Assembly: GCF_012932145.1 (NCBI RefSeq)
Contig: NZ_MWOK01000003.1
Location: 124,001 to 188,000, forward strand
From: Acidovorax sp. SRB_14
GTDB taxonomy: Bacteria > Pseudomonadota > Gammaproteobacteria > Burkholderiales > Burkholderiaceae_C
DNA length: 64,000 bases
Direction of reading: 5' to 3'
The notes beneath the pieces are model-generated. The model did not search any database, was not told where the DNA came from, and was given only the letters and a program-made list of their open reading frames with translations. The position numbers and the translations under genes were made by a program. This document shows, piece after piece, positions 1-64,000 of this stretch (the first letter of the stretch is position 1; each line of letters starts with the position of its first letter).

Positions 1-1
1 G

Positions 2-319
2 ACCAAGGTGCAGGCCGCCAGCCACCAGCGCACGGGCTACCTGCCGATCACCCTGGCCGCCTACGACCTGACCGAAAAGTCGGGCTTCTACCAGAAGAAC
101 CCCGGCACCGACGTGGCCGTGCAGCAGATGATCCGCAAGGTGACCGACAACTCGCGCGGTATCCGCCTGGGCAACTACGTGCAGATCCGCACCATCGAGG
201 ACGAAGAACTCGAGCAGGTGTGGTCGGGCAAGCAGACGGCCAAGGCCGCGCTGGACGCCATCGTCAAGCGTGGGGACGAGCTGCTGGTGCGCTTTGAGCG
301 CGCCAACAAGGGCAAATAA
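2..319 (+). CDS. ugpB: UgpB, glycerol-3-phosphate ABC transporter periplasmic binding protein (C-terminal part, cut by window start)
   Basis: This is the last 105 codons of an open frame that enters from the left edge. The tail resembles the C-terminus of UgpB, the periplasmic protein that binds sn-glycerol-3-phosphate or glycerophosphodiesters and delivers them to UgpAE. The identification rests on its fit to that C-terminus and on being followed by ugpA, ugpE, ugpC and ugpQ in the classical order. The signal peptide and most of the ligand site lie outside the window. The GTG at position 8 is an internal valine codon, not a start. Confidence 0.85.
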
Positions 320-335
320 TCGGCGCATGAACCCT

Positions 336-388
336 GCCCTGCCCGGTACGGGACAGGGCAGCAGCCTGGGGCCGCAAAACCCCAGGCT
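336..388 (+). terminator. Two consecutive strong hairpins between ugpB and ugpA
   Basis: The first hairpin pairs GCCCTGCCCG (336-345) with CGGG-A-CAGGGC (349-359). The second pairs AGCCTGGGG (363-371) with CCCCAGGCT (380-388), a perfect 9-bp stem. Neither is followed by a T-run, so they are not textbook terminators. I infer that they protect the 3' end of ugpB mRNA or attenuate, which would give more binding protein than permease, as is common in ABC importer operons. Confidence 0.5.
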
Positions 389-526
389 CTGCGCAAGGGC
401 ACAATAGCGCCACTTCGTATGGCACCGCGCCATTTTTCTTGCATCGGGGGCCGCGCTTGCGCGCCGGCCCAGCACCATCCGCCGCGACCCGCAAGGGGCT
501 CGGCGGTTGTTTTATTGTGAATCTCC

Positions 527-1408
527 ATGGAAAAACGCGTACTTTTCCGATCCCGGTGGCTCCCCTGGGCATTGATGTTGCCGCAGCTCGTCATCATCGG
601 CGTCTTCTTCTTCTGGCCCGCCAGCCAGGCGCTCCTGCAGTCGATGCAGGTGCAGGACGCCTTTGGCCTGTCCTCCGAATGGGTGGGCCTCGATAACTTC
701 CGCCAGCTGTGGAACGATCCCAACTACCTGGAGTCCTTCCAGACCACCGCCTGGTTCTCGGTGCTGGTCGCCGCTTTGGGCATCGGCATCTCGCTGGTGC
801 TGGCCATTTTTGCCGACCGCATCGTGCGCGGCGCCATGGTCTACAAGACCTTGCTGATCATGCCGTACGCCGTGGCGCCGGTCATCGCCGGGGTGCTGTG
901 GGTGTTCATCTTTTCGCCCTCCATCGGGGTTGCGACCTTTGGCCTGCGCGCCATCGGCGTGGAGTGGAATTACCTGATGGACGAAAGCCAGGCCATGGCG
1001 CTGATCATCATCGCCTCGGTCTGGAAGCAGATCTCCTACAACTTCCTGTTCTTCCTGGCGGGTCTGCAGTCGATTCCCAAGTCGCTGATCGAGGCCGCCT
1101 CGATCGACGGTGCGGGCCCGTGGCGCCGGTTCTGGAACATCCAGCTGCCGCTGCTCTCGCCCACCACGTTCTTCCTGCTGGTGATCAACATCGTCTACGC
1201 GTTCTTCGATACCTTCGGCATCATCGACGCCACCACCAGCGGCGGCCCCGGCCAGTCGACCTCGATCCTGGTCTACAAGGTCTACCAAGACGGGTTCAAG
1301 GCGCTGGACCTGGGCGGCTCGGCGGCGCAGTCGGTGATCCTGATGGTCATCGTGGTGGCGCTCACCATCGTGCAATTCCGCTACGTCGAGAAAAAGGTGC
1401 AGTACTGA
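527..1408 (+). CDS. ugpA: UgpA, glycerol-3-phosphate ABC transporter permease
   Basis: Inner-membrane permease of the MalF/UgpA type, 293 aa, the usual length. The N-terminus (residues 12-33) is a hydrophobic segment, followed by a periplasmic region and five more membrane segments. The EAA loop that contacts the ATPase is visible as [17 protein letters not shown] (near residues 189-205). It pairs with UgpE to form the channel for glycerol-3-phosphate. It lies 207 bp after ugpB and about 50 bp before ugpE. No good ribosome-binding site precedes the ATG; the start was chosen because the first membrane segment follows directly. Confidence 0.93.
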
Positions 1409-1459
1409 TGTCTGTCTCTTTCATTGCACCCGTCTGTTCCGTGAATCTGGAGTCCGCAC

Positions 1460-2311
1460 ATGGTTGACCGCCGTCCCTGGCTCACCGTCCTTTCGCACGC
1501 CGTGATGCTCCTCGGCGTGCTGGTGGTGGCCTTCCCCCTGTACCTGGCTTTCATTGCCTCGACTCACACCGCCCAGGCCATCGTGCAGGCGCCCATGCCG
1601 CTGCTGCCCGGCGCCAACCTGTGGGCCAGCTACGAGGCCGCGCTGCTGGGCTCGGGCAAGCTCGGCTCCAACACCACGGTGGCGCACATGATGTGGGTCA
1701 GTTTCGTGACCGCCATGGTGATCACCGTGGGCAAGATCGCGATCTCGCTGTTGTCGGCGTTCGCCATCGTGTACTTCCGCTTTCCCTTCAAGATGTTCTG
1801 CTTCTGGGCCATTTTTCTGACCCTGATGCTGCCGGTGGAAGTGCGCATCCTGCCCACCTACAAGGTCGTGGCCGACCTCGGCATGCTCAACAGCTACGCG
1901 GGCCTGACGCTGCCCTTGATCGCCTCGGCCACCGCCACCTTCCTGTTCCGCCAGTTCTTCCTGACGGTGCCCGACGAGCTGGTGGAGGCCGCGCGCATGG
2001 ACGGCGCGGGTCCGATGCGCTTCTTCAAGGACATTCTGGTGCCGCTGTCCAAGACCTCGATCGCAGCGCTGTTCGTGATCCAGTTCATCTACGGCTGGAA
2101 CCAGTACCTGTGGCCGCTGCTCATGACGACCAGCGAAGACATGTACCCGGTGGTGATCGGCATCAAGCGCATGGTCGCCGGTGGCGGTGACGCCGCCATC
2201 GACTGGAACGTGGCCATGGCCACGGCCATCCTGGCCATGCTGCCCCCCACGGCAGTGGTGATCCTGATGCAGAAGTGGTTTGTCAAGGGCTTGGTCGATA
2301 CCGAGAAATAA
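1460..2311 (+). CDS. ugpE: UgpE, glycerol-3-phosphate ABC transporter permease
   Basis: Second permease of the Ugp importer, 283 aa, of the MalG/UgpE type with six predicted membrane segments. The first is near residues 13-34. The EAA motif EAARMDGAGPMRFFKDILVP lies near residues 176-195. It forms a heterodimer with UgpA and is driven by UgpC. A GGAG-like site (1449-1452) precedes the ATG. The family commonly ends with a positively charged tail, and this protein ends in FVKGLVDTEK, matching the UgpE C-terminus. Confidence 0.93.
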   Translation: MVDRRPWLTVLSHAVMLLGVLVVAFPLYLAFIASTHTAQAIVQAPMPLLPGANLWASYEAALLGSGKLGSNTTVAHMMWVSFVTAMVITVGKIAISLLSAFAIVYFRFPFKMFCFWAIFLTLMLPVEVRILPTYKVVADLGMLNSYAGLTLPLIASATATFLFRQFFLTVPDELVEAARMDGAGPMRFFKDILVPLSKTSIAALFVIQFIYGWNQYLWPLLMTTSEDMYPVVIGIKRMVAGGGDAAIDWNVAMATAILAMLPPTAVVILMQKWFVKGLVDTEK

Positions 2312-2352
2312 GCCGCAGCCACCCTCTTTTGACCTATTGAACGAATACTCCC

Positions 2353-3363
<1,011 letters not shown>

Positions 3364-3384
3364 CGGGCCGGGGGGAAAACTACC

Positions 3385-4155
3385 ATGAAGATCACCGACG
3401 CATGGCCCTACCCGCGCTGGGTTGCGCACCGCGGCGCGGGCCGGCTCGCGCCCGAAAACACGCTGGCCGCGTTCCGCCTGGGCGCCGCCCACGGCTACCT
3501 CATGTTCGAGTGCGACGTGAAACTCAGCAGTGACGGCGTGCCCTTCCTGATGCACGATGCGGCGCTGCCCCGCACCACCAATGCCGCGGCGCACCTGCCG
3601 GCGGGCGCGAGCCTGGTCGGCGGCGAGCACCCCTGGGCGACGCTGGCGCAGCTCGACGCGGGCGGCTGGCACTCGCGCCAGTACGCGGGCGAGCCGCTGC
3701 CCACGCTCGACAACGTGGCCGCCTGGTGCCTGGCCAACGGCCACGGCCTGAACATCGAGATCAAGCCCACGCCCGGCACCGAGCGCGAGACCGGCGAGGT
3801 CGTGGCGCGCCGCGCCGCGCAGCTGTGGGCGGGGCAGACGGTACCGCCGCTGCTGACCTCATTCCAGGTCGAGGCGCTCGCGGGTGCGCGCACGGCCGCG
3901 CCGGCCCTGCCGCGTGGCCTGCTGCTCGACAAGCTGCCGGCCGACTGGCTGGACACGGCGCGCATGCTCGGCTGCGTGGCCGTGGTCTGCAACCACGCGC
4001 TGTGGGACGCCGCCACCGTGGCGCAGGCGAAAAGCGCCGGCCTGCGCTGCCTGAGCTACACCGTCAACGACGCATGGGCGGCCCAGCGCCTGTGGGACCT
4101 GGGCACGGACGGCATCATCACCGACCGGGTCGATCTGTTCAGCCCGTCGGCCTGA
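3385..4155 (+). CDS. ugpQ: UgpQ, cytosolic glycerophosphodiester phosphodiesterase
   Basis: Hydrolyses glycerophosphodiesters imported by the Ugp transporter to glycerol-3-phosphate and an alcohol. At 256 aa it is the usual length. The GDPD motifs are clear: VAHRGAGRLAPENT near residues 12-25 with the catalytic His-Arg, then FECDVKLSSDGVPFLMHD near residues 36-53 with the metal-binding Glu and Asp and the second catalytic His. There is no signal peptide, as expected for the cytosolic enzyme. It lies 21 bp after ugpC and closes the operon; a large nested inverted repeat follows. Confidence 0.93.
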   Translation: MKITDAWPYPRWVAHRGAGRLAPENTLAAFRLGAAHGYLMFECDVKLSSDGVPFLMHDAALPRTTNAAAHLPAGASLVGGEHPWATLAQLDAGGWHSRQYAGEPLPTLDNVAAWCLANGHGLNIEIKPTPGTERETGEVVARRAAQLWAGQTVPPLLTSFQVEALAGARTAAPALPRGLLLDKLPADWLDTARMLGCVAVVCNHALWDAATVAQAKSAGLRCLSYTVNDAWAAQRLWDLGTDGIITDRVDLFSPSA

Positions 4156-4175
4156 GCAAAAGGCTTGCGCTCACG

Positions 4176-4265
4176 AAAAGTGAGCTGCTTGCGCAGGTTT
4201 TGATTGGGTTTCAGATAATTTTCTATCTGAAACTCTGCAAACACCAGCGCTGGCAGCTCACTTTT
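4176..4265. repeat. Nested inverted repeat at the convergent ugpQ / amidohydrolase junction
   Basis: The outer arms AAAAGTGAGCTGC (4176-4188) and GCAGCTCACTTTT (4253-4265) are perfect complements of 13 nt. Inside is a second perfect hairpin, GTTTCAGATA (4208-4217) and TATCTGAAAC (4224-4233), with a 6-nt loop. The outer stem is followed by a T-run on the + strand and preceded by an A-run, so it can serve as a bidirectional terminator for ugpQ and the minus-strand gene at 4301. It shares AGCTGCTTGCGC-type words with the dispersed double-hairpin family, but it is larger and possibly a composite. Confidence 0.7.
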
Positions 4266-4300
4266 TTGATGGCCGCGCGGGGCACGCGCTCTGCGCGCCG

Positions 4301-5188
4301 TCAGGCCGGGTACGCCAGCGCGGCGCGCACATGGGCCGCCACCACACCCATCAGTTCGTCGAGGTGCCCGCGCAAGGGCGCAAAGCCGGCGTTGGGCTCG
4401 CGCGTGGCCTCGTCCATGTAGACCGGGCGGCGGATCTCGATCTGCAGGCTGTGGCGGTTGAGCTGCGGCTGGCCGATGCGGCCGATCAGCTCGACGCCCT
4501 TGTACGGATCGTTCACGGCCACGCTGTAGCCAAAGCCGCGCAGCGTGTCGGCCACCAATTGGACGAACCCGGGCGCGCAGGTCGTGCCGTCGCGGTCTCC
4601 CAGCACGAAATCGGCCAGGGGCCGTTCGCTCGCGATGCCCAGGCGCTGGTACGCGTCCTGCGGCATCGAGTGCAGGTTCAGGTGCCAGACGGCGCCAAAG
4701 TCGCGCACGCTCGCGTCGATCGCCTGCTGCAGGGCCGCGTGGTAGGGGCGCCAGCAGTTCGCGATGCGCCCCTGCACCTCGGCCACGCTGAGCGCGCGCT
4801 GGTACATCGGCGTGGCCGCGTTCAGGCGGCTCCAGACCAGGCCAAAGCCCAGCCGGGTCTTGGGACCCGGCTGCAAAGGCTGCGGCCACGGCCCGTCGAG
4901 CAGGCCCGCGTCGAGGTCGGTCTCGGCGCGGTTGGGGTCGATGTAGGTGCGCGGAAAGTTCGCCGCGATCAAGGTCGCGCCGTGCGCCGGCGCACCGCCC
5001 CAGAGCGTGTGGATGTGCGTGTCCTCGCCGCGGCGCAGCAGCGCCAAGGGTACGGCGTGGCCAAAGTCGGCCGGGTAGGCCGTGCCGCTGTGCGGCGAAT
5101 CGCACACCAGCGGCAGGGCCGCCGCGGTGGGCAAGCGCACCTCGACCGGGGTGTCCGGCCGGGGCTGCAGGAAGTCGGGCAAGGCCAT
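4301..5188 (-). CDS. N-formylglutamate amidohydrolase family protein
   Basis: Protein of 295 aa resembling the N-formylglutamate amidohydrolase (HutG/PF05013) family, zinc-dependent hydrolases that release formate from N-formylglutamate. The N-terminal part has the conserved stretch LVCDSPHSGTAYP (near residues 28-40), and residues GEDTHIHTLWG and TYIDPNRAETD follow, as in the family. There are no other histidine-degradation genes nearby, so the natural substrate may be another N-acyl amino acid. The ATG at 5188 shares its A with the TGA of the preceding transporter gene, which implies translational coupling. An in-frame TTG at 5191 is possible but less likely. Confidence 0.8.
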   Translation of the reverse strand: MALPDFLQPRPDTPVEVRLPTAAALPLVCDSPHSGTAYPADFGHAVPLALLRRGEDTHIHTLWGGAPAHGATLIAANFPRTYIDPNRAETDLDAGLLDGPWPQPLQPGPKTRLGFGLVWSRLNAATPMYQRALSVAEVQGRIANCWRPYHAALQQAIDASVRDFGAVWHLNLHSMPQDAYQRLGIASERPLADFVLGDRDGTTCAPGFVQLVADTLRGFGYSVAVNDPYKGVELIGRIGQPQLNRHSLQIEIRRPVYMDEATREPNAGFAPLRGHLDELMGVVAAHVRAALAYPA

Positions 5189-6171
5189 CAATCGAGCCGG
5201 ATGTTGGCCTTCTTGGCCACGCCCTGGTAGCGCGCAATCGCGGTATCGATCTGCTTGGCGAACTGCGCCGGCGTGTTGGCCATGGACTCGCCCGAGATCG
5301 CGTTCATGCGCTCGATGTAGTCGGCGCTGGCCATGACCTTGTGCGCCGTGTCGTTGAGCTTCTGGATGATGGCCTTGGGCGTGCCCGCGGGCGCCACCAG
5401 GCCGAACCAGCCGCCGTCGCCCATGCCAGGGTAGCCCAGCTCGGCGTAGGTCGGCACGTCGGGCAGCACCGGGCTGCGCTTCAAGGCCAGCACGGCCAGC
5501 GGGCGCAGTTTGCCGGCCTTGATGTGCGGCAGCGTCGAGGGCAGGTTGTCGGTCATGGCGTTGACCTGGCCGGCCAGCGCGTCGTTGATGGCCTGGCCCG
5601 CGCCCTTGTAGGGGATGTGCAGCAGGTCGATGCCTGCCAGGTCCATGAAATTCTCGATGTTGGCATGGCCCAGCGAGCCGGTGCCCGGCGAGGCAAAGGT
5701 GTACTTGCCGGGGTGAGCCTTGGCCAGCGCGATGAATTCCTTCATCGTCTTGGCGGGCACGCTGGTGTGCACGACGAACACGCTGGGCACGGCCATCACG
5801 TTGGTGATCGGGGCGAAGTCCTTCACGGCGTCGTAGGGCAGCTTGGCGTAGATGGCCGGGTTGGCGCCGTGCGTGCTCACCGTGGCCATGCCGATGGTGT
5901 AACCGTCGGGCGCAGACTTGGCGATCGCGTCGGCGCCCAGCGAGCCGCCGGCGCCGCCCTTGTTGTCCACCACCACGGCCTTGCCGAGCAAGGCGCCCAT
6001 CTTGTCGGCCAGCATGCGCGCGACCATGTCGGTGGAGCCGCCTGCGGCAAACGGCACGATCAGCTTGATCGGGCGGCTCGGGTAGTCGCTGGCCTGGGCC
6101 AGCGCGGCAGGGGCCGACAGCGCGGCAACGGTGCTGGCGGCCAGGGCGACCAGGCTACGGCGAGACATCAT
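5188..6171 (-). CDS. Tripartite tricarboxylate transporter (Bug/TctC family) periplasmic binding protein
   Basis: Extracytoplasmic solute-binding protein of 327 aa, the usual Bug length. It starts MMSRRSLVALAAS with a twin-arginine-like signal ending about ALAQ (residue 26). The mature part starts YPSRPIKLIVPFAAGGSTDMVAR, the family hallmark, and contains KAVVVDNKGGAGGSLGAD and PDGYTIGM. These proteins bind small carboxylates, but the ligand cannot be read from sequence. No TctA or TctB membrane gene is present, so it is an orphan, as are most Bug genes in this order. The start was set by AGGAGA upstream of the ATG at 6171; an extension to 6270 lacks signal-peptide character. Confidence 0.88.
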   Translation of the reverse strand: MMSRRSLVALAASTVAALSAPAALAQASDYPSRPIKLIVPFAAGGSTDMVARMLADKMGALLGKAVVVDNKGGAGGSLGADAIAKSAPDGYTIGMATVSTHGANPAIYAKLPYDAVKDFAPITNVMAVPSVFVVHTSVPAKTMKEFIALAKAHPGKYTFASPGTGSLGHANIENFMDLAGIDLLHIPYKGAGQAINDALAGQVNAMTDNLPSTLPHIKAGKLRPLAVLALKRSPVLPDVPTYAELGYPGMGDGGWFGLVAPAGTPKAIIQKLNDTAHKVMASADYIERMNAISGESMANTPAQFAKQIDTAIARYQGVAKKANIRLD

Positions 6172-6279
6172 GGCTTTCTCCTTTGTAATGGTTCGAGCGG
6201 CCATTCTGGTCAATCGCGCCAGAGAGGAAAAGCGACAATGTGGCACCAACCCATTACCAACGCTCACCATTCATCTGCC
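6172..6279. promoter_or_regulatory. Divergent regulatory region between the Bug gene and the LysR gene
   Basis: This 108-bp spacer separates two divergent start codons. It must hold both promoters and, by the usual rule for LysR regulators, the regulator's own binding site. A GACAAT word on the + strand (6234-6239) is a candidate -10 for the LysR gene. On the minus strand AGGAGA is the ribosome-binding site of the Bug gene. I could not assign a convincing T-N11-A operator. Confidence 0.4.
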
Positions 6280-7179
6280 ATGCGCATCCGCTCCCCTTCG
6301 CTGTCCGAACTGCACGCCTTTGCCACGGCCGCGCGGCTGGGCAGCTTCTCGCAGGCGGCCGACGAACTGCATGTCACGCAGGGCGCCATCAGCCGCTCCA
6401 TCGCGCGCCTCGAAGAACACCTGGCGCTGGCGCTGTTCGTGCGCGAGGGCCGGCGCAGCGTGCTCACGGCCACCGGCCAGTCCTACCTTGACGCCATTGC
6501 CCCGGCGATCGCCAGCATCGAGGCGGCCACCGTGGCCCTGCAGACGCGGCGCACGGCGCGCGCGCTGCGCCTGTCGGTCGCGCCGACGCTGTTCAGCCAC
6601 TGGCTGATTCCGCGCCTGCCCGATTTCCACGCGCGCCACCCCGACACCACGCTGTCGTTCGCCCCCTACCGGCGCGACGACCCGCTGCAGGCGCCCGAGA
6701 TCGACGCCTGGCTGCGCGTGGGCGCGCGCGAGTGGCCGCGCCACATCCAGGCCGAATACGTGGTCGGGCGCGAATTGGTGCCCATCTGCCGGCCCGCCGA
6801 CCTGCACGGCCCCCACGCCATCCGCACGGCGCACGACCTGATAGCGCGCCCGCTCCTGTTCCACACCAACTACCCGGACAACTGGGCCCGCTGGTTCGCC
6901 GGCGTGGGCTGCGCGCACGCGCCGCTGGCGCCGGCGGCCGACTTCGAACTGGTCGGCCTGCTGGTGCAGGCGGTGATCGCCGGACTGGGCGTGGCCGTGG
7001 TGCAGCGCTGCCTGGTCGAGCCCGACCTGGCCGCCGGCCGCATCGCCATCGCCGTGCCGCAGGCGGTGGAGATCGACCGCGGCTACTACCTGTGCCAGCC
7101 GCCCGGCCGCGTGGCGCCGGCGGCGCTGCACGATTTCAGGCAGTGGCTGCTGTCCCAGCCGCAGCACGCAACGCCGTGA
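6280..7179 (+). CDS. LysR-family transcriptional regulator
   Basis: DNA-binding regulator of 299 aa. The N-terminal winged helix-turn-helix (residues about 6-65) contains LHAFATAARLGSFSQAADELHVTQGAISRSIARLEEHL, typical of LysR, followed by a substrate-binding domain of about 200 residues. The C-terminal half (LVGLLVQAVIAGLGVAVVQRCLV) resembles the GcvA subgroup. It is transcribed away from the Bug binding-protein gene and so probably controls that gene and the amidohydrolase. The ATG at 6280 puts the helix-turn-helix at the normal distance from the N-terminus; an upstream in-frame start at 6238 is possible. Confidence 0.88.
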   Translation: MRIRSPSLSELHAFATAARLGSFSQAADELHVTQGAISRSIARLEEHLALALFVREGRRSVLTATGQSYLDAIAPAIASIEAATVALQTRRTARALRLSVAPTLFSHWLIPRLPDFHARHPDTTLSFAPYRRDDPLQAPEIDAWLRVGAREWPRHIQAEYVVGRELVPICRPADLHGPHAIRTAHDLIARPLLFHTNYPDNWARWFAGVGCAHAPLAPAADFELVGLLVQAVIAGLGVAVVQRCLVEPDLAAGRIAIAVPQAVEIDRGYYLCQPPGRVAPAALHDFRQWLLSQPQHATP

Positions 7180-7220
7180 CCGGGGCAAAGGCCCCCGCCG
7201 CCCGGCGATCCGGCCGCCGC

Positions 7221-7517
7221 TCAGTGCCGCCACGCGCGCAAGAAACACCACTGGCAGCTGGCGCACACCAGCACCAGCGCGGCATAGGTCAGCATCTTGC
7301 CGTCGCGCCCGAACGCCCACAGTCCGGCCAGCAGCACGCCGCTGCCCAAGATGAAATTGATAGCTATCTGCGCCCACCAGGCCTGCGTTACAGGCATTTT
7401 TCGCCAAAAAACCCGGCTGCCCAACCAGAGCAGCACGGACAGCGCCGCCGCCGGAGCAAGGAAGTTGAGCAGGTGGTTGAGAGCGTCCAGCGGACCCATG
7501 GAAATGACCCAGATCAA
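7221..7517 (-). CDS. Small integral membrane protein of unknown function
   Basis: Protein of up to 98 aa with three hydrophobic segments, near residues 17-36, 47-67 and 74-92, ending in RAWRH. I do not recognise a named family. A second start (MGPLDALNH, ATG at 7499) is equally plausible. It is convergent with the LysR gene and divergent from hemA, whose -10 box lies 41 bp from its start. Part of the coding sequence (about 7355-7400) resembles the dispersed double-hairpin repeat. Low-complexity hydrophobicity supports a real membrane protein, but no catalytic motif is visible. Confidence 0.6.
   Translation of the reverse strand: MIWVISMGPLDALNHLLNFLAPAAALSVLLWLGSRVFWRKMPVTQAWWAQIAINFILGSGVLLAGLWAFGRDGKMLTYAALVLVCASCQWCFLRAWRH
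7355..7400 (-). repeat. Degenerate copy of the dispersed double-hairpin element, inside a coding region
   Basis: A GATAGCTATC palindrome (7359-7368), a GCCTG...CAGGC hairpin (7381-7395) and a trailing ATTTTT resemble the element's first hairpin, second hairpin and tail. It is read through as part of the small membrane protein. The match is weaker than for the intergenic copies. Confidence 0.35.
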
Positions 7518-7557
7518 GGTTTGAAGGGCAAAGGCTGCCCTGCTTGCCCAACAATTT

Positions 7558-7563
7558 TATAAT
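7558..7563 (+). promoter_or_regulatory. Consensus -10 box of hemA (TATAAT)
   Basis: A perfect TATAAT ends 8 bp before the hemA ATG at 7572. A start of transcription 6-7 nt downstream would fall at about 7570, so the mRNA would be leaderless or nearly so. The -35 position (7535-7540, CTGCCC) matches poorly. Confidence 0.55.
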
Positions 7564-7571
7564 CGCGCACT

Positions 7572-8870
7572 ATGGCAGTCTGGGCCCTCGGCATCAACCA
7601 CACCACCGCGCCGCTCGATCTGCGTGGCCGCTTTGCGTTCGCGCTCGACCAGATCGCGCCGACGCTGCACGGCCTGCGCCAGGCGCTGGGGCAGAGCGAT
7701 GCGCACCGCGGCATCGAGTCGGCCATCATCTCCACCTGCAACCGCACCGAAATCTACTGCGCCGGCGACCATGCGGCGCTGGACCACACGCTGGGCTGGC
7801 TCGCGCACAGCGGCGGCGTCAGCACCGATGTGCTGCGCTCGCACTCCTACACGCTGCAAAACGGCCCGGCCGCGCGCCACGCCTTCCGCGTCGCCAGCGG
7901 GCTCGATTCGATGGTGCTGGGCGAGCCGCAGATCCTCGGCCAGATGAAGGACGCCGTGCGCGCCGCCGAGACCGCCGGCGCCCTGGGCTCCACGCTCAAC
8001 CAGCTGTTCCAGCGCAGCTTTGCCGTCGCCAAGGAGGTGCGCACCGCCACCGAGATCGGCGCGCACAGCATCAGCATGGCGGCCGCTGCCGTGCGCCTGG
8101 CGGGCCAGCTGTTCGAAGACCTGGGCAAGACGCGCGTGCTGTTCATCGGCGCGGGCGAGATGGTCGAGCTCACCGCCACGCACTTTGCCGCACGCAACCC
8201 GCAGTCGATCGCCATCGCCAACCGCACGCTCGAGCGCGGCGAAAAGCTCGCCACGCGCTTTGGCGGCGAGGTGCTGCGCCTGGCCGACCTGCCCGAGCGC
8301 CTGCACGAATTCGACATCGTCGTCAGCTGCACCGCCAGCACGCTGCCCATCGTCGGCCTCGGCGCGGTCGAGCGGGCCCTGAAAAAACGCCGCCACCGCC
8401 CCATGTTCATGGTCGACCTGGCCGTGCCGCGCGACATCGAGCCCGAGGTCAAGCAGCTCCAGGACGTCTACCTCTACACCGTCGACGACCTCGCCAGCGT
8501 GGTGCAGACCGCGCAGGCCAGCCGCCAGGCCGCCGTCGCGCAGGCCGAGGCCATCATCGATGCCGGCGTGCAAAGCTTCATGCACTGGATGGACCAGCGC
8601 GACCCGCAGCACGGTGTGGTGCCGCTGATCCGCCAGATCCAGGGCCAAGCCGACACCTGGCGCGCCATCGAGATTGCGCGCGCGCGCCGGCGCCTGGCGC
8701 GCGGCGACGACGTCGAGGCGGTGCTCGACGCCCTTGCGCGCGGCGTCGCCAAGAAGATGCTGCACGGCACCATGGCCGAGCTGCGCAATGCCGACACGGC
8801 AGCGCGCGAGCAAACGGCGCGCACGGCGTCGCGCCTGTTCCTGCGCTCCCAGAGCAAAAAACCCCTCTAG
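7572..8870 (+). CDS. hemA: HemA, glutamyl-tRNA reductase
   Basis: Reduces glutamyl-tRNA(Glu) with NADPH to glutamate-1-semialdehyde, the first committed step of C5-pathway haem synthesis. At 432 aa it is the normal length. The N-terminus [15 protein letters not shown] fits the family exactly, which fixes the start. The catalytic cysteine is C56 in [27 protein letters not shown] follows, then a Rossmann NADP domain ([15 protein letters not shown]) and a helical dimerisation tail. The next genes are prfA and prmC, as in E. coli. The last two codons and the TAG stop lie in a repeat element that extends into the spacer before prfA. Confidence 0.96.
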
Positions 8871-8925
8871 CGCTGACCCCATCAGCGTCACTAGCTACTT
8901 TTTTGGTAGCTAAAACCCTTATTCC
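8856..8925 (-). repeat. Dispersed double-hairpin element between hemA and prfA
   Basis: CGCTGA (8871-8876) pairs with TCAGCG (8882-8887), and TAGCTAC (8892-8898) pairs with GTAGCTA (8906-8912). The tail CTCTAGCGCTGA includes the hemA stop codon TAG. On the minus strand the order is hairpin 1, hairpin 2, tail, as in the other copies. Confidence 0.7.
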
Positions 8926-8928
8926 TGC

Positions 8929-10038
8929 ATGCAACCCTTTCTCCAGACCCAGTTGGAGCGCTATGCCCGGCGCCTGGACGAGCTCGACTTCCTGCTCTCT
9001 CGCGAGGACATCATGGGCGATATGGCGCAGTACCGCCTGCTCTCGCGCGAGCATGCCGAGGTCACGCAGGTCGCGGGGCGCTATGCGCGCTGGCGCCTTT
9101 GCGCAGCCGATCTGCAGGGCGCGCGCGAGTTGCTCGAAGACCCCGACATGGCCGAGATGGCGCAGGAGGAGATGGCCAGTGCCGCAGCCGAGCTGCTGCA
9201 GCTCGAAGATGAGCTGCAGCGCCTGCTGCTGCCCAAGGACCCCGACGATGCGCGCAACGTCTTCCTCGAAATCCGCGCCGGCACTGGCGGCGACGAGTCG
9301 GCACTGTTTGCCGGCGACCTGGCGCGCATGTACATGCGCTATGCCGACCGCGTGGGCTGGAAGGTCGAAGTGGTGAGCGAAAGCGCCGCCGAGCTCGGCG
9401 GCTACAAGGAAATCGTGCTGCGCATCGCGGGCCCGGCCGACAGCGGCCCCTCCGGTAGCGGCGTCTATGGCGCCCTGCGCTTCGAGTCGGGCGGCCACCG
9501 CGTGCAGCGTGTGCCCGCGACCGAAACGCAGGGACGCATCCACACCAGCGCCTGCACCGTGGCGGTGATGCCCGAGCCCGACGAGCATGAAGCCATCAAG
9601 CTCAACCCGGCCGACCTGCGCATCGACACGTTTCGTGCCAGCGGCGCCGGCGGCCAGCACATCAACAAGACCGACTCGGCCGTGCGCGTGGTGCACCTGC
9701 CCACCGGCATCGTCGCCGAGTGCCAGGACGGCCGCAGCCAGCACGCCAACAAGGCCAAGGCGCTGCAGGTGCTGCAGGCGCGCATCCAGGAGAAGGAGCG
9801 CAGCGAGCGCGCCTCGAAGGAAGCGGCCGAGCGCAAGGGCCTGATCGGCAGCGGCGACCGCAGCGACCGCATCCGCACCTACAACTTCCCGCAGGGGCGC
9901 CTGACCGACCACCGCATCAACCTCACGCTCTACAAGCTCCTGTACGTGATGGAAGGCGACCTGGACGAGGTGCTGCAGGCACTGGCGCACGCGCGCGAGG
10001 CCGAGCAGCTGGCCGAACTCGAAGCGCAGACGGCCTGA
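8929..10038 (+). CDS. prfA: PrfA, peptide chain release factor 1
   Basis: Class I release factor reading UAA and UAG, 369 aa. The stop-codon reading tripeptide PAT is in [16 protein letters not shown] (near residue 193). The catalytic GGQ is at residues 241-243 in [16 protein letters not shown]; its glutamine is the methylation target of PrmC, encoded 94 bp downstream. The N-terminal helical domain is normal. No strong Shine-Dalgarno site is visible before the ATG, which follows a repeat element. Confidence 0.96.
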
Positions 10039-10046
10039 GGCCGGCT

Positions 10047-10066
10047 GTCGCCGTCGCCGTCGCCGT
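10047..10066 (+). repeat. Short GTCGCC tandem repeat in the prfA-prmC spacer
   Basis: Three adjacent copies of the 6-bp unit GTCGCC, plus a partial fourth, lie just after prfA. Such a tract can vary in copy number by slippage. It is outside coding sequence and 66 bp from the prmC start, so any effect would be on mRNA structure or spacing. Confidence 0.5.
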
Positions 10067-10074
10067 TAGAAATT

Positions 10075-10132
10075 CGATCAAAACACCTTCCAGCGCTTAC
10101 CCTGCAAGCGCCGGAAGCTATTAAAACCATAG
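10075..10132 (-). repeat. Dispersed double-hairpin element abutting the prmC start
   Basis: TTCCAGCGCTT (10088-10098) pairs with AAGCGCCGGAA (10106-10116) with one mismatch. AGCTAT (10116-10121) pairs with the ATAG that ends at 10132. The final G of this hairpin is the first base of the prmC GTG start codon, so the element forms the whole translation-initiation region of prmC. Confidence 0.7.
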
Positions 10133-10980
10133 TGACAACCGACCTCCCCCCGACCACGCTGGCCCAGGCCCTGGCCGCCGCCCAAGCCCAGGGACTGGCG
10201 CGCATCGACGCCCAGCTGCTGCTGCTTCACGCGCTCGGGCACGCAGGCGCGGGGCGCGCCTGGCTGCTGGCGCATGACAACGATGCACTCGGCGCCGAGG
10301 CGCAGGCCCGCTTTGCCGCGCTGTGCCAGCGCCGTGCCGCGGGCGAGCCCGTGGCCTACCTGACGGGCGTCAAGGAGTTCTACGGCCTGGCGCTACAGAT
10401 CGACGCGCGCGTGCTCGACCCGCGTCCCGACACCGAAACGCTCGTCGACTGGGCGCTCGCAGCCATCGCGCCGCTGCCGGTGCCGCGCGTGCTCGACCTG
10501 GGCACGGGCAGCGGCGCCATCGCGCTGGCCGTGCAGCACCAGCGGCCGCAGGCACAGGTCAGCGCGGTCGATGCCAGCCCCGATGCCCTGGCCGTCGCGC
10601 AGGCCAACGCCGCGCGGCTGCAGCTGCCGGTGCAGTTCCGCCGGGGCCACTGGCTGCAGGGCGTGGGCGGGCGCTTCGACGCCATCGTCTCCAACCCGCC
10701 CTACATCGCCGCAGCCGACCCGCACCTGGCCGCCCTGGTGCACGAGCCGCGGCAGGCGCTGGCCAGCGGCGCCGACGGGCTCGACGACCTCCGCGCCATC
10801 GTCGCGCAGGCGCCGGCGCACCTTGAACCGGGCGGCTGGCTGCTGCTCGAACACGGCTGGGACCAGGCGGGCGCCGTGCGCGCGCTGCTGCAGGCCGCCG
10901 GCTTCGCCCAGGTGCAAAGCCGCAAAGACCTCGCCGGCATAGAGCGTTGCTCGGGCGGCCAGTGGCCGACAGTGAAATAA
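10132..10980 (+). CDS. prmC: PrmC, protein-(glutamine-N5) methyltransferase for release factors
   Basis: S-adenosylmethionine-dependent enzyme that methylates the GGQ glutamine of release factors 1 and 2. It has 282 aa. A helical N-terminal substrate domain precedes a Rossmann methyltransferase domain with [15 protein letters not shown] (near residue 121) and the catalytic SNPPYIAA (near residue 187). The start is GTG, chosen because the next in-frame candidate would remove the N-terminal helix. The initiation region lies in a repeat hairpin and lacks a Shine-Dalgarno site, which suggests weak or structure-controlled translation. Confidence 0.93.
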
Positions 10981-11028
10981 TCCCTTTGTACCCACCGGGG
11001 CCCCTGGCCCCTCTTTTACGGAGCCCCC

Positions 11029-11349
11029 ATGAGCGATACCCAGAAACGCATCGACGACCTCGTCAAATCCAGCGACGTGCTGCTGTTCATGAAAGGCACG
11101 GCGAGCTTTCCGATGTGCGGCTTTTCCGGCCGCGCCATCCAGATCCTCAAGGCCTGCGGCGTCGACCCCAAGGCCATCACCACCGTGAACGTGCTCGAAG
11201 ACGACGAAATCCGCCAGGGCATCAAGGAATACAGCCACTGGCCGACGATTCCGCAGCTCTACGTCAAGGGCGAATTCATCGGCGGCTCGGACATCATGAT
11301 GGAGATGTACGAGTCGGGCGAACTCAAGCAGGCGCTCGGCGCCGCCTGA
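11029..11349 (+). CDS. grxD: GrxD, monothiol glutaredoxin
   Basis: Monothiol glutaredoxin of the Grx4 type, 106 aa, which carries glutathione-ligated [2Fe-2S] clusters and takes part in iron-sulfur trafficking. The CGFS active site is in ASFPMCGFSGRA (near residues 24-35). The glutathione-binding WPTIPQLYVKGEFIGGSDI follows. A GGAG ribosome-binding site precedes the ATG. It lies 48 bp after prmC and is followed by a strong terminator. Confidence 0.95.
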   Translation: MSDTQKRIDDLVKSSDVLLFMKGTASFPMCGFSGRAIQILKACGVDPKAITTVNVLEDDEIRQGIKEYSHWPTIPQLYVKGEFIGGSDIMMEMYESGELKQALGAA

Positions 11350-11369
11350 GCGGCCCGCTGCTGCGCACG

Positions 11370-11395
11370 AAGCCGCCCGCCGGGCGGCTTTTTTG
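11370..11395 (+). terminator. Rho-independent terminator after grxD
   Basis: AAGCCGCCCG pairs with CGGGCGGCTT with almost no loop and is followed by six T residues. It closes the hemA-prfA-prmC-grxD cluster. Confidence 0.85.
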
Positions 11396-11480
11396 TGCCC
11401 GCCCGGCGGTGAAGGGGCCGCTACACTGGCGGCGGCACAGGGCCGCGAGGGGCGGCCGGTGCGCCACGCTCCCCCGGACC

Positions 11481-12797
11481 ATGCTAGAAAACACCTTCAC
11501 CATCGTCGCCCTGATTGCCGCCAGCGCCTTCTTCTCGATTGCCGAGATTTCCCTGGCCGCCTCGCGCCGGCTGCGCCTGCGCCAGCTGGCCGACGAGGGC
11601 GATGCGCGCGCCGACCGCGTGCTGCGCGTGCAGGAGCAGCCGGGCGACTACTTCACCGTGGTGCAGGTGGGGCTGAACGCCGTGGCCATCCTCGGCGGCA
11701 TCATCGGCGAGAGCGCGCTGAGCCCGCACTTTGCGGCGCTGTTCGGCCTGTGGATGTCGGCAGAACAGGCGCAAACGGCCGGCTTCGTGGCCTCTTTCTT
11801 CGTCATCACCTCGCTGTTCATCCTGTTTGCGGACCTGTTCCCCAAGCGCCTGGCCATGACCGATCCCGAGCGCCTGGCGCTGCGCGTGGCCACGCCGATG
11901 GGCTGGTGCATCACGGCGCTGCAGCCGCTGGTGTGGCTGTACAGCCGCACGGCCGACGCCCTGTTCCACCTGCTGGGCCTGCCGACGCGGCGCGACGACC
12001 GCGTCACCTCCGACGATGTGCTGGCCATGATGGAGGCCGGTGCGCGCGCGGGCGTGCTGCCCGAGCGCGAGCAGCAGGTGATCACCAACGTCTTCGAGCT
12101 CGACACCCGCATGGTGGGCAGCGCCATGTCGCAGCGCGAGCGCATCGCGTTCTTCCTGCGCGACGATCCGGACGACGTGATCCGCGTGCGCATCGCGGCC
12201 GAGCCCTTTTCGACCTACCCCGTGTGCGAGGGCGACATCGACCATGTGGTCGGCTACGTGGACGCCAAGGACCTGTTCCAGCGCATCCTGAACAACCAGC
12301 CGATTTCGCTGCAGGACGACAGCCTGGTGCGCAAGGTGCTGATCGCGCCCGACCGGCTGACGCTGTCCGAAGTGCTCGAGCAGTTCCGCCAGGTGCACGA
12401 GGACTTTGCCGTCATCGTCAACGAGTACAGCCGCGTGGTCGGCGTGGTCACGCTCAACGATGTGATGAGCACTGTGATGGGCGACCTGGTGGGACCGGAC
12501 GACGAGGAGCAGATCGTGCGCCGCGACGAGAATTCCTGGCTGATCGATGGCATGACGCCGATCAGCGACGTGCTGCATGCCCTGGCGCTCGATGCGCTGC
12601 CGCACGAGGCGGAGTACGAGACGCTGGCGGGCTTCTTGATGGTGATGCTGCGCCGCGTGCCGCGGCGCACCGACAGCGTGGTCTGGGGCGGCTACAAGTT
12701 CGAAGTGCTCGACGTGGACCGCTACCGCATCGACCAGGTGATGGTGTCGCGCCTGCCCCAGGGTGCGGACACCGGCGCCGTGCCCACGGCAGCCTGA
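11481..12797 (+). CDS. CNNM/CBS-domain membrane protein (CorC/HlyC family)
   Basis: Protein of 438 aa. The N-terminal DUF21/CNNM domain has four hydrophobic segments between residues 1 and about 170 (starting MLENTFTIVALIAASAFFS). Next comes a CBS pair (about 215-335) and a C-terminal CorC_HlyC domain. The family is annotated as hemolysin-like but is more likely linked to magnesium or cobalt efflux. SIAEISLAASRR near residue 19 is the typical DUF21 motif. It is convergent with a transglycosylase gene, with only 9 bp between the stops. Confidence 0.88.
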   Translation: MLENTFTIVALIAASAFFSIAEISLAASRRLRLRQLADEGDARADRVLRVQEQPGDYFTVVQVGLNAVAILGGIIGESALSPHFAALFGLWMSAEQAQTAGFVASFFVITSLFILFADLFPKRLAMTDPERLALRVATPMGWCITALQPLVWLYSRTADALFHLLGLPTRRDDRVTSDDVLAMMEAGARAGVLPEREQQVITNVFELDTRMVGSAMSQRERIAFFLRDDPDDVIRVRIAAEPFSTYPVCEGDIDHVVGYVDAKDLFQRILNNQPISLQDDSLVRKVLIAPDRLTLSEVLEQFRQVHEDFAVIVNEYSRVVGVVTLNDVMSTVMGDLVGPDDEEQIVRRDENSWLIDGMTPISDVLHALALDALPHEAEYETLAGFLMVMLRRVPRRTDSVVWGGYKFEVLDVDRYRIDQVMVSRLPQGADTGAVPTAA

Positions 12798-12806
12798 ACC
12801 CGGCGG

Positions 12807-13451
12807 TCAGCCCGCCAGGCGGCCGTCGAACAGCCAGTTGCGCTGCGCCGTGAACACCGCGTTCGGGTACGGGGCACGGCCTCGGCTGCCGTTGTAGCGG
12901 CCCAGCGTCATGAACAGGTCGCCGCGCTCGCGGTCCAGATAATGGCGCAGGATCACGCAGCCAAAGCGCAGGTTGGTCTGCATGTGGAACAGCTTGCCCG
13001 GGTCGCCGTCGCCGATGACGCGGGTCCAGAACGGCATGACCTGCATGTAGCCGCGCGCCCCGACGCTCGAGACGGCGAACTTGCGGAACGCGCTCTCGAC
13101 CTGGATCAGGCCCAGCACCAGCGAGACATCGAGCCCGGCGCGCCGGCTTTCGTACCACACGGTCTGCAGGAAATCGCGGCGCACCTCCCATTCGGGCTTG
13201 CGCCGGCGCAGCCGATCGCTCATGGTGGCCAGCCAGCGCAGGTACAGCAGGCGCGCCTCGGTGCTCGCGAATTCGGGCTCGGGCGGTGCCTGGTTGGCGA
13301 TGGCGGAACTCAGCGCGGTGCGCACCGAGTCCATCAAGGGCTCTTCGAGCTGGCTGCCCGCATGGGCCTGCGCGGGCAGGCCCAGCCAAGCCGCGGGCCC
13401 CAGGGCCAGCGGTGCCAGGCAGGCGCGCCGCGAAAGCCCCCCCAGGCTCAT
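12807..13451 (-). CDS. Lytic transglycosylase, SLT domain
   Basis: Cell-wall lytic transglycosylase of 214 aa that cleaves the MurNAc-GlcNAc bond to form anhydro-muropeptides. A signal peptide (residues 1-31, ending AQAHA) starts [13 protein letters not shown] and looks twin-arginine-like. The SLT domain contains [17 protein letters not shown] (near residue 104, with the catalytic Glu), [10 protein letters not shown] and [10 protein letters not shown]. The start ATG at 13451 overlaps the TGA of proS, so the two genes are translationally coupled. Confidence 0.88.
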
Positions 13452-15193
13452 GCGGCCAGCCGGCCCTGGAGATGGGCCAGGATGTCGGTGGTGGCGACCT
13501 TGGTGGCTGCGCTGTCGCGGCGGTGCTGGTATTCGACCTGGCCTTCCTTGAGGCCACGGTCGCCAATGGTCACGCGGTGCGGCACGCCGATCAGCTCCCA
13601 GTCGGCGAACATGGCGCCGGGCCGCTCGCCGCGGTCGTCGAGGATCACGTCCACGCCCGCGGCCAGCAGGTCGGCGTAGAGCCGGTCGGCCGCGGCCTTG
13701 ACGTCGGGGAAGCGGTCCGGCGTGATCGGGCACAGCACGACAGTGAACGGCGCAATCGCGTCGGGCCAGATGATGCCGCGCTCGTCGTGGTTTTGCTCGA
13801 TGGCGGCGGCCGGCAGGCGCGTGATCCCGATGCCGTAGCACCCCATTTCAAAGAAGGCCGGCTTGCCGTCTTCGCCGAGGAAGCTGGCGTTCATGGCCTG
13901 GCTGTATTTGGTGCCGAGGTAGAACACATGGCCGACCTCAATGCCGCGCTCGATGGCCAGCACGCCCTTGCCGTCGGGCGAGGCGTCGCCGGCCACCACG
14001 TTGCGGATGTCGGCCACCAGGTCGGGCTCGGGCAGGTCGCGGCCCCAGTTCACGCCGGTCATGTGGAAATCGGCTTCGTTGGCGCCGCAGATCCAGTCGG
14101 CCATCAGCGCCACTTCGCGGTCCACCACCATGTGGACCGGCTTCTTCAGGCCCATCGGGCCCAGATAACCGGGCTTGCAGCCAAAGTGCTCCTCGATCTC
14201 GCCCTGGGTGGCAAAGCGCGAACCGCCGCCCAGGCCCGGCACCTTGCCGACCTTGATCTCGTTCATGTCGTGGTCGCCGCGCAGCAGCAGCAGCCAGACC
14301 TGGCTTTTCACGATTTCGCCGGTGTCATTGGTTTCGTCGGTGGCGAGCACCAGCGATTTCACCGTGGTTTGCAGCGGCACGCCCAGCAGGTCGGCCACGT
14401 CGGCGCAGGTGCTCTTGTCGGGGGTCGGCGTCTTGGCCAGGGCCTGTGCGGGAGCAGCGCGCGGACCAGCGGGCGCCAGCGCCTCGGCCTTTTCCAGGTT
14501 GGCGGCGTAGTCGCTGCCCGGGCAGTAGACGATGGCGTCCTCGCCCGTGGCGGCGATCACCTGGAATTCTTCGCTCAAATCGCCGCCAATGGCGCCGCTG
14601 TCGGCGGCCACGGCGCGGTAGGTCAGGCCAAAGCGGTCGAAGATGCGGCGGTAGGCCTGCGCCATGACCTGGTAGCTGGCCTTGGCCGCGGCCGGGTCGC
14701 GGTCGAAGCTGTAGGCGTCTTTCATGGTGAATTCGCGCCCGCGCATCAGGCCAAATCGCGGCCGGCGCTCGTCGCGGAACTTGGTCTGGATCTGGTAGAA
14801 ATTCTTGGGCAGCTGCTTGTAGCTGCGCAGTTCCTGGCGCGCGATGTCGGTCACCACTTCTTCGCTGGTGGGCTGGACCACGTAGTCGCGCCCGTGGCGG
14901 TCGTGGATGCGCAGCAGCTCAGGCCCCATTTTCTCGAAGCGGCCCGTCTCCTGCCACAGTTCAGCGGGCTGCACCACCGGCATGGCCAGCTCGACGGCAC
15001 CTGCGCGGTTCATTTCCTCGCGCACGATGGCTTCGACCTTGCGCACCACCCGCAAACCCATCGGCATGTAGTTGTAAATGCCCGCACCCAGTTTTTTGAT
15101 GAGACCGGCCCGTGTCATGAGCTGGTGGCTGACCACTTCGGCGTCGGCCGGAGCTTCTTTGAGGGTGGAAATAAAGAACTGGGAAGCTTTCAT
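13448..15193 (-). CDS. proS: ProS, prolyl-tRNA synthetase
   Basis: Class II aminoacyl-tRNA synthetase charging tRNA-Pro, 581 aa, the bacterial type. The N-terminal motif 1 is in [19 protein letters not shown] through [12 protein letters not shown]. Motif 2 is [25 protein letters not shown] (near residues 136-160). The YbaK-type editing insertion spans about 225-400, motif 3 is [17 protein letters not shown], and an anticodon-binding domain ends the protein. It lies 92 bp from divergent rppH and overlaps the downstream transglycosylase by four bases. Confidence 0.96.
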
Positions 15194-15285
15194 CGGTGCA
15201 ATATCAGGCCAATGGAGATGGGTCCCATTGCCGCGCCCGAGGGGCCGTGCATAATGGACACAACTATAGATTTTGGGGTTCGATT

Positions 15286-15981
15286 ATGCTTGACCGGGAC
15301 GGCTTTCGGCCGAACGTCGGCATCATCCTGCTCAACCAGAAAAACCAGGTGTTCTGGGGCAAACGCATACGCACCCACAGCTGGCAGTTTCCGCAGGGTG
15401 GCATTGACCGGGGCGAATCCCCCGAGCAGGCCATGTTCCGTGAACTGCACGAAGAGGTGGGACTGCAGCCAAACCATGTACGCGTGGTTGCCCGCACCCG
15501 GGACTGGTTGCGCTACGAGGTGCCAGACCGGTACATCCGCCGCGATGCGCGCGGCCACTACAAGGGCCAGAAGCAAATTTGGTATTTGCTGCAGCTGATG
15601 GGTTACGACTGGGATTTGAATCTGCGTGCCACCAACCACCCTGAATTCGATGCCTGGCGCTGGAACGATTATTGGGTTCCGCTCGACGTTGTGGTGGAAT
15701 TCAAGCGCGGCGTCTATGAAATGGCGTTGACCGAGCTGGCGCGTTTTCTGCCGCGCCATGAACCGCGCAACCGCTATCTGCGCAGCGGCATGCGCACACG
15801 CGAGCACGACATTGCCGGCCTCGCCATGCACCGCAGCAGTTCGCTGCTGCTGCAGCCTGGCATGGAATTGCCGCCCGGCGCGAGTTTCGACCCCGACCCG
15901 CAAAGCGGCTTGGCCGCGCCCAGCGAATCCCTGGAACTGCCGCAGGACCGGCAGAACCGCTTCCCCGACGCGCGCTCTTGA
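15286..15981 (+). CDS. rppH: RppH, RNA 5' pyrophosphohydrolase
   Basis: NUDIX hydrolase that removes pyrophosphate from 5'-triphosphate mRNA and so triggers decay by RNase E, which is also encoded in this window. It has 231 aa, longer than E. coli RppH (176 aa) because of a C-terminal tail rich in Pro and Ser. The N-terminus [17 protein letters not shown] and the NUDIX box [23 protein letters not shown] (near residues 37-59) are typical. A TATAGA box at 15265-15270 on the + strand, 16 bp before the ATG, is a candidate -10 and would give a short leader. Confidence 0.93.
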
Positions 15982-16070
15982 GAGACAACAGAGGATTGCC
16001 TGGCCATGCCCCATGGCGCTAGCTGCAGCGCACAGGCCCACCGTGGCAGGCGCGCGCGGCCCGCAGGCGT

Positions 16071-17225
16071 CTATCCCCCCATCAACACCAGGTTGTCGCG
16101 GTGCACCATCTCGGGCTCCGCAGCGTATCCCAGAAGCCTTTCAAACTCGGATGAAGGCTTGCGGCACAGCAGCCGTGCCTCGGCACTGGCGTAGTTCGCC
16201 AGACCGCGGGCAATCTCTGCGCCAGCCGGATCGCGCACAGCAATCACGTCGCCGCGCGAGAAGTCCCCTTCCACGGCGGTCATGCCGATGGGCAGCAGGC
16301 TTTTGCCTTCGGCGCGCAGCTTGGCCGCTGCCCCTGCATCCACCGCCACCGCGCCGCGCAGCTGCAGGTGGTCGGCCATCCATTGCTTGCGCGCCTGGGT
16401 CTTGGCCGTTTGCGCAACGAGCAAGGTACCGATGCCCTCGCCCCGCGCCAGGCGCAGCAGCACATCGGGCTCACGGCCCCAGGCGATCACGGTGGAGGCG
16501 CCCGAGCCGGCGGCGCGCTTGGCCGCCAGGATCTTGGTGAGCATGCCGCCACGGCCAATGCTGGAGCCAGCCCCGCCGGCCATGGCCTCCAGCGCCAGGT
16601 CGCCCGCACGCGCCTCGTGCACAAACTGCGCCGCCGGATCGCGGCGCGGATCGGCCGTGAACAAGCCCTTCTGGTCGGTCAGGATGACCAGCGCGTCGGC
16701 CTCGACCAAATTCGCCACCAGCGCGCCCAGCGTATCGTTGTCGCCAAACTTGATTTCGTCGTTGACGACGGTGTCGTTCTCGTTGATGACGGGCACCACG
16801 CCAAGCTCCAGCAGCGTGAGCAGCGTCGAGCGCGCGTTCAGGTAGCGTTCGCGGTCGGCCAGATCGGCGTGCGTGAGCAGCACCTGCGCGCTGCCCATGC
16901 CTTGCTCGCGCAGCTTGGTCTCGTACATCTGGGCCAGGCCCATCTGCCCCACGGCGGCCGCCGCCTGCAGCTCATGGATTTCCCGCGGGCGCACGGTCCA
17001 GCCCAGGCGCTTCATGCCTTCGGCCACCGCACCGCTCGAAACCATGATGACCTCGCGCCGCCCCGCGCCATCGTCGCCGCGCACCAGCGCGGCCAGTTGG
17101 CGGCTCCATTCGCCAATCGCGGCCTCGTCGAGGCCCCGTCCCTCGTTCGTCACGAGGCTGGAGCCCACCTTCACGACAATGCGGCGGGCATCGCGCAGCA
17201 CACCAGAGATCATTTTTTCGGTCAT
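16071..17225 (-). CDS. proB: ProB, glutamate 5-kinase
   Basis: Phosphorylates glutamate to glutamyl-5-phosphate, the first step of proline synthesis. It has 384 aa: an amino-acid kinase domain (residues about 15-260) with [38 protein letters not shown] and [17 protein letters not shown], then a C-terminal PUA domain. It is the last gene of rplU-rpmA-obgE-proB. The ATG lies at the tail end of a repeat element. A second in-frame ATG at codon 5 is also possible. Confidence 0.95.
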
Positions 17226-17284
17226 TTTGGCTTGTAGCGCTTATGCAGAAAGCGCTAGATGCTATAAAAACAATAGCTCACTGA
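17223..17284 (-). repeat. Dispersed double-hairpin element between obgE and proB
   Basis: TAGCGCTT (17235-17242) pairs with AAGCGCTA (17250-17257), and GCTAT (17261-17265) pairs with ATAGC (17273-17277). The CATTTTGG tail on the + strand is the reverse complement of the proB start region, so the proB ATG (17225) falls at the element edge. The same arrangement is seen upstream of the DUF815 gene at 27433. Confidence 0.75.
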
Positions 17285-17302
17285 ACCGTCCACCGCGGCC
17301 TA

Positions 17303-18388
<1,086 letters not shown>

Positions 18389-18426
18389 TTACAAAACAGC
18401 AGCCAGTCGGGCGCTGCAGCACCCCA

Positions 18427-18455
18427 AAAGCACAAAGCCCCGACAGTGCGGGGCA
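18427..18455 (-). terminator. Second terminator-like hairpin downstream of rpmA
   Basis: On the minus strand GCCCCG pairs with CGGGGC, followed by TTTGTGCTTTT. The flanking ACAAAGCCCCGAC is shared with the stronger terminator 65 bp upstream (18492-18521), so one may be a duplicate of the other. Confidence 0.55.
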
Positions 18456-18491
18456 ACGGCATGCAGCGACGCTACCGGCGCTGCGCGCCCG

Positions 18492-18521
18492 AAAAAACAA
18501 AGCCCCGACCAAGCGGGGCTT
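18492..18521 (-). terminator. Rho-independent terminator of rplU-rpmA
   Basis: AAGCCCCG pairs with CGGGGCTT across a 6-nt loop, followed on the minus strand by TGTTTTTT. It lies 25 bp after the rpmA stop codon. Confidence 0.85.
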
Positions 18522-18545
18522 AGGGTGCCAAGAAGCGGTGAAGCC

Positions 18546-18803
18546 TCAGGCTGCAGTCACGTTGACCATGTGCTTGGACAACGCGCCCTTGTGGGAAAAC
18601 GACACGTGACCGTCTACCAGGGCGAACAGCGTGTGGTCTTTGCCCACGCCGACATTGGTGCCGGGGTGGAACTGAGTGCCGCGCTGGCGCACGATGATGG
18701 ATCCGGCGCTGATCAGTTCACCACCGAAAGCCTTCACACCGAGCATTTTGGGCTTGGAATCGCGCCCGTTTCGCGTAGAGCCGCCGCCTTTTTTCTGTGC
18801 CAT
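18546..18803 (-). CDS. rpmA: RpmA, 50S ribosomal protein L27
   Basis: L27, whose N-terminal tail reaches the peptidyl-transferase centre. It has 85 aa, the usual length, starting [16 protein letters not shown], with [17 protein letters not shown] and a [11 protein letters not shown] segment. Directly follows rplU by 15 bp on the same strand; a terminator lies after it. Confidence 0.98.
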
Positions 18804-18818
18804 GACTCAGCTCCTTCT

Positions 18819-19130
18819 TTAAGCAGCAATGTCGCCGATTTGCAGTTCGGTGAACTGCTGGCGGTGACCTTGGCGTTTTTGATAGTGCTTGCGACGGCGC
18901 ATCTTGAAAATGTGCACCTTGTCGTGCTTGCCGTGCGCCACAACGGTGGCTTTCACGGTTGCGCCGGACACCAGGGGCGTACCGACCTTCAGTTCGGCGC
19001 CGTTTCCGACGGCCAGAACCTGGTCGATGACGATTTCCTGGCCTACGTCCGCAGCAATCTGTTCTACTTTAATTTTTTCGCCGGAAGCAACGCGATACTG
19101 CTTGCCGCCGGTTTTTATGACCGCGTACAT
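18819..19130 (-). CDS. rplU: RplU, 50S ribosomal protein L21
   Basis: L21, 103 aa, starting [14 protein letters not shown], the family consensus, so the start at 19130 is certain despite longer open frames upstream. It binds 23S rRNA with L20. A GAGGTCAAC ribosome-binding site precedes the ATG. A TAGAAT word about 85 bp upstream on the minus strand is the likeliest -10, but I found no good -35. Confidence 0.97.
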
Positions 19131-19284
19131 GTTGACCTCTTTGACTCTGTGTACCCCAGGGTACTTTTTGTGAGTTTTCACAGACGAATTTCTGCGAAGC
19201 CCGAGATTCTACCATCAATGCCTTTTTGCGCCACGCCGGCTGTTTGCCATTGCCACCGCGGCAAACATCCGCAACACAGCTTCC

Positions 19285-19290
19285 TATAAT
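19285..19290 (+). promoter_or_regulatory. Consensus -10 box upstream of ispB (TATAAT)
   Basis: Perfect TATAAT, with a transcription start expected near 19297. This is downstream of a GTG at 19293, so the true start codon is probably GTG 19305 or a later one. The -35 region (CAAACA, 19262-19267) is weak. Confidence 0.5.
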
Positions 19291-19304
19291 TCGTGGCAAC
19301 GCTT

Positions 19305-20309
19305 GTGACCACCACCTTGATTGCCACCACCCCCCCCTCCCCACTCGCCCATTCACTTCTTGGCCTCATTGCAGGCGACATGTTCGAAGTGGACCGTGTC
19401 ATCTCCCAGCGCCTGGCATCGGGCGTGCCGCTGGTCGGGCAGATTTCGCAATACATCATTGCCGCAGGGGGCAAACGGCTGAGGCCCTCCCTGTTGCTGA
19501 TGTTGTGCGGCGCACTGGAGTACCGGGGCAGCCAGCGCTTCACCCTGGCCGCGGTAGTGGAGTTCATCCACACCGCGACGCTGCTGCACGACGACGTAGT
19601 CGATGCCTCCACGCTGCGCCGCGGCCGCGCCACGGCCAATGAAACCTTTGGCAACCCCGCCAGCGTGCTGGTGGGTGACTTTCTTCACTCGCGTGCATTC
19701 CAGATGATGGTGGACGTGGACAACATGCGCATCATGCAGATCCTGGCCGACGCGACCAACGTGATCGCAGAAGGCGAAGTGCTGCAGCTCATGAACATGC
19801 ACGACGCCTCGCTCGACGAAGCCGGCTATTTGCGTGTGATCCGCTCCAAAACAGCCAAGCTGTTCGAAGCCAGTGCCCGGCTCGCCGCCGTGCTTGCCGG
19901 CAGCGCCCCGGCCGTTGAAGAAGCGTGTGCCACTTACGGCCAGGCGCTCGGCACTGCCTTCCAGATCATTGACGACGTGCTGGATTACGACGGCGATGCC
20001 ATCGAGATGGGCAAAAATCTGGGCGACGACCTGCGCGAAGGCAAAGCCACACTGCCGCTCATTGCCGCCATGCAGCGCGCCTCGGCGCAAGACTCGGCCA
20101 CGGTGCGCCATGCCATCGAAAACGGCAGCACAGAACAGCTCGAACGCGTGGTTGCCATCGTGCGCGAGACCGGCGCTCTCGGTGTGGCGCGCGATGCCGC
20201 AGCCGCAGAAGCACGCCGCGCCATGGACGCGCTGGACCAGCTTCCCGCCAATGAATACACCTCAAACTTGCTACAATTGGCGGCTGAGCTTCTTGCACGG
20301 CGCACCTGA
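19305..20309 (+). CDS. ispB: IspB, octaprenyl (all-trans-polyprenyl) diphosphate synthase
   Basis: Condenses isopentenyl diphosphate units to make the ubiquinone side chain. About 334 aa. It has GGKRLRPSLLLM, the first aspartate-rich motif in LLHDDVVDAS (about residue 85) and the second in QIIDDVLDYDGD. The start is uncertain: GTG 19305 is chosen because a perfect TATAAT ends at 19290, which makes GTG 19293 unlikely to be transcribed. It is divergent from rplU, the usual arrangement in proteobacteria. Confidence 0.92.
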   Translation: MTTTLIATTPPSPLAHSLLGLIAGDMFEVDRVISQRLASGVPLVGQISQYIIAAGGKRLRPSLLLMLCGALEYRGSQRFTLAAVVEFIHTATLLHDDVVDASTLRRGRATANETFGNPASVLVGDFLHSRAFQMMVDVDNMRIMQILADATNVIAEGEVLQLMNMHDASLDEAGYLRVIRSKTAKLFEASARLAAVLAGSAPAVEEACATYGQALGTAFQIIDDVLDYDGDAIEMGKNLGDDLREGKATLPLIAAMQRASAQDSATVRHAIENGSTEQLERVVAIVRETGALGVARDAAAAEARRAMDALDQLPANEYTSNLLQLAAELLARRT

Positions 20310-20334
20310 CGCAGCGCGCTGCGCAAAAAGCCAT

Positions 20335-20411
20335 CGGGGTGTAGCTTAGCCTGGTAGAGCGCTACGTTCGGGACGTAGAGGCCGGAGGTTCGAATCCTCT
20401 CACCCCGACCA
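20335..20411 (+). tRNA. tRNA-Pro (anticodon CGG)
   Basis: Full 77-nt cloverleaf. The acceptor arm CGGGGTG pairs with CACCCCG. The D-loop is GCTTAGCCTGGTAGAGC, the anticodon stem is CTACG/CGTAG with loop TTCGGGA (anticodon CGG), the T-loop is GGTTCGAATCC, and the 3' CCA is encoded (20409-20411). It reads CCG codons, frequent in this GC-rich genome. A TACAAT word at 20272-20277, inside the end of ispB, is a possible -10. No attachment-site duplication or integrase is seen nearby. Confidence 0.97.
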
Positions 20412-20524
20412 GATTCCTGCTGTTACCCCATTGACCACACTGTGGCGCGTGTTGCGGGTTACAGCTTGAAACCAGATGGCAATGATAGGATGGCTCATTT
20501 ACCGTCCTCTACATTCTCGGTTCA

Positions 20525-22261
20525 ATGGCCGCCGTCGATACCACCCAAAAAGACTCTGCAACGGTTGCGCTCCCCGGTTTGGCCCGCGCGCTCATTTCGG
20601 TGGCCAAGCTCACGCAGAAGTCGGCCGAAGAGCTTGTCCGCAAATCGCAGACCAGCCGCACCAGTTTCATTGCCGAGCTCACCGGCTCCGGGGCGATTTC
20701 GTCGGCAGACCTGGCCCACACGGTGTCCTCTGTGTTCGGCGCACCGCTGCTGGACCTCGATGCCATTGACCCTGTACGCCTGCCGCACGATCTGCTCGAC
20801 AGCAAGATCTGCTTAGCCTACCGGGTGGTGGTGCTCAGCAAGCGCAACAGCCGCCTCACCGTCGCCACGGCAGACCCAACGGACCACGAGGCGGCAGAAA
20901 AAATCAAGTTCACCACGCAGATGGGCGTGGACTGGGTGATCGCCGAGTACGACAAGCTGACGAAGCTCGTGGAAGCCTCGTCCAAGACAGTCGGCGAGTC
21001 GCTGGACACGTTCACCAGCAGCGGCGATTTCGAGTTCGATGACGTGCCCGTAGAAGATGCCGCGGACACTGCGGACACCGGCGCCAGCGAGGTCGAAGAT
21101 GCTCCGATCGTCAAGTTTCTGCACAAGATGCTGCTCGACGCTTTCAACATGCGCGCGTCCGACCTGCACTTCGAGCCTTATGAGCACCACTATCGGGTTC
21201 GCTTTCGCATCGACGGCGAACTGCGGGAGATCGCTTCTCCCCCCGTGGCCATCAAGGACAAGCTCGCATCGCGCATCAAGGTGATCTCGCGCCTGGACAT
21301 TTCCGAGAAACGCGTCCCGCAGGATGGGCGCATGAAGCTCAAAGTCGGTCCGAACCGGGTCATCGACTTTCGCGTCAGCACTCTGCCCACCCTTTTTGGT
21401 GAAAAAATCGTGATCCGTATCCTGGACCCGAGCAGCGCCAAGATGGGCATTGATGCGCTGGGCTACGAGCCCGAAGAAAAAGAGCGCCTGCTCAAGGCCA
21501 TTGCGCGGCCCTATGGAATGATCCTGGTCACCGGACCCACGGGCTCGGGCAAGACGGTGTCGCTCTACACCTGCCTGAACCTGCTGAACAAGCCCGGTGT
21601 GAACATCGCCACGGCGGAAGACCCTTCGGAAATCAACCTGCCCGGCGTGAACCAGGTCAATGTCAACGAAAAAGCGGGCTTGACCTTTGCCGCCGCGCTC
21701 AAGTCCTTTCTGCGCCAGGACCCGGACATCATCATGGTGGGCGAAATCCGCGACCTGGAAACCGCCGACATCTCGATCAAGGCCGCACAGACCGGGCACC
21801 TGGTGCTGTCGACCTTGCATACCAACGATGCGCCCACCACGCTCACGCGCATGCGCAACATGGGCATCGCCCCGTTCAACATCGCCTCCAGCGTGATCCT
21901 GATCACCGCCCAGCGCCTTGCACGGCGGTTGTGCCCGCAGTGCAAGGCGCCGGCCGACATTCCCCACCAAGCCCTGCTCGATGCGGGGTATGCGGACGAC
22001 GAAATCGACGGCTCCTGGGTGCCTTACAAGCCCGTGGGCTGCTCTGCCTGCAACAACGGCTACAAGGGGCGGCTCGGTATTTACCAGGTCATGCCCATCA
22101 CCGAAGAGCTCCAGCGCATCATCTTGCGCGATGGCAGCGCGCTGGAAATTGCCGAGCAGGCAAAAAGGGAAGGCGTGCGCTCTTTGCGTGCGGCAGGTTT
22201 GCACAAGGCCAAGCTCGGCCTCACTTCCCTCGAGGAAGTGCTGGCCGTGACCAACGAATAA
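20525..22261 (+). CDS. pilB: PilB, type IV pilus assembly ATPase
   Basis: Hexameric ATPase powering pilus extension, 578 aa. It has an N-terminal MshEN-type domain (residues about 50-160), then the secretion-ATPase core with Walker A GPTGSGKTVSL (near residue 339), Walker B DPDIIMVGEIRD, and the His box TGHLVLSTLHTNDA. A zinc-binding tetracysteine (CPQC...CSAC) lies near residues 470-516. It is followed by pilC and pilD in the canonical order. The ATG has no clear Shine-Dalgarno site. Confidence 0.96.
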   Translation: MAAVDTTQKDSATVALPGLARALISVAKLTQKSAEELVRKSQTSRTSFIAELTGSGAISSADLAHTVSSVFGAPLLDLDAIDPVRLPHDLLDSKICLAYRVVVLSKRNSRLTVATADPTDHEAAEKIKFTTQMGVDWVIAEYDKLTKLVEASSKTVGESLDTFTSSGDFEFDDVPVEDAADTADTGASEVEDAPIVKFLHKMLLDAFNMRASDLHFEPYEHHYRVRFRIDGELREIASPPVAIKDKLASRIKVISRLDISEKRVPQDGRMKLKVGPNRVIDFRVSTLPTLFGEKIVIRILDPSSAKMGIDALGYEPEEKERLLKAIARPYGMILVTGPTGSGKTVSLYTCLNLLNKPGVNIATAEDPSEINLPGVNQVNVNEKAGLTFAAALKSFLRQDPDIIMVGEIRDLETADISIKAAQTGHLVLSTLHTNDAPTTLTRMRNMGIAPFNIASSVILITAQRLARRLCPQCKAPADIPHQALLDAGYADDEIDGSWVPYKPVGCSACNNGYKGRLGIYQVMPITEELQRIILRDGSALEIAEQAKREGVRSLRAAGLHKAKLGLTSLEEVLAVTNE

Positions 22262-22284
22262 AACATCGGCATTGAGGGGACGCG

Positions 22285-23502
22285 ATGGCAACGGCAGCAG
22301 CACAGGGCATCAAGGACTTTGTCTTCGAATGGGAGGGGAAAGACCGCCACGGCAAGATCGTGCGCGGCGAGGTGCGCGCGTCTGGGGAAAACCAGGTGCA
22401 GGCCACGCTGCGCCGACAGGGCGTCTTCCCCACCAAGATCAAGAAGCGCCGCATGCGCGCGGGCAAAAAGATCAAGCCCAAAGACATCGCACTGTTCACG
22501 CGCCAGATGGCCACCATGATGAAGGCCGGCGTTCCGCTGCTGCAGGCTTTCGACATCGTCGGGCGAGGCAACACCAACCCCAGCGTCGGCAAGCTGCTCA
22601 ACGAGGTGCGGGCGGATGTGGAAACCGGCACCTCGCTCAATAGCGCTTTTCGCAAGTACCCGATGTATTTCGACAGCCTGTATTGCAACTTGGTCGAAGC
22701 GGGTGAGGCCGCCGGCATTCTCGAGGCGCTGCTGGACCGCCTGGCGCTCTACATGGAGAAGACCGAGGCGATCAAGTCCAAGATCAAATCGGCCTTGATG
22801 TACCCCATTTCGGTGGTGATCGTGGCCTTTGTGGTGGTCACGGTGATCATGATTTTCGTGATTCCGGCCTTCAAAGAGGTTTTCACCTCCTTCGGCGCCG
22901 ACCTGCCCGCCCCGACGCTGTTCGTGATGGCCATCAGCGAAGTGTTCGTGCAGTGGTGGTGGCTGATTTTCGGCGTGCTCGGCGGAAGCTTCTACTTCTT
23001 CATGCAGGCCTGGCGCCGCAGCGAAAAAGTGCAGATGTTCATGGACCGGCTGATGCTGCGCATTCCGGTCTTTGGGGTGTTGATCGAAAAATCGGCCGTG
23101 GCACGGTGGACGCGCACCCTCTCGACCATGTTCGCCGCAGGCGTGCCGTTGGTCGAAGCGCTGGATTCCGTCGGCGGCGCCGCAGGCAACTCGGTTTATG
23201 CCTTGGCGACGGAGAAGATCCAGCAGGAAGTCTCCACCGGCACCAGCCTGACGGCCGCCATGGGCAACGCCAATGTCTTCCCTTCAATGGTGCTACAGAT
23301 GTGCGCCATTGGCGAAGAATCAGGCTCCATCGACCACATGCTGGGCAAGGCCGCCGATTTTTACGAAGCCGAGGTCGATGAGATGGTGGCCGGTCTCTCG
23401 AGCCTGATGGAGCCCATCATCATCGTCTTCCTAGGCTCCTTGATCGGTGGCATCGTGGTGTCGATGTACCTGCCGATCTTCAAGCTGGGGCAGGTCGTCT
23501 GA
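22285..23502 (+). CDS. pilC: PilC, type IV pilus inner-membrane platform protein
   Basis: Integral membrane platform protein, 405 aa, of the GspF/PilC family. It has two T2SS-F domains (residues about 68-190 and 275-395) and three membrane segments near 170, 220 and 380. TRQMATMMKAGVPLLQAF and its second-copy equivalent TRTLSTMFAAGVPLVEAL show the internal duplication. A GAGGGGA ribosome-binding site precedes the start, and the gene overlaps pilD by one base. Confidence 0.95.
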   Translation: MATAAAQGIKDFVFEWEGKDRHGKIVRGEVRASGENQVQATLRRQGVFPTKIKKRRMRAGKKIKPKDIALFTRQMATMMKAGVPLLQAFDIVGRGNTNPSVGKLLNEVRADVETGTSLNSAFRKYPMYFDSLYCNLVEAGEAAGILEALLDRLALYMEKTEAIKSKIKSALMYPISVVIVAFVVVTVIMIFVIPAFKEVFTSFGADLPAPTLFVMAISEVFVQWWWLIFGVLGGSFYFFMQAWRRSEKVQMFMDRLMLRIPVFGVLIEKSAVARWTRTLSTMFAAGVPLVEALDSVGGAAGNSVYALATEKIQQEVSTGTSLTAAMGNANVFPSMVLQMCAIGEESGSIDHMLGKAADFYEAEVDEMVAGLSSLMEPIIIVFLGSLIGGIVVSMYLPIFKLGQVV

Positions 23503-24374
23503 TGGTTCTGGATCCGTGGTGGGACGCCGCACTGGCCGGCGTGGTGGGGCTGCTTGTCGGCAGTTTTCTGAACGTTGTGATTTACCGCCTGCCCAAGATG
23601 CTGGAGCAGCAATGGGCGGCCGACTGCGCCGAGTACGCGGCCTCGGCCACCGCGGTGCAGACCGTACAGCCAGCGGCGCCGGTCTTCAACCTCAGCCAGC
23701 CGCGCTCGCGCTGCCAGGCCTGCGGCCACCAGTTGCGCTGGTATGAAAACATTCCGGTCGTCAGCTACCTGGCCTTGCGCGGGCGCTGCTCGGCCTGCGC
23801 AACGCGCATCAGTGCCCGATATCCCCTTGTCGAGCTGGCCACAGCGGCGCTGTTCTTCTTTTGTGTGCAGCACTGGGGCGCAACGCCTGCGGGGCTGGCC
23901 TGGTGCGGGTTCTCGGCTGCACTGGTGGCGCTGGCCTTCATCGACTGGGACACCACCTTGCTGCCCGACAACCTCACCCTGCCCTTGCTGTGGGCGGGCC
24001 TGCTGGCCTCTGCGCTGGGCTGGGGCATGGTGCCGCTGGTGGATGCGGTGTGGGGTGCAGCCGCTGGCTACCTTTCGCTGTGGCTGGTGTACTGGGCCTT
24101 CAAGCTGGCAACGGGCAAAGAAGGCATGGGCTATGGGGACTTCAAGCTGTTTGCCGCACTCGGTGCCTGGTTCGGGTGGCAGGCCCTGGTGCCGCTGATC
24201 CTGATGGCGTCCGTGGTCGGCGCGCTGGTGGGCATCGCCATGAAAATGGCCAGCGGCCTGCGTGAAGGCGGCTATGTGCCTTTCGGCCCCTTCCTGGTGG
24301 GTGCGGGGCTGATCGCCATGGTGTGGGGCCCGCAGCGGGTGCTGTCTGCGCTTCTGGGGGCTCTGGGCCTGTGA
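23502..24374 (+). CDS. pilD: PilD, prepilin leader peptidase / N-methyltransferase
   Basis: Inner-membrane aspartic peptidase that processes prepilins and N-methylates the new N-terminus, 290 aa. The N-terminal cytoplasmic domain has the paired CxxC motifs (CQACG and CSACA, residues about 67-96) found in bifunctional enzymes. The catalytic aspartates are in FIDWDT and GMGYGDFKL. Eight hydrophobic segments are visible. The stop codon overlaps the GTG start of coaE by three bases. Confidence 0.95.
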   Translation: MVLDPWWDAALAGVVGLLVGSFLNVVIYRLPKMLEQQWAADCAEYAASATAVQTVQPAAPVFNLSQPRSRCQACGHQLRWYENIPVVSYLALRGRCSACATRISARYPLVELATAALFFFCVQHWGATPAGLAWCGFSAALVALAFIDWDTTLLPDNLTLPLLWAGLLASALGWGMVPLVDAVWGAAAGYLSLWLVYWAFKLATGKEGMGYGDFKLFAALGAWFGWQALVPLILMASVVGALVGIAMKMASGLREGGYVPFGPFLVGAGLIAMVWGPQRVLSALLGALGL

Positions 24375-24991
24375 CAACGGGCGCAGGCACGCCGATCCGC
24401 CTGGGCCTGACCGGCGGCATCGGCAGCGGCAAGAGCACCGTAGGGAACATGCTGGCCGAGCGCGGTGCCACCCTGCTGGACGCAGACGCCATGGCACGCA
24501 GCGTCACCGGCCCGGGCGGGGCGGCCATGGAAGCCATCGCTGCGGCTTTCGGTCCGGCCTATGTGGACGCCACGGGTGCGCTGGACCGGGTGCGCATGCG
24601 GGCCCTGGCGTTTTCCGAGCCCACCGCGCGCCAGCGGCTCGAAGCCATCGTCCACCCCTGGGTGGCGCGGCTGACCGAAGAGCACGCCAGCGCAGCCGCC
24701 GCGGCCGGCCAGCGCCTGCTGGTGTTCGACATCCCGCTGCTCGTGGAGTCGGGGCGCTGGCGTCGCCAGCTCGACGCGGTGGCGGTGGTGGACTGCCGGG
24801 TGCAGACGCAGATCGATCGCGTCGTGGCCCGCAGCGCGCTCGCAACGGGCGCGGTCGAGGCGATCATTGCCGCCCAGGCCAGCCGCAGCGCGCGCCGCGC
24901 CGTGGCCGACGCCGTGGTCTACAACGACGGCCTGACCCTCGACGCGCTGCGCAGCCAAGTGCACGCGCTGGCCCTGCGGTTCGAGCTATGA
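24371..24991 (+). CDS. coaE: CoaE, dephospho-CoA kinase
   Basis: Phosphorylates the 3'-OH of dephospho-CoA, the last step of CoA synthesis. It has 206 aa, with P-loop LTGGIGSGKSTVGN near residue 11, DADAMARSVTGPGG, and the CoA-domain segment VFDIPLLVESGRW. The start is a GTG overlapping the pilD stop. pilD-coaE-zapD-yacG order is widespread in beta- and gammaproteobacteria. Confidence 0.95.
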   Translation: MTTGAGTPIRLGLTGGIGSGKSTVGNMLAERGATLLDADAMARSVTGPGGAAMEAIAAAFGPAYVDATGALDRVRMRALAFSEPTARQRLEAIVHPWVARLTEEHASAAAAAGQRLLVFDIPLLVESGRWRRQLDAVAVVDCRVQTQIDRVVARSALATGAVEAIIAAQASRSARRAVADAVVYNDGLTLDALRSQVHALALRFEL

Positions 24992-25072
24992 TGGAAATAC
25001 GTTTCTGACACCCATTGCAGACCCTCGGGGTCGGTCCCTTGTCCACCGCTCCCCCACCAGGAACCCGGCAGC

Positions 25073-25828
25073 GTGATTCTGTACGAATACCCTTTCAACG
25101 AACGCATCCGAACCTACCTGCGGCTGGAACAGCTGTTCCGCCGTCTCGGTGAACTCATCGGGCGCAGCCATGCGCTCGACCACCACTTTGCCTTGAACAC
25201 GATCTTCGAGATCATGGACGTGGCGGCGCGCGCAGACCTCAAGACCGATGTGCTCAAGGACATCGAGAGACAGAAGCATGCGCTCGAAGCCTACCGTGGC
25301 AACCCCTCGATCTCCGAGGCGGCACTCGAGGCCATCTTCACCCAGCTCGACCGCTGCTTCCAGGGCCTCAACGCGCAGGCCGGCAAGGCCGGCCAGGCGC
25401 TGACGGAAAACGACTGGCTGATGAGCATCCGCAGCCGCATGGGCATTCCAGGCGGCACCTGCGGCTTCGACCTGCCGGGCTACTATGCCTGGCAGCACGG
25501 CGAAGCCGCCACGCGCCAGCAGGCGCTCGAAGGCTGGGCGTCGACGCTGGCGCCGCTGGCCGAATCCATCTACGTGCTGCTCAAGCTGCTGCGCGACTCC
25601 GGCGTTCCGCAGAAAGTGGCGGCCGAGCGCGGCCAGTTCCAGCAGAACCTGCCTGCGGGCCGCACCTTCCAGTTGTTGCGCCTGCGCATTGACCCAGCGC
25701 TGGGCCTGGTCCCCGAGATCAGCGGCAACCGCCTCATCGTCTCGGTGCGCCTGATGCGCGCCCAGGACGACGGCCACCTGCTGCCGTGCACCGACGACGC
25801 GACGTTCGAGTTGACCCTGTGCGCCTGA
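25073..25828 (+). CDS. zapD: ZapD, cell division protein (Z-ring associated)
   Basis: Cytoplasmic protein, 251 aa, that cross-links FtsZ protofilaments and stabilises the Z-ring. It starts with GTG; the sequence [22 protein letters not shown] is the family hallmark. It has an alpha-helical N-terminal domain and a beta-rich C-terminus. It lies between coaE and yacG, as in E. coli. The 81 bp upstream hold no evident terminator. Confidence 0.93.
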
Positions 25829-25841
25829 CCCTCTTCGCACC

Positions 25842-26069
25842 ATGAGCCACGATCACACCCCTCCTGCGCCACCGGCCGCGCCCAAGACGGTCGTCTGCCC
25901 CGGCTGCGGCGGGCCCAGCCTGTACGGCCCGCAGAACCCCTGGCGGCCGTTCTGCAGCGAGCGCTGCAAGCAGATCGACCTGGGTGCCTGGGCTTCGGAG
26001 AGCTTTCGCATGCCCACCGAAGCGCCGCCCGACGACGCCCCGCACGGCGACCCGCGCCAGCAGCACTGA
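25842..26069 (+). CDS. yacG: YacG, DNA gyrase inhibitor / zinc protein
   Basis: Small zinc-finger protein, 75 aa, that binds GyrB and blocks its DNA binding in E. coli. The four cysteines are in [11 protein letters not shown] and [14 protein letters not shown] (residues about 19-47). The family also ends in a disordered acidic tail, as here ([16 protein letters not shown]). The stop codon TGA adjoins a repeat element and is convergent with the mutT-like gene. Confidence 0.92.
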
Positions 26070-26132
26070 TTTCAGTGAAATCGGGCTCTAGCACTGATCT
26101 GGAAAGCGCTTTTAGCTATTCAATCGATAGCA
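26069..26132 (-). repeat. Dispersed double-hairpin element between yacG and the mutT-like gene
   Basis: On the minus strand it reads GCTATcgattgaATAGC, then AGCGCTT...AGTGCT, then AGCCCGATTTCACTGAAA. The last part matches the tail of the copy at 55972-56033. The GCTATcgattgaATAGC arm is the 3' coding end of the mutT-like gene and supplies its stop codon TAG. Confidence 0.75.
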
Positions 26133-26583
26133 TTGCCGGGTCAAAATCCTGGCCCCGCTCCTGCGCCAGCCACTGCAGCACCGGCAGAGCCCCAGGCAAG
26201 ATCGGGCGCACTGCTAGGGGCCAGTGCTGCCAGGCCATCGCCTGGCCCTCGCGCATTTCAAATTCACCGGTCCACTGCCACACCTTGCACCAGTGCAGGC
26301 GCACCAGCGCGTGCGGGTAGTCGTGCTCGGTGGCCTTCCAGACCTCGGCCGGGCCGATGGTGACGCCCAGTTCTTCGATCAGTTCGCGGCGCAGCGCCTG
26401 CTCCACGCTTTCGCCGGCCTCGATCTTGCCGCCCGGAAACTCCCAGTAGCCCGCGTACACCTTGCCGGGCGGGCGCGTGCAGAGCAGCAGCGCGCCGTCG
26501 GGCCGCAGCAGGATGCCGACCGCGACCTCGGTGTGCGGGCGCAGCGCAGCCGCCACCGGCTCAGCCACCGTGGCGCCCGGCAA
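26116..26583 (-). CDS. NUDIX hydrolase, probable 8-oxo-dGTP diphosphatase (MutT-like)
   Basis: Probable 8-oxo-dGTP diphosphatase, 155 aa, cleansing oxidised nucleotides. The NUDIX box GGKIEAGESVEQALRRELIEELGV (near residues 49-72) is intact, and the N-terminal VAVGILLRPDGALLL fits MutT. It overlaps the upstream DUF815 gene by 23 bases. The last codons (…DFDPAMLSIE) and the TAG stop come from a repeat hairpin, so the C-terminus has probably been reshaped by insertion of that element. Confidence 0.87.
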   Translation of the reverse strand: MPGATVAEPVAAALRPHTEVAVGILLRPDGALLLCTRPPGKVYAGYWEFPGGKIEAGESVEQALRRELIEELGVTIGPAEVWKATEHDYPHALVRLHWCKVWQWTGEFEMREGQAMAWQHWPLAVRPILPGALPVLQWLAQERGQDFDPAMLSIE

Positions 26584-27433
26584 AATCGCGCGCGAACTGG
26601 TAGGCCACGCGGCCGCTGCGCGATCCGCGCTCGAGCGCCCAGACCAGCGCCTGCGGGCGCGCCGCTTCGATGGCAGCGGCGTCCACGCCGAGCGCGGCGA
26701 GCCACTGCGCCACGATGGTGAGGTACTCGTCCTGGCTGAACGGGTAGAAGCTCACCCACAGGCCAAAGCGCTCGGACAGGGAGATCTTTTCCTCCACGCC
26801 CTCGCCCGGGTGCACCTCGCCATCGTCGGTGTGCGTGTAGCTGAGGTTCTCGCGCATGTACTCGGGCAGCAGGTGGCGCCGGTTGCTGGTGGCGTAGATC
26901 AGCACGTTCGGCGTAGCGGCGGCGATGGAGCCGTCGAGGATCGACTTGAGCGCCTTGTAGCCCGGCTCGCCGTCCTCGAAGCTCAGGTCGTCGCAGAACA
27001 CGATGAACTTCTCGGGCCGCCCGGAGACCACCTCGACGATGTCGGGCAGGTCGGTCAGGTCGGCCTTGTCGACCTCGATCAGGCGCAGGCCCTGGGGCGC
27101 GAAGGCATGCAGGCAGGCCTTGATGAGAGAGGACTTGCCGGTGCCGCGCGCCCCGGTCAGCAGCACGTTGTTGGCCGTGCGGCCGTCGACGAACTGCCGG
27201 GTGTTGCGCTCGATCTTCTCCTTCTGGCCGTCGATTTCCTGGAGGTCCTGCAGGCGCATGAGCGCGACGTGGCGCACGGGCTCGAGCGTGCCATGGCCGC
27301 TGCTGCGCTTGCGGTAGCGCCAGGCGACGGCGGCCGTCCAGTCGGGCGCCGACAAGGGCTGCGGCAGCACCGACTCGATGCGCGCGATGAGCTGCTCTGC
27401 GCGCTCGATCAAATGGTCAAATTTATCGGTCAT
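26561..27433 (-). CDS. ATP-binding protein of the DUF815 family (AAA-type ATPase)
   Basis: Cytosolic ATPase-like protein, 290 aa. It has P-loop LLTGARGTGKSSLIKA (near residue 91) and IVFCDDLSFEDGEPGYKALKSILDG (Walker B-like), plus ATSNRRHLLPE, typical of DUF815. The biochemical role of this family is unknown to me. The ATG is embedded at the edge of a repeat element, and the gene overlaps the downstream mutT-like gene. The N-terminus MTDKFDHLIER resembles other family members. Confidence 0.85.
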   Translation of the reverse strand: MTDKFDHLIERAEQLIARIESVLPQPLSAPDWTAAVAWRYRKRSSGHGTLEPVRHVALMRLQDLQEIDGQKEKIERNTRQFVDGRTANNVLLTGARGTGKSSLIKACLHAFAPQGLRLIEVDKADLTDLPDIVEVVSGRPEKFIVFCDDLSFEDGEPGYKALKSILDGSIAAATPNVLIYATSNRRHLLPEYMRENLSYTHTDDGEVHPGEGVEEKISLSERFGLWVSFYPFSQDEYLTIVAQWLAALGVDAAAIEAARPQALVWALERGSRSGRVAYQFARDFAGRHGG

Positions 27434-27485
27434 TTTGGACTCAAGCGCTTATCCCATAAGCGCTGACAGCTATTGAATCAAGAGC
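27431..27485 (-). repeat. Dispersed double-hairpin element between argJ and the DUF815 gene
   Basis: AGCGCTTAT (27444-27452) pairs perfectly with ATAAGCGCT (27456-27464). An imperfect second hairpin, AGCTATTGA / TCAAGAGC, follows on the + strand. The TGA stop of argJ (27480-27478) lies in this hairpin, and the ATG of the DUF815 gene (27433) lies in the tail, so the element bridges both genes. Confidence 0.75.
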
Positions 27486-28707
27486 GGTAGTCGGCGTTGA
27501 TGGTGACGTAGTCGTGGCTCAGGTCGCAGGTCCAGACGGTGTCCGACGCGCTGCCCCGGCCGAGCACCACGCGCACCGTGATCTCGCTTTGCTGCATCAC
27601 GCGCTGGCCGTCTTCCTCGCGGTAGGCCGGGTTGCGTCCGCCCTGCACGGCGACATGCACGTCGTCGAGGTACAGATCGATGCCGGTCTGCTCCAGGTCG
27701 TCGATGCCGGCGTAGCCGACGGCCGCCAGGATGCGGCCCAGGTTCGGGTCGCTGGCAAAAAAGGCGGTCTTGACCAGCGGCGAGTGCGCAATCGCATAGG
27801 CCACCTTGCGGCACTCCTCGCCCGTCTTGCCGCCTTCGACGCGCACCGTGATGAACTTGGTCGCGCCCTCGCCGTCGCGCACGATGGCCTGCGCGAGCTT
27901 CTGCGCCACGCCGCGCAGCGCGGCCTTCAGGGCCTGGCCTTCGGCGCTGTCCCACGAGGTGATGGGGGCATGGGCCGCGCGCTGCGTCGCGACGACGACG
28001 AACGAGTCGTTGGTCGAGGTGTCGCCGTCGATGGTGATGCGGTTGAACGACTCGTCGGCGAGCTCGCGCGCCAGCGGCTGGATCAGCGCCGGGTCGATGC
28101 AGGCGTCGGTGGCCAGGAAGCCGAGCATGGTCGCCATGTTGGGGCGGATCATGCCGGCGCCCTTGCTGATGCCGGTCACCGACACCGTCGCGCCGCCGAT
28201 CTGCATCTGCGCGCTGAAGGCCTTGGGCAGCGTGTCGGTGGTCATGATGCCCTCGGCCGCCCGCGCCCAGTGCGCAGGCTGCGCGTCGGCAAGGGCGGCG
28301 GGCAGGCCGGCCGCGATGCGCTCGACGGGCAGCGGCTCCATGATCACACCGGTGGAAAACGGCAGCACCTGCGCGGCGTCCACGCCCAGCTGCGCGGCCA
28401 GCAGCTCGCAGGTGGCGCGCGCGCGCTGCAGGCCGTCGGCGCCGGTGCCGGCGTTGGCATTGCCGGTGTTGACCACCATGGCGCGCACCGCAGCGCCCCC
28501 GGCCAGGTGCTCACGGCACACCTGCACCGGCGCGGCACAAAAGCGGTTTTGCGTGAACACCGCCGCCACCGTGGCGCCTTCGTCGAGCAGGAACACGGTG
28601 AGGTCTTTGCGCTGCGCCTTGCGGATGCCGGCTTCGGCCACGCCGATGCGCACACCGGCGATGGGGTGCAGATCGGATGCGATGGGAGCGGAGAGATTCA
28701 CGGGCAT
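27478..28707 (-). CDS. argJ: ArgJ, bifunctional ornithine acetyltransferase / N-acetylglutamate synthase
   Basis: Transfers acetyl groups from acetylornithine to glutamate in arginine synthesis, 409 aa. The autocleavage site is in [18 protein letters not shown]; the threonine of MATML becomes the N-terminal nucleophile of the beta chain. The start [16 protein letters not shown] at 28707 fits the family; the open frame extends farther upstream but without conserved sequence. Its stop codon is supplied by a repeat element. Confidence 0.95.
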
Positions 28708-28882
28708 GGGTCGTCGTCCTTGAAAAATGCAACACACGGGCAGAAGCCCATGAAAGTGGCGCGGCCTGTGCCAGCAGACACCGCGCAAGGGGCCACCCCG
28801 CCGCGCTGGTGTCGCCCCCTTCCCGGCGAAGCCGAGAGAAGGGGGAAGTGGCGCAGCCGGTCAGGGGTTGTTCCGAATGCTT

Positions 28883-31642
<2,760 letters not shown>

Positions 31643-31917
31643 GCGAGCAGGTCCGCCCACCATGCCAAGGCATGCCAAGCGGCCAGAATCCCTAAGAAGA
31701 AGTGAGTTCAGTTGGGGCCGTCACCCGGTATTGCAAGTTTGCCAATGCCGGGAGCGCGGGGTCCGGACTGGAGATTTTACCCGGCCGATGCGCCCTGTTA
31801 CCGGACCCCGTGGCGCGGGTCCCGGAACGTGGCCCGCCCGCACCGAGGCGGCCGCCGCGCATGCGGCGCGTCACCGATAATCAGCGCCATGCTTACCTTC
31901 TCGCGCACCGCCGTGCC

Positions 31918-32217
31918 ATGAACCGCCGCCACTATGCCGTCTCGCTGCAGCAGGCCTCGGAAGAAGCGCCCGTGCTGGCCAGGCTCGCGGCCCTGACACG
32001 CGACTCCAGCAACCGGCTGCGCGCCATCGAGGCCCTGATTCCCGCCGCACTGCGCCATGCCGTGCAGGCCGGGCCGATCGAGGGAAGCACCTGGTGCCTG
32101 TTGGTGAAAGGCAATGCCGCAGCCGCCAAGCTGCGCCAACTGTCGCCTGCACTGCAGGCGCACTTGCGCAGCCGGGGATGGGATGTGACGGCGATCCGCC
32201 TGAAGGTCCAAGCCTGA
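31918..32217 (+). CDS. dciA: DciA-like protein (DUF721), probable replicative helicase operator
   Basis: Protein of 99 aa with a DUF721 domain (residues about 5-95: RRHYAVSLQQASEEAPVLARLAALTRDSSNRL...). DUF721 proteins are the ancestral bacterial helicase loaders (DciA), used in species lacking DnaC. The gene next to secA is the usual place in proteobacteria. A GATAAT at 31876-31881 gives a possible -10 with a short leader to the ATG at 31918. An upstream in-frame ATG (31861) would precede that box. No Shine-Dalgarno site is visible. Confidence 0.75.
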   Translation: MNRRHYAVSLQQASEEAPVLARLAALTRDSSNRLRAIEALIPAALRHAVQAGPIEGSTWCLLVKGNAAAAKLRQLSPALQAHLRSRGWDVTAIRLKVQA

Positions 32218-32262
32218 GAGCGCGTGCGCCAGGGCATGAACGGTGGATGCACCGCAAAGAGA

Positions 32263-32338
32263 TGGTGCCGATTGTCGGGATCGAACTGACGACCTACCGC
32301 TTACAAGGCGGTTGCTCTACCAACTGAGCTAAATCGGC
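32263..32338 (-). tRNA. tRNA-Thr (anticodon TGT)
   Basis: 76-nt cloverleaf on the minus strand. The acceptor arm GCCGATT pairs with AATCGGC. The D-loop is GCTCAGTTGGTAGAGC, the anticodon stem is ACCGC/GCGGT with loop CTTGTAA (anticodon TGT), the T-arm is GTCAGTTCGATCCCGAC, and the 3' CCA is encoded (32265-32263). It reads ACA. A TAGAAT box on the minus strand (32354-32349) would start transcription about 4 nt before the tRNA. Confidence 0.97.
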
Positions 32339-32360
32339 GAAAGCTGTATTCTAGTATCGA

Positions 32361-32381
32361 AAAAGGCCCCTCCAGAGGCCA
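32361..32381 (-). terminator. Terminator of sspA-sspB
   Basis: On the minus strand GGCCTC pairs with GGGGCC (one wobble pair) across a short loop, followed by five T residues. It ends 11 bp after the sspB stop codon and just precedes the tRNA-Thr promoter. Confidence 0.75.
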
Positions 32382-32391
32382 TTCCGGGATG

Positions 32392-32907
32392 CTATTTGAC
32401 GCGCTTGAGCGCCGGGCGTGCGGCCCCAGACGCGGGCGAGGTGGGACGCGGAGGGGGCTCACTGCCATCGTCGGCAGGCGGCTCGGCGGGCACCAACTGC
32501 ACCACAGACTCCTCCTGCGGCGCCGCCGCATCTCCGGTCCCCCTCGGCACGGGCGCAAGCGCCGCACCCACACCCGAGAGCATGTCTACCGGTGGAGGAA
32601 ACGCCATGCCCTGGCCATTTTCCCGCGCGTAAATGGCGATCACCCGGCCCACCGGGACCATGATGTCGCGCGGCTTGCCGCCAAAGCGCGCCTTGAATTC
32701 GATGAAATCGTTGCCAAGCTGCAGCCCGCTGGTGGCGTCCATGCCGACGTTGAGAACGATCTCTCCATCCTTCACATACTCCCGTGGCACCTGCACCGAA
32801 TCGTCCACGCGCACGGCCAGGTACGGCGTGAAGCCATTGTCCGAGCACCATTCGTGCAGAGCCCGGATGAGGTAGGGGCGTGTGCTGGTCGATTCCTGTG
32901 CGTTCAT
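32392..32907 (-). CDS. sspB: SspB, ClpXP protease specificity-enhancing factor
   Basis: Adaptor delivering ssrA-tagged proteins to ClpXP, 171 aa. The N-terminal dimer domain TRPYLIRALHEWCSDNGFTPYLAVRVDD (near residues 8-35) is typical. The linker is Pro/Glu-rich, and a C-terminal basic segment (RPALKRVK) is the ClpX-binding tail. It follows sspA, as in gamma- and betaproteobacteria, with a 37-bp spacer. Confidence 0.93.
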   Translation of the reverse strand: MNAQESTSTRPYLIRALHEWCSDNGFTPYLAVRVDDSVQVPREYVKDGEIVLNVGMDATSGLQLGNDFIEFKARFGGKPRDIMVPVGRVIAIYARENGQGMAFPPPVDMLSGVGAALAPVPRGTGDAAAPQEESVVQLVPAEPPADDGSEPPPRPTSPASGAARPALKRVK

Positions 32908-32944
32908 GGTAGTGGTGGGTGTGGGCGGCAGGCGGCAGCGGCGC

Positions 32945-33556
32945 TTACTTGCGCATGACCTTTTCGGACGGCGTCAGTGCTTCGATGTAGGCCGGACGCG
33001 AGAAGATGCGCTCTGCATACTTCAGCAGGGGGGCGGCGTTCTTGCTGAGGTCGATGCCGTAGTAGTCGAGGCGCCACAGCAGCGGCGCAATCGCGACGTC
33101 CAGCATGGAGAAGTTCTCGCCCAGCATGTACTTGTTCTTGAGAAACACCGGGGCCAGCTGCGTGAGGCGGTCGCGGATGTGTGCACGCGCCTTCTCCAGG
33201 GCTTTCTCGTTGCCCTTGGTGGCGCGCGACTCCAGGATGTTCACGTGCACGAACAGCTCTTTCTCGAAGTTCAGCAGAAACAGGCGCACGCGCGCACGGT
33301 CCACCGGATCGCCGGGCATGAGCTGCGGGTGCGGAAAGCGTTCGTCGATGTACTCGTTGATGATGTTCGACTCGTACAGGATCAGGTCGCGCTCGACCAG
33401 GATGGGCACCTGGCCGTACGGGTTCATCACATTGATGTCTTCGGGCTTGTTGTACAAGTCGACATCGCGGATTTCAAAGTCCATGCCTTTTTCAAATAGC
33501 ACGAAGCGGCAGCGGTGGGAAAAGGGGCAAGTTGTACCCGAGTAAAGCACCATCAT
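32945..33556 (-). CDS. sspA: SspA, stringent starvation protein A
   Basis: GST-fold RNA-polymerase-associated protein, 203 aa, involved in acid and starvation responses in E. coli. The N-terminal thioredoxin-like domain starts MMVLYSGTTCPFSHRCRFVLFEKG, then NPYGQVPILVERDLILYESNIINEYIDE. A GGAG ribosome-binding site is visible before the ATG. It is followed by sspB and preceded by petC with a terminator. Confidence 0.93.
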   Translation of the reverse strand: MMVLYSGTTCPFSHRCRFVLFEKGMDFEIRDVDLYNKPEDINVMNPYGQVPILVERDLILYESNIINEYIDERFPHPQLMPGDPVDRARVRLFLLNFEKELFVHVNILESRATKGNEKALEKARAHIRDRLTQLAPVFLKNKYMLGENFSMLDVAIAPLLWRLDYYGIDLSKNAAPLLKYAERIFSRPAYIEALTPSEKVMRK

Positions 33557-33573
33557 GGCGGGGGACTCCTAAA

Positions 33574-33607
33574 AATCAAAAGAGTGGAACGCAAATGCGC
33601 CCACTCT
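33574..33607 (-). terminator. Terminator between petC and sspA
   Basis: On the minus strand AGAGTGG pairs with CCACTCT across a 13-nt loop, followed by TTTGATTTTT. It lies between the petC stop (33653) and sspA and probably limits readthrough of the bc1 operon into sspA. Confidence 0.65.
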
Positions 33608-33652
33608 AGAAAAGATCCGGCAGCGCCCGAAGGCGCAGCGTAGCGGACCCAA

Positions 33653-34414
33653 TTACTTCACGTCTTTCCAGTACGCGGCATTAAGCTTCCAGGCGATCAC
33701 GGTGGCAAAGCCCAGGAAAATCAAGACCCACACACCGATGCGCACACGGGTGTTCTGGGCAGGCTCGCCCATCCATTGCAGGTAGCCCACCAGGTCACCG
33801 ACCGCCTGCTCATACTGCAGCGGCGTCATCGCGCCGGGGCCGGTTTGCTGCCAGCCCTTGAACACCTGGCTCGTTTGGCCATGGCTGTCGTGCGCTTCAA
33901 AGATCGGCTGGCGTTCGCCTTGCAGCTGCCACAAGGCATGGGGCATGCCCACGCTGGGGAACACCAGATTGTTCCAGCCGGTCGCCTTGGTGTCGTCGCG
34001 GTAGAAACTGCGCAGGAAGGTGTAGAGGTAATCCGCTCCCGTGCCGCCGTGGCCAGCGCGCGAGCGCGCGATCACGGTGAGGTCGGGTGGATTCGCGCCG
34101 AACCACTGCTTGGCCTGCTTGGGGTCGATGGTCGCCACCATGGTGTCACCGATTTTTTCGGTGGTAAACAGCAGGTTGTCCTTGATCTGCTGCTCATTCA
34201 GGCCAATGTCGGTGAGCCGGTTGTAGCGCATGAACGCCGCCGAGTGGCAGCCCACGCAGTAGTTGACGAACAGCTTGGCGCCATTTTGCAGCGCGCCCAG
34301 ATCGTTGGTCTTGTTGGGCGCCTTGTCCCAGGCAACGGTGTCACCACCGGCTGCATGCACCGCACCGGCGGCCAGCCCCAGGGCCGCGATCATCGTGAGA
34401 ATGAGTTTTTTCAT
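33653..34414 (-). CDS. petC: PetC, cytochrome c1 of the bc1 complex
   Basis: Haem-c subunit of ubiquinol-cytochrome c oxidoreductase, 253 aa. It has a Sec signal (residues 1-21, AVHAA), the haem motif NYCVGCHSAAF (near residue 52) and a likely axial methionine in FPSVGMPHALWQL. A C-terminal transmembrane anchor (GVWVLIFLGFATVIAW) holds it in the membrane. It receives electrons from the Rieske protein encoded by petA. Confidence 0.96.
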   Translation of the reverse strand: MKKLILTMIAALGLAAGAVHAAGGDTVAWDKAPNKTNDLGALQNGAKLFVNYCVGCHSAAFMRYNRLTDIGLNEQQIKDNLLFTTEKIGDTMVATIDPKQAKQWFGANPPDLTVIARSRAGHGGTGADYLYTFLRSFYRDDTKATGWNNLVFPSVGMPHALWQLQGERQPIFEAHDSHGQTSQVFKGWQQTGPGAMTPLQYEQAVGDLVGYLQWMGEPAQNTRVRIGVWVLIFLGFATVIAWKLNAAYWKDVK

Positions 34415-34430
34415 ATTGGTCGTCTCCAGC

Positions 34431-35843
34431 TCAATGCGCAGCGAAGGTCACGCGGTCAGGCACTGCCTTGGGCTCGCCCAGGCGGCTCCACCACGGCATC
34501 AGCAGGAAGAAGCCAAAGTAAAACAGCGTTCCGACCTGCGAGACGCGCTCGCCAATCGGCGACGGTGGCTGCACGCCCAGGTAGGCCAGCACGACGAAAT
34601 TGACGACAAACACGCCATACAGGTACTTGTGCCAGCTTGGACGGTAGCGAATCGACTTGACCGGGCTGGCGTCGAGCCAGGGCAGGAAGAACAGGATGAC
34701 GACGGCGCCTCCCATGACCACCACGCCCCAGAATTTGGCGTCGATCGACAGCATCAGCGCCACAACCACCACGGCGGCGGCCACGATAGCACCCTTGAGG
34801 AAGCCGGGCAACTTGCCCTTGACCACACCCAGCACAGCACCCAGCAGCACGCAGGCGATCAGCGCGTACATCATTTCGCTCGTGATGGCACGCAGCATCG
34901 AGTAGTACGGCGTGAAATACCAGACCGGTGCAATGTGCGCAGGGGTCTTGAGCGGATCGGCCGGGATGAAGTTGTTGTATTCCAGGAAGTAGCCGCCAGC
35001 CTCGGGAGCGAAGAAGATCACCGCCGTGAAGGCCATCAGGAACAGGCACACACCCAGGATGTCGTGCACCGTGTAATAGGGGTGGAACGGGATGCCGTCG
35101 AGCGGATGGCCTTTGGCGTCCTTGGGCGCGTTGGGGCCCTTGATTTCAATGCCGTCGGGGTTGTTGGAACCCACGTCGTGCAGTGCCAGTAAGTGCGCCA
35201 CCACCAGGCCCAGCAGCACCAGCGGCACGGCGATGACGTGGAAGCTGAAAAAGCGGTTGAGCGTGGCGTCGCCGACCACATAGTCACCGCGGATCAGCAG
35301 GGCCAGGTCGGGGCCGACGAAAGGAATGGCCGAGAACAGGTTCACGATCACCTGGGCGCCCCAGTACGACATCTGGCCCCAGGGCAGCAGGTAACCCATG
35401 AAGGCTTCGGCCATGAGCGCCAGGAAAATGGCGCAACCGAAGATCCAGACCAGCTCGCGCGGCTTGCGGTAGCTGCCGTAGATCAGGCCACGGAACATAT
35501 GCAGGTAGACGACGATGAAGAACGCCGAGGCACCGGTGGAGTGCATGTAGCGGATCAGCCAGCCCCAGGGTACGTCGCGCATGATGTACTCGACCGACTC
35601 GAAGGCCTTGGCGGCGTCGGGCTTGTAGTGCATCACCAGGAAGATGCCGGTGACGATCTGGATCACCAGCACCAGCAGGGCGAGCGAACCGAAGATGTAC
35701 CAGAAGTTGAAGTTCTTCGGGGCGTAGTACTCCGACATGTGGACGCGGTAGGCGTCGAACGCAGTCGGGAAGCGGTTTTCAAACCAGTTCGTCAGCTTGG
35801 CGCCGGACGAGGCGTTGGGGGAAATTTCCTTGAATTCAGCCAT
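34431..35843 (-). CDS. petB: PetB, cytochrome b of the bc1 complex
   Basis: Eight-helix di-haem subunit, 470 aa, longer than mitochondrial cytochrome b because of the C-terminal region. Haem-ligand histidines are in TSFFIVVYLHMFRGL-type and FSFHVIAVPLVLLGLVVAHLLALH segments. The quinol-oxidation motif is present as PVWYFTPYY rather than the PEWY of other groups. It lies between petA and petC with short spacers of about 11-16 bp. Confidence 0.96.
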   Translation of the reverse strand: MAEFKEISPNASSGAKLTNWFENRFPTAFDAYRVHMSEYYAPKNFNFWYIFGSLALLVLVIQIVTGIFLVMHYKPDAAKAFESVEYIMRDVPWGWLIRYMHSTGASAFFIVVYLHMFRGLIYGSYRKPRELVWIFGCAIFLALMAEAFMGYLLPWGQMSYWGAQVIVNLFSAIPFVGPDLALLIRGDYVVGDATLNRFFSFHVIAVPLVLLGLVVAHLLALHDVGSNNPDGIEIKGPNAPKDAKGHPLDGIPFHPYYTVHDILGVCLFLMAFTAVIFFAPEAGGYFLEYNNFIPADPLKTPAHIAPVWYFTPYYSMLRAITSEMMYALIACVLLGAVLGVVKGKLPGFLKGAIVAAAVVVVALMLSIDAKFWGVVVMGGAVVILFFLPWLDASPVKSIRYRPSWHKYLYGVFVVNFVVLAYLGVQPPSPIGERVSQVGTLFYFGFFLLMPWWSRLGEPKAVPDRVTFAAH

Positions 35844-35854
35844 GGTGCATTTCC

Positions 35855-36454
35855 TCAGGCTTTCTTGTCGGCGCCGATGAGCAAACGCGTGTCCGTCAGG
35901 TACATGTGCGGCGGCACTTCGAGGTTGTCGGGCGAAGGTTTGTTCTTGAAAACGCGTCCGGCCATGTCAAAGGTCGAGCCGTGGCAGGGGCACAGGAAGC
36001 CGCCCTTCCAGTCGTCGGGCAGGGAGGTCTGCGCGCCAGGCGCAAACCGATCGGACGGCGAGCAGCCCAGGTGCGGGCAAATGCCCACGGCCACCAGGAT
36101 CTCGGGTTTGATCGAGCGGTGCTCGTTGCGCGCGTACTCGGGTGTGAATTCAGCCGGGTTGCGCTTGGACTGCGGATCGGCCAACTGGCCATCAAGCTTG
36201 GGCAGCTCGGCCAGCTGCTCGGGCGTGCGCTTGACAATCCATACCGGTTTGCCACGCCACTCGACGGTGACTTTTTCACCGGGTTTGAGCGCGGAAATGT
36301 CCACTTCGACGGCAGCACCAGCGGCCTTGGCCTTCTCGGAGGGCTGAAAAGTACTCACGAAAGGAACGGCGGTTGCCACGCCGCCCACCGCACCCGCACA
36401 GCCGGATGCGATCAGCCACGTCCGTTTGCTGGAGTCGATTGGAGTTTCACTCAT
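35855..36454 (-). CDS. petA: PetA, Rieske iron-sulfur protein of the bc1 complex
   Basis: Electron carrier, 199 aa, with a [2Fe-2S] cluster. The ligands are in CPHLGC (near residue 129) and CPCHGS (near residue 154). The N-terminus SSKRTWLIASGCAGAVGG is a twin-arginine-like signal anchor with Lys-Arg in place of Arg-Arg. The Rieske domain has the bc1-type extra Cys pair for a disulfide. First gene of petABC; a TACAAT word on the minus strand about 50 bp upstream (36506-36501) is the best -10 candidate. Confidence 0.96.
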   Translation of the reverse strand: MSETPIDSSKRTWLIASGCAGAVGGVATAVPFVSTFQPSEKAKAAGAAVEVDISALKPGEKVTVEWRGKPVWIVKRTPEQLAELPKLDGQLADPQSKRNPAEFTPEYARNEHRSIKPEILVAVGICPHLGCSPSDRFAPGAQTSLPDDWKGGFLCPCHGSTFDMAGRVFKNKPSPDNLEVPPHMYLTDTRLLIGADKKA

Positions 36455-36599
36455 GGGAATCCTCGATGAACATCGCTATATTGGAGAGATCAACCTCAAA
36501 TTGTAGCGGAGTGAAAACTGGCGCCGCCGCAACAGCGCAGCGTTGACAGCCCCACAGGCTGCGCAATACTGCACGCCTCAACATCCGAAAGGGCACACC

Positions 36600-37028
36600 A
36601 TGGGAATGGCACAAGAATTCAGGGAGTTCGCGGTCAAGGGCAACGTCATCGACCTGGCGGTGGGTGTCATCATCGGCGGCGCTTTCGGCAAGATCGTGGA
36701 CTCGGTCGTCGCAGACCTCATCATGCCGGTCGTGGGCCTGGTGTTCGGCAAACTCGACTTCTCCAACCTGTTCGTGGTGCTCGGCTCTGTACCAGCGGGC
36801 ACGGCCATGACCCTGGATGCGCTCAGGAAGGCCGGCGTTCCGGTCTTTGCCTACGGCAACTTCATCACCGTGGCGGTGAACTTCCTCATCCTGGCGTTCA
36901 TCATTTTCCTCATGATCAAGCAGGTCAACCGCCTCAAGCGCCAGGCGCCGCCCGTGCCGGTGGTGGTCCTGCCGCCGTCCGAAGACATCGTGCTGCTGCG
37001 CGAAATCCGCGACAGCCTGCGGCGCTGA
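36600..37028 (+). CDS. mscL: MscL, large-conductance mechanosensitive channel
   Basis: Osmotic safety valve of the inner membrane, 142 aa. The first membrane segment ([30 protein letters not shown], about residues 15-44) and the second ([20 protein letters not shown], near 87-106) are clear. A cytoplasmic helix bundle with [22 protein letters not shown] ends it. The start [15 protein letters not shown] is the family consensus. It is convergent with pdxA. Confidence 0.96.
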
Positions 37029-37042
37029 AACAGCCCCATGCG

Positions 37043-37096
37043 GCTACTGTTTCAGTAGCTTGAAACGCCCGGCGCGCAAGCGTTTCGGGCGTTTTT
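37043..37096 (+). terminator. Hairpin plus terminator at the mscL/pdxA junction, related to the repeat family
   Basis: GCTACTG (37043-37049) pairs with CAGTAGC (37053-37059). A second stem AAACGCCCG (37063-37071) pairs with CGGGCGTTT (37086-37094), continuing into TTTTT. The second stem is a terminator for mscL, and its reverse can serve pdxA. The two-hairpin order suggests a diverged copy of the dispersed element. Confidence 0.65.
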
Positions 37097-37101
37097 CTTG
37101 C

Positions 37102-38127
37102 TCAAGCCAGCTCGCGCGCCATGCGCACGGCTTCGATCAGGCTGGACGCATCGGCCACGCCCTGGCCCGCGATGTCGAACGCCGTGCCGTGGTCGGGACT
37201 GGTGCGCACCAACGGCAAACCAAGCGTGACGTTCACACCCTTGTCCACGCCCAGGTATTTCACCGGGATCAGGCCCTGGTCGTGGTACATGGCCAGCACC
37301 ACGTCGAATTCGCCCTGCCGGGCGCTGGTGTGGCGCGCGCGCATGAACACCGTGTCGGGCGCCAGCGGGCCGGTGACATGGAGCCCTTGCGCGCGGGCGG
37401 CCGCCACGGCCGGCGCGATGTGCTCGATCTCCTCGCGGCCGAACAGCCCGCCCTCGCCGGCATGCGGGTTCAGCCCCGCCACGGCGATGCGCGGCGCGCG
37501 GCCCAGGCTGCGTTGCAGCGCCGCATGCGTGATCTGCAGCGTCTGCAGCACGTTCTCGCACGTCACGGCCTCGAGCGCCGCGCGCAGCGACACATGGATG
37601 CTGACCAGCACCGTGCGCAGCTCGTCGCTGGCCAGCATCATGCGCACCGGCATGTCGGCCAGCGCCACACCGCGGTGCGCCGCCGCCTCGGCCTGCAGCA
37701 GCTCGGTGTGGCCCGGGTAGTGCACGCCCGCCAGGTGCAGCGCCTCCTTGTGCAGCGGCGCCGTGACCAGGCCGGCGATCTCGCCGCGCAGTGCCGCGCG
37801 CGCCGCCCAGACCACGCAGTCGGCCGCGGCGCGCCCGGCCTCGGCACGGACCTGTCCGAACGGTTGCGGCCCCGGCAGCCCGGGCAGTTGCAGCACGGGC
37901 AGGCAGCGCGGCGGCACGGCCCAGGCCTCGGCCGGATCGGTGATCAGCGCCACGGGCAGCTCGGGCTCGCCGGGGCGGGCAATGCAGTGCGCAGCGCGGC
38001 GCAATGTGGCGAGGTCGCCGACGGCAAAAAAACCACGCAACTCGCTGGGCGCGTCGCGAAAGGCTTTGGCAATGGTCTCGGGGCCGATGCCGGCCGGATC
38101 GCCCTGGGTGATGGCAAAAGGGGTCAT
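37102..38127 (-). CDS. pdxA: PdxA, 4-hydroxythreonine-4-phosphate dehydrogenase
   Basis: NAD-dependent oxidative decarboxylation step of pyridoxal phosphate synthesis, 341 aa. TQGDPAGIGPE at the N-terminus, GLVTAPLHKEALHLAGVHYPGHTELL, and GLNPHAGEGGLFGREE (metal and substrate histidines) are conserved. It is followed by mscL on the opposite strand. The region upstream to 38253 holds one repeat element copy. Confidence 0.95.
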   Translation of the reverse strand: MTPFAITQGDPAGIGPETIAKAFRDAPSELRGFFAVGDLATLRRAAHCIARPGEPELPVALITDPAEAWAVPPRCLPVLQLPGLPGPQPFGQVRAEAGRAAADCVVWAARAALRGEIAGLVTAPLHKEALHLAGVHYPGHTELLQAEAAAHRGVALADMPVRMMLASDELRTVLVSIHVSLRAALEAVTCENVLQTLQITHAALQRSLGRAPRIAVAGLNPHAGEGGLFGREEIEHIAPAVAAARAQGLHVTGPLAPDTVFMRARHTSARQGEFDVVLAMYHDQGLIPVKYLGVDKGVNVTLGLPLVRTSPDHGTAFDIAGQGVADASSLIEAVRMARELA

Positions 38128-38150
38128 GCTGGAGGGTGCGGAGAAATTTG

Positions 38151-38210
38151 GATGAAATCGGCATCAAACGCCCGTCAATAAAGCGTTGTTAGCTATACAA
38201 AACGTAGCAT
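38151..38210 (-). repeat. Dispersed double-hairpin element upstream of pdxA
   Basis: On the minus strand it contains TGCTACgttttgtATAGCT, an ACGCTT...GCGTT hairpin and the tail GCCGATTTCAT. It fits the family order, with more mismatches than other copies. Confidence 0.6.
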
Positions 38211-38253
38211 CCCTTTGCGCGCCGAACGCACGCGGCGCGGTGCGGTGCCGCTT

Positions 38254-39003
38254 TCAGGCGGGGTTGTCGATGTCAATGAAGACATGGTCGAGCCCGAACT
38301 GCGCCGCCACCTGCGCGGCGACGGCCGGTGCGCCATAGCGCTCGGTTGCATGGTGCCCGGCGGCGATGAAGGCCACGCCCATTTCACGCGCCAGGTGCGC
38401 CTGGGGCTCGGAGATTTCGCCGGTGACGAAGGCGTCGGCGCCCGCGGCGATGGCCGCCTCGAAATAGCCCTGCGCGCCGCCCGTGCACCAGGCCACGCGG
38501 GTGATGGCCTGGTCGCCCGGCGACACCAGCGTGGCACGCCGCCCCAGCACCTGCTCCACATGCTGCGCCAGGGCCTGTGCGTCGCTGTAGCGCGCACGGG
38601 CGACACAGCCCAGGTCCTGTTCGCCAAAGCGCGCATCGGCCACCCAGTCCAGCCGCTTGCCGAGCTGCGCGTTGTTGCCCAGCTCGGGGTGGGCATCGAG
38701 CGGCAGGTGGTAGGCAAACAGGTTGATGTCGTGCGCCAGCAGCCGCTGCAGGCGCTGCTTCATCCAGCCCGTCACACGCCCGTCCTGACCGCGCCAGAAC
38801 AGGCCGTGGTGCACAAACAGGGCATCGGCGCGCGCGCCGATGGCGGCATCGATCAGCGCGCGGCTGGCGGTGACACCGCTGGCGATGCGCGCGATCTCCT
38901 TCTTGCCTTCGACCTGCAGGCCGTTGGGGCCGTAGTCCTTGAAGCGTTCGGGTTGCAGCAGGCTGTCGAACGCCTGCAGAAGTTCGGGGCGGGAGATGGG
39001 CAT
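38254..39003 (-). CDS. Nif3-like dinuclear metal centre protein (YbgI/DUF34 family)
   Basis: Protein of 249 aa of the Nif3/DUF34 family, hexameric and dimetal-binding. Metal-binding His residues are in ALFVHHGLFWRGQ (near residue 62) and IAAGHHATERYG (near residue 217). The family is sometimes annotated as GTP cyclohydrolase I type 2, but this function is unproven and the true role is uncertain. It lies 126 bp from pdxA, with a repeat copy between. Confidence 0.88.
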   Translation of the reverse strand: MPISRPELLQAFDSLLQPERFKDYGPNGLQVEGKKEIARIASGVTASRALIDAAIGARADALFVHHGLFWRGQDGRVTGWMKQRLQRLLAHDINLFAYHLPLDAHPELGNNAQLGKRLDWVADARFGEQDLGCVARARYSDAQALAQHVEQVLGRRATLVSPGDQAITRVAWCTGGAQGYFEAAIAAGADAFVTGEISEPQAHLAREMGVAFIAAGHHATERYGAPAVAAQVAAQFGLDHVFIDIDNPA

Positions 39004-39057
39004 GTGGCTATTGTGCTATGTCGTATGGCGCCTTTCCCACCGCCCCCCCGCTGCGGA

Positions 39058-41070
39058 TTACTTGTAGAGCAGCTCCGGCAGCCAAAGCCCGATGGCTGGG
39101 AACATGTACAGCAGGACGATGGCGATGATCTGGATGCCCATGAACGGCATCATGCCCGCAAAGATCTGGTTGAGCGTCACATGCTTGGGCGCCACGCCTT
39201 TGAGGTAGAAGGCCGACATCGCCACAGGCGGACTCAGGAACGCGGTCTGCAGGTTCAGCGCCACCAACAGGCCGAAGAACAGCGGGTCCACCCCAAAGTT
39301 GTCCAGCAACGGAATGAAGATCGGCATGAAAATGACGATGATTTCTGTCCACTCGAGTGGCCAGCCCAGCACGAAGATGATCACCTGGGTCAGCACCAGA
39401 AACTCGACCTTGGTCAGGTTCATCCCAAGCACCCATTGCTCGACCAGCGCCTGTCCGCCCAGCAGCGCAAAGGCCGCCGAGAAGATGGCAGAACCGACAA
39501 AGAGCCAGCACACCATGGCCGAGGTCTTGGCGGTGAGAAAGACCGACTCTTTCACCATGCTCAGGTTGAGCTGACGGTAGGCCGCCGCAAGGATGAAGCC
39601 TCCGAAGGCACCCACCGCAGCCGCCTCCGTCGGCGTCGCCAGGCCAAAGACGATCGAGCCCAGCACGGTCAAGATCATGGCGAGGAGCGGGAAGAACGAG
39701 GCCAGCAGCATCTTGAAGATTTCGAGCCGCGCGAAACTGAGCAGTGCGTAGTAGACGGCCAGCACGACGGCACCCACCGCCAGGCCGATCCAGAAGCTGG
39801 CCGATGCCGGTTGGGTCGTTGCCACAGGCGGGCTGACGGGGGTCGCCGGCGCTGCGGCTGCGGCCGTTGCCGCAGGCTCTACACCTGTGGCTGCCGCCAG
39901 AGCGCCATCGCCGGGCTGCGCCTGACCGCCCTCCGCCGGCGGCTCAGCCAGTCCGCCCTCCGAAGGTGGCTCAGTCAGCCCGCCCTCGGACGGTGGCTCC
40001 GCCAGCCCACCGCTTTCACCCGGCGGCTCCTGTACGCCGCCATAGTCGGCATTGGACGGCGCCTCGCTGCCGATCTGCTGCAGTCCGGAACTCGCTGGCA
40101 GCGGCTCGATGCTGGTAGCGGTGCGATAGCTGAGTGCGGCGATGACGATGAAAAGCAGCAAGGGCAGCAGCGCGAGGGACAGCTGGCGAAGCAGGTAGGC
40201 TCCGGGAACTTCTGTGTTGCGCCGGCCCTTCAGCGCGCCGATCAGTGCAGGCACGGCATGGCGTGCGCCTGTGGCGCCGACGGCGATCAGTTGCGCCGGC
40301 AACGGCACCTTGCGCTGCTCGGCGCTGAGCGGAGGCGCCAGGCGGGGCTTGATTTTCGCGACCAGGATGACATACAGGATGTACAAGCCGGCCAGCATCA
40401 ATCCGGGGAAAAACGCACCGGCGTACAGCTGGACCACCGAGACGCCCGCCGTTGCGCCGTAGACGATCAACAGCACCGAAGGCGGGATCAGAATGCCCAG
40501 GCAACCACCGGCCGTGATGACGCCCGCCGACACCCGCACGTCATAGCCGGCGCGCAGCATCGGCGGCAAGGCCAGCAGTCCCATCAGCGTGACGACCGCA
40601 CCAACGATGCCTGTGGCGGTCGCGAACAGGGCGCAGGTCACCAGGGTCGCGACGGCGAGCGAGCCGGGGACGCGTGCGAGCATGAGGTGCAAGCTGGTGA
40701 ACAGCTTTTCGATCAGGTTGGCGCGCTCGACCAGATAGCCCATGAAGACGAACAACGGGATGGCGATCAGCACGTCGCTGGCCATCACCGAGAAAGCGCG
40801 CTGCACCATCAGGTCGAGCGTCTGGTGCATCGCGCCCTCAATCGTCTGGCCGCCTGAATGGTATGCAAAAAACGCGAACAGTATCCCCATCCCCATCAGC
40901 GTGAATGCGGTGGGGAAACCCAGCATGATGGCCACCACCACCAGCGAGAGCATCAGCAGGCCGATGTGGCCGTTGGTGAGCACCGGGGCGCTGATCAGCA
41001 TGTACAGGGCCCCGGCGATGATGATTGCCATCAGCCCAAAGCCGAACCACAGTTCCTTGCGGATCATCAT
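39058..41070 (-). CDS. dctM: DctM, TRAP transporter large permease with long internal insertion
   Basis: Large membrane subunit of a TRAP transporter, 670 aa; the family normally has about 430. The first 245 residues contain typical DctM segments (MMIRKELWFGFGLMAII... through GAVVTLMGLLALPPMLRAGYDVRVSAG), and residues about 460-670 contain GIVFGLATPTEAAAVGAFG and the C-terminal bundle. Between these, about residues 255-455, is an insertion with two extra membrane segments (LALLPLLLFIVIAAL and FWIGLAVGAVVLAVYY) flanking a Pro/Glu/Gly-rich stretch with GGLAEPPSE repeats. The start overlaps the dctQ stop. Confidence 0.9.
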   Translation of the reverse strand: MMIRKELWFGFGLMAIIIAGALYMLISAPVLTNGHIGLLMLSLVVVAIMLGFPTAFTLMGMGILFAFFAYHSGGQTIEGAMHQTLDLMVQRAFSVMASDVLIAIPLFVFMGYLVERANLIEKLFTSLHLMLARVPGSLAVATLVTCALFATATGIVGAVVTLMGLLALPPMLRAGYDVRVSAGVITAGGCLGILIPPSVLLIVYGATAGVSVVQLYAGAFFPGLMLAGLYILYVILVAKIKPRLAPPLSAEQRKVPLPAQLIAVGATGARHAVPALIGALKGRRNTEVPGAYLLRQLSLALLPLLLFIVIAALSYRTATSIEPLPASSGLQQIGSEAPSNADYGGVQEPPGESGGLAEPPSEGGLTEPPSEGGLAEPPAEGGQAQPGDGALAAATGVEPAATAAAAAPATPVSPPVATTQPASASFWIGLAVGAVVLAVYYALLSFARLEIFKMLLASFFPLLAMILTVLGSIVFGLATPTEAAAVGAFGGFILAAAYRQLNLSMVKESVFLTAKTSAMVCWLFVGSAIFSAAFALLGGQALVEQWVLGMNLTKVEFLVLTQVIIFVLGWPLEWTEIIVIFMPIFIPLLDNFGVDPLFFGLLVALNLQTAFLSPPVAMSAFYLKGVAPKHVTLNQIFAGMMPFMGIQIIAIVLLYMFPAIGLWLPELLYK
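39928..40027 (-). repeat. Tandem 27-bp repeat inside dctM encoding GGLxEPPxE units
   Basis: Three adjacent 9-residue units (GGLAEPPSE, GGLTEPPSE, GGLAEPPAE), with degenerate flanks (GGVQEPPGE-like before, GGQAQPGDG after). The repeats form a hydrophilic, probably disordered linker between the two additional membrane segments. Copy number could vary between strains. Confidence 0.75.
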
Positions 41071-41696
41071 TACGCACCCTCCTGGCGTTGTGCGAGCGGT
41101 ACGTATTTAGCGACGTCGTTCACGTTGGCGTCTTTGGCGTGCACCATTTCCTTGAGCTTGTCGACGTCCACTTCTTCGACGTCTTCCTCGCGGGCGGGCC
41201 AGACGCCATCGCGCAGGCACAGGACGCAACGCACGATCTCGACCAGACCCTGCAGCAGCAGCACAGCGCCGGCCACGGGAATCACGAACTTAAACGGGTA
41301 GACCGGGATCGGGTCGGCATTGAAGGTCTGCTCACGCATGGCCAGCGACTCGTGGGCGTAGGTCCATCCAGCCCAGGTGAGCGCCACGATGCCGGGCAGG
41401 AAGAACACGATATAGAGCGCCAGATCCAGGGTGGCCTGCGTGCGCGGCCGGAAGAAGCCGTACAGCACGTCGCCGCGCACATGGCCGCCCTTGGCCAGCG
41501 TGTACGCGCCTGCACACATGAACAGGGTTCCGTACAGCATGATCTGTGCATCCAGCACCCACGCATGGGGTTGGTTCAGAACATAGCGGGAGAACACTTC
41601 CGCCGTGATAAGAAAGGTGAGCCCGACCACGGTCCAGGCCGTGGCCTTGCCGAACCAGGTGGAAAAGCTGTCCACAGCCAAAAGAAATCGTTGCAT
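41070..41696 (-). CDS. dctQ: DctQ, TRAP transporter small permease
   Basis: Four-helix small membrane subunit, 208 aa. The hydrophobic segments start about residues 16, 55, 90 and 140 (TAWTVVGLTFLITAEVFSRY, IMLYGTLFMCAGAYTL, and others). The start at 41696 (MQRFLLAVDSF) is chosen because AAGGA lies 7 bp upstream; an ATG at 41717 sits directly after a terminator hairpin. A long acidic C-terminal tail (EEDVEEVDVDKL) is unusual for the family. It overlaps dctM (TAATG). Confidence 0.88.
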   Translation of the reverse strand: MQRFLLAVDSFSTWFGKATAWTVVGLTFLITAEVFSRYVLNQPHAWVLDAQIMLYGTLFMCAGAYTLAKGGHVRGDVLYGFFRPRTQATLDLALYIVFFLPGIVALTWAGWTYAHESLAMREQTFNADPIPVYPFKFVIPVAGAVLLLQGLVEIVRCVLCLRDGVWPAREEDVEEVDVDKLKEMVHAKDANVNDVAKYVPLAQRQEGA

Positions 41697-41717
41697 CAAA
41701 AATCCTTGGTCGAACAT

Positions 41718-41747
41718 AAAAAAAGGCGCCGAACATCCGGCGCCTTT
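41718..41747 (-). terminator. Intra-operon terminator or attenuator between dctP and dctQ
   Basis: AAAGGCGCCG (41722-41731) pairs perfectly with CGGCGCCTTT (41738-41747) over a 6-nt loop, followed on the minus strand by seven T residues. It lies after dctP and just before dctQ, so it would reduce transcription of the membrane subunits relative to the binding protein. Confidence 0.8.
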
Positions 41748-41762
41748 CCCTCCTAATGCGGC

Positions 41763-42884
41763 TCAGCTCTTCTTGGCCGGTGCGTTGCGGCCGAAGTAGT
41801 GGTTGTAGGCCATCTTGAAGTCGACCGAGTAGTCGTTCTGCCACTGGCCGGCGCGCTGTGCAAAGGCCTTCTGCGAATCGAGCACTTTCTGGAACAGCGG
41901 GTTCTCCTTGGCCTTCTTTTCAATGGTCCTGTCCCAGGCGGCGAGCTGGTCGCGCAGGATCGAATCGGGCGTCTTGTAGAACTTCACACCGGCCTTTTTC
42001 AGCTCGATGTAGTCCAGCGAGTTGCGCTCGATGGCCTTCCAGCTCATGTCGGCGCTGGCCGCTTGCACGCCATAGTCGATGATGGCTTTGAGTTCCGCCG
42101 GCAACGCCTTGTACTTGGCGCCGTTGAACAGGATTTCGAACTGCTCGCCGCTCTGGTGAAAGCTTTGCAGCATGCAGTTCTTGGCCACGTCCGGAAAGCC
42201 GAGCACGCGGTCGCTGGAGGCGTTGTTGAACTCGGCAGCGTCAATCAGGCCACGGTCCAGCGCCGGGACAATCTCGCCGCCGGGCAGTGGATTCACCGCC
42301 ACCCCCATGTCGGTGAACACATCGACGGCGAGACCCACGGTGCGGAACTTCAGGCCCTTCATGTCGGAAGACTTGGCGACCGGCTTCTTGAACCAGCCCA
42401 GCGGCTGGGTGGGCATGGGGCCGTAGAGGTAGGACACGACGTCCATGTTCAGGCTCTTGTAGATTTCATCAAGCAGCGCCTTGCCGCCGCCGTAGTTGTG
42501 CCAGGCGAGCACCATGTTCGGGTCCATGCCGTAGGCGGGGCCGGACCCCCACAGCGCCAGGGCGGCGTTTTTCCCGTAGTGGTAGGCCACCACACCGTGA
42601 CCGCCGTCGAGCGTGCCCTTGTTGACCGCTTCAAGCAACTGGAACGCCGGAACCACGGCGCCGGCAGGAAGCACCTCGATCTTCAGGCGCCCGCCGGCCA
42701 TGTCGTTGATCTTCTTGCCAAAATCCTGCGCGTATTCGTGGAAGATGTCCTTGGACGGCCAGGTACTTTGGAAGCGCAGCGTGGTGGTCTGGGCGGTAGC
42801 GACCATGGGTGCCGACATGGCGCCTGCTGCCACGGCGGCACCCTTGAGCAGGCTGCGGCGGCGCGGTGTGTTGCTGTGTGTCAT
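41763..42884 (-). CDS. dctP: DctP, TRAP transporter periplasmic solute-binding protein
   Basis: Solute-binding protein, 373 aa. Its signal MTHSNTPRRRSLLKGAAVAAG is a clear twin-arginine type. The mature domain has ALDRGLIDAAEFNNASSD and conserved residues of the mannitol/chloroaromatic-type DctP group. The KFRTVGLAVDVF arginine and RGLIDAAEFNN segment resemble TakP, which binds alpha-keto acids with sodium. I infer an organic acid ligand, but the exact one cannot be read. A -35/-10 pair (TTGCCG-N17-TTAGAT) precedes it. Confidence 0.9.
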   Translation of the reverse strand: MTHSNTPRRRSLLKGAAVAAGAMSAPMVATAQTTTLRFQSTWPSKDIFHEYAQDFGKKINDMAGGRLKIEVLPAGAVVPAFQLLEAVNKGTLDGGHGVVAYHYGKNAALALWGSGPAYGMDPNMVLAWHNYGGGKALLDEIYKSLNMDVVSYLYGPMPTQPLGWFKKPVAKSSDMKGLKFRTVGLAVDVFTDMGVAVNPLPGGEIVPALDRGLIDAAEFNNASSDRVLGFPDVAKNCMLQSFHQSGEQFEILFNGAKYKALPAELKAIIDYGVQAASADMSWKAIERNSLDYIELKKAGVKFYKTPDSILRDQLAAWDRTIEKKAKENPLFQKVLDSQKAFAQRAGQWQNDYSVDFKMAYNHYFGRNAPAKKS

Positions 42885-42909
42885 TGGTGTCTCCGTAATG
42901 TTGAATGCA

Positions 42910-42938
42910 ATCTAACGTTGCAATTTCATTGTCGGCAA
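42910..42938 (-). promoter_or_regulatory. Candidate sigma-70 promoter of dctP
   Basis: TTGCCG (42938-42933), a 17-bp spacer, then TTAGAT (42915-42910) on the minus strand. It is 26-54 bp upstream of the start codon and is followed by a CGGAG ribosome-binding site. Confidence 0.55.
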
Positions 42939-43024
42939 CGGTCCCGGCAACACCACAGGGTTTACACCATGCACGTTCCGGGGACTCCGTTGAGGGCGCA
43001 GGAACAGGCTGAGAAGACACGGTT

Positions 43025-43054
43025 TTGCAAGGAATGCGGGCGTTCAGCGACAAT
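43025..43054 (+). promoter_or_regulatory. Candidate sigma-70 promoter of the DegS-like protease gene
   Basis: TTGCAA (43025-43030), an 18-bp spacer and GACAAT (43049-43054). It would start transcription near 43061, giving a leader of about 60 nt to the ATG at 43123. Confidence 0.45.
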
Positions 43055-43122
43055 CCACGATGCCCTTGCGTGCCATGCGCATGCGCAGCCCAAAGCCCTT
43101 TGTTTCCGACCCAAACACCATC

Positions 43123-44274
43123 ATGAAGCGCACTTGGCTCCTCTTTTCACAGGCCGTGACCGTACTGGTTGCCGCCTATTTCGTCGTCGCCACGCTCCAG
43201 CCCAGCTGGCTGCAGCGCGGCGCTACGCTGTCGGGCGCGGGCATTGCGCTGATTGAGGCACCGCCGTCCAACGCCGCGCAGCCCGCGCCGGGCAGCTTCA
43301 GCGTGGCCGCGCGCAAGGCGGCGCCGGCAGTGGTCAGCATCAACACCAGCAAGGCGGCGGTGCGCAACCCGCGCAGCAACGACCCTTGGTTCCAGTTCTT
43401 CTTTGGCGACCAAGACAACCAGCCGCAGGCAGGGCTGGGCAGCGGCGTGATCATCAGCCCCGACGGCTACATCCTGACCAACAACCACGTCGTCGAGGGT
43501 GCCGACGAGATCGCGGTCACGCTCACCGACAGCCGTCACGCCCGCGCCCGCGTGATTGGCACCGACCCCGAGACCGACCTGGCCATCCTGAAGGTCGAGC
43601 TCGACAAGCTGCCGGTGATCGCGCTGGGCAACTCGGACGAGCTGGCCGTGGGCGACCATGTGCTGGCGATCGGCAACCCGTTTGGCGTGGGCCAGACGGT
43701 GACCAGCGGCATCGTCAGCGCCCTGGGCCGCAGCCAGCTGGGCATCAACACGTTCGAGAATTTCATCCAGACCGACGCGGCCATCAACCCCGGCAACTCG
43801 GGCGGCGCGCTGGTTGATGTGTACGGCAACCTGCAGGGCATCAACACCGCCATCTACTCGCGCTCGGGCGGCAGCATGGGCATCGGCTTTGCCATTCCCG
43901 TGTCCACGGCCAAGATGGTGCTCGACGGCATTGTCAAGGACGGTCAGGTCACGCGCGGCTGGATCGGCGTGGAGCCCAGCGAACTCTCGCCCGAACTGGC
44001 CGAAACCTTTGGCGTCAAGGCCACCGAGGGCGTGATCGTCACCGGCGTGCTGCAGGGCGGCCCGGGCGCACAGGCCGGCATGCGCCCTGGCGACGTGATC
44101 TTGCGCGTCGGCGACAAAGCCATCACCAGCGTGCCCGCGCTGCTCAGCACCGTGGCTGCGCTCAAACCGGGCGCGCCAGCCAACTTCCAGGTGCTGCGCG
44201 GCGAGCGCACGCTCAACCTGGGCGTCACGCCCGGCCTGCGGCCCAAGCCGCCGCGCGCCCTCCTGCAGCGCTGA
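43123..44274 (+). CDS. HtrA/DegS-like serine protease with one PDZ domain
   Basis: Membrane-anchored periplasmic protease, 383 aa. The N-terminal segment (residues 2-21, TWLLFSQAVTVLVAAYFVVAT) is an anchor, not a cleavable signal. The trypsin-like triad is H122 (TNNHVV), D152 (ETDLAILK) and S226 (NPGNSGG). A single PDZ domain (about 275-370) follows, as in DegS. It is convergent with tatC. By homology it may act in sigma-E-type envelope stress signalling; substrate not shown. Start ATG 43123 gives the anchor at the right distance; ATG 43075 would add a charged extension. Confidence 0.88.
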   Translation: MKRTWLLFSQAVTVLVAAYFVVATLQPSWLQRGATLSGAGIALIEAPPSNAAQPAPGSFSVAARKAAPAVVSINTSKAAVRNPRSNDPWFQFFFGDQDNQPQAGLGSGVIISPDGYILTNNHVVEGADEIAVTLTDSRHARARVIGTDPETDLAILKVELDKLPVIALGNSDELAVGDHVLAIGNPFGVGQTVTSGIVSALGRSQLGINTFENFIQTDAAINPGNSGGALVDVYGNLQGINTAIYSRSGGSMGIGFAIPVSTAKMVLDGIVKDGQVTRGWIGVEPSELSPELAETFGVKATEGVIVTGVLQGGPGAQAGMRPGDVILRVGDKAITSVPALLSTVAALKPGAPANFQVLRGERTLNLGVTPGLRPKPPRALLQR

Positions 44275-44289
44275 CCAAGGCTGCGGCAG

Positions 44290-44356
44290 CGCAGCCCCAG
44301 ACGCTATAAAAAACATAGCTTCCAGCGCTTACCCATAGGGCGCTGGAAGCCATTTT
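44290..44356 (+). repeat. Dispersed double-hairpin element at the protease/tatC junction (likely bidirectional terminator)
   Basis: GCTAT (44303-44307) pairs with ATAGC (44315-44319). CTTCCAGCGC (44319-44328) pairs perfectly with GCGCTGGAAG (44340-44349), followed by CCATTTTTATG. It sits between two convergent stops and can terminate the protease transcript. Confidence 0.8.
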
Positions 44357-44369
44357 TATGCAAAACCCG

Positions 44370-45161
44370 TCAGGACGACGCCGGCTGGTCCGCGTCTTCG
44401 GGCGCCTTGGTGTGCTTGATGAAAATCTGTGCCGCCCAGATGCCCAGCTCGTACAACAGGCACATGGGTATGGCCAGCGCCAGCTGCGACACCACATCGG
44501 GCGGCGTCACGATGGCTGCGATGATGAACGCCAGCACGATGAAGTAGCCGCGAAAGTGCTTGAGCTTCTCGACACTGACCAGCCCCATGCGCGCCAGCAC
44601 GACCACCACAATGGGCACCTCGAACGCCAGTCCGAACGCCAGGAACATGGTCAGCACAAAGCTGAGGTAGGCCTCGATGTCAGGTGCTGCCGTGATGCTC
44701 TTGGGCGCAAAGCTCTGGATGAAACTAAACACCTGGCCGAACACGAAAAAGTAGCAAAAGCACACGCCGATGAAGAACAGCACGGTGCTGGACACCACCA
44801 GCGGCATCACCAGCTTTTTTTCGTGCGAATACAGGCCCGGCGCCACAAACGCCCAGACCTGCCACAGCACAAACGGCAGCGCCAGCAGGAAGGCCGCCAT
44901 CAGCAGGATCTTGAGGGGCACCATGAAAGGCGAAATCACCGAGGTGGCGATCAGCGTGGCCCCCTTGGGCAGGTGCGCCACCAGCGGCGCCGCCAGCAGG
45001 TCGTAGAGCGCGCCGGGGCCGGGGTAGAAGAACAGCAGCGCGGCGGCAATGCCCACGGCAATGGAGGCCTTGACCAGGCGGTCGCGCAACTCCATGAGGT
45101 GCTGCACAAACGGCTGCTCGGTGCCGGCCAGCTCGTCGTCTTGGGATGGAATATCGGACAT
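44370..45161 (-). CDS. tatC: TatC, twin-arginine translocase membrane subunit
   Basis: Six-helix receptor for twin-arginine signal peptides, 263 aa. The family motif FVQHLMELRDRL is near residues 19-30, and a conserved glutamate and FVLWQVWAFVAPGLY follow. It is the last gene of tatABC, with tatB 53 bp upstream. It ends with a long Pro/Asp-rich tail before a repeat element. Confidence 0.95.
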   Translation of the reverse strand: MSDIPSQDDELAGTEQPFVQHLMELRDRLVKASIAVGIAAALLFFYPGPGALYDLLAAPLVAHLPKGATLIATSVISPFMVPLKILLMAAFLLALPFVLWQVWAFVAPGLYSHEKKLVMPLVVSSTVLFFIGVCFCYFFVFGQVFSFIQSFAPKSITAAPDIEAYLSFVLTMFLAFGLAFEVPIVVVVLARMGLVSVEKLKHFRGYFIVLAFIIAAIVTPPDVVSQLALAIPMCLLYELGIWAAQIFIKHTKAPEDADQPASS

Positions 45162-45214
45162 GTTGAGGTGCTGCGGGCCCTAGGCCCGCACAGGCTGCGC
45201 AATGCGCCGCAGCA

Positions 45215-45688
45215 TCAATGGAATTTCTGCGGCCGGTAGCGCGCCACGCGCGCCGCGCCCGACAGGGCCTTGGTGCGAACACCGTTGCGCGACTTGTACC
45301 ACTGCGGCATCGCGCCGCGCTTGAGGCGCCAGTTCTTGCCGGGGTGGCGGTAGGCCGGCACCAGCGCACGGCCCAGATCGTCCAACCCGGACGCCGACGC
45401 GTCGGCCGTGTGCGTGGTCTCGGCCCAGTCCTTTTCGAATTCTTTGGCGCTGGTGTGGATGGACTGTTCGACGTCTCGCGCCGCACCCTCCACCGTGTCC
45501 TTCATCTTCTTGAGCTCGTCGAGCTCCATGGAACGATTGACCTCGGCCTTGACGTCGGACACATAGCGCTGCGCCTTGCCGAGCAAGGTGCCCACGGTGC
45601 GCGCCACGCGCGGCAGCTTCTCGGGCCCGATGACGATGAGTGCCACCGCGCCGATCAGCGCCATTTTGGACAGGCCGATATCAATCAT
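45215..45688 (-). CDS. tatB: TatB, twin-arginine translocase subunit
   Basis: Single-span component of the TatBC receptor, 157 aa. The transmembrane helix ([31 protein letters not shown]) is followed by a long amphipathic helix and a basic C-terminal domain. The conserved glutamate is in IVIGPEKLP. It lies between tatA and tatC. Confidence 0.93.
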
Positions 45689-45708
45689 GCGTGCACGCGC
45701 TCAACGAC

Positions 45709-45948
45709 TCAGCTCTTTTGCTTGGCTTCGACATCAATGGTGGTCTTGTCGGTCGCGGCCTGGTTGGCGACCTGGCCCGCGGGGGGCGTGGCAGCGGTGG
45801 CGTCGGCCGAGCCGTCCTTCATGCCGTCCTTGAAACCTTTGACGGCGCCGCCCAGATCAGAACCCATGTTCTTGAGCTTCTTGGTGCCAAACACCATAAC
45901 GACGATCAGCAGCACGATCAGCCAGTGCCAGATGGAAAACGAGCCCAT
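45709..45948 (-). CDS. tatA: TatA, twin-arginine translocase pore-forming subunit
   Basis: Small TatA, 79 aa, with an N-terminal membrane helix ([32 protein letters not shown]) and amphipathic helix, then a variable tail with [12 protein letters not shown]. It assembles the protein-conducting channel. A GGAG-type ribosome-binding site precedes the ATG. Confidence 0.94.
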
Positions 45949-46034
45949 GAAATATCTCCTAAGGAATGCGGTTCATTTTAGACGGCGGATATGACCAAAG
46001 GGTATTCACCCTGCCACATCCATGGCGCGGCCCG

Positions 46035-46391
46035 TCAGCCGCGCAACCAGGGGCGCGGCCCGCCCATGACGTGCAGGTGCAGGTGGTGCACTTCCTGGCC
46101 CCCTTCAAGGCCGGTATTTACCACGATGCGGAACCCCCCCTCGGGATAGGGCCTGCACCCCTGCTCCAGCGCCAGGCGCGGCGCCAGGGCCATCATGCGC
46201 CCCAGCAGCCCCGCATGTGCGGGCTCGGTCTGTGCCATGGACGGCAGGTGGAGCTTGGGCACCATCAGGAAATGCACCGGCGCCCACGGATGGATGTCAT
46301 GGAACGCGAAGATCTCCCCGTCTTCATAGACTTTTCGGGAGGGAATCTGGCCTGCAATGATTTTGCAGAAGAGGCAGTCAGGGTCGTGCAT
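46035..46391 (-). CDS. hinT: HinT, histidine-triad nucleotide-binding protein
   Basis: Purine nucleoside phosphoramidase of the HIT family, 118 aa. The triad GGQEVHHLHLHVMGG is near residues 96-110 and the N-terminus CLFCKIIAGQIPSRKVYED is typical. hisIE-hinT-tatABC is a conserved order in Betaproteobacteria, here with two extra genes inserted between hisE and hinT. The start ATG at 46391 was preferred over an upstream TTG. Confidence 0.93.
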   Translation of the reverse strand: MHDPDCLFCKIIAGQIPSRKVYEDGEIFAFHDIHPWAPVHFLMVPKLHLPSMAQTEPAHAGLLGRMMALAPRLALEQGCRPYPEGGFRIVVNTGLEGGQEVHHLHLHVMGGPRPWLRG

Positions 46392-46433
46392 GGTCAAACA
46401 AAAAAGCGGCAGTGCAACACCGCCGTTACAGGA

Positions 46434-47465
46434 TCAGAAGGGATGGTGGTGGGCGAGATCCAGGGTCGCACGCACGCCCAGGTCTTTGCGGTGGGCGTGC
46501 AGCCACTTCTGGCCCGCCGCACGACCGAGTTCGAACAGCTGGCGCACAAAGGCCAGGTCGGCGCGCGATTTGCTGGTCGCACCAAAACCCGCCAACTCCG
46601 TGCCCCCGTCGATGCGGTGCATGCGCACGTCCTTGTAGCGGCCGGGGTCCAGCTTGCCTTCAGCGAGCAGGCGGCGCACGAATTCGATGGCCCGCAACTC
46701 TGCCAGCAGGCTGGCATTGAAGGTGACTTCGTTCAAGCGCTCCATGATTTCGGGCACGGTATTGGGCACGCTCAAGTGCTCGATCGGATTGATCTGCACC
46801 AGCAAGATGTCGCTGCAGTCGGTCTGGTAGATCAAGGGGTAGAGCGCCGGGTTGCCGGAATAGCCTCCGTCCCAATAGGGTTCGCCCCCGATTTCGACCG
46901 CCTTGAACACCAGCGGCAGGCAGGCCGAGGCCATCACCACATCGACGCTCAGGTGTGCACCCGAGAAAATCTCGCCGCGCCCGGTGCGCACATTGGTCGC
47001 GCAGACAAACAGCTTGGGCCCAGCCTTGGCGGACGCCAGCAGATCGAAGTCCACCTCCTGCTCCAGCAGCTTGCGCAGCGGATTGATGTTCATTGGGTTG
47101 CTCTGCGCCGGTGCCAGCCAGGGCGTCAGGTTCGCCAGCGAAGGAAAGACCTGCGCCAGCGGCGCGCCCCACATCAGGCTGCCCATGGTGCCCACGCCCT
47201 CCCACAGCCGCGTGAGCGTGGCGCGCGCCAGCGCCGCGCCGGCCGCGCGCGCTTCTGCGGGGTCCTTGTGCTGCTGCGCCGCCTGCGCAAAACCGTGGGC
47301 CAGGGCCACCGCGTTCATGGCGCCGGCACTGGTGCCGCTGATGCCGTCAAAATCCAGCTGACCGTCTTCGAGCAGCGCGTCCAGCACGCCCCAGGTCAGC
47401 GCGCCATGCGAGCCGCCGCCTTGCAGGGCCAGGTTGAGGCGCTGGGTGGCGCGGGGCTCAGGCAT
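46434..47465 (-). CDS. Patatin-like phospholipase family protein
   Basis: Probable cytoplasmic or membrane-associated serine lipase, 343 aa. The oxyanion motif LQGGGSHGALTWGV (near residue 14), nucleophile elbow GTSAGAMNAV (near residue 44), and the DGG of the catalytic Asp (YWDGGYSGNPALYPLI, near residue 204) are all intact. There is no signal peptide or membrane anchor. It overlaps the upstream membrane protein gene by 8 bases. The substrate is unknown. Confidence 0.88.
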   Translation of the reverse strand: MPEPRATQRLNLALQGGGSHGALTWGVLDALLEDGQLDFDGISGTSAGAMNAVALAHGFAQAAQQHKDPAEARAAGAALARATLTRLWEGVGTMGSLMWGAPLAQVFPSLANLTPWLAPAQSNPMNINPLRKLLEQEVDFDLLASAKAGPKLFVCATNVRTGRGEIFSGAHLSVDVVMASACLPLVFKAVEIGGEPYWDGGYSGNPALYPLIYQTDCSDILLVQINPIEHLSVPNTVPEIMERLNEVTFNASLLAELRAIEFVRRLLAEGKLDPGRYKDVRMHRIDGGTELAGFGATSKSRADLAFVRQLFELGRAAGQKWLHAHRKDLGVRATLDLAHHHPF

Positions 47466-47844
47466 CGACCGCCTGGTTCTTGTTCATGGCCACCATACCG
47501 CGCACGATGCGGTAGAGGAACCAGACCGAGATCAGGCCCCAGGCGATCCACCCCGGCAGGAAGAACAGCAGCCACAACGGCGCAGTGACGACGTAGAGCA
47601 CGCCGGCCCACAGCACGCTGCGGATGCGCCACGAGAAATGGCTGGCCTGCCAGGTGCTTTGGGCATCGCCGCGCTTGACGAGATCGATCACCAGCGCAAT
47701 CAGCAGCAGCGCCACGCTCGGCTGCGCCGAAGGGAGCACCGCGCCCACGGCCACCACCAAGTGCAGCACGTAGCTCACCCAGCCCCAGGCCTTGAGTCCC
47801 TCGGCCCTCTGGGCGTCCGTTTGCACATCAATGATGTCGTTCAT
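47458..47844 (-). CDS. Small integral membrane protein (DUF4870-like)
   Basis: Protein of 128 aa with four hydrophobic segments (about residues 21-40, 42-54, 77-98 and 102-117). It begins [29 protein letters not shown] recognise only general similarity to DUF4870-type membrane proteins, whose function is unknown. Its start overlaps the hisE stop and its stop overlaps the patatin start, so it is translated as part of the cluster. Confidence 0.7.
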
Positions 47845-48248
47845 GGCTTGGCCCCTTCCTGCACTGCGCGCGCAACCGCCTTGCGCAAGGCTTTTTCCTC
47901 GATGCCGCTGGTGCCTTCGCGGCGCTCCAGCTCGGCAATCACGTCGGCGGGGGCCAGGCCATAGTGCGCCAGCGCGATCATCGAGTGAAACCACAGGTCG
48001 GCGACTTCGTAGAGCAGCTTCCCCGGATCGGCCCCATGGTCCACATCCTTGGCGGCCATGACCACTTCGGTGGCCTCTTCGCCAATTTTCTTCAAAAAGG
48101 CGTCTGGCCCCTTGTGCAGCAGGCGGGCCACATAGCTCTTGTCGGGGTCGCCGCCATTGGCGGCCTTGCGGCTCTCAATGATGGCCGCCAGGCGCGCCAG
48201 CGCGTCGTGCGAGTGCGTCGCAGAAAGTGGAGAAGTGCTCATGGGCAT
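47841..48248 (-). CDS. hisE: HisE, phosphoribosyl-ATP pyrophosphohydrolase
   Basis: Second step of histidine biosynthesis, 135 aa. The MazG-like core [18 protein letters not shown] and [19 protein letters not shown] is conserved. Start ATG 48248 overlaps the hisI stop; an ATG six bases further downstream is an alternative. It is separate from hisI, as usual in this group. Confidence 0.94.
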
Positions 48249-48637
48249 CACTTGTAGATGGATTGCGGGTCTTTCAAGACCGGTTCGCTGGCCCGCCAAG
48301 CGCCGTCGCGCAGAACGCTGAAGAAGCAGCTGTGGCGCCCCGTATGGCACGCGATGCCCGGCGTGTGGCCTTGCTGCGTGACCAGGAGCAAGACCACGTC
48401 GTTGTCGCAGTCGATGCGGATCTCGTGCACGGTCTGCACGTGGCCCGACTCCTCGCCCTTGAACCACAAGCGCTGGCGCGAGCGGCTGAAATACACGGCG
48501 CGCCCCAGCTCGGCCGTCTTTTGCAGCGCCTCGCGGTCCATCCAGGCGAACATCAGCACGTCTTTCGTGCCTTTTTCCTGAGCGATCACGGGCACCAGCC
48601 CCTGCGCGTCCCACTTCACTTCATTGAGCCAGTTCAT
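48248..48637 (-). CDS. hisI: HisI, phosphoribosyl-AMP cyclohydrolase
   Basis: Third step of histidine biosynthesis, 129 aa. [20 protein letters not shown] begins the protein. [17 protein letters not shown], the metal-binding RIDCDND and the zinc [10 protein letters not shown] cluster are intact. No further his genes occur upstream within the window, so the remaining pathway genes lie elsewhere. The open frame extends 41 codons further upstream without conserved sequence. Confidence 0.95.
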
Positions 48638-48913
48638 GCAGAGGATTGTCGGTGATTTGCGCCGCCGGCACCGGCGTGCATGAACCCTGCCACTTCTGCT
48701 CCTATTGCAGCCAATTAGATGGCAATTTACCGACAATTTGTTGACGTTTGGGGAAAACACTACGTTCGTTCAACCCCTTCGGAAGTACAGTCAGACTGCG
48801 CCAACGCATTGCCTCATCCGCACCCCAATGAACCGCCCTGCCCCCTGGACGACCTCGTCTCGCCTGCGCGAACTGCGTGAGCACACCCGCTCGGCTGCAC
48901 GGCTGTGCATGCC
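48638..48913. other. Divergent spacer between hisI and the peptide ABC transporter operon
   Basis: This 276-bp region has no credible gene. It should contain the promoters of both divergent units. A TTGACG word (48741-48746) and a GACAATT word (48733-48739) on the + strand are possible promoter parts, but spacing does not give a convincing pair. No repeat element copy is present. Confidence 0.4.
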
Positions 48914-50776
48914 ATGAGCACAATTGCGCCCCCAGGCGGCGTGCCGCTGCTTTCCGTGCGCTCGCTGGCGGTGGAGTTCAAAGTGCCTGGCGGGCGCTTT
49001 CGCGCTGTGGACGGGCTGAGCTTTGACGTGCATGCAGGCCGCACGGTCGCCATCGTGGGCGAATCGGGATCGGGCAAGTCGGTCACCTCGCAGGCGATCA
49101 TGCGCCTGACCGACTATTCGGGCGGAGAGATCGTGGACGGCGAGATCCTATTCCACTCGCCGCGCAGCGGCGTCCAAAACCTGCGCACGGCCAGCGACGA
49201 CGCCCTGCGCGCGATCCGCGGCAACGAGATTGCGATGATCTTCCAGGAGCCCATGACATCGCTGAACCCGGTGTTCACGATTGGCAACCAGATCGCCGAG
49301 TCGCTGATCCTGCACCAGGGCCTGAGCGCGGCGGAGGCGCGCCGACACGCCCACGCCCTGCTGCAGAAGGTGCGCCTGCCCGATGCCGAGCGCTTGCTCG
49401 ACACCTACCCGCATGCCCTCTCGGGCGGCATGCGCCAGCGCGCCATGATTGCCATGGCGCTGGCCTGCCAGCCGGCGCTGCTGATTGCCGACGAGCCCAC
49501 GACGGCCCTGGATGTAACCATCCAGGCGCAGATCCTCAACATCATCCGCGAGTTGCAGCGCGATCTGCACACGGCCGTGGTCTTCATCACCCACGACATG
49601 GGCGTGGTCGCACAAATGGCCGACGACGTGGTGGTGATGTGGCGCGGCCGCCAGGTCGAACACGGGCCGGTGGCGCAGATCTTCAATGCGCCCCAGCACC
49701 CCTACACCCGCGCACTGCTCTCAGCCGTGCCACGGCTCGGTGCGCTGCGCGGACAGCCGTTTCCTAAGCGCATGCCGCTCACGGTGCTGGACGGCGACGC
49801 CTTGTGCGAAGTGGGCACCGAGCAGCTGCAGGACACCGTCGACGCCAACGCGCCGCTGCTCACCGTCGACAAGCTCACCACCCGCTTCGACATCGCGCAC
49901 AACCTGTTCGGCCGGGTCACGCACCGCGTGCACGCGGTGGAGGAGGTCAGCTTCGAGATCTACCCGGGCGAAACCCTGGCGCTGGTGGGCGAGTCGGGCA
50001 GCGGCAAGACCACCATCGGCAAGACGCTGCAACAGCTCGTCGCGGCCTCCAGCGGCACCATCCGCTTTGCCGGGCAGGACATTGCGCAACTCGATGCCGC
50101 GGGCCGCATGCGGCTGCGCCAGGACATCCAGTACATCTTCCAGGACCCGTTTGCCTCGCTGGACCCGCGCAAGACCGTGGGCTTCAGCATTGCCGAGCCC
50201 ATCGTCACGCACCGGCTGCTGGCGCGGCCGCAGGACCTGGAGCGGCGCGTTGCCGAGCTGCTCGAGTGCGTGGGCCTCCAACCCGCGCATGCGCACCGCT
50301 ATCCGCACGAGTTTTCGGGCGGCCAGCGCCAGCGTGTCTGCATTGCCCGCGCGCTGGCCTGCAACCCCAAGCTGGTGATTGCCGACGAGTCGGTGTCGGC
50401 GCTCGACGTGTCCATCCAGGCGCAGATCATCGACCTGCTGATGGAATTGCAGGCACAGCGCGGCCTGTCCTACCTGTTCATCACGCACGACATGGCGGTG
50501 GTCGAGAAGATCAGCCACCGCGTCGCGGTGATGTACCTGGGACAGATCGTCGAGATGGGCCGGCGCCAGGACATCTTCGAGAACCCCCAGCACCCCTACA
50601 CGCGCCGGCTGCTGGCGGCCGTGCCCGTGGCGGAGCCGGGCCGCAGCATCGACGCACGGCTGATCGAGGGCGAGATCCCGAGCCCCGTGCGCCGCGTGGG
50701 CCAGGAGCCGCAGATCCTGACACTGGTCGAAACCACGCCGGGCCACCGGGTCGCGCAGCCGGCCCTGCTTTCCTAG
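48914..50776 (+). CDS. Peptide ABC transporter ATP-binding protein with two fused ATPase domains (GsiA-like)
   Basis: Fused dual nucleotide-binding protein, 620 aa, like GsiA. Domain 1 has Walker [12 protein letters not shown] (near residue 42) and signature LSGGMRQR; domain 2 has Walker [12 protein letters not shown] (near residue 361) and signature FSGGQRQR. Both have Walker [14 protein letters not shown] or [13 protein letters not shown]. It powers the permeases at 52396 and 53316. The ATG at 48914 follows a GTG at 48905 that is less likely. Gene order is ATPase, binding protein, permease, permease, peptidase. Confidence 0.93.
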
Positions 50777-50845
50777 ACACCCTGCCCATTCCCCTTTTTG
50801 TGGCTCTGCACCCCGAGAGCCAGTCCTTGCAACCAGGAGACCTCC

Positions 50846-52360
50846 ATGAAGCTGAAAAACTTCTTCGCCACCACCAGCCTGGTGCTTGCCACGCTGGCGG
50901 CGCCTTCCACGCATGCGGCCGGAACGCTCACCGTCGCGCTGCACCAGGACCCCGGCAATTGGGACCCGATCGCCACTTTCCTAGTGGCGTGGGGCGCGGT
51001 GGGCAGCCAGGTGTTTGACGGCCTGATCATGCGCACGCCCGACATGAAGCTGGTGCCCGGCCTGGCCACCAAGTGGGAATTCCTGGACAAGAACACCAAG
51101 CTGCGCTTCACGCTGCGCCAGAACGTGAAATTCCACAACGGCGAGCCTTTCGACGCCGAGGCCGTCAAGTTCACCTTCGACCGCCTGCTGGGCGATGAAG
51201 GCAAGAAAGGCCCGCAGCAGTCCAACTACAACGCCATCGACAAGGTGGTGGTGGTCAACGCGAACACGGTCGATTTCATCCTGAAAAACCCCGACCCCGT
51301 GCTGCTGACCAAACTGGCCGGCTACGGCGCGATGATCGTTCCGCCCAAGTACATCAAGGAAAAGGGCAGCCAGTACTTCGGCATGAACCCCGTGGGCACC
51401 GGTCCGTTCAAGTTCACGGACTACAAGCCCAAGGTGAGCCTCTCGTTCGAGCGCAACGACGCCTATTGGGGCGGCGCGCCCAAGCTGGACCAACTCGTGT
51501 ACCGCTTCATCAGCGAGCCCGCCACGCAGGCGGCCGAGTTGCAGGCCGGCCGCGTGGACGTGGCCAACCAGATCCCGCTGGCGCTGATCGGCACGATCAA
51601 CAAGGACAGCAAGCTGTCCGTGGTCAGCATGGACGGGCCCGTGGCCCTCGCGCTGCGCTACAACACCCAGCGCGGCATCATGAAGAACCCCGAGGTGCGC
51701 AAGGCGTTGACCATGGCCGTGGACCGCGACGCCATCATCAAGACCATTCTGCTGGGCCAGGCCAAGCCGATCGCCAGCTTCCAGGGCGCGCTGTCGTTTG
51801 GCAACGACCCGAACCTCAAACCCTTGCCGTTCAACCCCGCGCAGGCCAAGGCCATGCTGCAAAAGGCCGGGGTCAAGCCCGGCACGCAGATCCAGCTCGA
51901 CTTCCGCGGCCCCGACAGCAACTTCCGCGAAGTGGCGCAGGCCGTTGCCGGCTACCTCGGTGCCGTGGGCATCACGGTGTCGCTCAAGCCTTACGAAACC
52001 AACGTGCTGATCAACGACATCATCCCGAGCGGCAAGACCGGCGAGATGTGGCAGAACCAGTGGGGCGGCTGGACCTTCGACTACGACAACACGGCCTACG
52101 CCATGTACTACACCAAGCAGCGCTGGAACCCGTTTGACGACGATCCCAAGCTCAATGCCCTGCTGCACACCCAGCGCAACACCTGGGACCAGGACGCGCG
52201 CAAGGCCACGCTGCAAGAGATTGCCCGCTATGTCGCCAGCCAGGCGCTGGAGATGCCGCTCTACAGCCTCAACACCGTCTACGGCGTGAACAAGCGCGCC
52301 AAGAACCTCGGCTTGCCGGGCGACGGGCGCTTCCGCTTCGTCGACGCCACCGTCGAATGA
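50846..52360 (+). CDS. Peptide ABC transporter periplasmic substrate-binding protein
   Basis: Family 5 (DppA/OppA-type) solute-binding protein, 504 aa. The signal peptide MKLKNFFATTSLVLATLAAPSTHAAG ends near residue 24. The hallmark family segment LRQNVKFHNGEPFDAEAVKFTFDRLL (near 80-110) is present. An AGGAGACC ribosome-binding site precedes the ATG. The ligand may be a dipeptide, oligopeptide or glutathione-like compound; sequence alone does not decide. Confidence 0.92.
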   Translation: MKLKNFFATTSLVLATLAAPSTHAAGTLTVALHQDPGNWDPIATFLVAWGAVGSQVFDGLIMRTPDMKLVPGLATKWEFLDKNTKLRFTLRQNVKFHNGEPFDAEAVKFTFDRLLGDEGKKGPQQSNYNAIDKVVVVNANTVDFILKNPDPVLLTKLAGYGAMIVPPKYIKEKGSQYFGMNPVGTGPFKFTDYKPKVSLSFERNDAYWGGAPKLDQLVYRFISEPATQAAELQAGRVDVANQIPLALIGTINKDSKLSVVSMDGPVALALRYNTQRGIMKNPEVRKALTMAVDRDAIIKTILLGQAKPIASFQGALSFGNDPNLKPLPFNPAQAKAMLQKAGVKPGTQIQLDFRGPDSNFREVAQAVAGYLGAVGITVSLKPYETNVLINDIIPSGKTGEMWQNQWGGWTFDYDNTAYAMYYTKQRWNPFDDDPKLNALLHTQRNTWDQDARKATLQEIARYVASQALEMPLYSLNTVYGVNKRAKNLGLPGDGRFRFVDATVE

Positions 52361-52395
52361 ACGCTTGAGCCCTCTGCCTTGAAACGACCGATACC

Positions 52396-53319
52396 ATGAG
52401 CGGTTTCCTCTTCAAGCGGCTGCTGCAGGCGATCTTCGTAGTGCTGGTGGTGTCGCTGTTCGTCTCATATGCCGTGCGCCTGTCGGGCGATCCGGCCGTC
52501 ATGCTGAGCCAGGGCGCGGGCAGCGTGACCGAGGAAGACCTGCAGAACATCCGCCAGGGCCTGGGGCTGGACCGGCCCTTCCTGGTGCAGTACGCGGAGT
52601 TCGTGCGCGGCGCCGTCACCGGCGACTTCGGCCGCAGCTTCCTGGGCGGTACGCCCGTGAGCCGCCTGATCGGCGACGCGCTGCCCGCCACGCTGGCGCT
52701 GGCGCTGGTGTCGCTGCTGGTGTCGGTGGCGGTGTCGGTGCCGCTGGGCGTCCAGGCCGCGGTGCACCAGGGCAAGGGGGTGGACCAGTTCATCCGCATC
52801 GTCTCGCTGGTCGGCCTGTCGTTTCCGAACTTCTGGCTGGCCATCATGCTGGTGCTGCTGCTGTCCATCACGTTCCCGCTGCTGCCGCCCTCGGGCTGGG
52901 ACGGGCCGGCGAGCCTCATCATGCCGGCGCTGACCATGGCCATCATCCTCTCGGCGACCAACGTGCGCCTGGTGCGCACCTCCATGCTCGAGACGCTGTC
53001 GGCGCAGTACATCATGGTGGCGCGCAGCAAAGGCCTCAAGGACCGCGTGGTGCTCTACAAGCACGCGCTGCGCAACTGCGCCATTCCGCTCATCACCTAC
53101 ATCGGCCTGCAGTTCGGCAACCTGATCGGCGGCATCGTGGTGGTCGAGAAAGTCTTCAACTGGCCCGGCCTGGGCACGCTGGCCTTCGACGCCATTGCCA
53201 GCCGCGACTACCCCGTGCTGCAAGGCACCGTGACGCTCCTGTCGGTCATGATCGTGTCGGCCAACCTGCTGGTCGACATCGCCTATGGCCTGGTCGACCC
53301 CCGCATCCGCAGCAAATGA
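52396..53319 (+). CDS. Peptide ABC transporter permease (DppB/GsiC type)
   Basis: Inner-membrane permease, 307 aa, with six predicted segments (first at FKRLLQAIFVVLVVSLFVSYAVRL). The long periplasmic loop after segment 1 and the EAA-like loop (ETLSAQYIMVARSKGLKDRVVLYKHALRN, near residues 200-228) are typical. It overlaps the next permease by four bases (ATGA). Confidence 0.93.
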   Translation: MSGFLFKRLLQAIFVVLVVSLFVSYAVRLSGDPAVMLSQGAGSVTEEDLQNIRQGLGLDRPFLVQYAEFVRGAVTGDFGRSFLGGTPVSRLIGDALPATLALALVSLLVSVAVSVPLGVQAAVHQGKGVDQFIRIVSLVGLSFPNFWLAIMLVLLLSITFPLLPPSGWDGPASLIMPALTMAIILSATNVRLVRTSMLETLSAQYIMVARSKGLKDRVVLYKHALRNCAIPLITYIGLQFGNLIGGIVVVEKVFNWPGLGTLAFDAIASRDYPVLQGTVTLLSVMIVSANLLVDIAYGLVDPRIRSK

Positions 53320-54179
53320 ACGCATCCGCCTCCGTCCCTTCGACCCCGCAAGCGCGCACCTTCCAGTGGCGTTCGCTCGAATTCATCCTCGGCGCGGTGC
53401 TCACGGGCGCCATGCTGGCGCTGGTGCTGACCTCGGTCTGGATCTTCCCCGACCGTGGCTCGGCCATGGACCTGACCGCGCGCCTCACGGCCCCGTTCAC
53501 CACCTGGGCGCACCCGCTGGGCACCGACCCGCTGGGCCGCGACGTGCTGGCGCGCGTGCTGGTGGGCGGACGCATCTCGCTGTGGGTGGGCTTTGCCTCC
53601 GTGGCGGGGGCTTCGCTCATCGGCATCGCGATCGGCCTGGTGGCGGGCTACTACCGGGGCTTCTGGGACATGTTCCTGATGCGCTGCGTGGACGTGCAGC
53701 TGGCCCTGCCCTTCATCCTAGTGGCGCTGACCTTCATCTCCATCCTCGGCGGCGGCCTGGGCAACATCATCCTGTTCATGATCATTTCGCAATGGGTGCA
53801 GTACGCGCGCCTGGTGCGCGGCATGGTGCTGTCGGTGCGCGAGCGCGAATATGTGCAGGCGGCGCGCTCGTTCGGTGTGCGCGACCTGGCCATGGTGCGC
53901 CACCACATCCTGCCCAACGTGATCGGGCCGGTCATCATCCTGGTCATGCTCAACGTGGCCAACAACATCCTGCTCGAGAGCAGCCTGACCTTCCTCGGCC
54001 TGGGTGTGGACCCTCTGATCCCCAGCTGGGGCGGCATGCTGGCCGACGGCCGCACCTACATGCAGACCGCGTGGTGGGTCAGCGTCTTCCCCGGCGTGGC
54101 GATCATGCTCACGGTGCTGGGCCTGAACCTGCTCGGCGACTGGCTGCGCGACCGCATCGACCCCACCGGAAAGCTCTGA
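53316..54179 (+). CDS. Peptide ABC transporter permease (DppC/GsiD type)
   Basis: Second permease, 287 aa, with an N-terminal segment (LEFILGAVLTGAMLALVLTSVWIF), GTDPLGRDVLARVLVGGRISL and the EAA-type loop REREYVQAARSFGVRDLAMVRHHILPNV. It pairs with the preceding permease. The TGA stop is followed after one base by the next gene's ATG, so the M14-like peptidase is cotranslated. Confidence 0.93.
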   Translation: MNASASVPSTPQARTFQWRSLEFILGAVLTGAMLALVLTSVWIFPDRGSAMDLTARLTAPFTTWAHPLGTDPLGRDVLARVLVGGRISLWVGFASVAGASLIGIAIGLVAGYYRGFWDMFLMRCVDVQLALPFILVALTFISILGGGLGNIILFMIISQWVQYARLVRGMVLSVREREYVQAARSFGVRDLAMVRHHILPNVIGPVIILVMLNVANNILLESSLTFLGLGVDPLIPSWGGMLADGRTYMQTAWWVSVFPGVAIMLTVLGLNLLGDWLRDRIDPTGKL

Positions 54180-54180
54180 C

Positions 54181-55956
54181 ATGGACACCCCCGTGCTGCT
54201 CGACCTGCAGGTGCCGCGCACGCTCGACGCCTGGGTGCGCCAGTTCGAGGCGCCCCCGTGGCGCGGCGCCAGCGTCGAAGGCTGGCTGTTCGAGGGCCCG
54301 GACGCGCGCCGTGCGGCCGAGCAGCGCCTGCGGGCAGCCGGCGTGCGGGCGCGCCTGCGCAGCGCCTACAAGCCGCTGGTCCACAGCTTCCTCGAAGACG
54401 TAGACTGTGCCCGCCTGGTCGCCGTGCACCTGACCTACCCCGCGCCCGCGCACGCCGCCCCGCGCCGCTTTCTGCTCGAGGCCTACCCGCTCGCCGGCCT
54501 GCTGCCGGCCGGCTGCACGCTGCAGTGCACGCCCGGCGGCGAAGACCTGCATTACCAGCTGGACCTTACGTACGGCAGCGGCGAGCGCGTGGAGGCGCGC
54601 GTGTTCGCCCCCAACCGCGTGCACACCGACCACCTGGGCAGCACGCAGCTCTCGCCCACCGGCTGGCTGCGCACCGGCGCACCCCAGGGTGGTGGCGCGG
54701 CCCTCGACGGCCCCCAGGCCACCGATTGCGAGCAGCTCTTCGACCATGCCGTGCGCACCGTGCAGCAGCACCCATGGCCGGTGCAGGAGCCCTATTTCGA
54801 GCGGCTGGACCTGCGCGTGGACCTGCCGGGCATCGAGCTGCCGCTGGCCGTGGACCATGAATGCATCAGCCTGGCCGAGGCGCTGCACGAAGACCTGTAT
54901 TTCTCGCTGCTCGAAGTGTTCCAGCGCCACTCGGGCCGGGCCGCCAGCGACCGCCGCCTGCAGCCCGGCCAGATCGTGCCCGACGTGCGCCACGGCGCGC
55001 CCGCCGTGCGCATTGCGCTGCAGCCGTTCGCGGCGCAGGCGCAGGACCGGCTGGGCCCGCCGCCCGAGCCACTGCCGGGCACGCCGCTGGAGCGGCTGGC
55101 GCACCCGGCGCACCCGCAGCGGATCGCTGCCGAGATGGCGCGGCTGCCGGGCCTGCGCTTTGCCGCGGCCTCGCGCCAGGGCCGCGCGGTGCTCGGCCTG
55201 TACCACCGCGGCCCGGGCGCTGCCGTGTTCATCAGCGGCGGCCAGCACGCCAACGAAACCTCGGGCGTGGTCGGTGCGCTGCGCGCGGCGCAGCAGCTGC
55301 AGTCCCCAGGCAGCGCGAACTTTGCGCTGATCGCGCTCGAAAACCCCGACGGCTACGCGCTGCACCGCGAGCTGTGCGTGCAGCACCCGCGGCACATGCA
55401 GCATGCGGCGCGCTACAGCGCGCTGGGCGACGACATCGAATACCGCGAGCAGGCGCCGCTGTACGAGCGCGCTGCGCGCGAGCAGGCACTGGCGCTGTCG
55501 GGCGCGCAGCTCCATGTCAACCTGCATGGCTACCCGGCCCATGAATGGACGCGGCCGCTCACCGGCTATGTGCCGCGCGGCTTTGGCCTGTGGACGATTC
55601 CCAAGGGTTTCTTTCTGATCCTGCGCCACCGGCCGGGCTGGCAGGCCGAGGGGCGCGCCCTGCTCGAACAGGTCTGCGCCGCCTTGGCCCGGGTGCCGGG
55701 CCTGTCCGCCTACAACGCGCGGCAGATGGCGCTGTACGCGCAGCATGCGGGCGAGCTGCCGTTCGAGCAGATCCAGGGATTTGCCTGCACGCAGAGCGAA
55801 AACCCGCTGCCCGGGCCGCCGGTCACGCTGATCACCGAGTTTCCCGACGAGACCGTGGCGGACGGCGATTTCCGTTTTGCGCACACCGTGCAGTGCGCGG
55901 CCGTGCTGGCCGCCGTGCAGGCCTGGCAGGGCCTGGCGCGGCCTGCGGCGGGCTGA
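54181..55956 (+). CDS. M14-like zinc metallopeptidase of the peptide transporter operon
   Basis: Protein of 591 aa. The C-terminal half resembles M14 carboxypeptidases/amidases: the zinc motif HANE (H356, E359) in SGGQHANETSG, an NPDGY segment, LHVNLHGYPAHEW (H445, H449, H454; one is probably the third zinc ligand), and a candidate catalytic E553 in LITEFPDET. The N-terminal 300 residues are an unrecognised domain rich in Ala, Arg and Leu. No signal peptide is visible, so it acts in the cytoplasm on imported peptides. By analogy with MpaA it could process murein or gamma-linked peptides, but this is inference. Confidence 0.75.
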   Translation: MDTPVLLDLQVPRTLDAWVRQFEAPPWRGASVEGWLFEGPDARRAAEQRLRAAGVRARLRSAYKPLVHSFLEDVDCARLVAVHLTYPAPAHAAPRRFLLEAYPLAGLLPAGCTLQCTPGGEDLHYQLDLTYGSGERVEARVFAPNRVHTDHLGSTQLSPTGWLRTGAPQGGGAALDGPQATDCEQLFDHAVRTVQQHPWPVQEPYFERLDLRVDLPGIELPLAVDHECISLAEALHEDLYFSLLEVFQRHSGRAASDRRLQPGQIVPDVRHGAPAVRIALQPFAAQAQDRLGPPPEPLPGTPLERLAHPAHPQRIAAEMARLPGLRFAAASRQGRAVLGLYHRGPGAAVFISGGQHANETSGVVGALRAAQQLQSPGSANFALIALENPDGYALHRELCVQHPRHMQHAARYSALGDDIEYREQAPLYERAAREQALALSGAQLHVNLHGYPAHEWTRPLTGYVPRGFGLWTIPKGFFLILRHRPGWQAEGRALLEQVCAALARVPGLSAYNARQMALYAQHAGELPFEQIQGFACTQSENPLPGPPVTLITEFPDETVADGDFRFAHTVQCAAVLAAVQAWQGLARPAAG

Positions 55957-55971
55957 CAGGCCGGCGCAAAA

Positions 55972-56033
55972 CTATCAAAAACATAGCTGCTGGCGCTTGC
56001 TGCACAAGCGCCAGAGCCCTATTTCACTGAAAT
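55972..56033 (+). repeat. Dispersed double-hairpin element at the peptidase/sppA junction (best-preserved copy)
   Basis: CTAT (55972-55975) pairs with ATAG (55983-55986). CTGGCGCTTG (55990-55999) pairs perfectly with CAAGCGCCAG (56005-56014), then GAGCCCTATTTCACTGAAA. It fills the convergent junction. Confidence 0.85.
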
Positions 56034-56051
56034 TCCTGCGTGCAGCTGCGT

Positions 56052-57080
56052 TCAGCGCAGCGCGGGCGCGCGCTGCAGCGTTTGCAGCGCACCGGCACCG
56101 ACGGCGGCGCCAAAGCGCTTGGCCAGGCGCTCGGCGACGTTGTCGCGGCGCGTGTAGTCGATGACGTCTTCGGCCTTCACGACCTCGCGGGCCACATAGT
56201 CGAGGCTGCCCAGCCGGTCCGCCAGCCCCATGTCGACCGCCTGCTGGCCGGTCCAGAACAGGCCGCTGAAGGTCTCGGGCGTGGGCTTGAGCCGCTCGCC
56301 GCGGCCGGCCTTGACGGCGGCAATGAACTGCGCGTGGATCTGGTCGAGCATGGCCTGCGCGTACTCGCGCTGCCTTTCGGTCTGCGGGCTGAACGGGTCG
56401 AGGAAGCCCTTGTTCTCGCCCGCGGTCAACAGGCGCCGCTCCACGCCCAGCTTTTCCATGGTGCCGGTGAAACCGAAGCCGTCCATGAGCACGCCGATGC
56501 TGCCGACAATGCTGGCCTTGTCGACAAAGATGTCGTCGGCCGCCGCTGCGATGTAGTAGGCAGCCGAGGCACAGGTTTCTTCCACCACGGCATACAGCGG
56601 CTTCTTGTGCTTGGCCTTGAGGCGCACGATCTCGTCGTAGATGATGCCGGCCTGCACCGGGCTGCCGCCCGGCGAGTTGATCAGCAGCACCACGGCCTTC
56701 GAGCCGTCGTCCTCGAAGGCGCTGCGCATGGAAGCGATGACGAATTCGGCGCTGGCCTCGGCGCCGGCGGAAATTTCGCCCTTGATGTCGACCACCGCCG
56801 TGTGCGGGCCGCTCTTGGCCGCCGTGGCCATGTCGCGCGACAGGAAGGCCCAGGCGATGAAGACGAAAAACGCCAGCCAGGCCAGGCGCGTGAAGGTGCG
56901 CCAGCGGCGCGCCGCGCGCTGCTCGGCCAGCGTGGCCAGGGCCAGCTTTTCGAGCACGCCGCGCTCCCAACCCGGCGCCCCGGGCTCGACTTTAGCTCCT
57001 GAAACAGGAGCTGCTTGCGCCCACAGGTCGGGCATTTCAGGCGGATTTTTATCGGATCCGCTGGAGGTGGGCTCGGTCAT
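56052..57080 (-). CDS. sppA: SppA-like signal peptide peptidase (S49 family)
   Basis: Membrane-anchored S49 serine protease, 342 aa, short form. The anchor lies near residues 46-66 (LAWLAFFVFIAWAFL). The nucleophile is in CASAAYYIAAAADDIF (near residue 166), and the general base Lys is in GSIGVLMDGFGFTGTMEKLGV. The N-terminal 35 residues before the anchor contain a sequence (56994-57012) resembling the dispersed hairpin element. It lies one base after the Rieske gene. Confidence 0.92.
   Translation of the reverse strand: MTEPTSSGSDKNPPEMPDLWAQAAPVSGAKVEPGAPGWERGVLEKLALATLAEQRAARRWRTFTRLAWLAFFVFIAWAFLSRDMATAAKSGPHTAVVDIKGEISAGAEASAEFVIASMRSAFEDDGSKAVVLLINSPGGSPVQAGIIYDEIVRLKAKHKKPLYAVVEETCASAAYYIAAAADDIFVDKASIVGSIGVLMDGFGFTGTMEKLGVERRLLTAGENKGFLDPFSPQTERQREYAQAMLDQIHAQFIAAVKAGRGERLKPTPETFSGLFWTGQQAVDMGLADRLGSLDYVAREVVKAEDVIDYTRRDNVAERLAKRFGAAVGAGALQTLQRAPALR
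56994..57012 (-). repeat. Hairpin with repeat-family similarity inside the sppA coding region
   Basis: AGCTCCTG (56994-57001) pairs perfectly with CAGGAGCT (57005-57012), followed by GCTTGCGCCC as in family hairpin 2. It encodes part of the N-terminal tail of SppA. Membership in the family is uncertain. Confidence 0.35.
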
Positions 57081-57081
57081 A

Positions 57082-57459
57082 TCAGAAGAGGACGGGTTGG
57101 AGGTTGTAAGCAGTATGCCAGTGCACCACGCCGCCGTGCTCCGACAGTGTGATCTTCACCAGAGCGCCCCGGCAGGGGCCGCCGGCGCAGGCGCCGGTGT
57201 CTGGCGCATAGGCCGCGCCGTGCGTGGCGCACAGCAGCCAGCGGCCGCTGTCGTCGAACACGCGGTTGGGCTGGTAGTCCATCTCCATGGCCACGTGGGT
57301 GCAGCGGTTCAGGTAGGCCTGGGGCTGCCCCTGAAAGCGGATGGCGAAGGCCCGGCAGGTCTGGCCGGCGTAGCACACGTCGAACGGCACGGCCAGCCCG
57401 CCGTCCACCAGGTCGCGGCTGTGGCAGAGGGCCACGGCGTGGTCGTCAGGGGCAGTCAT
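57082..57459 (-). CDS. Small Rieske [2Fe-2S] domain protein
   Basis: Single-domain Rieske ferredoxin-like protein, 125 aa. Cluster ligands are in CTHVAME (CxH) and CATHGAAY (CxxH), near residues 38 and 64. The partner oxygenase or reductase is not encoded nearby, so its role is unknown. It lies between a HAD phosphatase and sppA on the same strand. Confidence 0.88.
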   Translation of the reverse strand: MTAPDDHAVALCHSRDLVDGGLAVPFDVCYAGQTCRAFAIRFQGQPQAYLNRCTHVAMEMDYQPNRVFDDSGRWLLCATHGAAYAPDTGACAGGPCRGALVKITLSEHGGVVHWHTAYNLQPVLF

Positions 57460-57483
57460 GATGGACAGCGTCCGCCAAGAGGG

Positions 57484-58152
57484 TCAGGCTTCGCGCCGCA
57501 GCCAGTCGTGCAGCTCGGCCACCGACGCGGCAACGGCCAGCGGCTGCAGCGCGGCAAAGCCCTCGGTCGTGTGCGCGCCATAGGCCACGCCCACGCTGGC
57601 GCAGCCGGCGTTCAAGGCCATCTGCAGGTCGTGCGTGGTGTCGCCGATCATCAGCGTGCGCTGCGCCGGCACGCCGAACTCGGCCATCAGCTCCTGCAGC
57701 ATTAGCGGGTGCGGCTTGCCGGCGGTCTCGTCGGCGGTGCGCGAGCCGTCGAACACGCCGCGCAGCGCCGCGCTGTGCAGCGCCTCGTCGAGGCCGCGCC
57801 GGCTCTTGCCGGTGGCCACGGCGAGCAGGTGGCCGCGCGCGCGCAGGTCGGCCAGCAAGGGCAGCACGCCGCCAAACAGGCTGATGTCGTCCTGGTGGCG
57901 CAGGTAGTGGTAGCGGTAGCGGTTGCCGAGCTCGGCGTATTTTTCGGGCGGCACGTCGGGCGCCGCATGGGCCAGCGCCTGCGTGAGCGCCATGCCGATC
58001 ACGTAGGCAGCGGCCTCGTCGGTGGGCACGGTGCCGCCCACGTCGCGCACCGCGGCCTGGATGCAGCGCACGATGATGGACGTGGAATCGAACAGCGTGC
58101 CGTCCCAGTCGAAGGCAATCAGGTCAAAGCGGCGGGGTCGGACAAGGGTCAT
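57484..58152 (-). CDS. HAD-family hydrolase, phosphoglycolate phosphatase-like
   Basis: HAD phosphatase, 222 aa. The DxD nucleophile FDWDGTLFDS (near residue 14), ATGKSRRGL and LMIGDTTHDLQMALNAGC are intact. The helical cap is of the phosphoglycolate-phosphatase/beta-phosphoglucomutase type; substrate unproven. The start overlaps the rluC stop by four bases (ATGA). Confidence 0.9.
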   Translation of the reverse strand: MTLVRPRRFDLIAFDWDGTLFDSTSIIVRCIQAAVRDVGGTVPTDEAAAYVIGMALTQALAHAAPDVPPEKYAELGNRYRYHYLRHQDDISLFGGVLPLLADLRARGHLLAVATGKSRRGLDEALHSAALRGVFDGSRTADETAGKPHPLMLQELMAEFGVPAQRTLMIGDTTHDLQMALNAGCASVGVAYGAHTTEGFAALQPLAVAASVAELHDWLRREA

Positions 58153-59171
58153 GGCACAGGGGCGAAGGCGGCCAGTTCGGGGGGCAATTCGGCGCGCAGC
58201 TCGGTGCGCGCGCCACTGGCGGGGTGGGTGAACTGCAGGCGCCAGGCATGCAGGAACATGCGCTTGAGGCCCGATTTTTGCAGGCGCTTGTTGAGATCGA
58301 AGTCCCCGTACTTGTCGTCGCCCGCAATCGGGTGGCCGCTGCTGGCCAGGTGCACGCGGATCTGGTGCGTGCGCCCGGTCTTGATCGTGACTTCGAGCAG
58401 GCTCATCGCGGGCAGGCCCTGCAACGGCACGGCCGGGGCGGTGGCGCGCACCTTGACCAGGGTGATGGAGCGCATGCCATCGGGATCGCCCTCCGTGGTC
58501 ACGCGCACGCGGCGTTCGCCATCGGGCTGCAGGTACTTGTGCAGCGGCGTATCGATGACCTTCTTGTTCGCGGGCCACCTGCCGGTGACCAATGCCAGGT
58601 AGGTCTTGCCGGTCTCGCGTTCGCGGAACTGGTCCTGCAGGTGCGTGAGTGCGCTGCGCTTCTTGGCCACCAGCAGGATGCCCGAGGTTTCGCGGTCGAG
58701 CCGGTGCACCAGCTCCAGGAACTTGGATTGGGGCCGCGCCTGGCGCAGCTGCTCGATCACGCCAAAGCTCACGCCGCTGCCGCCGTGCACGGCCACGCCG
58801 GCGGGCTTGTCGAGCGCGATCAGGTGCTCGTCCTCGAGCAGGATGGGAAACTCGCGCGCCGGCGCCGGGTGCGCGGCCTTGTCGGCCATTTTCTCGGACA
58901 CCCGCACCGGCGGCAAGCGCACCTGGTCGCCGCCCTGCACGCGCGTGTCGGCGCTGGCGCGGCCCTTGTTGATGCGCACCTCTCCGCTGCGGATGATGCG
59001 GTAGACATGGGTCTTGGGCACGCCCTTGAGCTGGCGGAGGAGGAAGTTGTCGAGCCGCTGGCCGCTCGATTCGGCATCGACCTCGACCATGCGGGCCGAC
59101 GGTGGCGCGGCGGGTGCGCCGGGCCCCTGGACCCGGTGTGGTGGCGGTTTGGCCCCTATAATGTGTTTCAC
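58149..59171 (-). CDS. rluC: RluC, 23S rRNA pseudouridine synthase
   Basis: Isomerises uridines 955, 2504 and 2580 (E. coli numbering) of 23S rRNA to pseudouridine. 340 aa: S4 RNA-binding domain (about residues 36-95) then the catalytic domain with LVHRLDRETSGILLVAKK (catalytic Asp). The start GTG 59171 gives VKHIIGAKPPP, which fits the related proteins I recall; the frame continues upstream without conservation. It is divergent from rne, as in E. coli, and the rne -10 box overlaps its first codons. Confidence 0.93.
   Translation of the reverse strand: MKHIIGAKPPPHRVQGPGAPAAPPSARMVEVDAESSGQRLDNFLLRQLKGVPKTHVYRIIRSGEVRINKGRASADTRVQGGDQVRLPPVRVSEKMADKAAHPAPAREFPILLEDEHLIALDKPAGVAVHGGSGVSFGVIEQLRQARPQSKFLELVHRLDRETSGILLVAKKRSALTHLQDQFRERETGKTYLALVTGRWPANKKVIDTPLHKYLQPDGERRVRVTTEGDPDGMRSITLVKVRATAPAVPLQGLPAMSLLEVTIKTGRTHQIRVHLASSGHPIAGDDKYGDFDLNKRLQKSGLKRMFLHAWRLQFTHPASGARTELRAELPPELAAFAPVP
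59157..59162 (+). promoter_or_regulatory. Probable -10 box of rne (TATAAT), long leader
   Basis: Perfect TATAAT at 59157-59162, directly overlapping the beginning of the divergent rluC gene. Transcription from about 59169 would give an rne leader of about 580 nt. No good -35 element is seen at 59134-59139. Confidence 0.5.
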
Positions 59172-59750
59172 CTGCGCAGCGTTTTGTAAGTGGTTGATTT
59201 GTCTGGAGTTTAGTCCACACGGCCATTTCCCCGCGCGCAGGCAGGTCGATGCCAGCGGGCGTCGTGCACGCAAAGATGCAGGCCAGTTGCCTGCTTTGGC
59301 CTGCATGCCGCGCGGCAGGCTGACGCAATTGAAACACTGATATGGAATACCCCAGCTGGCAGTCCACCCCTTGCGGGCCGCGACTGCCGGCGGATCGAAG
59401 CGAACATGTTGATGCTGGTGATGATGGTCCAATCCCTGGGGCGGCGGCGCTGGCTTCCGCTATGGGCATTGAAAATCACGCCAACGCTCATCCTGCCTGC
59501 GCAATCAGCTATTCATTTAATAGCAAAAATGCACTCCCCCAGGCTCGCCCCCATCCACGCGCCCTTGCCACCCCCGCAGAGCTAAAGCCCTGCGGCACCT
59601 GGCATACCCGGCAATTCCCTTCGTTTCACAGCGTCAGTCCAGGCATTGTGGGCTCCTCGCGAGCCTGTTGTTTGTTTGGAATCACGGGCCGCAGCCCGGC
59701 AGCCAGAGTGCTGCGGCGCTGCCGACCCAGCACATAAAAGGAAACGCATC
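59172..59750 (+). ncRNA. Long 5' untranslated region of rne, likely autoregulatory
   Basis: This 579-bp stretch has no credible gene on either strand. It holds a strong hairpin ATGCAGGCCA (59276-59285) / TGGCCTGCAT (59297-59306), a GCTATT/AATAGC hairpin (59508-59524) of the repeat-family type, and AAAAGGAAACGC as the rne ribosome-binding site. The leader of rne is known to be long and self-targeted in E. coli (361 nt), so an analogous role is likely. Confidence 0.55.
59508..59535 (+). repeat. Single hairpin of the dispersed family in the rne leader
   Basis: GCTATT (59508-59513) pairs with AATAGC (59519-59524), followed by AAAAATGC. Only hairpin 1 and the A-run of the family are recognisable; hairpin 2 is absent. 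Confidence 0.5.
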
Positions 59751-62700
59751 ATGAAGCGGATGCTGATCAACGCCACGCAGCCCGAAGAACGCCGCTTGGC
59801 CATTGTCGACGGGCAAAAGCTGCTCGACTACGAAATCGAAATCGAAGGGCGCGAACAGCGCAAGGGCAACATCTACAAGGCCGTCGTCACGCGCGTCGAG
59901 CCCTCGCTGGAAGCCTGCTTCGTCGACTACGGCGAAGACCGCCACGGTTTTCTGCCGTTCAAGGAAATCTCCAAGCAGTACTTCTCCCCCGGTGTCTCGC
60001 CCAGCCAGGCGCGCATCAACGACGTGATCCGCGAAGGCCAGGAGCTGCTGATCCAGGTCGAAAAAGAAGAGCGCGGCAACAAGGGCGCGGCCCTGACCAC
60101 CTTCATCTCGCTGGCCGGCCGCTACGTCGTGCTGATGCCCAACAACCCGCGCGGCGGTGGCGTGAGCCGCCGCATCGAGGGCGAGGACCGTGCCGAGCTC
60201 AAAGAGAACATGGACCAGTTGGAATACCCCAACGGCATGAGCATCATCGCGCGCACCGCCGGCATCGGCCGCAGCGCGCCCGAGCTGCAGTGGGACCTGA
60301 ACTACCTGCTGAAATTGTGGAACGCCATCGACGGCGCCGCCAAAGGCGGCAAGGGCGCGTTCCTGATCTACCAGGAATCGAGCCTGGTGATCCGCGCGAT
60401 CCGCGACTACTTCAACAACGACATCGGTGACATCCTCATCGACACCGACGACATCTACGAGCAGGCGCAGCAGTTCATGGCGCACGTCATGCCCGAGCAT
60501 GCCGCCCGCGTGAAGCGCTACCGCGACGACGCTGCGCTGTTCAGCCGCTTCCAGATCGAGCATCAGATCGAGTCGGCCTATGCCCGCACCGTGCAGCTGC
60601 CCTCGGGCGGCGCCATCGTGATCGACCACACCGAAGCGCTGGTCAGCGTGGACGTGAACTCGGCGCGCGCCATCAAGGGCGGCGACATCGAGGAAACCGC
60701 GACGCGCACCAACCTTGAAGCCGCCGACGAAGTGGCGCGCCAGATGCGCCTGCGCGACCTGGGCGGCCTGATCGTGATCGACTTCATCGACATGGAAGAG
60801 TCTAAGAACCGCCGCGAAGTGGAAAACCGCCTGCGCGACGCGCTGCGCCAGGACCGCGCCCGCGTGCAGTTCGGCACCATCAGCAAGTTCGGCCTCATGG
60901 AAATGAGCCGCCAGCGCCTCAAGCCTGCCCTCTCCGAAGGCTCGTCCATCCCCTGCCCGCGCTGCGGCGGCTCGGGCCACATCCGCGACACCGAATCGTC
61001 GGCGCTGCAGATCCTGCGCATCATTCAAGAAGAATCGATGAAGGACAACACGGCCGCCGTGCACTGCCAGGTGCCGGTGGAAGTGGCTTCGTTCCTGCTC
61101 AACGAAAAGCGCCCCGAAATCGCCAAGATCGAGCTCAAGCAGCGCGTCACCGTGCTGATGGTGCCCAGCAAGGCGCTGGAGACGCCGAACTACAAGCTCG
61201 AGCGCCTCAAGCACGACGACCCGCGCCTGGACCACATCGAGGCCAGCTACACGCTCGCCGACCAGGTGGAAGATCCCACGGCCGTGACGCGCCGCTCGCA
61301 GGAGCCTACCAACAAGCAGACGCCCGTGATCAAGGGCGTGCTGCCCGACGCGCCCGCACCGCAGGCCGCGCCGCGCGCCGAAGGCGAAGTGCGTGCCCCA
61401 CGCCACGCGCCCAGGGCGGCGGCTCCTGCCGCCGCGCCCGCAGCGCCGGTGCGTGCACCGCACGTGCCGCAGGAGCAGGGCTTCTTTGCCTGGCTCAAGA
61501 GCCTGTTCGGCTTTGGCGGCGCACCCGCGCCTGGGGTCTCCCCTGCGCCTGCCGCAGCGCCCGCACCGGCCACTTCCGAGGCACCCCAGCGCGAACCCCG
61601 CCGTGACGGGCGCGGCGGCGAAGGCCGAGGCCGCCGCAGCGGTGGCCGTGACGGCAACCGCGAAGGCGGCCGCGACGGGCAGCGTGACAGCGCCCGCGAA
61701 GGCAGCGCCGACGGCCGCGGCCGCCGCAGTGAACGCAGCGGCGAAGGCCGGAGCGCCGAAGGTCGCAACGCCGAGCCCCGCGCTCCACGCGAAGGCGGAC
61801 GCGACGTCCGGGGCCGCGAACGCAGCGCCAACGACCTGCAAAACGGCCAGGCACCGGAGCAGGCCCACAGCGATGCGGCCGGCCAGGAGCCCCGCAGCGA
61901 CGCCCGCACCGACCGCGGCCCCCGCCGCGAACGCGGTGACGGCAGCGCCGCCAATGGCGCTGGCAACGGCCGCCGCGAACGTGGTGAACGTGCGCCGCGC
62001 GGAGAAGTCCGCGATGGCCGCGATGGCCGCGATGGCCGCGAGCGTCCAGCCCCCGCGCCCGAAGCGCAGCATGCCGCCGCCGACTTTGCCGAGACCGCGC
62101 CGCTGACGGCATTGCCCGACCTGGACCTGTCTCTGGACACCCCCGCGACCGCAGCGCCTGCCGCCGCGCCCGAGGGCGAGGAGCGCCCCCGCCGCTCGCG
62201 CGACCGCTACGGCCGCGACCGCCGCGAACGTGGTGAACGTGGTGAACGTGCCGAGCGCGGTGAGCGCAGCGAACAGCGCGCCGACGCACCGGCGGCCGCC
62301 GACAGCATGCCGGCCGCAGCGGTGGGCATCGACGCCGCAGACGACCAGGCCACGGCCCCTGCCGAGCCGCCACGCCGCAGCTACTTTGCGCCGGCCCCGG
62401 CCGCTGTACCGGCCGCGCCTCAGCCCGTGGTGGCGCCCGAAGCCGCGCCCGTGCCAGCACCCGCCGCTGTAGTGGCGGCGCCATCCCCGGCCGCTCTCGC
62501 TGCCGTGGCAGCGCCCGTGGTGCCCGCCGCCGCGGCCCCGGTGGCCCCTGCATTGGCCGCTCCCGCAGCGCAACCGGCCCCGGTGGCCGCAGCGGTCCCG
62601 GCCGAGGCGGCCGTGGCACCGGTGCAGGACTTTGTCCTGCCCGTGGAACAGCTGCACCAGGTGGCGCAGGGCTCGGGTCTGCAGTGGGTCAACTCCGACG

Positions 62701-62873
62701 CCGACAAGATCGCTGCCGTGCAGGCTGCTATCGCCGCCGAGCCGCGCCCCATCCATGTGCCGCGCGAACGCGCACCGGCCGTGCAGCCCGACGAGGGACC
62801 GCTGGTGCTGGTGGAAACACGCCGCGACCTGAGCGCAATGGAGCTGCCCTTCGAGCAATCGAACAAGCCCTGA
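59751..62873 (+). CDS. rne: Rne, ribonuclease E
   Basis: Essential endoribonuclease and degradosome scaffold, 1040 aa. The N-terminal catalytic half contains the S1 domain (about residues 36-120), the catalytic aspartates in [11 protein letters not shown] and [12 protein letters not shown], and the Zn-link CPRCGGSGH (near residue 403). The C-terminal half (about 560-1040) is disordered, Arg/Gly- and Ala/Pro-rich, with DGRDGR, GERGER and PAA-type repeats, then a conserved C-terminal segment. A GGAAACGC ribosome-binding site precedes the ATG. The start [16 protein letters not shown] is the family consensus. Confidence 0.96.
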
Positions 62874-62912
62874 GACCCCTAGCCTTGGCCCCTGTCCAAG
62901 GCCTTGTCGATA

Positions 62913-62942
62913 ATGGCCGGCGCCTCGCGCCGGCCATTTTTC
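62913..62942 (+). terminator. Rho-independent terminator of rne
   Basis: ATGGCCGGCGC (62913-62923) pairs perfectly with GCGCCGGCCAT (62927-62937) with a 3-nt loop, followed by TTTTTC. It is the strongest terminator in the window. Confidence 0.9.
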
Positions 62943-62977
62943 ATTCACGACCGAGATTGATGGACTCCACGCCCGCC

Positions 62978-63754
62978 ATGCTGTTGCTGCTCTCTCCCGC
63001 CAAATCCCTGGACTACGACACGCCACTGCCCCAAGGCCTGGGCCATACGCTGCCGCAGTTCATCCCCGAGGCCGCCGCCCTCATCGAAGTGCTGCGCCAG
63101 AAGGCGCCGCAGGATATCGCCACGCTGATGAAAATCAGCGACCCGCTGGCCGCGCTGAATGTGGCGCGCTACCAAGCCTGGACGCCCGAATTTTCGGCCC
63201 GCAACGCGCGCCAAGCCGTGCTGGCATTCAACGGCGACGTGTACGAGGGCCTGCAGGCGCAGACGCTGGGCCGTGCCGACCTGGCATGGGCGCAGCAGCA
63301 TGTCGCCATCTTGAGCGGCCTGTACGGCGTGCTGCGGCCGCTCGACTGGATGCAGCCCTACCGGCTGGAGATGGGCACGCGCCTGGCCACGGCGGCAGGG
63401 GCCAACCTCTACCAGTTCTGGGGCACGCAGATTGCCGAGCACCTGAACGCCCGACTGCAGGAGGCGGCGCACCCCTGGCTGCTCAACCTGGCATCGCAGG
63501 AATACTTCAAGGCCGTGGACCGCAAGGCGCTGCAGGCCCGTGTCATCGAATGCGTGTTCGAAGACTGGAAAGGCAGCGGCTACAAGATCATCAGCTTCTA
63601 CGCCAAGCGCGCACGCGGCCTGATGGCGCGCTACGCGATCGAACAGCGCATCCAGCGGCCGCGCCAGCTCGAAGCCTTCGATGCCGAAGGCTATGCCTTC
63701 GACGCCAGCGCCTCCGCGCCCGACCGGCTCGTCTTCCGGCGCCGGGGGGCTTGA
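62978..63754 (+). CDS. yaaA: YaaA, peroxide-stress response protein (DUF328)
   Basis: Protein of 258 aa, the same length as E. coli YaaA, which limits intracellular iron during peroxide stress. [17 protein letters not shown] at the N-terminus and [22 protein letters not shown] near the C-terminus are conserved. The ATG at 62978 matches the family start; an in-frame ATG at 62960 would add MDSTPA and cannot be excluded. It lies after the rne terminator and has no strong ribosome-binding site. Confidence 0.88.
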
Positions 63755-63774
63755 AACCTGTTCAAAATAGCGCC

Positions 63775-64000
63775 ATGGCACACCGCAACCGCCCCAGCGC
63801 CGGCCGCAGCCGCCCGGCCTCCACCCGCAGCACCGCGCCCGCCGTCACCCCCGCGCTGCGCGAATGGATCATTGCCCAGGCCCAGGCCAACGTCGCCGCG
63901 CCCGCCTTGCTGCAGTCCATGCAGGACGCGGGCTGGGCCGAAGACGTGGCCATGGAGGCGCTCGAATCCACCCTGCGCGAGCACCTCAGCGGCGTCGCCG
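63775..64000 (+). CDS. N-terminal fragment of a probable 2OG-Fe(II) oxygenase (cut by window end)
   Basis: Only 75 codons are seen: MAHRNRPSAGRSRPAS then TPALREWIIAQAQANVAAPALLQSMQDAGWAEDVAMEALESTL. This N-terminal helical motif resembles the beginning of prolyl-4-hydroxylase-type 2-oxoglutarate/Fe(II) oxygenases in Comamonadaceae, but the catalytic domain lies outside the window, so the assignment is tentative. A CAAAAT box lies about 10 bp before the ATG, so a leaderless start is possible. Confidence 0.45.
   Translation, partial: MAHRNRPSAGRSRPASTRSTAPAVTPALREWIIAQAQANVAAPALLQSMQDAGWAEDVAMEALESTLREHLSGVA

Follow-up and report, generated by a model that had tools for sequence, protein, structure and literature searches.

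Glutamine at the N-terminus of a peptide cyclises spontaneously, and pyroglutamyl (pGlu) peptides resist ordinary aminopeptidases and tend to accumulate in protein-rich settings. For free pyroglutamate (5-oxoproline), the closest described uptake system is that of Bordetella pertussis, whose TRAP receptors DctP6 and DctP7 have been solved with 5-oxoproline (KD of 0.3 uM for DctP7) and are encoded near a eukaryotic-type 5-oxoprolinase; according to the accessible portion of that report, B. pertussis could not be shown to use 5-oxoproline (PMC13274462). On the side of peptide import, residues R383 and D436 of the receptor DppA hold the carboxyl and amino ends of the dipeptide, as described in the available part of PMC12136057.

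The window, by which we mean the whole 64,000-nucleotide stretch of Acidovorax DNA analysed here, carries an operon in which an ATPase, a substrate-binding protein (SBP), two permeases and, as its last gene, an M14-type metallohydrolase follow one another on one strand (Table 1). The initial annotation had placed the M14 gene one base after the permease stop and regarded it as co-translated with the importer, and this holds: the stop codon of permease 2 (TGA, 54177-54179) is separated from the M14 ATG by the single base 54180, and a GGAAAG at 54168-54173, ending seven bases 5' of that ATG, is a plausible ribosome site. An antisense open reading frame (54109-55884) overlaps the M14 frame in this GC-rich DNA; homologues conserve the sense frame. 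The downstream gene (56052-57080) is convergent to M14, and a promoter and terminator scan of 48600-56150 returned no signal exceeding shuffles. By Pfam, the importer has everything expected of the peptide/nickel type, namely SBP_bac_5, two BPD_transp_1 and an oligo_HPY ATPase. The best NCBIfam model for the ATPase is GsiA, at 850.5 bits under its cut-off of 1077, and since the GsiA, NikA, GsiB, DppA and Opp2B equivalogs all match the importer genes below their cut-offs, we assign it to the peptide/nickel class without a named identity; some half-models of the ATPase (NikD, NikE) exceed theirs. The window also holds a second TRAP transporter at 39058-42884, which is probably a different system because its DctP (41763-42884, minus strand) is just 25% identical to the pyroglutamate-type receptor.

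Table 1. Features of the importer-M14 operon, in window coordinates.
Feature	Position	Strand	Basis or remark
Operator-like sequence	48725..48763	+	near-palindrome ACCGACA-ATT-TGTTGAC then GTTTGGGGAAAACACTAC
Fused two-domain ABC ATPase, GsiA-like	48914..50776	+	Pfam ABC_tran and oligo_HPY; earliest possible start GTG 48905
SBP_bac_5 substrate-binding protein	50846..52360	+	Pfam SBP_bac_5, E 1.5e-90; signal peptide by inspection
ABC permease 1, DppB/GsiC/NikB type	52396..53319	+	Pfam BPD_transp_1
ABC permease 2, DppC/GsiD type	53316..54179	+	Pfam BPD_transp_1; 4-base overlap with permease 1
M14-type metallohydrolase, proposed pyroglutamyl-peptide hydrolase	54181..55956	+	ATG, 591-aa open reading frame, homologues, context
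N-terminal domain, residues 1-296, alpha/beta	54181..55068	+	AlphaFold2 (AF2) alone; without clear PDB relative
C-terminal M14 catalytic domain, residues 302-587	55084..55941	+	VIA Z 21.4; conserved active-site residues

To place the M14 protein, which has one match in its own genome, we scanned genome contigs and obtained 496 relatives, of which the best 80 were analysed; counts over these loci (L numbers; genomes carry G numbers) lean toward close relatives because the 80 are the best-scoring. Locus counts derive from tblastn, as gene calling misses M14 in 9 of the 80 loci, and flanks extend to at most 8 kb, some being ended by contig ends. Locus L053, whose match contains a stop near its end, was excluded from the 80-row alignment. 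An AlphaFold2 model built on this alignment is confident and has two domains (pLDDT 90.8, pTM 0.90), and its residues 302-587 match M14 carboxypeptidases over 227 aligned residues with an rmsd of 2.5-2.6, so that the carboxypeptidase fold is found for the catalytic domain. The zinc-hydrolase signature that had been read from the sequence (HxxE, a later histidine and a C-terminal glutamate) corresponds to H356/E359, H449 and E553, and each of the four is identical in 80 of 80 rows; the proposal had been made to depend on the conservation of H356, E359 and E553. H449 is assigned as zinc ligand from order and motif, not from coordinates, and H445 is equally invariant, as are R411, D418, Y451, H454, E455, W456, R458, Y463, R482 and D556. 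Pfam PF00246 scores 18.8 bits on the window protein, under the curated cut-off of 21.6, and Peptidase_M14 matches 65 of the 80 rows at E <= 0.01. No NCBIfam model matches the window protein at E <= 1. As modelled, the window protein is thus a divergent M14-fold protein. Membership in the AstE/AspA acylases was considered and rejected: AstE_AspA_cat (PF24827) gives 15 bits against a cut-off of 25, with weak matches in 29 of the 80 rows at E <= 0.01.

The active site probably recognises its substrate differently from a classical carboxypeptidase. Positions 420-422 are presumably where the Asn144-Arg145 clamp of carboxypeptidase A would be expected, and they hold no invariant arginine: position 422 is R in 59 rows, G in 14 and D in 7. 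R411, R458 and R482 are invariant, but lie away from the expected place of the carboxylate clamp.

The N-terminal domain, which had been called unfamiliar at about 300 residues, has no clear relative. Folded alone, residues 1-296 give a pLDDT of 94.2 and a pTM of 0.90, yet neither Pfam nor NCBIfam matches this part at E <= 1, and Foldseek finds no counterpart in the PDB at E <= 0.001; in VIA, which essentially covers residues 63-160, the best Z is 6.2, for an FtsZ row. Cyclic amide hydrolases of the Toblerone fold fill the first five Foldseek rows, though none has an E better than 0.004 or a TM above 0.19. Their VIA score is Z 6.1, over 85-89 residues, below the FtsZ row; we took them as noise. 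By inspection the M14 protein has no hydrophobic N-terminal leader, in agreement with the initial annotation, and it is probably cytosolic.

Linkage to the transporter recurs elsewhere, as that annotation had anticipated, though not in all loci. Orthologous SBP and/or permease genes adjoin M14 on the same strand in 46 of the best 80 loci of 496, under 17 labels taken from record titles that range from Polaromonas to Microvirga, Brucella and Azospirillum, in both alpha- and betaproteobacteria; we conclude that the link is old and widespread but not universal. One record titled Mycobacterium sp. KBS0706 (L094) has an M14 cluster like those of Inquilinus (L081, L086), and its organism label may be wrong. 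In a quick tree of 73 rows, made after removal of L053 and of 27 loci that are near-duplicates (17 from Microvirga), the window falls beside two Polaromonas loci, L037, which holds all three modules, and L041, a short contig with OPLAH; support is 89 for the fork with L041 and 96 for the six-row set. At least 12 changes of the oxoprolinase label occur on this tree, on which labels may be wrong for loci with short flanks, and PxpA-linked rows stand in three separate places.

The recurrent neighbours of M14 point to pyroglutamate. Among the best 80 of 496 loci, 27 hold a fused OPLAH-type oxoprolinase and 20 a DctP more than 55% identical to that of a Polaromonas cluster (one or the other in 30). 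The Polaromonas DctP matches PDB entries 2pfz (E 2.6e-126) and 2pfy (E 5.3e-86), which we take to be the B. pertussis DctP6 and DctP7 pyroglutamate receptors. OPLAH adjoins M14 or its importer in both proteobacterial classes: it stands divergently next to M14 in three genomes of the window's family (G010, G072, G136), and Phyllobacterium, Ensifer and the Brucella group carry it upstream of the importer. In Ketogulonicigenium, Sinorhizobium meliloti AK83, Rhizobium etli and genome G807, the place of OPLAH is occupied by PxpABC, which is non-homologous to it; the order in G807 is ABC, M14, PxpA, PxpB, PxpC, contiguous, and the Ketogulonicigenium PxpA scores 361 bits with its NCBIfam subfamily model against a cut-off of 226. 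PxpA occurs in none of the 80 loci; beside M14 it was seen just in plasmid records and one further genome. Matches to M14 occur in 47 plasmid records, and of the 11 examined 5 have OPLAH or PxpA in the stretch (L119, L120, L121, L122, L127). OPLAH is present in 3 of 9 family loci with flanks (L013, L014, L015); 9 further family loci hold PxpA in one case (L143) and OPLAH in none. As to the activity of the OPLAH-type chain, NCBIfam returns no 5-oxoprolinase model, and the own-genome chain has as its closest PDB match a 1288-residue protein deposited as N-methylhydantoinase; since the NCBIfam matches are weak ones to caprolactamase and acetophenone carboxylase, we infer the lactam substrate from context.

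Two of the plasmid loci show further detail. In S. meliloti AK83 (L120:3395-9906), PxpABC lies between AstE/AspA-like and DUF1989 genes, followed by M14. The R. etli plasmid (L127, 9956-19537) holds a decaying cluster: an in-frame stop interrupts M14, and the AccC-like gene and PxpCB have frame changes, beside an open PxpA and a DUF1989 gene.

These neighbours also bear on the suggestion, made initially, of an MpaA-like recycling of murein tripeptides. The M14 fold and a cytosolic location would suit such an amidase, but the protein matches no NCBIfam model at E <= 1 and carries an extra N-terminal domain, and its recurrent neighbours encode 5-oxoprolinases and a TRAP receptor of the pyroglutamate type; we find this reading unsupported and very unlikely.

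In the window's own genome, the corresponding genes lie on another contig (C39), where OPLAH (66548-70171) and DctP (71014-71970, 74% identical) lie on either side of a winged-helix regulator (Pfam HTH_27); a search of this genome for PxpA found none. The site before the ABC genes and the C39 intergenic region between regulator and DctP have 22 of 27 bases in common, a value reached by 0 of 400 shuffles. A 19-mer pattern of this operator-like sequence has a single match at up to 3 mismatches in the 64-kb window. Across the 3.85-Mb genome it has two perfect matches (window and C39), which are perfect by construction since the pattern was drawn from both, and one more at three mismatches; the reversed control gives one match genome-wide. 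Independent support comes from other loci, in which the 19-mer precedes the ABC operon (Polaromonas L037-L039 and L049) or the TRAP genes (L047, L048, L049 and L063). The sequence is not general, being found in 10 of 42 loci scanned. The HTH_27 regulator may act on both operator-like sites. We regard it as likely that the M14 operon belongs to a pyroglutamate salvage regulon.

An HTH_27 regulator of about 176 aa, as in L137 (10268-10798, minus strand), travels with the OPLAH, ABC-M14 and TRAP modules. Homologues occur for instance in L037-L044, L047-L050, L063, L119, L143 and L145 and in G807 and G285, with two copies each in L047, L048 and L049. A second palindrome directly follows the operator-like one on its 3' side in L063 (near 10506), where it reads TAGGTG-AAT-CACCTA, and in L047 (near 10474); at sites other than L063 it is less perfect.

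For comparison we examined the known pyroglutamyl peptidase family C15 (PF01470), present in 63 of 150 genomes drawn from the window's family. In 11 of these 63 an OPLAH of the same type is located on the same strand about 3 kb away or less (G007, G011, G034, G036, G053, G066, G078, G118, G127, G139, G143), and in G801 C15 adjoins PxpA; a family with the known activity of releasing 5-oxoproline from peptides thus has the neighbour that accompanies M14 elsewhere. The gap between the C15 and OPLAH matches is 14-44 bases in 6 of the 11. Across the draw, C15 is present in 1 of 10 genomes with M14 and 62 of 140 without (Fisher p 0.03 one-sided, 0.045 two-sided, with genomes treated as independent and kinship uncorrected). 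Over all 20 M14-bearing genomes tested, C15 was found in 2 and not found in 18 (the M14 match of G751 is partial). All 10 M14-bearing genomes of the draw hold OPLAH, PxpA or both; this agrees with the reading but carries little weight, since OPLAH-family genes occur in 107 of the 150; of the 10 other M14-bearing genomes, 9 have PxpA, G675 being the one without.

We propose the following pathway. The ABC importer would bring short peptides into the cell, where the cytosolic M14-fold zinc amidohydrolase would split pGlu-X into X and 5-oxoproline. OPLAH in this genome, or PxpABC in some others, would then act as the 5-oxoprolinase and open the lactam to glutamate at the expense of ATP, and a DctP6/7-like TRAP transporter would take up free pyroglutamate. 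In the own genome the system would be split into two halves that share the operator-like sequence, with OPLAH, regulator and TRAP genes on C39 and importer and M14 in the window. Because its relatives often stand beside genes for the uptake and opening of pyroglutamate, M14 probably frees pyroglutamate from imported peptides, with pGlu-X as the predicted substrate; the general idea of import and cleavage of one peptide class, already present in the initial annotation, is supported. That M14 is a pyroglutamyl-peptide hydrolase non-homologous to C15, feeding a 5-oxoproline salvage regulon, is a reading from sequence and context to which we give an even chance. The wider claim, that there is a new metal-dependent class of bacterial pyroglutamyl peptidases, made of M14 with a hitherto undescribed N-terminal specificity domain, which replaces the cysteine peptidase Pcp in a dedicated import-cleave-open pathway for pGlu-blocked peptides, with either of two unrelated 5-oxoprolinases, in alpha- and betaproteobacteria, we advance more tentatively, as possible.

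The binding protein of the importer argues in part the other way. A binder of pGlu-X would be expected to have lost Asp408 of DppA (D436 of the precursor), but the window SBP retains Asp, and Arg, at the DppA D436 and R383 positions. All 20 aligned orthologues have the Asp motif, and 19 of them the Arg (Ile in D. deserti); at the Asp position NikA has Ala and E. coli GsiB has Ser. The column was read from a BLASTP alignment and the GGWT-x-D motif, the MAFFT column being offset by two. As pGlu-X has no free amino end, the retained Asp counts against pGlu-X as ligand; the lactam NH of pGlu could bond to it, which is speculation. The GGWT-x-D motif is absent from the two unrelated SBPs that adjoin M14 in S. 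americanum and V. paradoxus.

The retained pair suits a broader scavenging, in which importer and M14 handle ordinary di- and tripeptides and have regulator and neighbourhood in common with the 5-oxoproline genes just because both nutrients arise where protein breaks down. So does the company M14 keeps in some lineages: in Microvirga, 19 of 21 loci have an M29 aminopeptidase gene upstream of ABC-M14 (e.g. L088:1287-2552; Pfam on L088, tblastn for the 18 others), none of the 21 having an oxoprolinase in reach, and the D. deserti locus holds an S33-type peptidase-like hydrolase. Moreover, 21 of the 80 loci, including Bordetella, Variovorax, Achromobacter and Acidovorax relatives, lack every probed partner within the flank, and in S. 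americanum and V. paradoxus M14 adjoins different peptide ABC systems. Scavenging leaves unexplained why two unrelated 5-oxoprolinases occur in the same place and why C15 sits beside OPLAH in 11 genomes. We consider it unlikely, and keep it at that level because of the Asp/Arg pair, the Microvirga M29 genes and the D. deserti hydrolase.

Nothing encountered in these analyses, which were directed at other questions, points to peptide antibiotics, a further possibility named initially. Use of gamma-glutamyl peptides or glutathione, another possibility raised initially, would have a Gsi-like importer take up gamma-Glu-X, M14 trim it and a cyclotransferase release 5-oxoproline. The ATPase is most like GsiA, and the available text of PMC13274462 gives 5-oxoproline as a product of the gamma-glutamyl cycle too. 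Against this, the SBP is 26% identical to E. coli GsiB and has Asp in place of its Ser, and no cyclotransferase is named in the annotated neighbourhood stretches inspected. Gamma-linked substrates are possible but less likely, since direct hydrolysis of gamma-Glu-X gives glutamate, not 5-oxoproline, and needs no 5-oxoprolinase; this reading is decidedly improbable.

If the pyroglutamyl-peptide reading is true, many soil, water and plant-associated proteobacteria have a dedicated route for pGlu-blocked peptides, which would include a pyroglutamyl peptidase unrelated to those known, in a role known so far from unrelated enzymes. A conserved protein annotated just as M14 metallopeptidase or hypothetical would also gain a function, as would its new N-terminal domain and a family of importers. 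Among the titles, abstract beginnings and listed matches of our literature search, in which few subscription journals are represented, none links M14 to 5-oxoproline or pGlu-peptides; the co-mention of oxoprolinase and peptidase M14 among the matches listed is a nematode transcriptome.

Compared with known systems, the window protein has the catalytic fold and the HxxE...H...E residues in common with the animal M14 carboxypeptidases A and B, with VIA Z 19.0-21.4 over 219-242 residues for the best 50 rows (a few of them bacterial); carboxypeptidase A has the Asn144-Arg145 carboxylate clamp, to which the window family seems to have no invariant arginine counterpart. REP34 of Francisella tularensis (PDB 4oko) is the top match both of the model by Foldseek (E 2.1e-9) and among PDB sequences by profile (E 1.1e-5); it shares a W-x-I-P-x-G-F stretch with the window protein at 14-15% identity, but its chains of about 290 residues lack an N-terminal domain of this kind. 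The importer has the ABC gene content and the SBP_bac_5 receptor of E. coli DppABCDF and GsiABCD, with an ATPase fused as in GsiA and an SBP that shows the Asp/Arg pair of DppA at 26% identity to it; unlike both, it has M14 as its final gene. With the TRAP system of DctP6 and DctP7 in B. pertussis, the C39 module and the Polaromonas cluster have the DctP family and the OPLAH-type neighbour in common, whereas M14 and the ABC importer are additions, unmentioned in the accessible portion of PMC13274462. Finally, pyroglutamyl peptidase I (Pcp, C15) belongs to a different family and has about 200 aa, against 591 aa in the window protein, which has no PF01470 match at E <= 1; we propose the latter as an analogue and not a C15 member, one that would share with Pcp its role and does share the OPLAH/PxpA neighbourhood.
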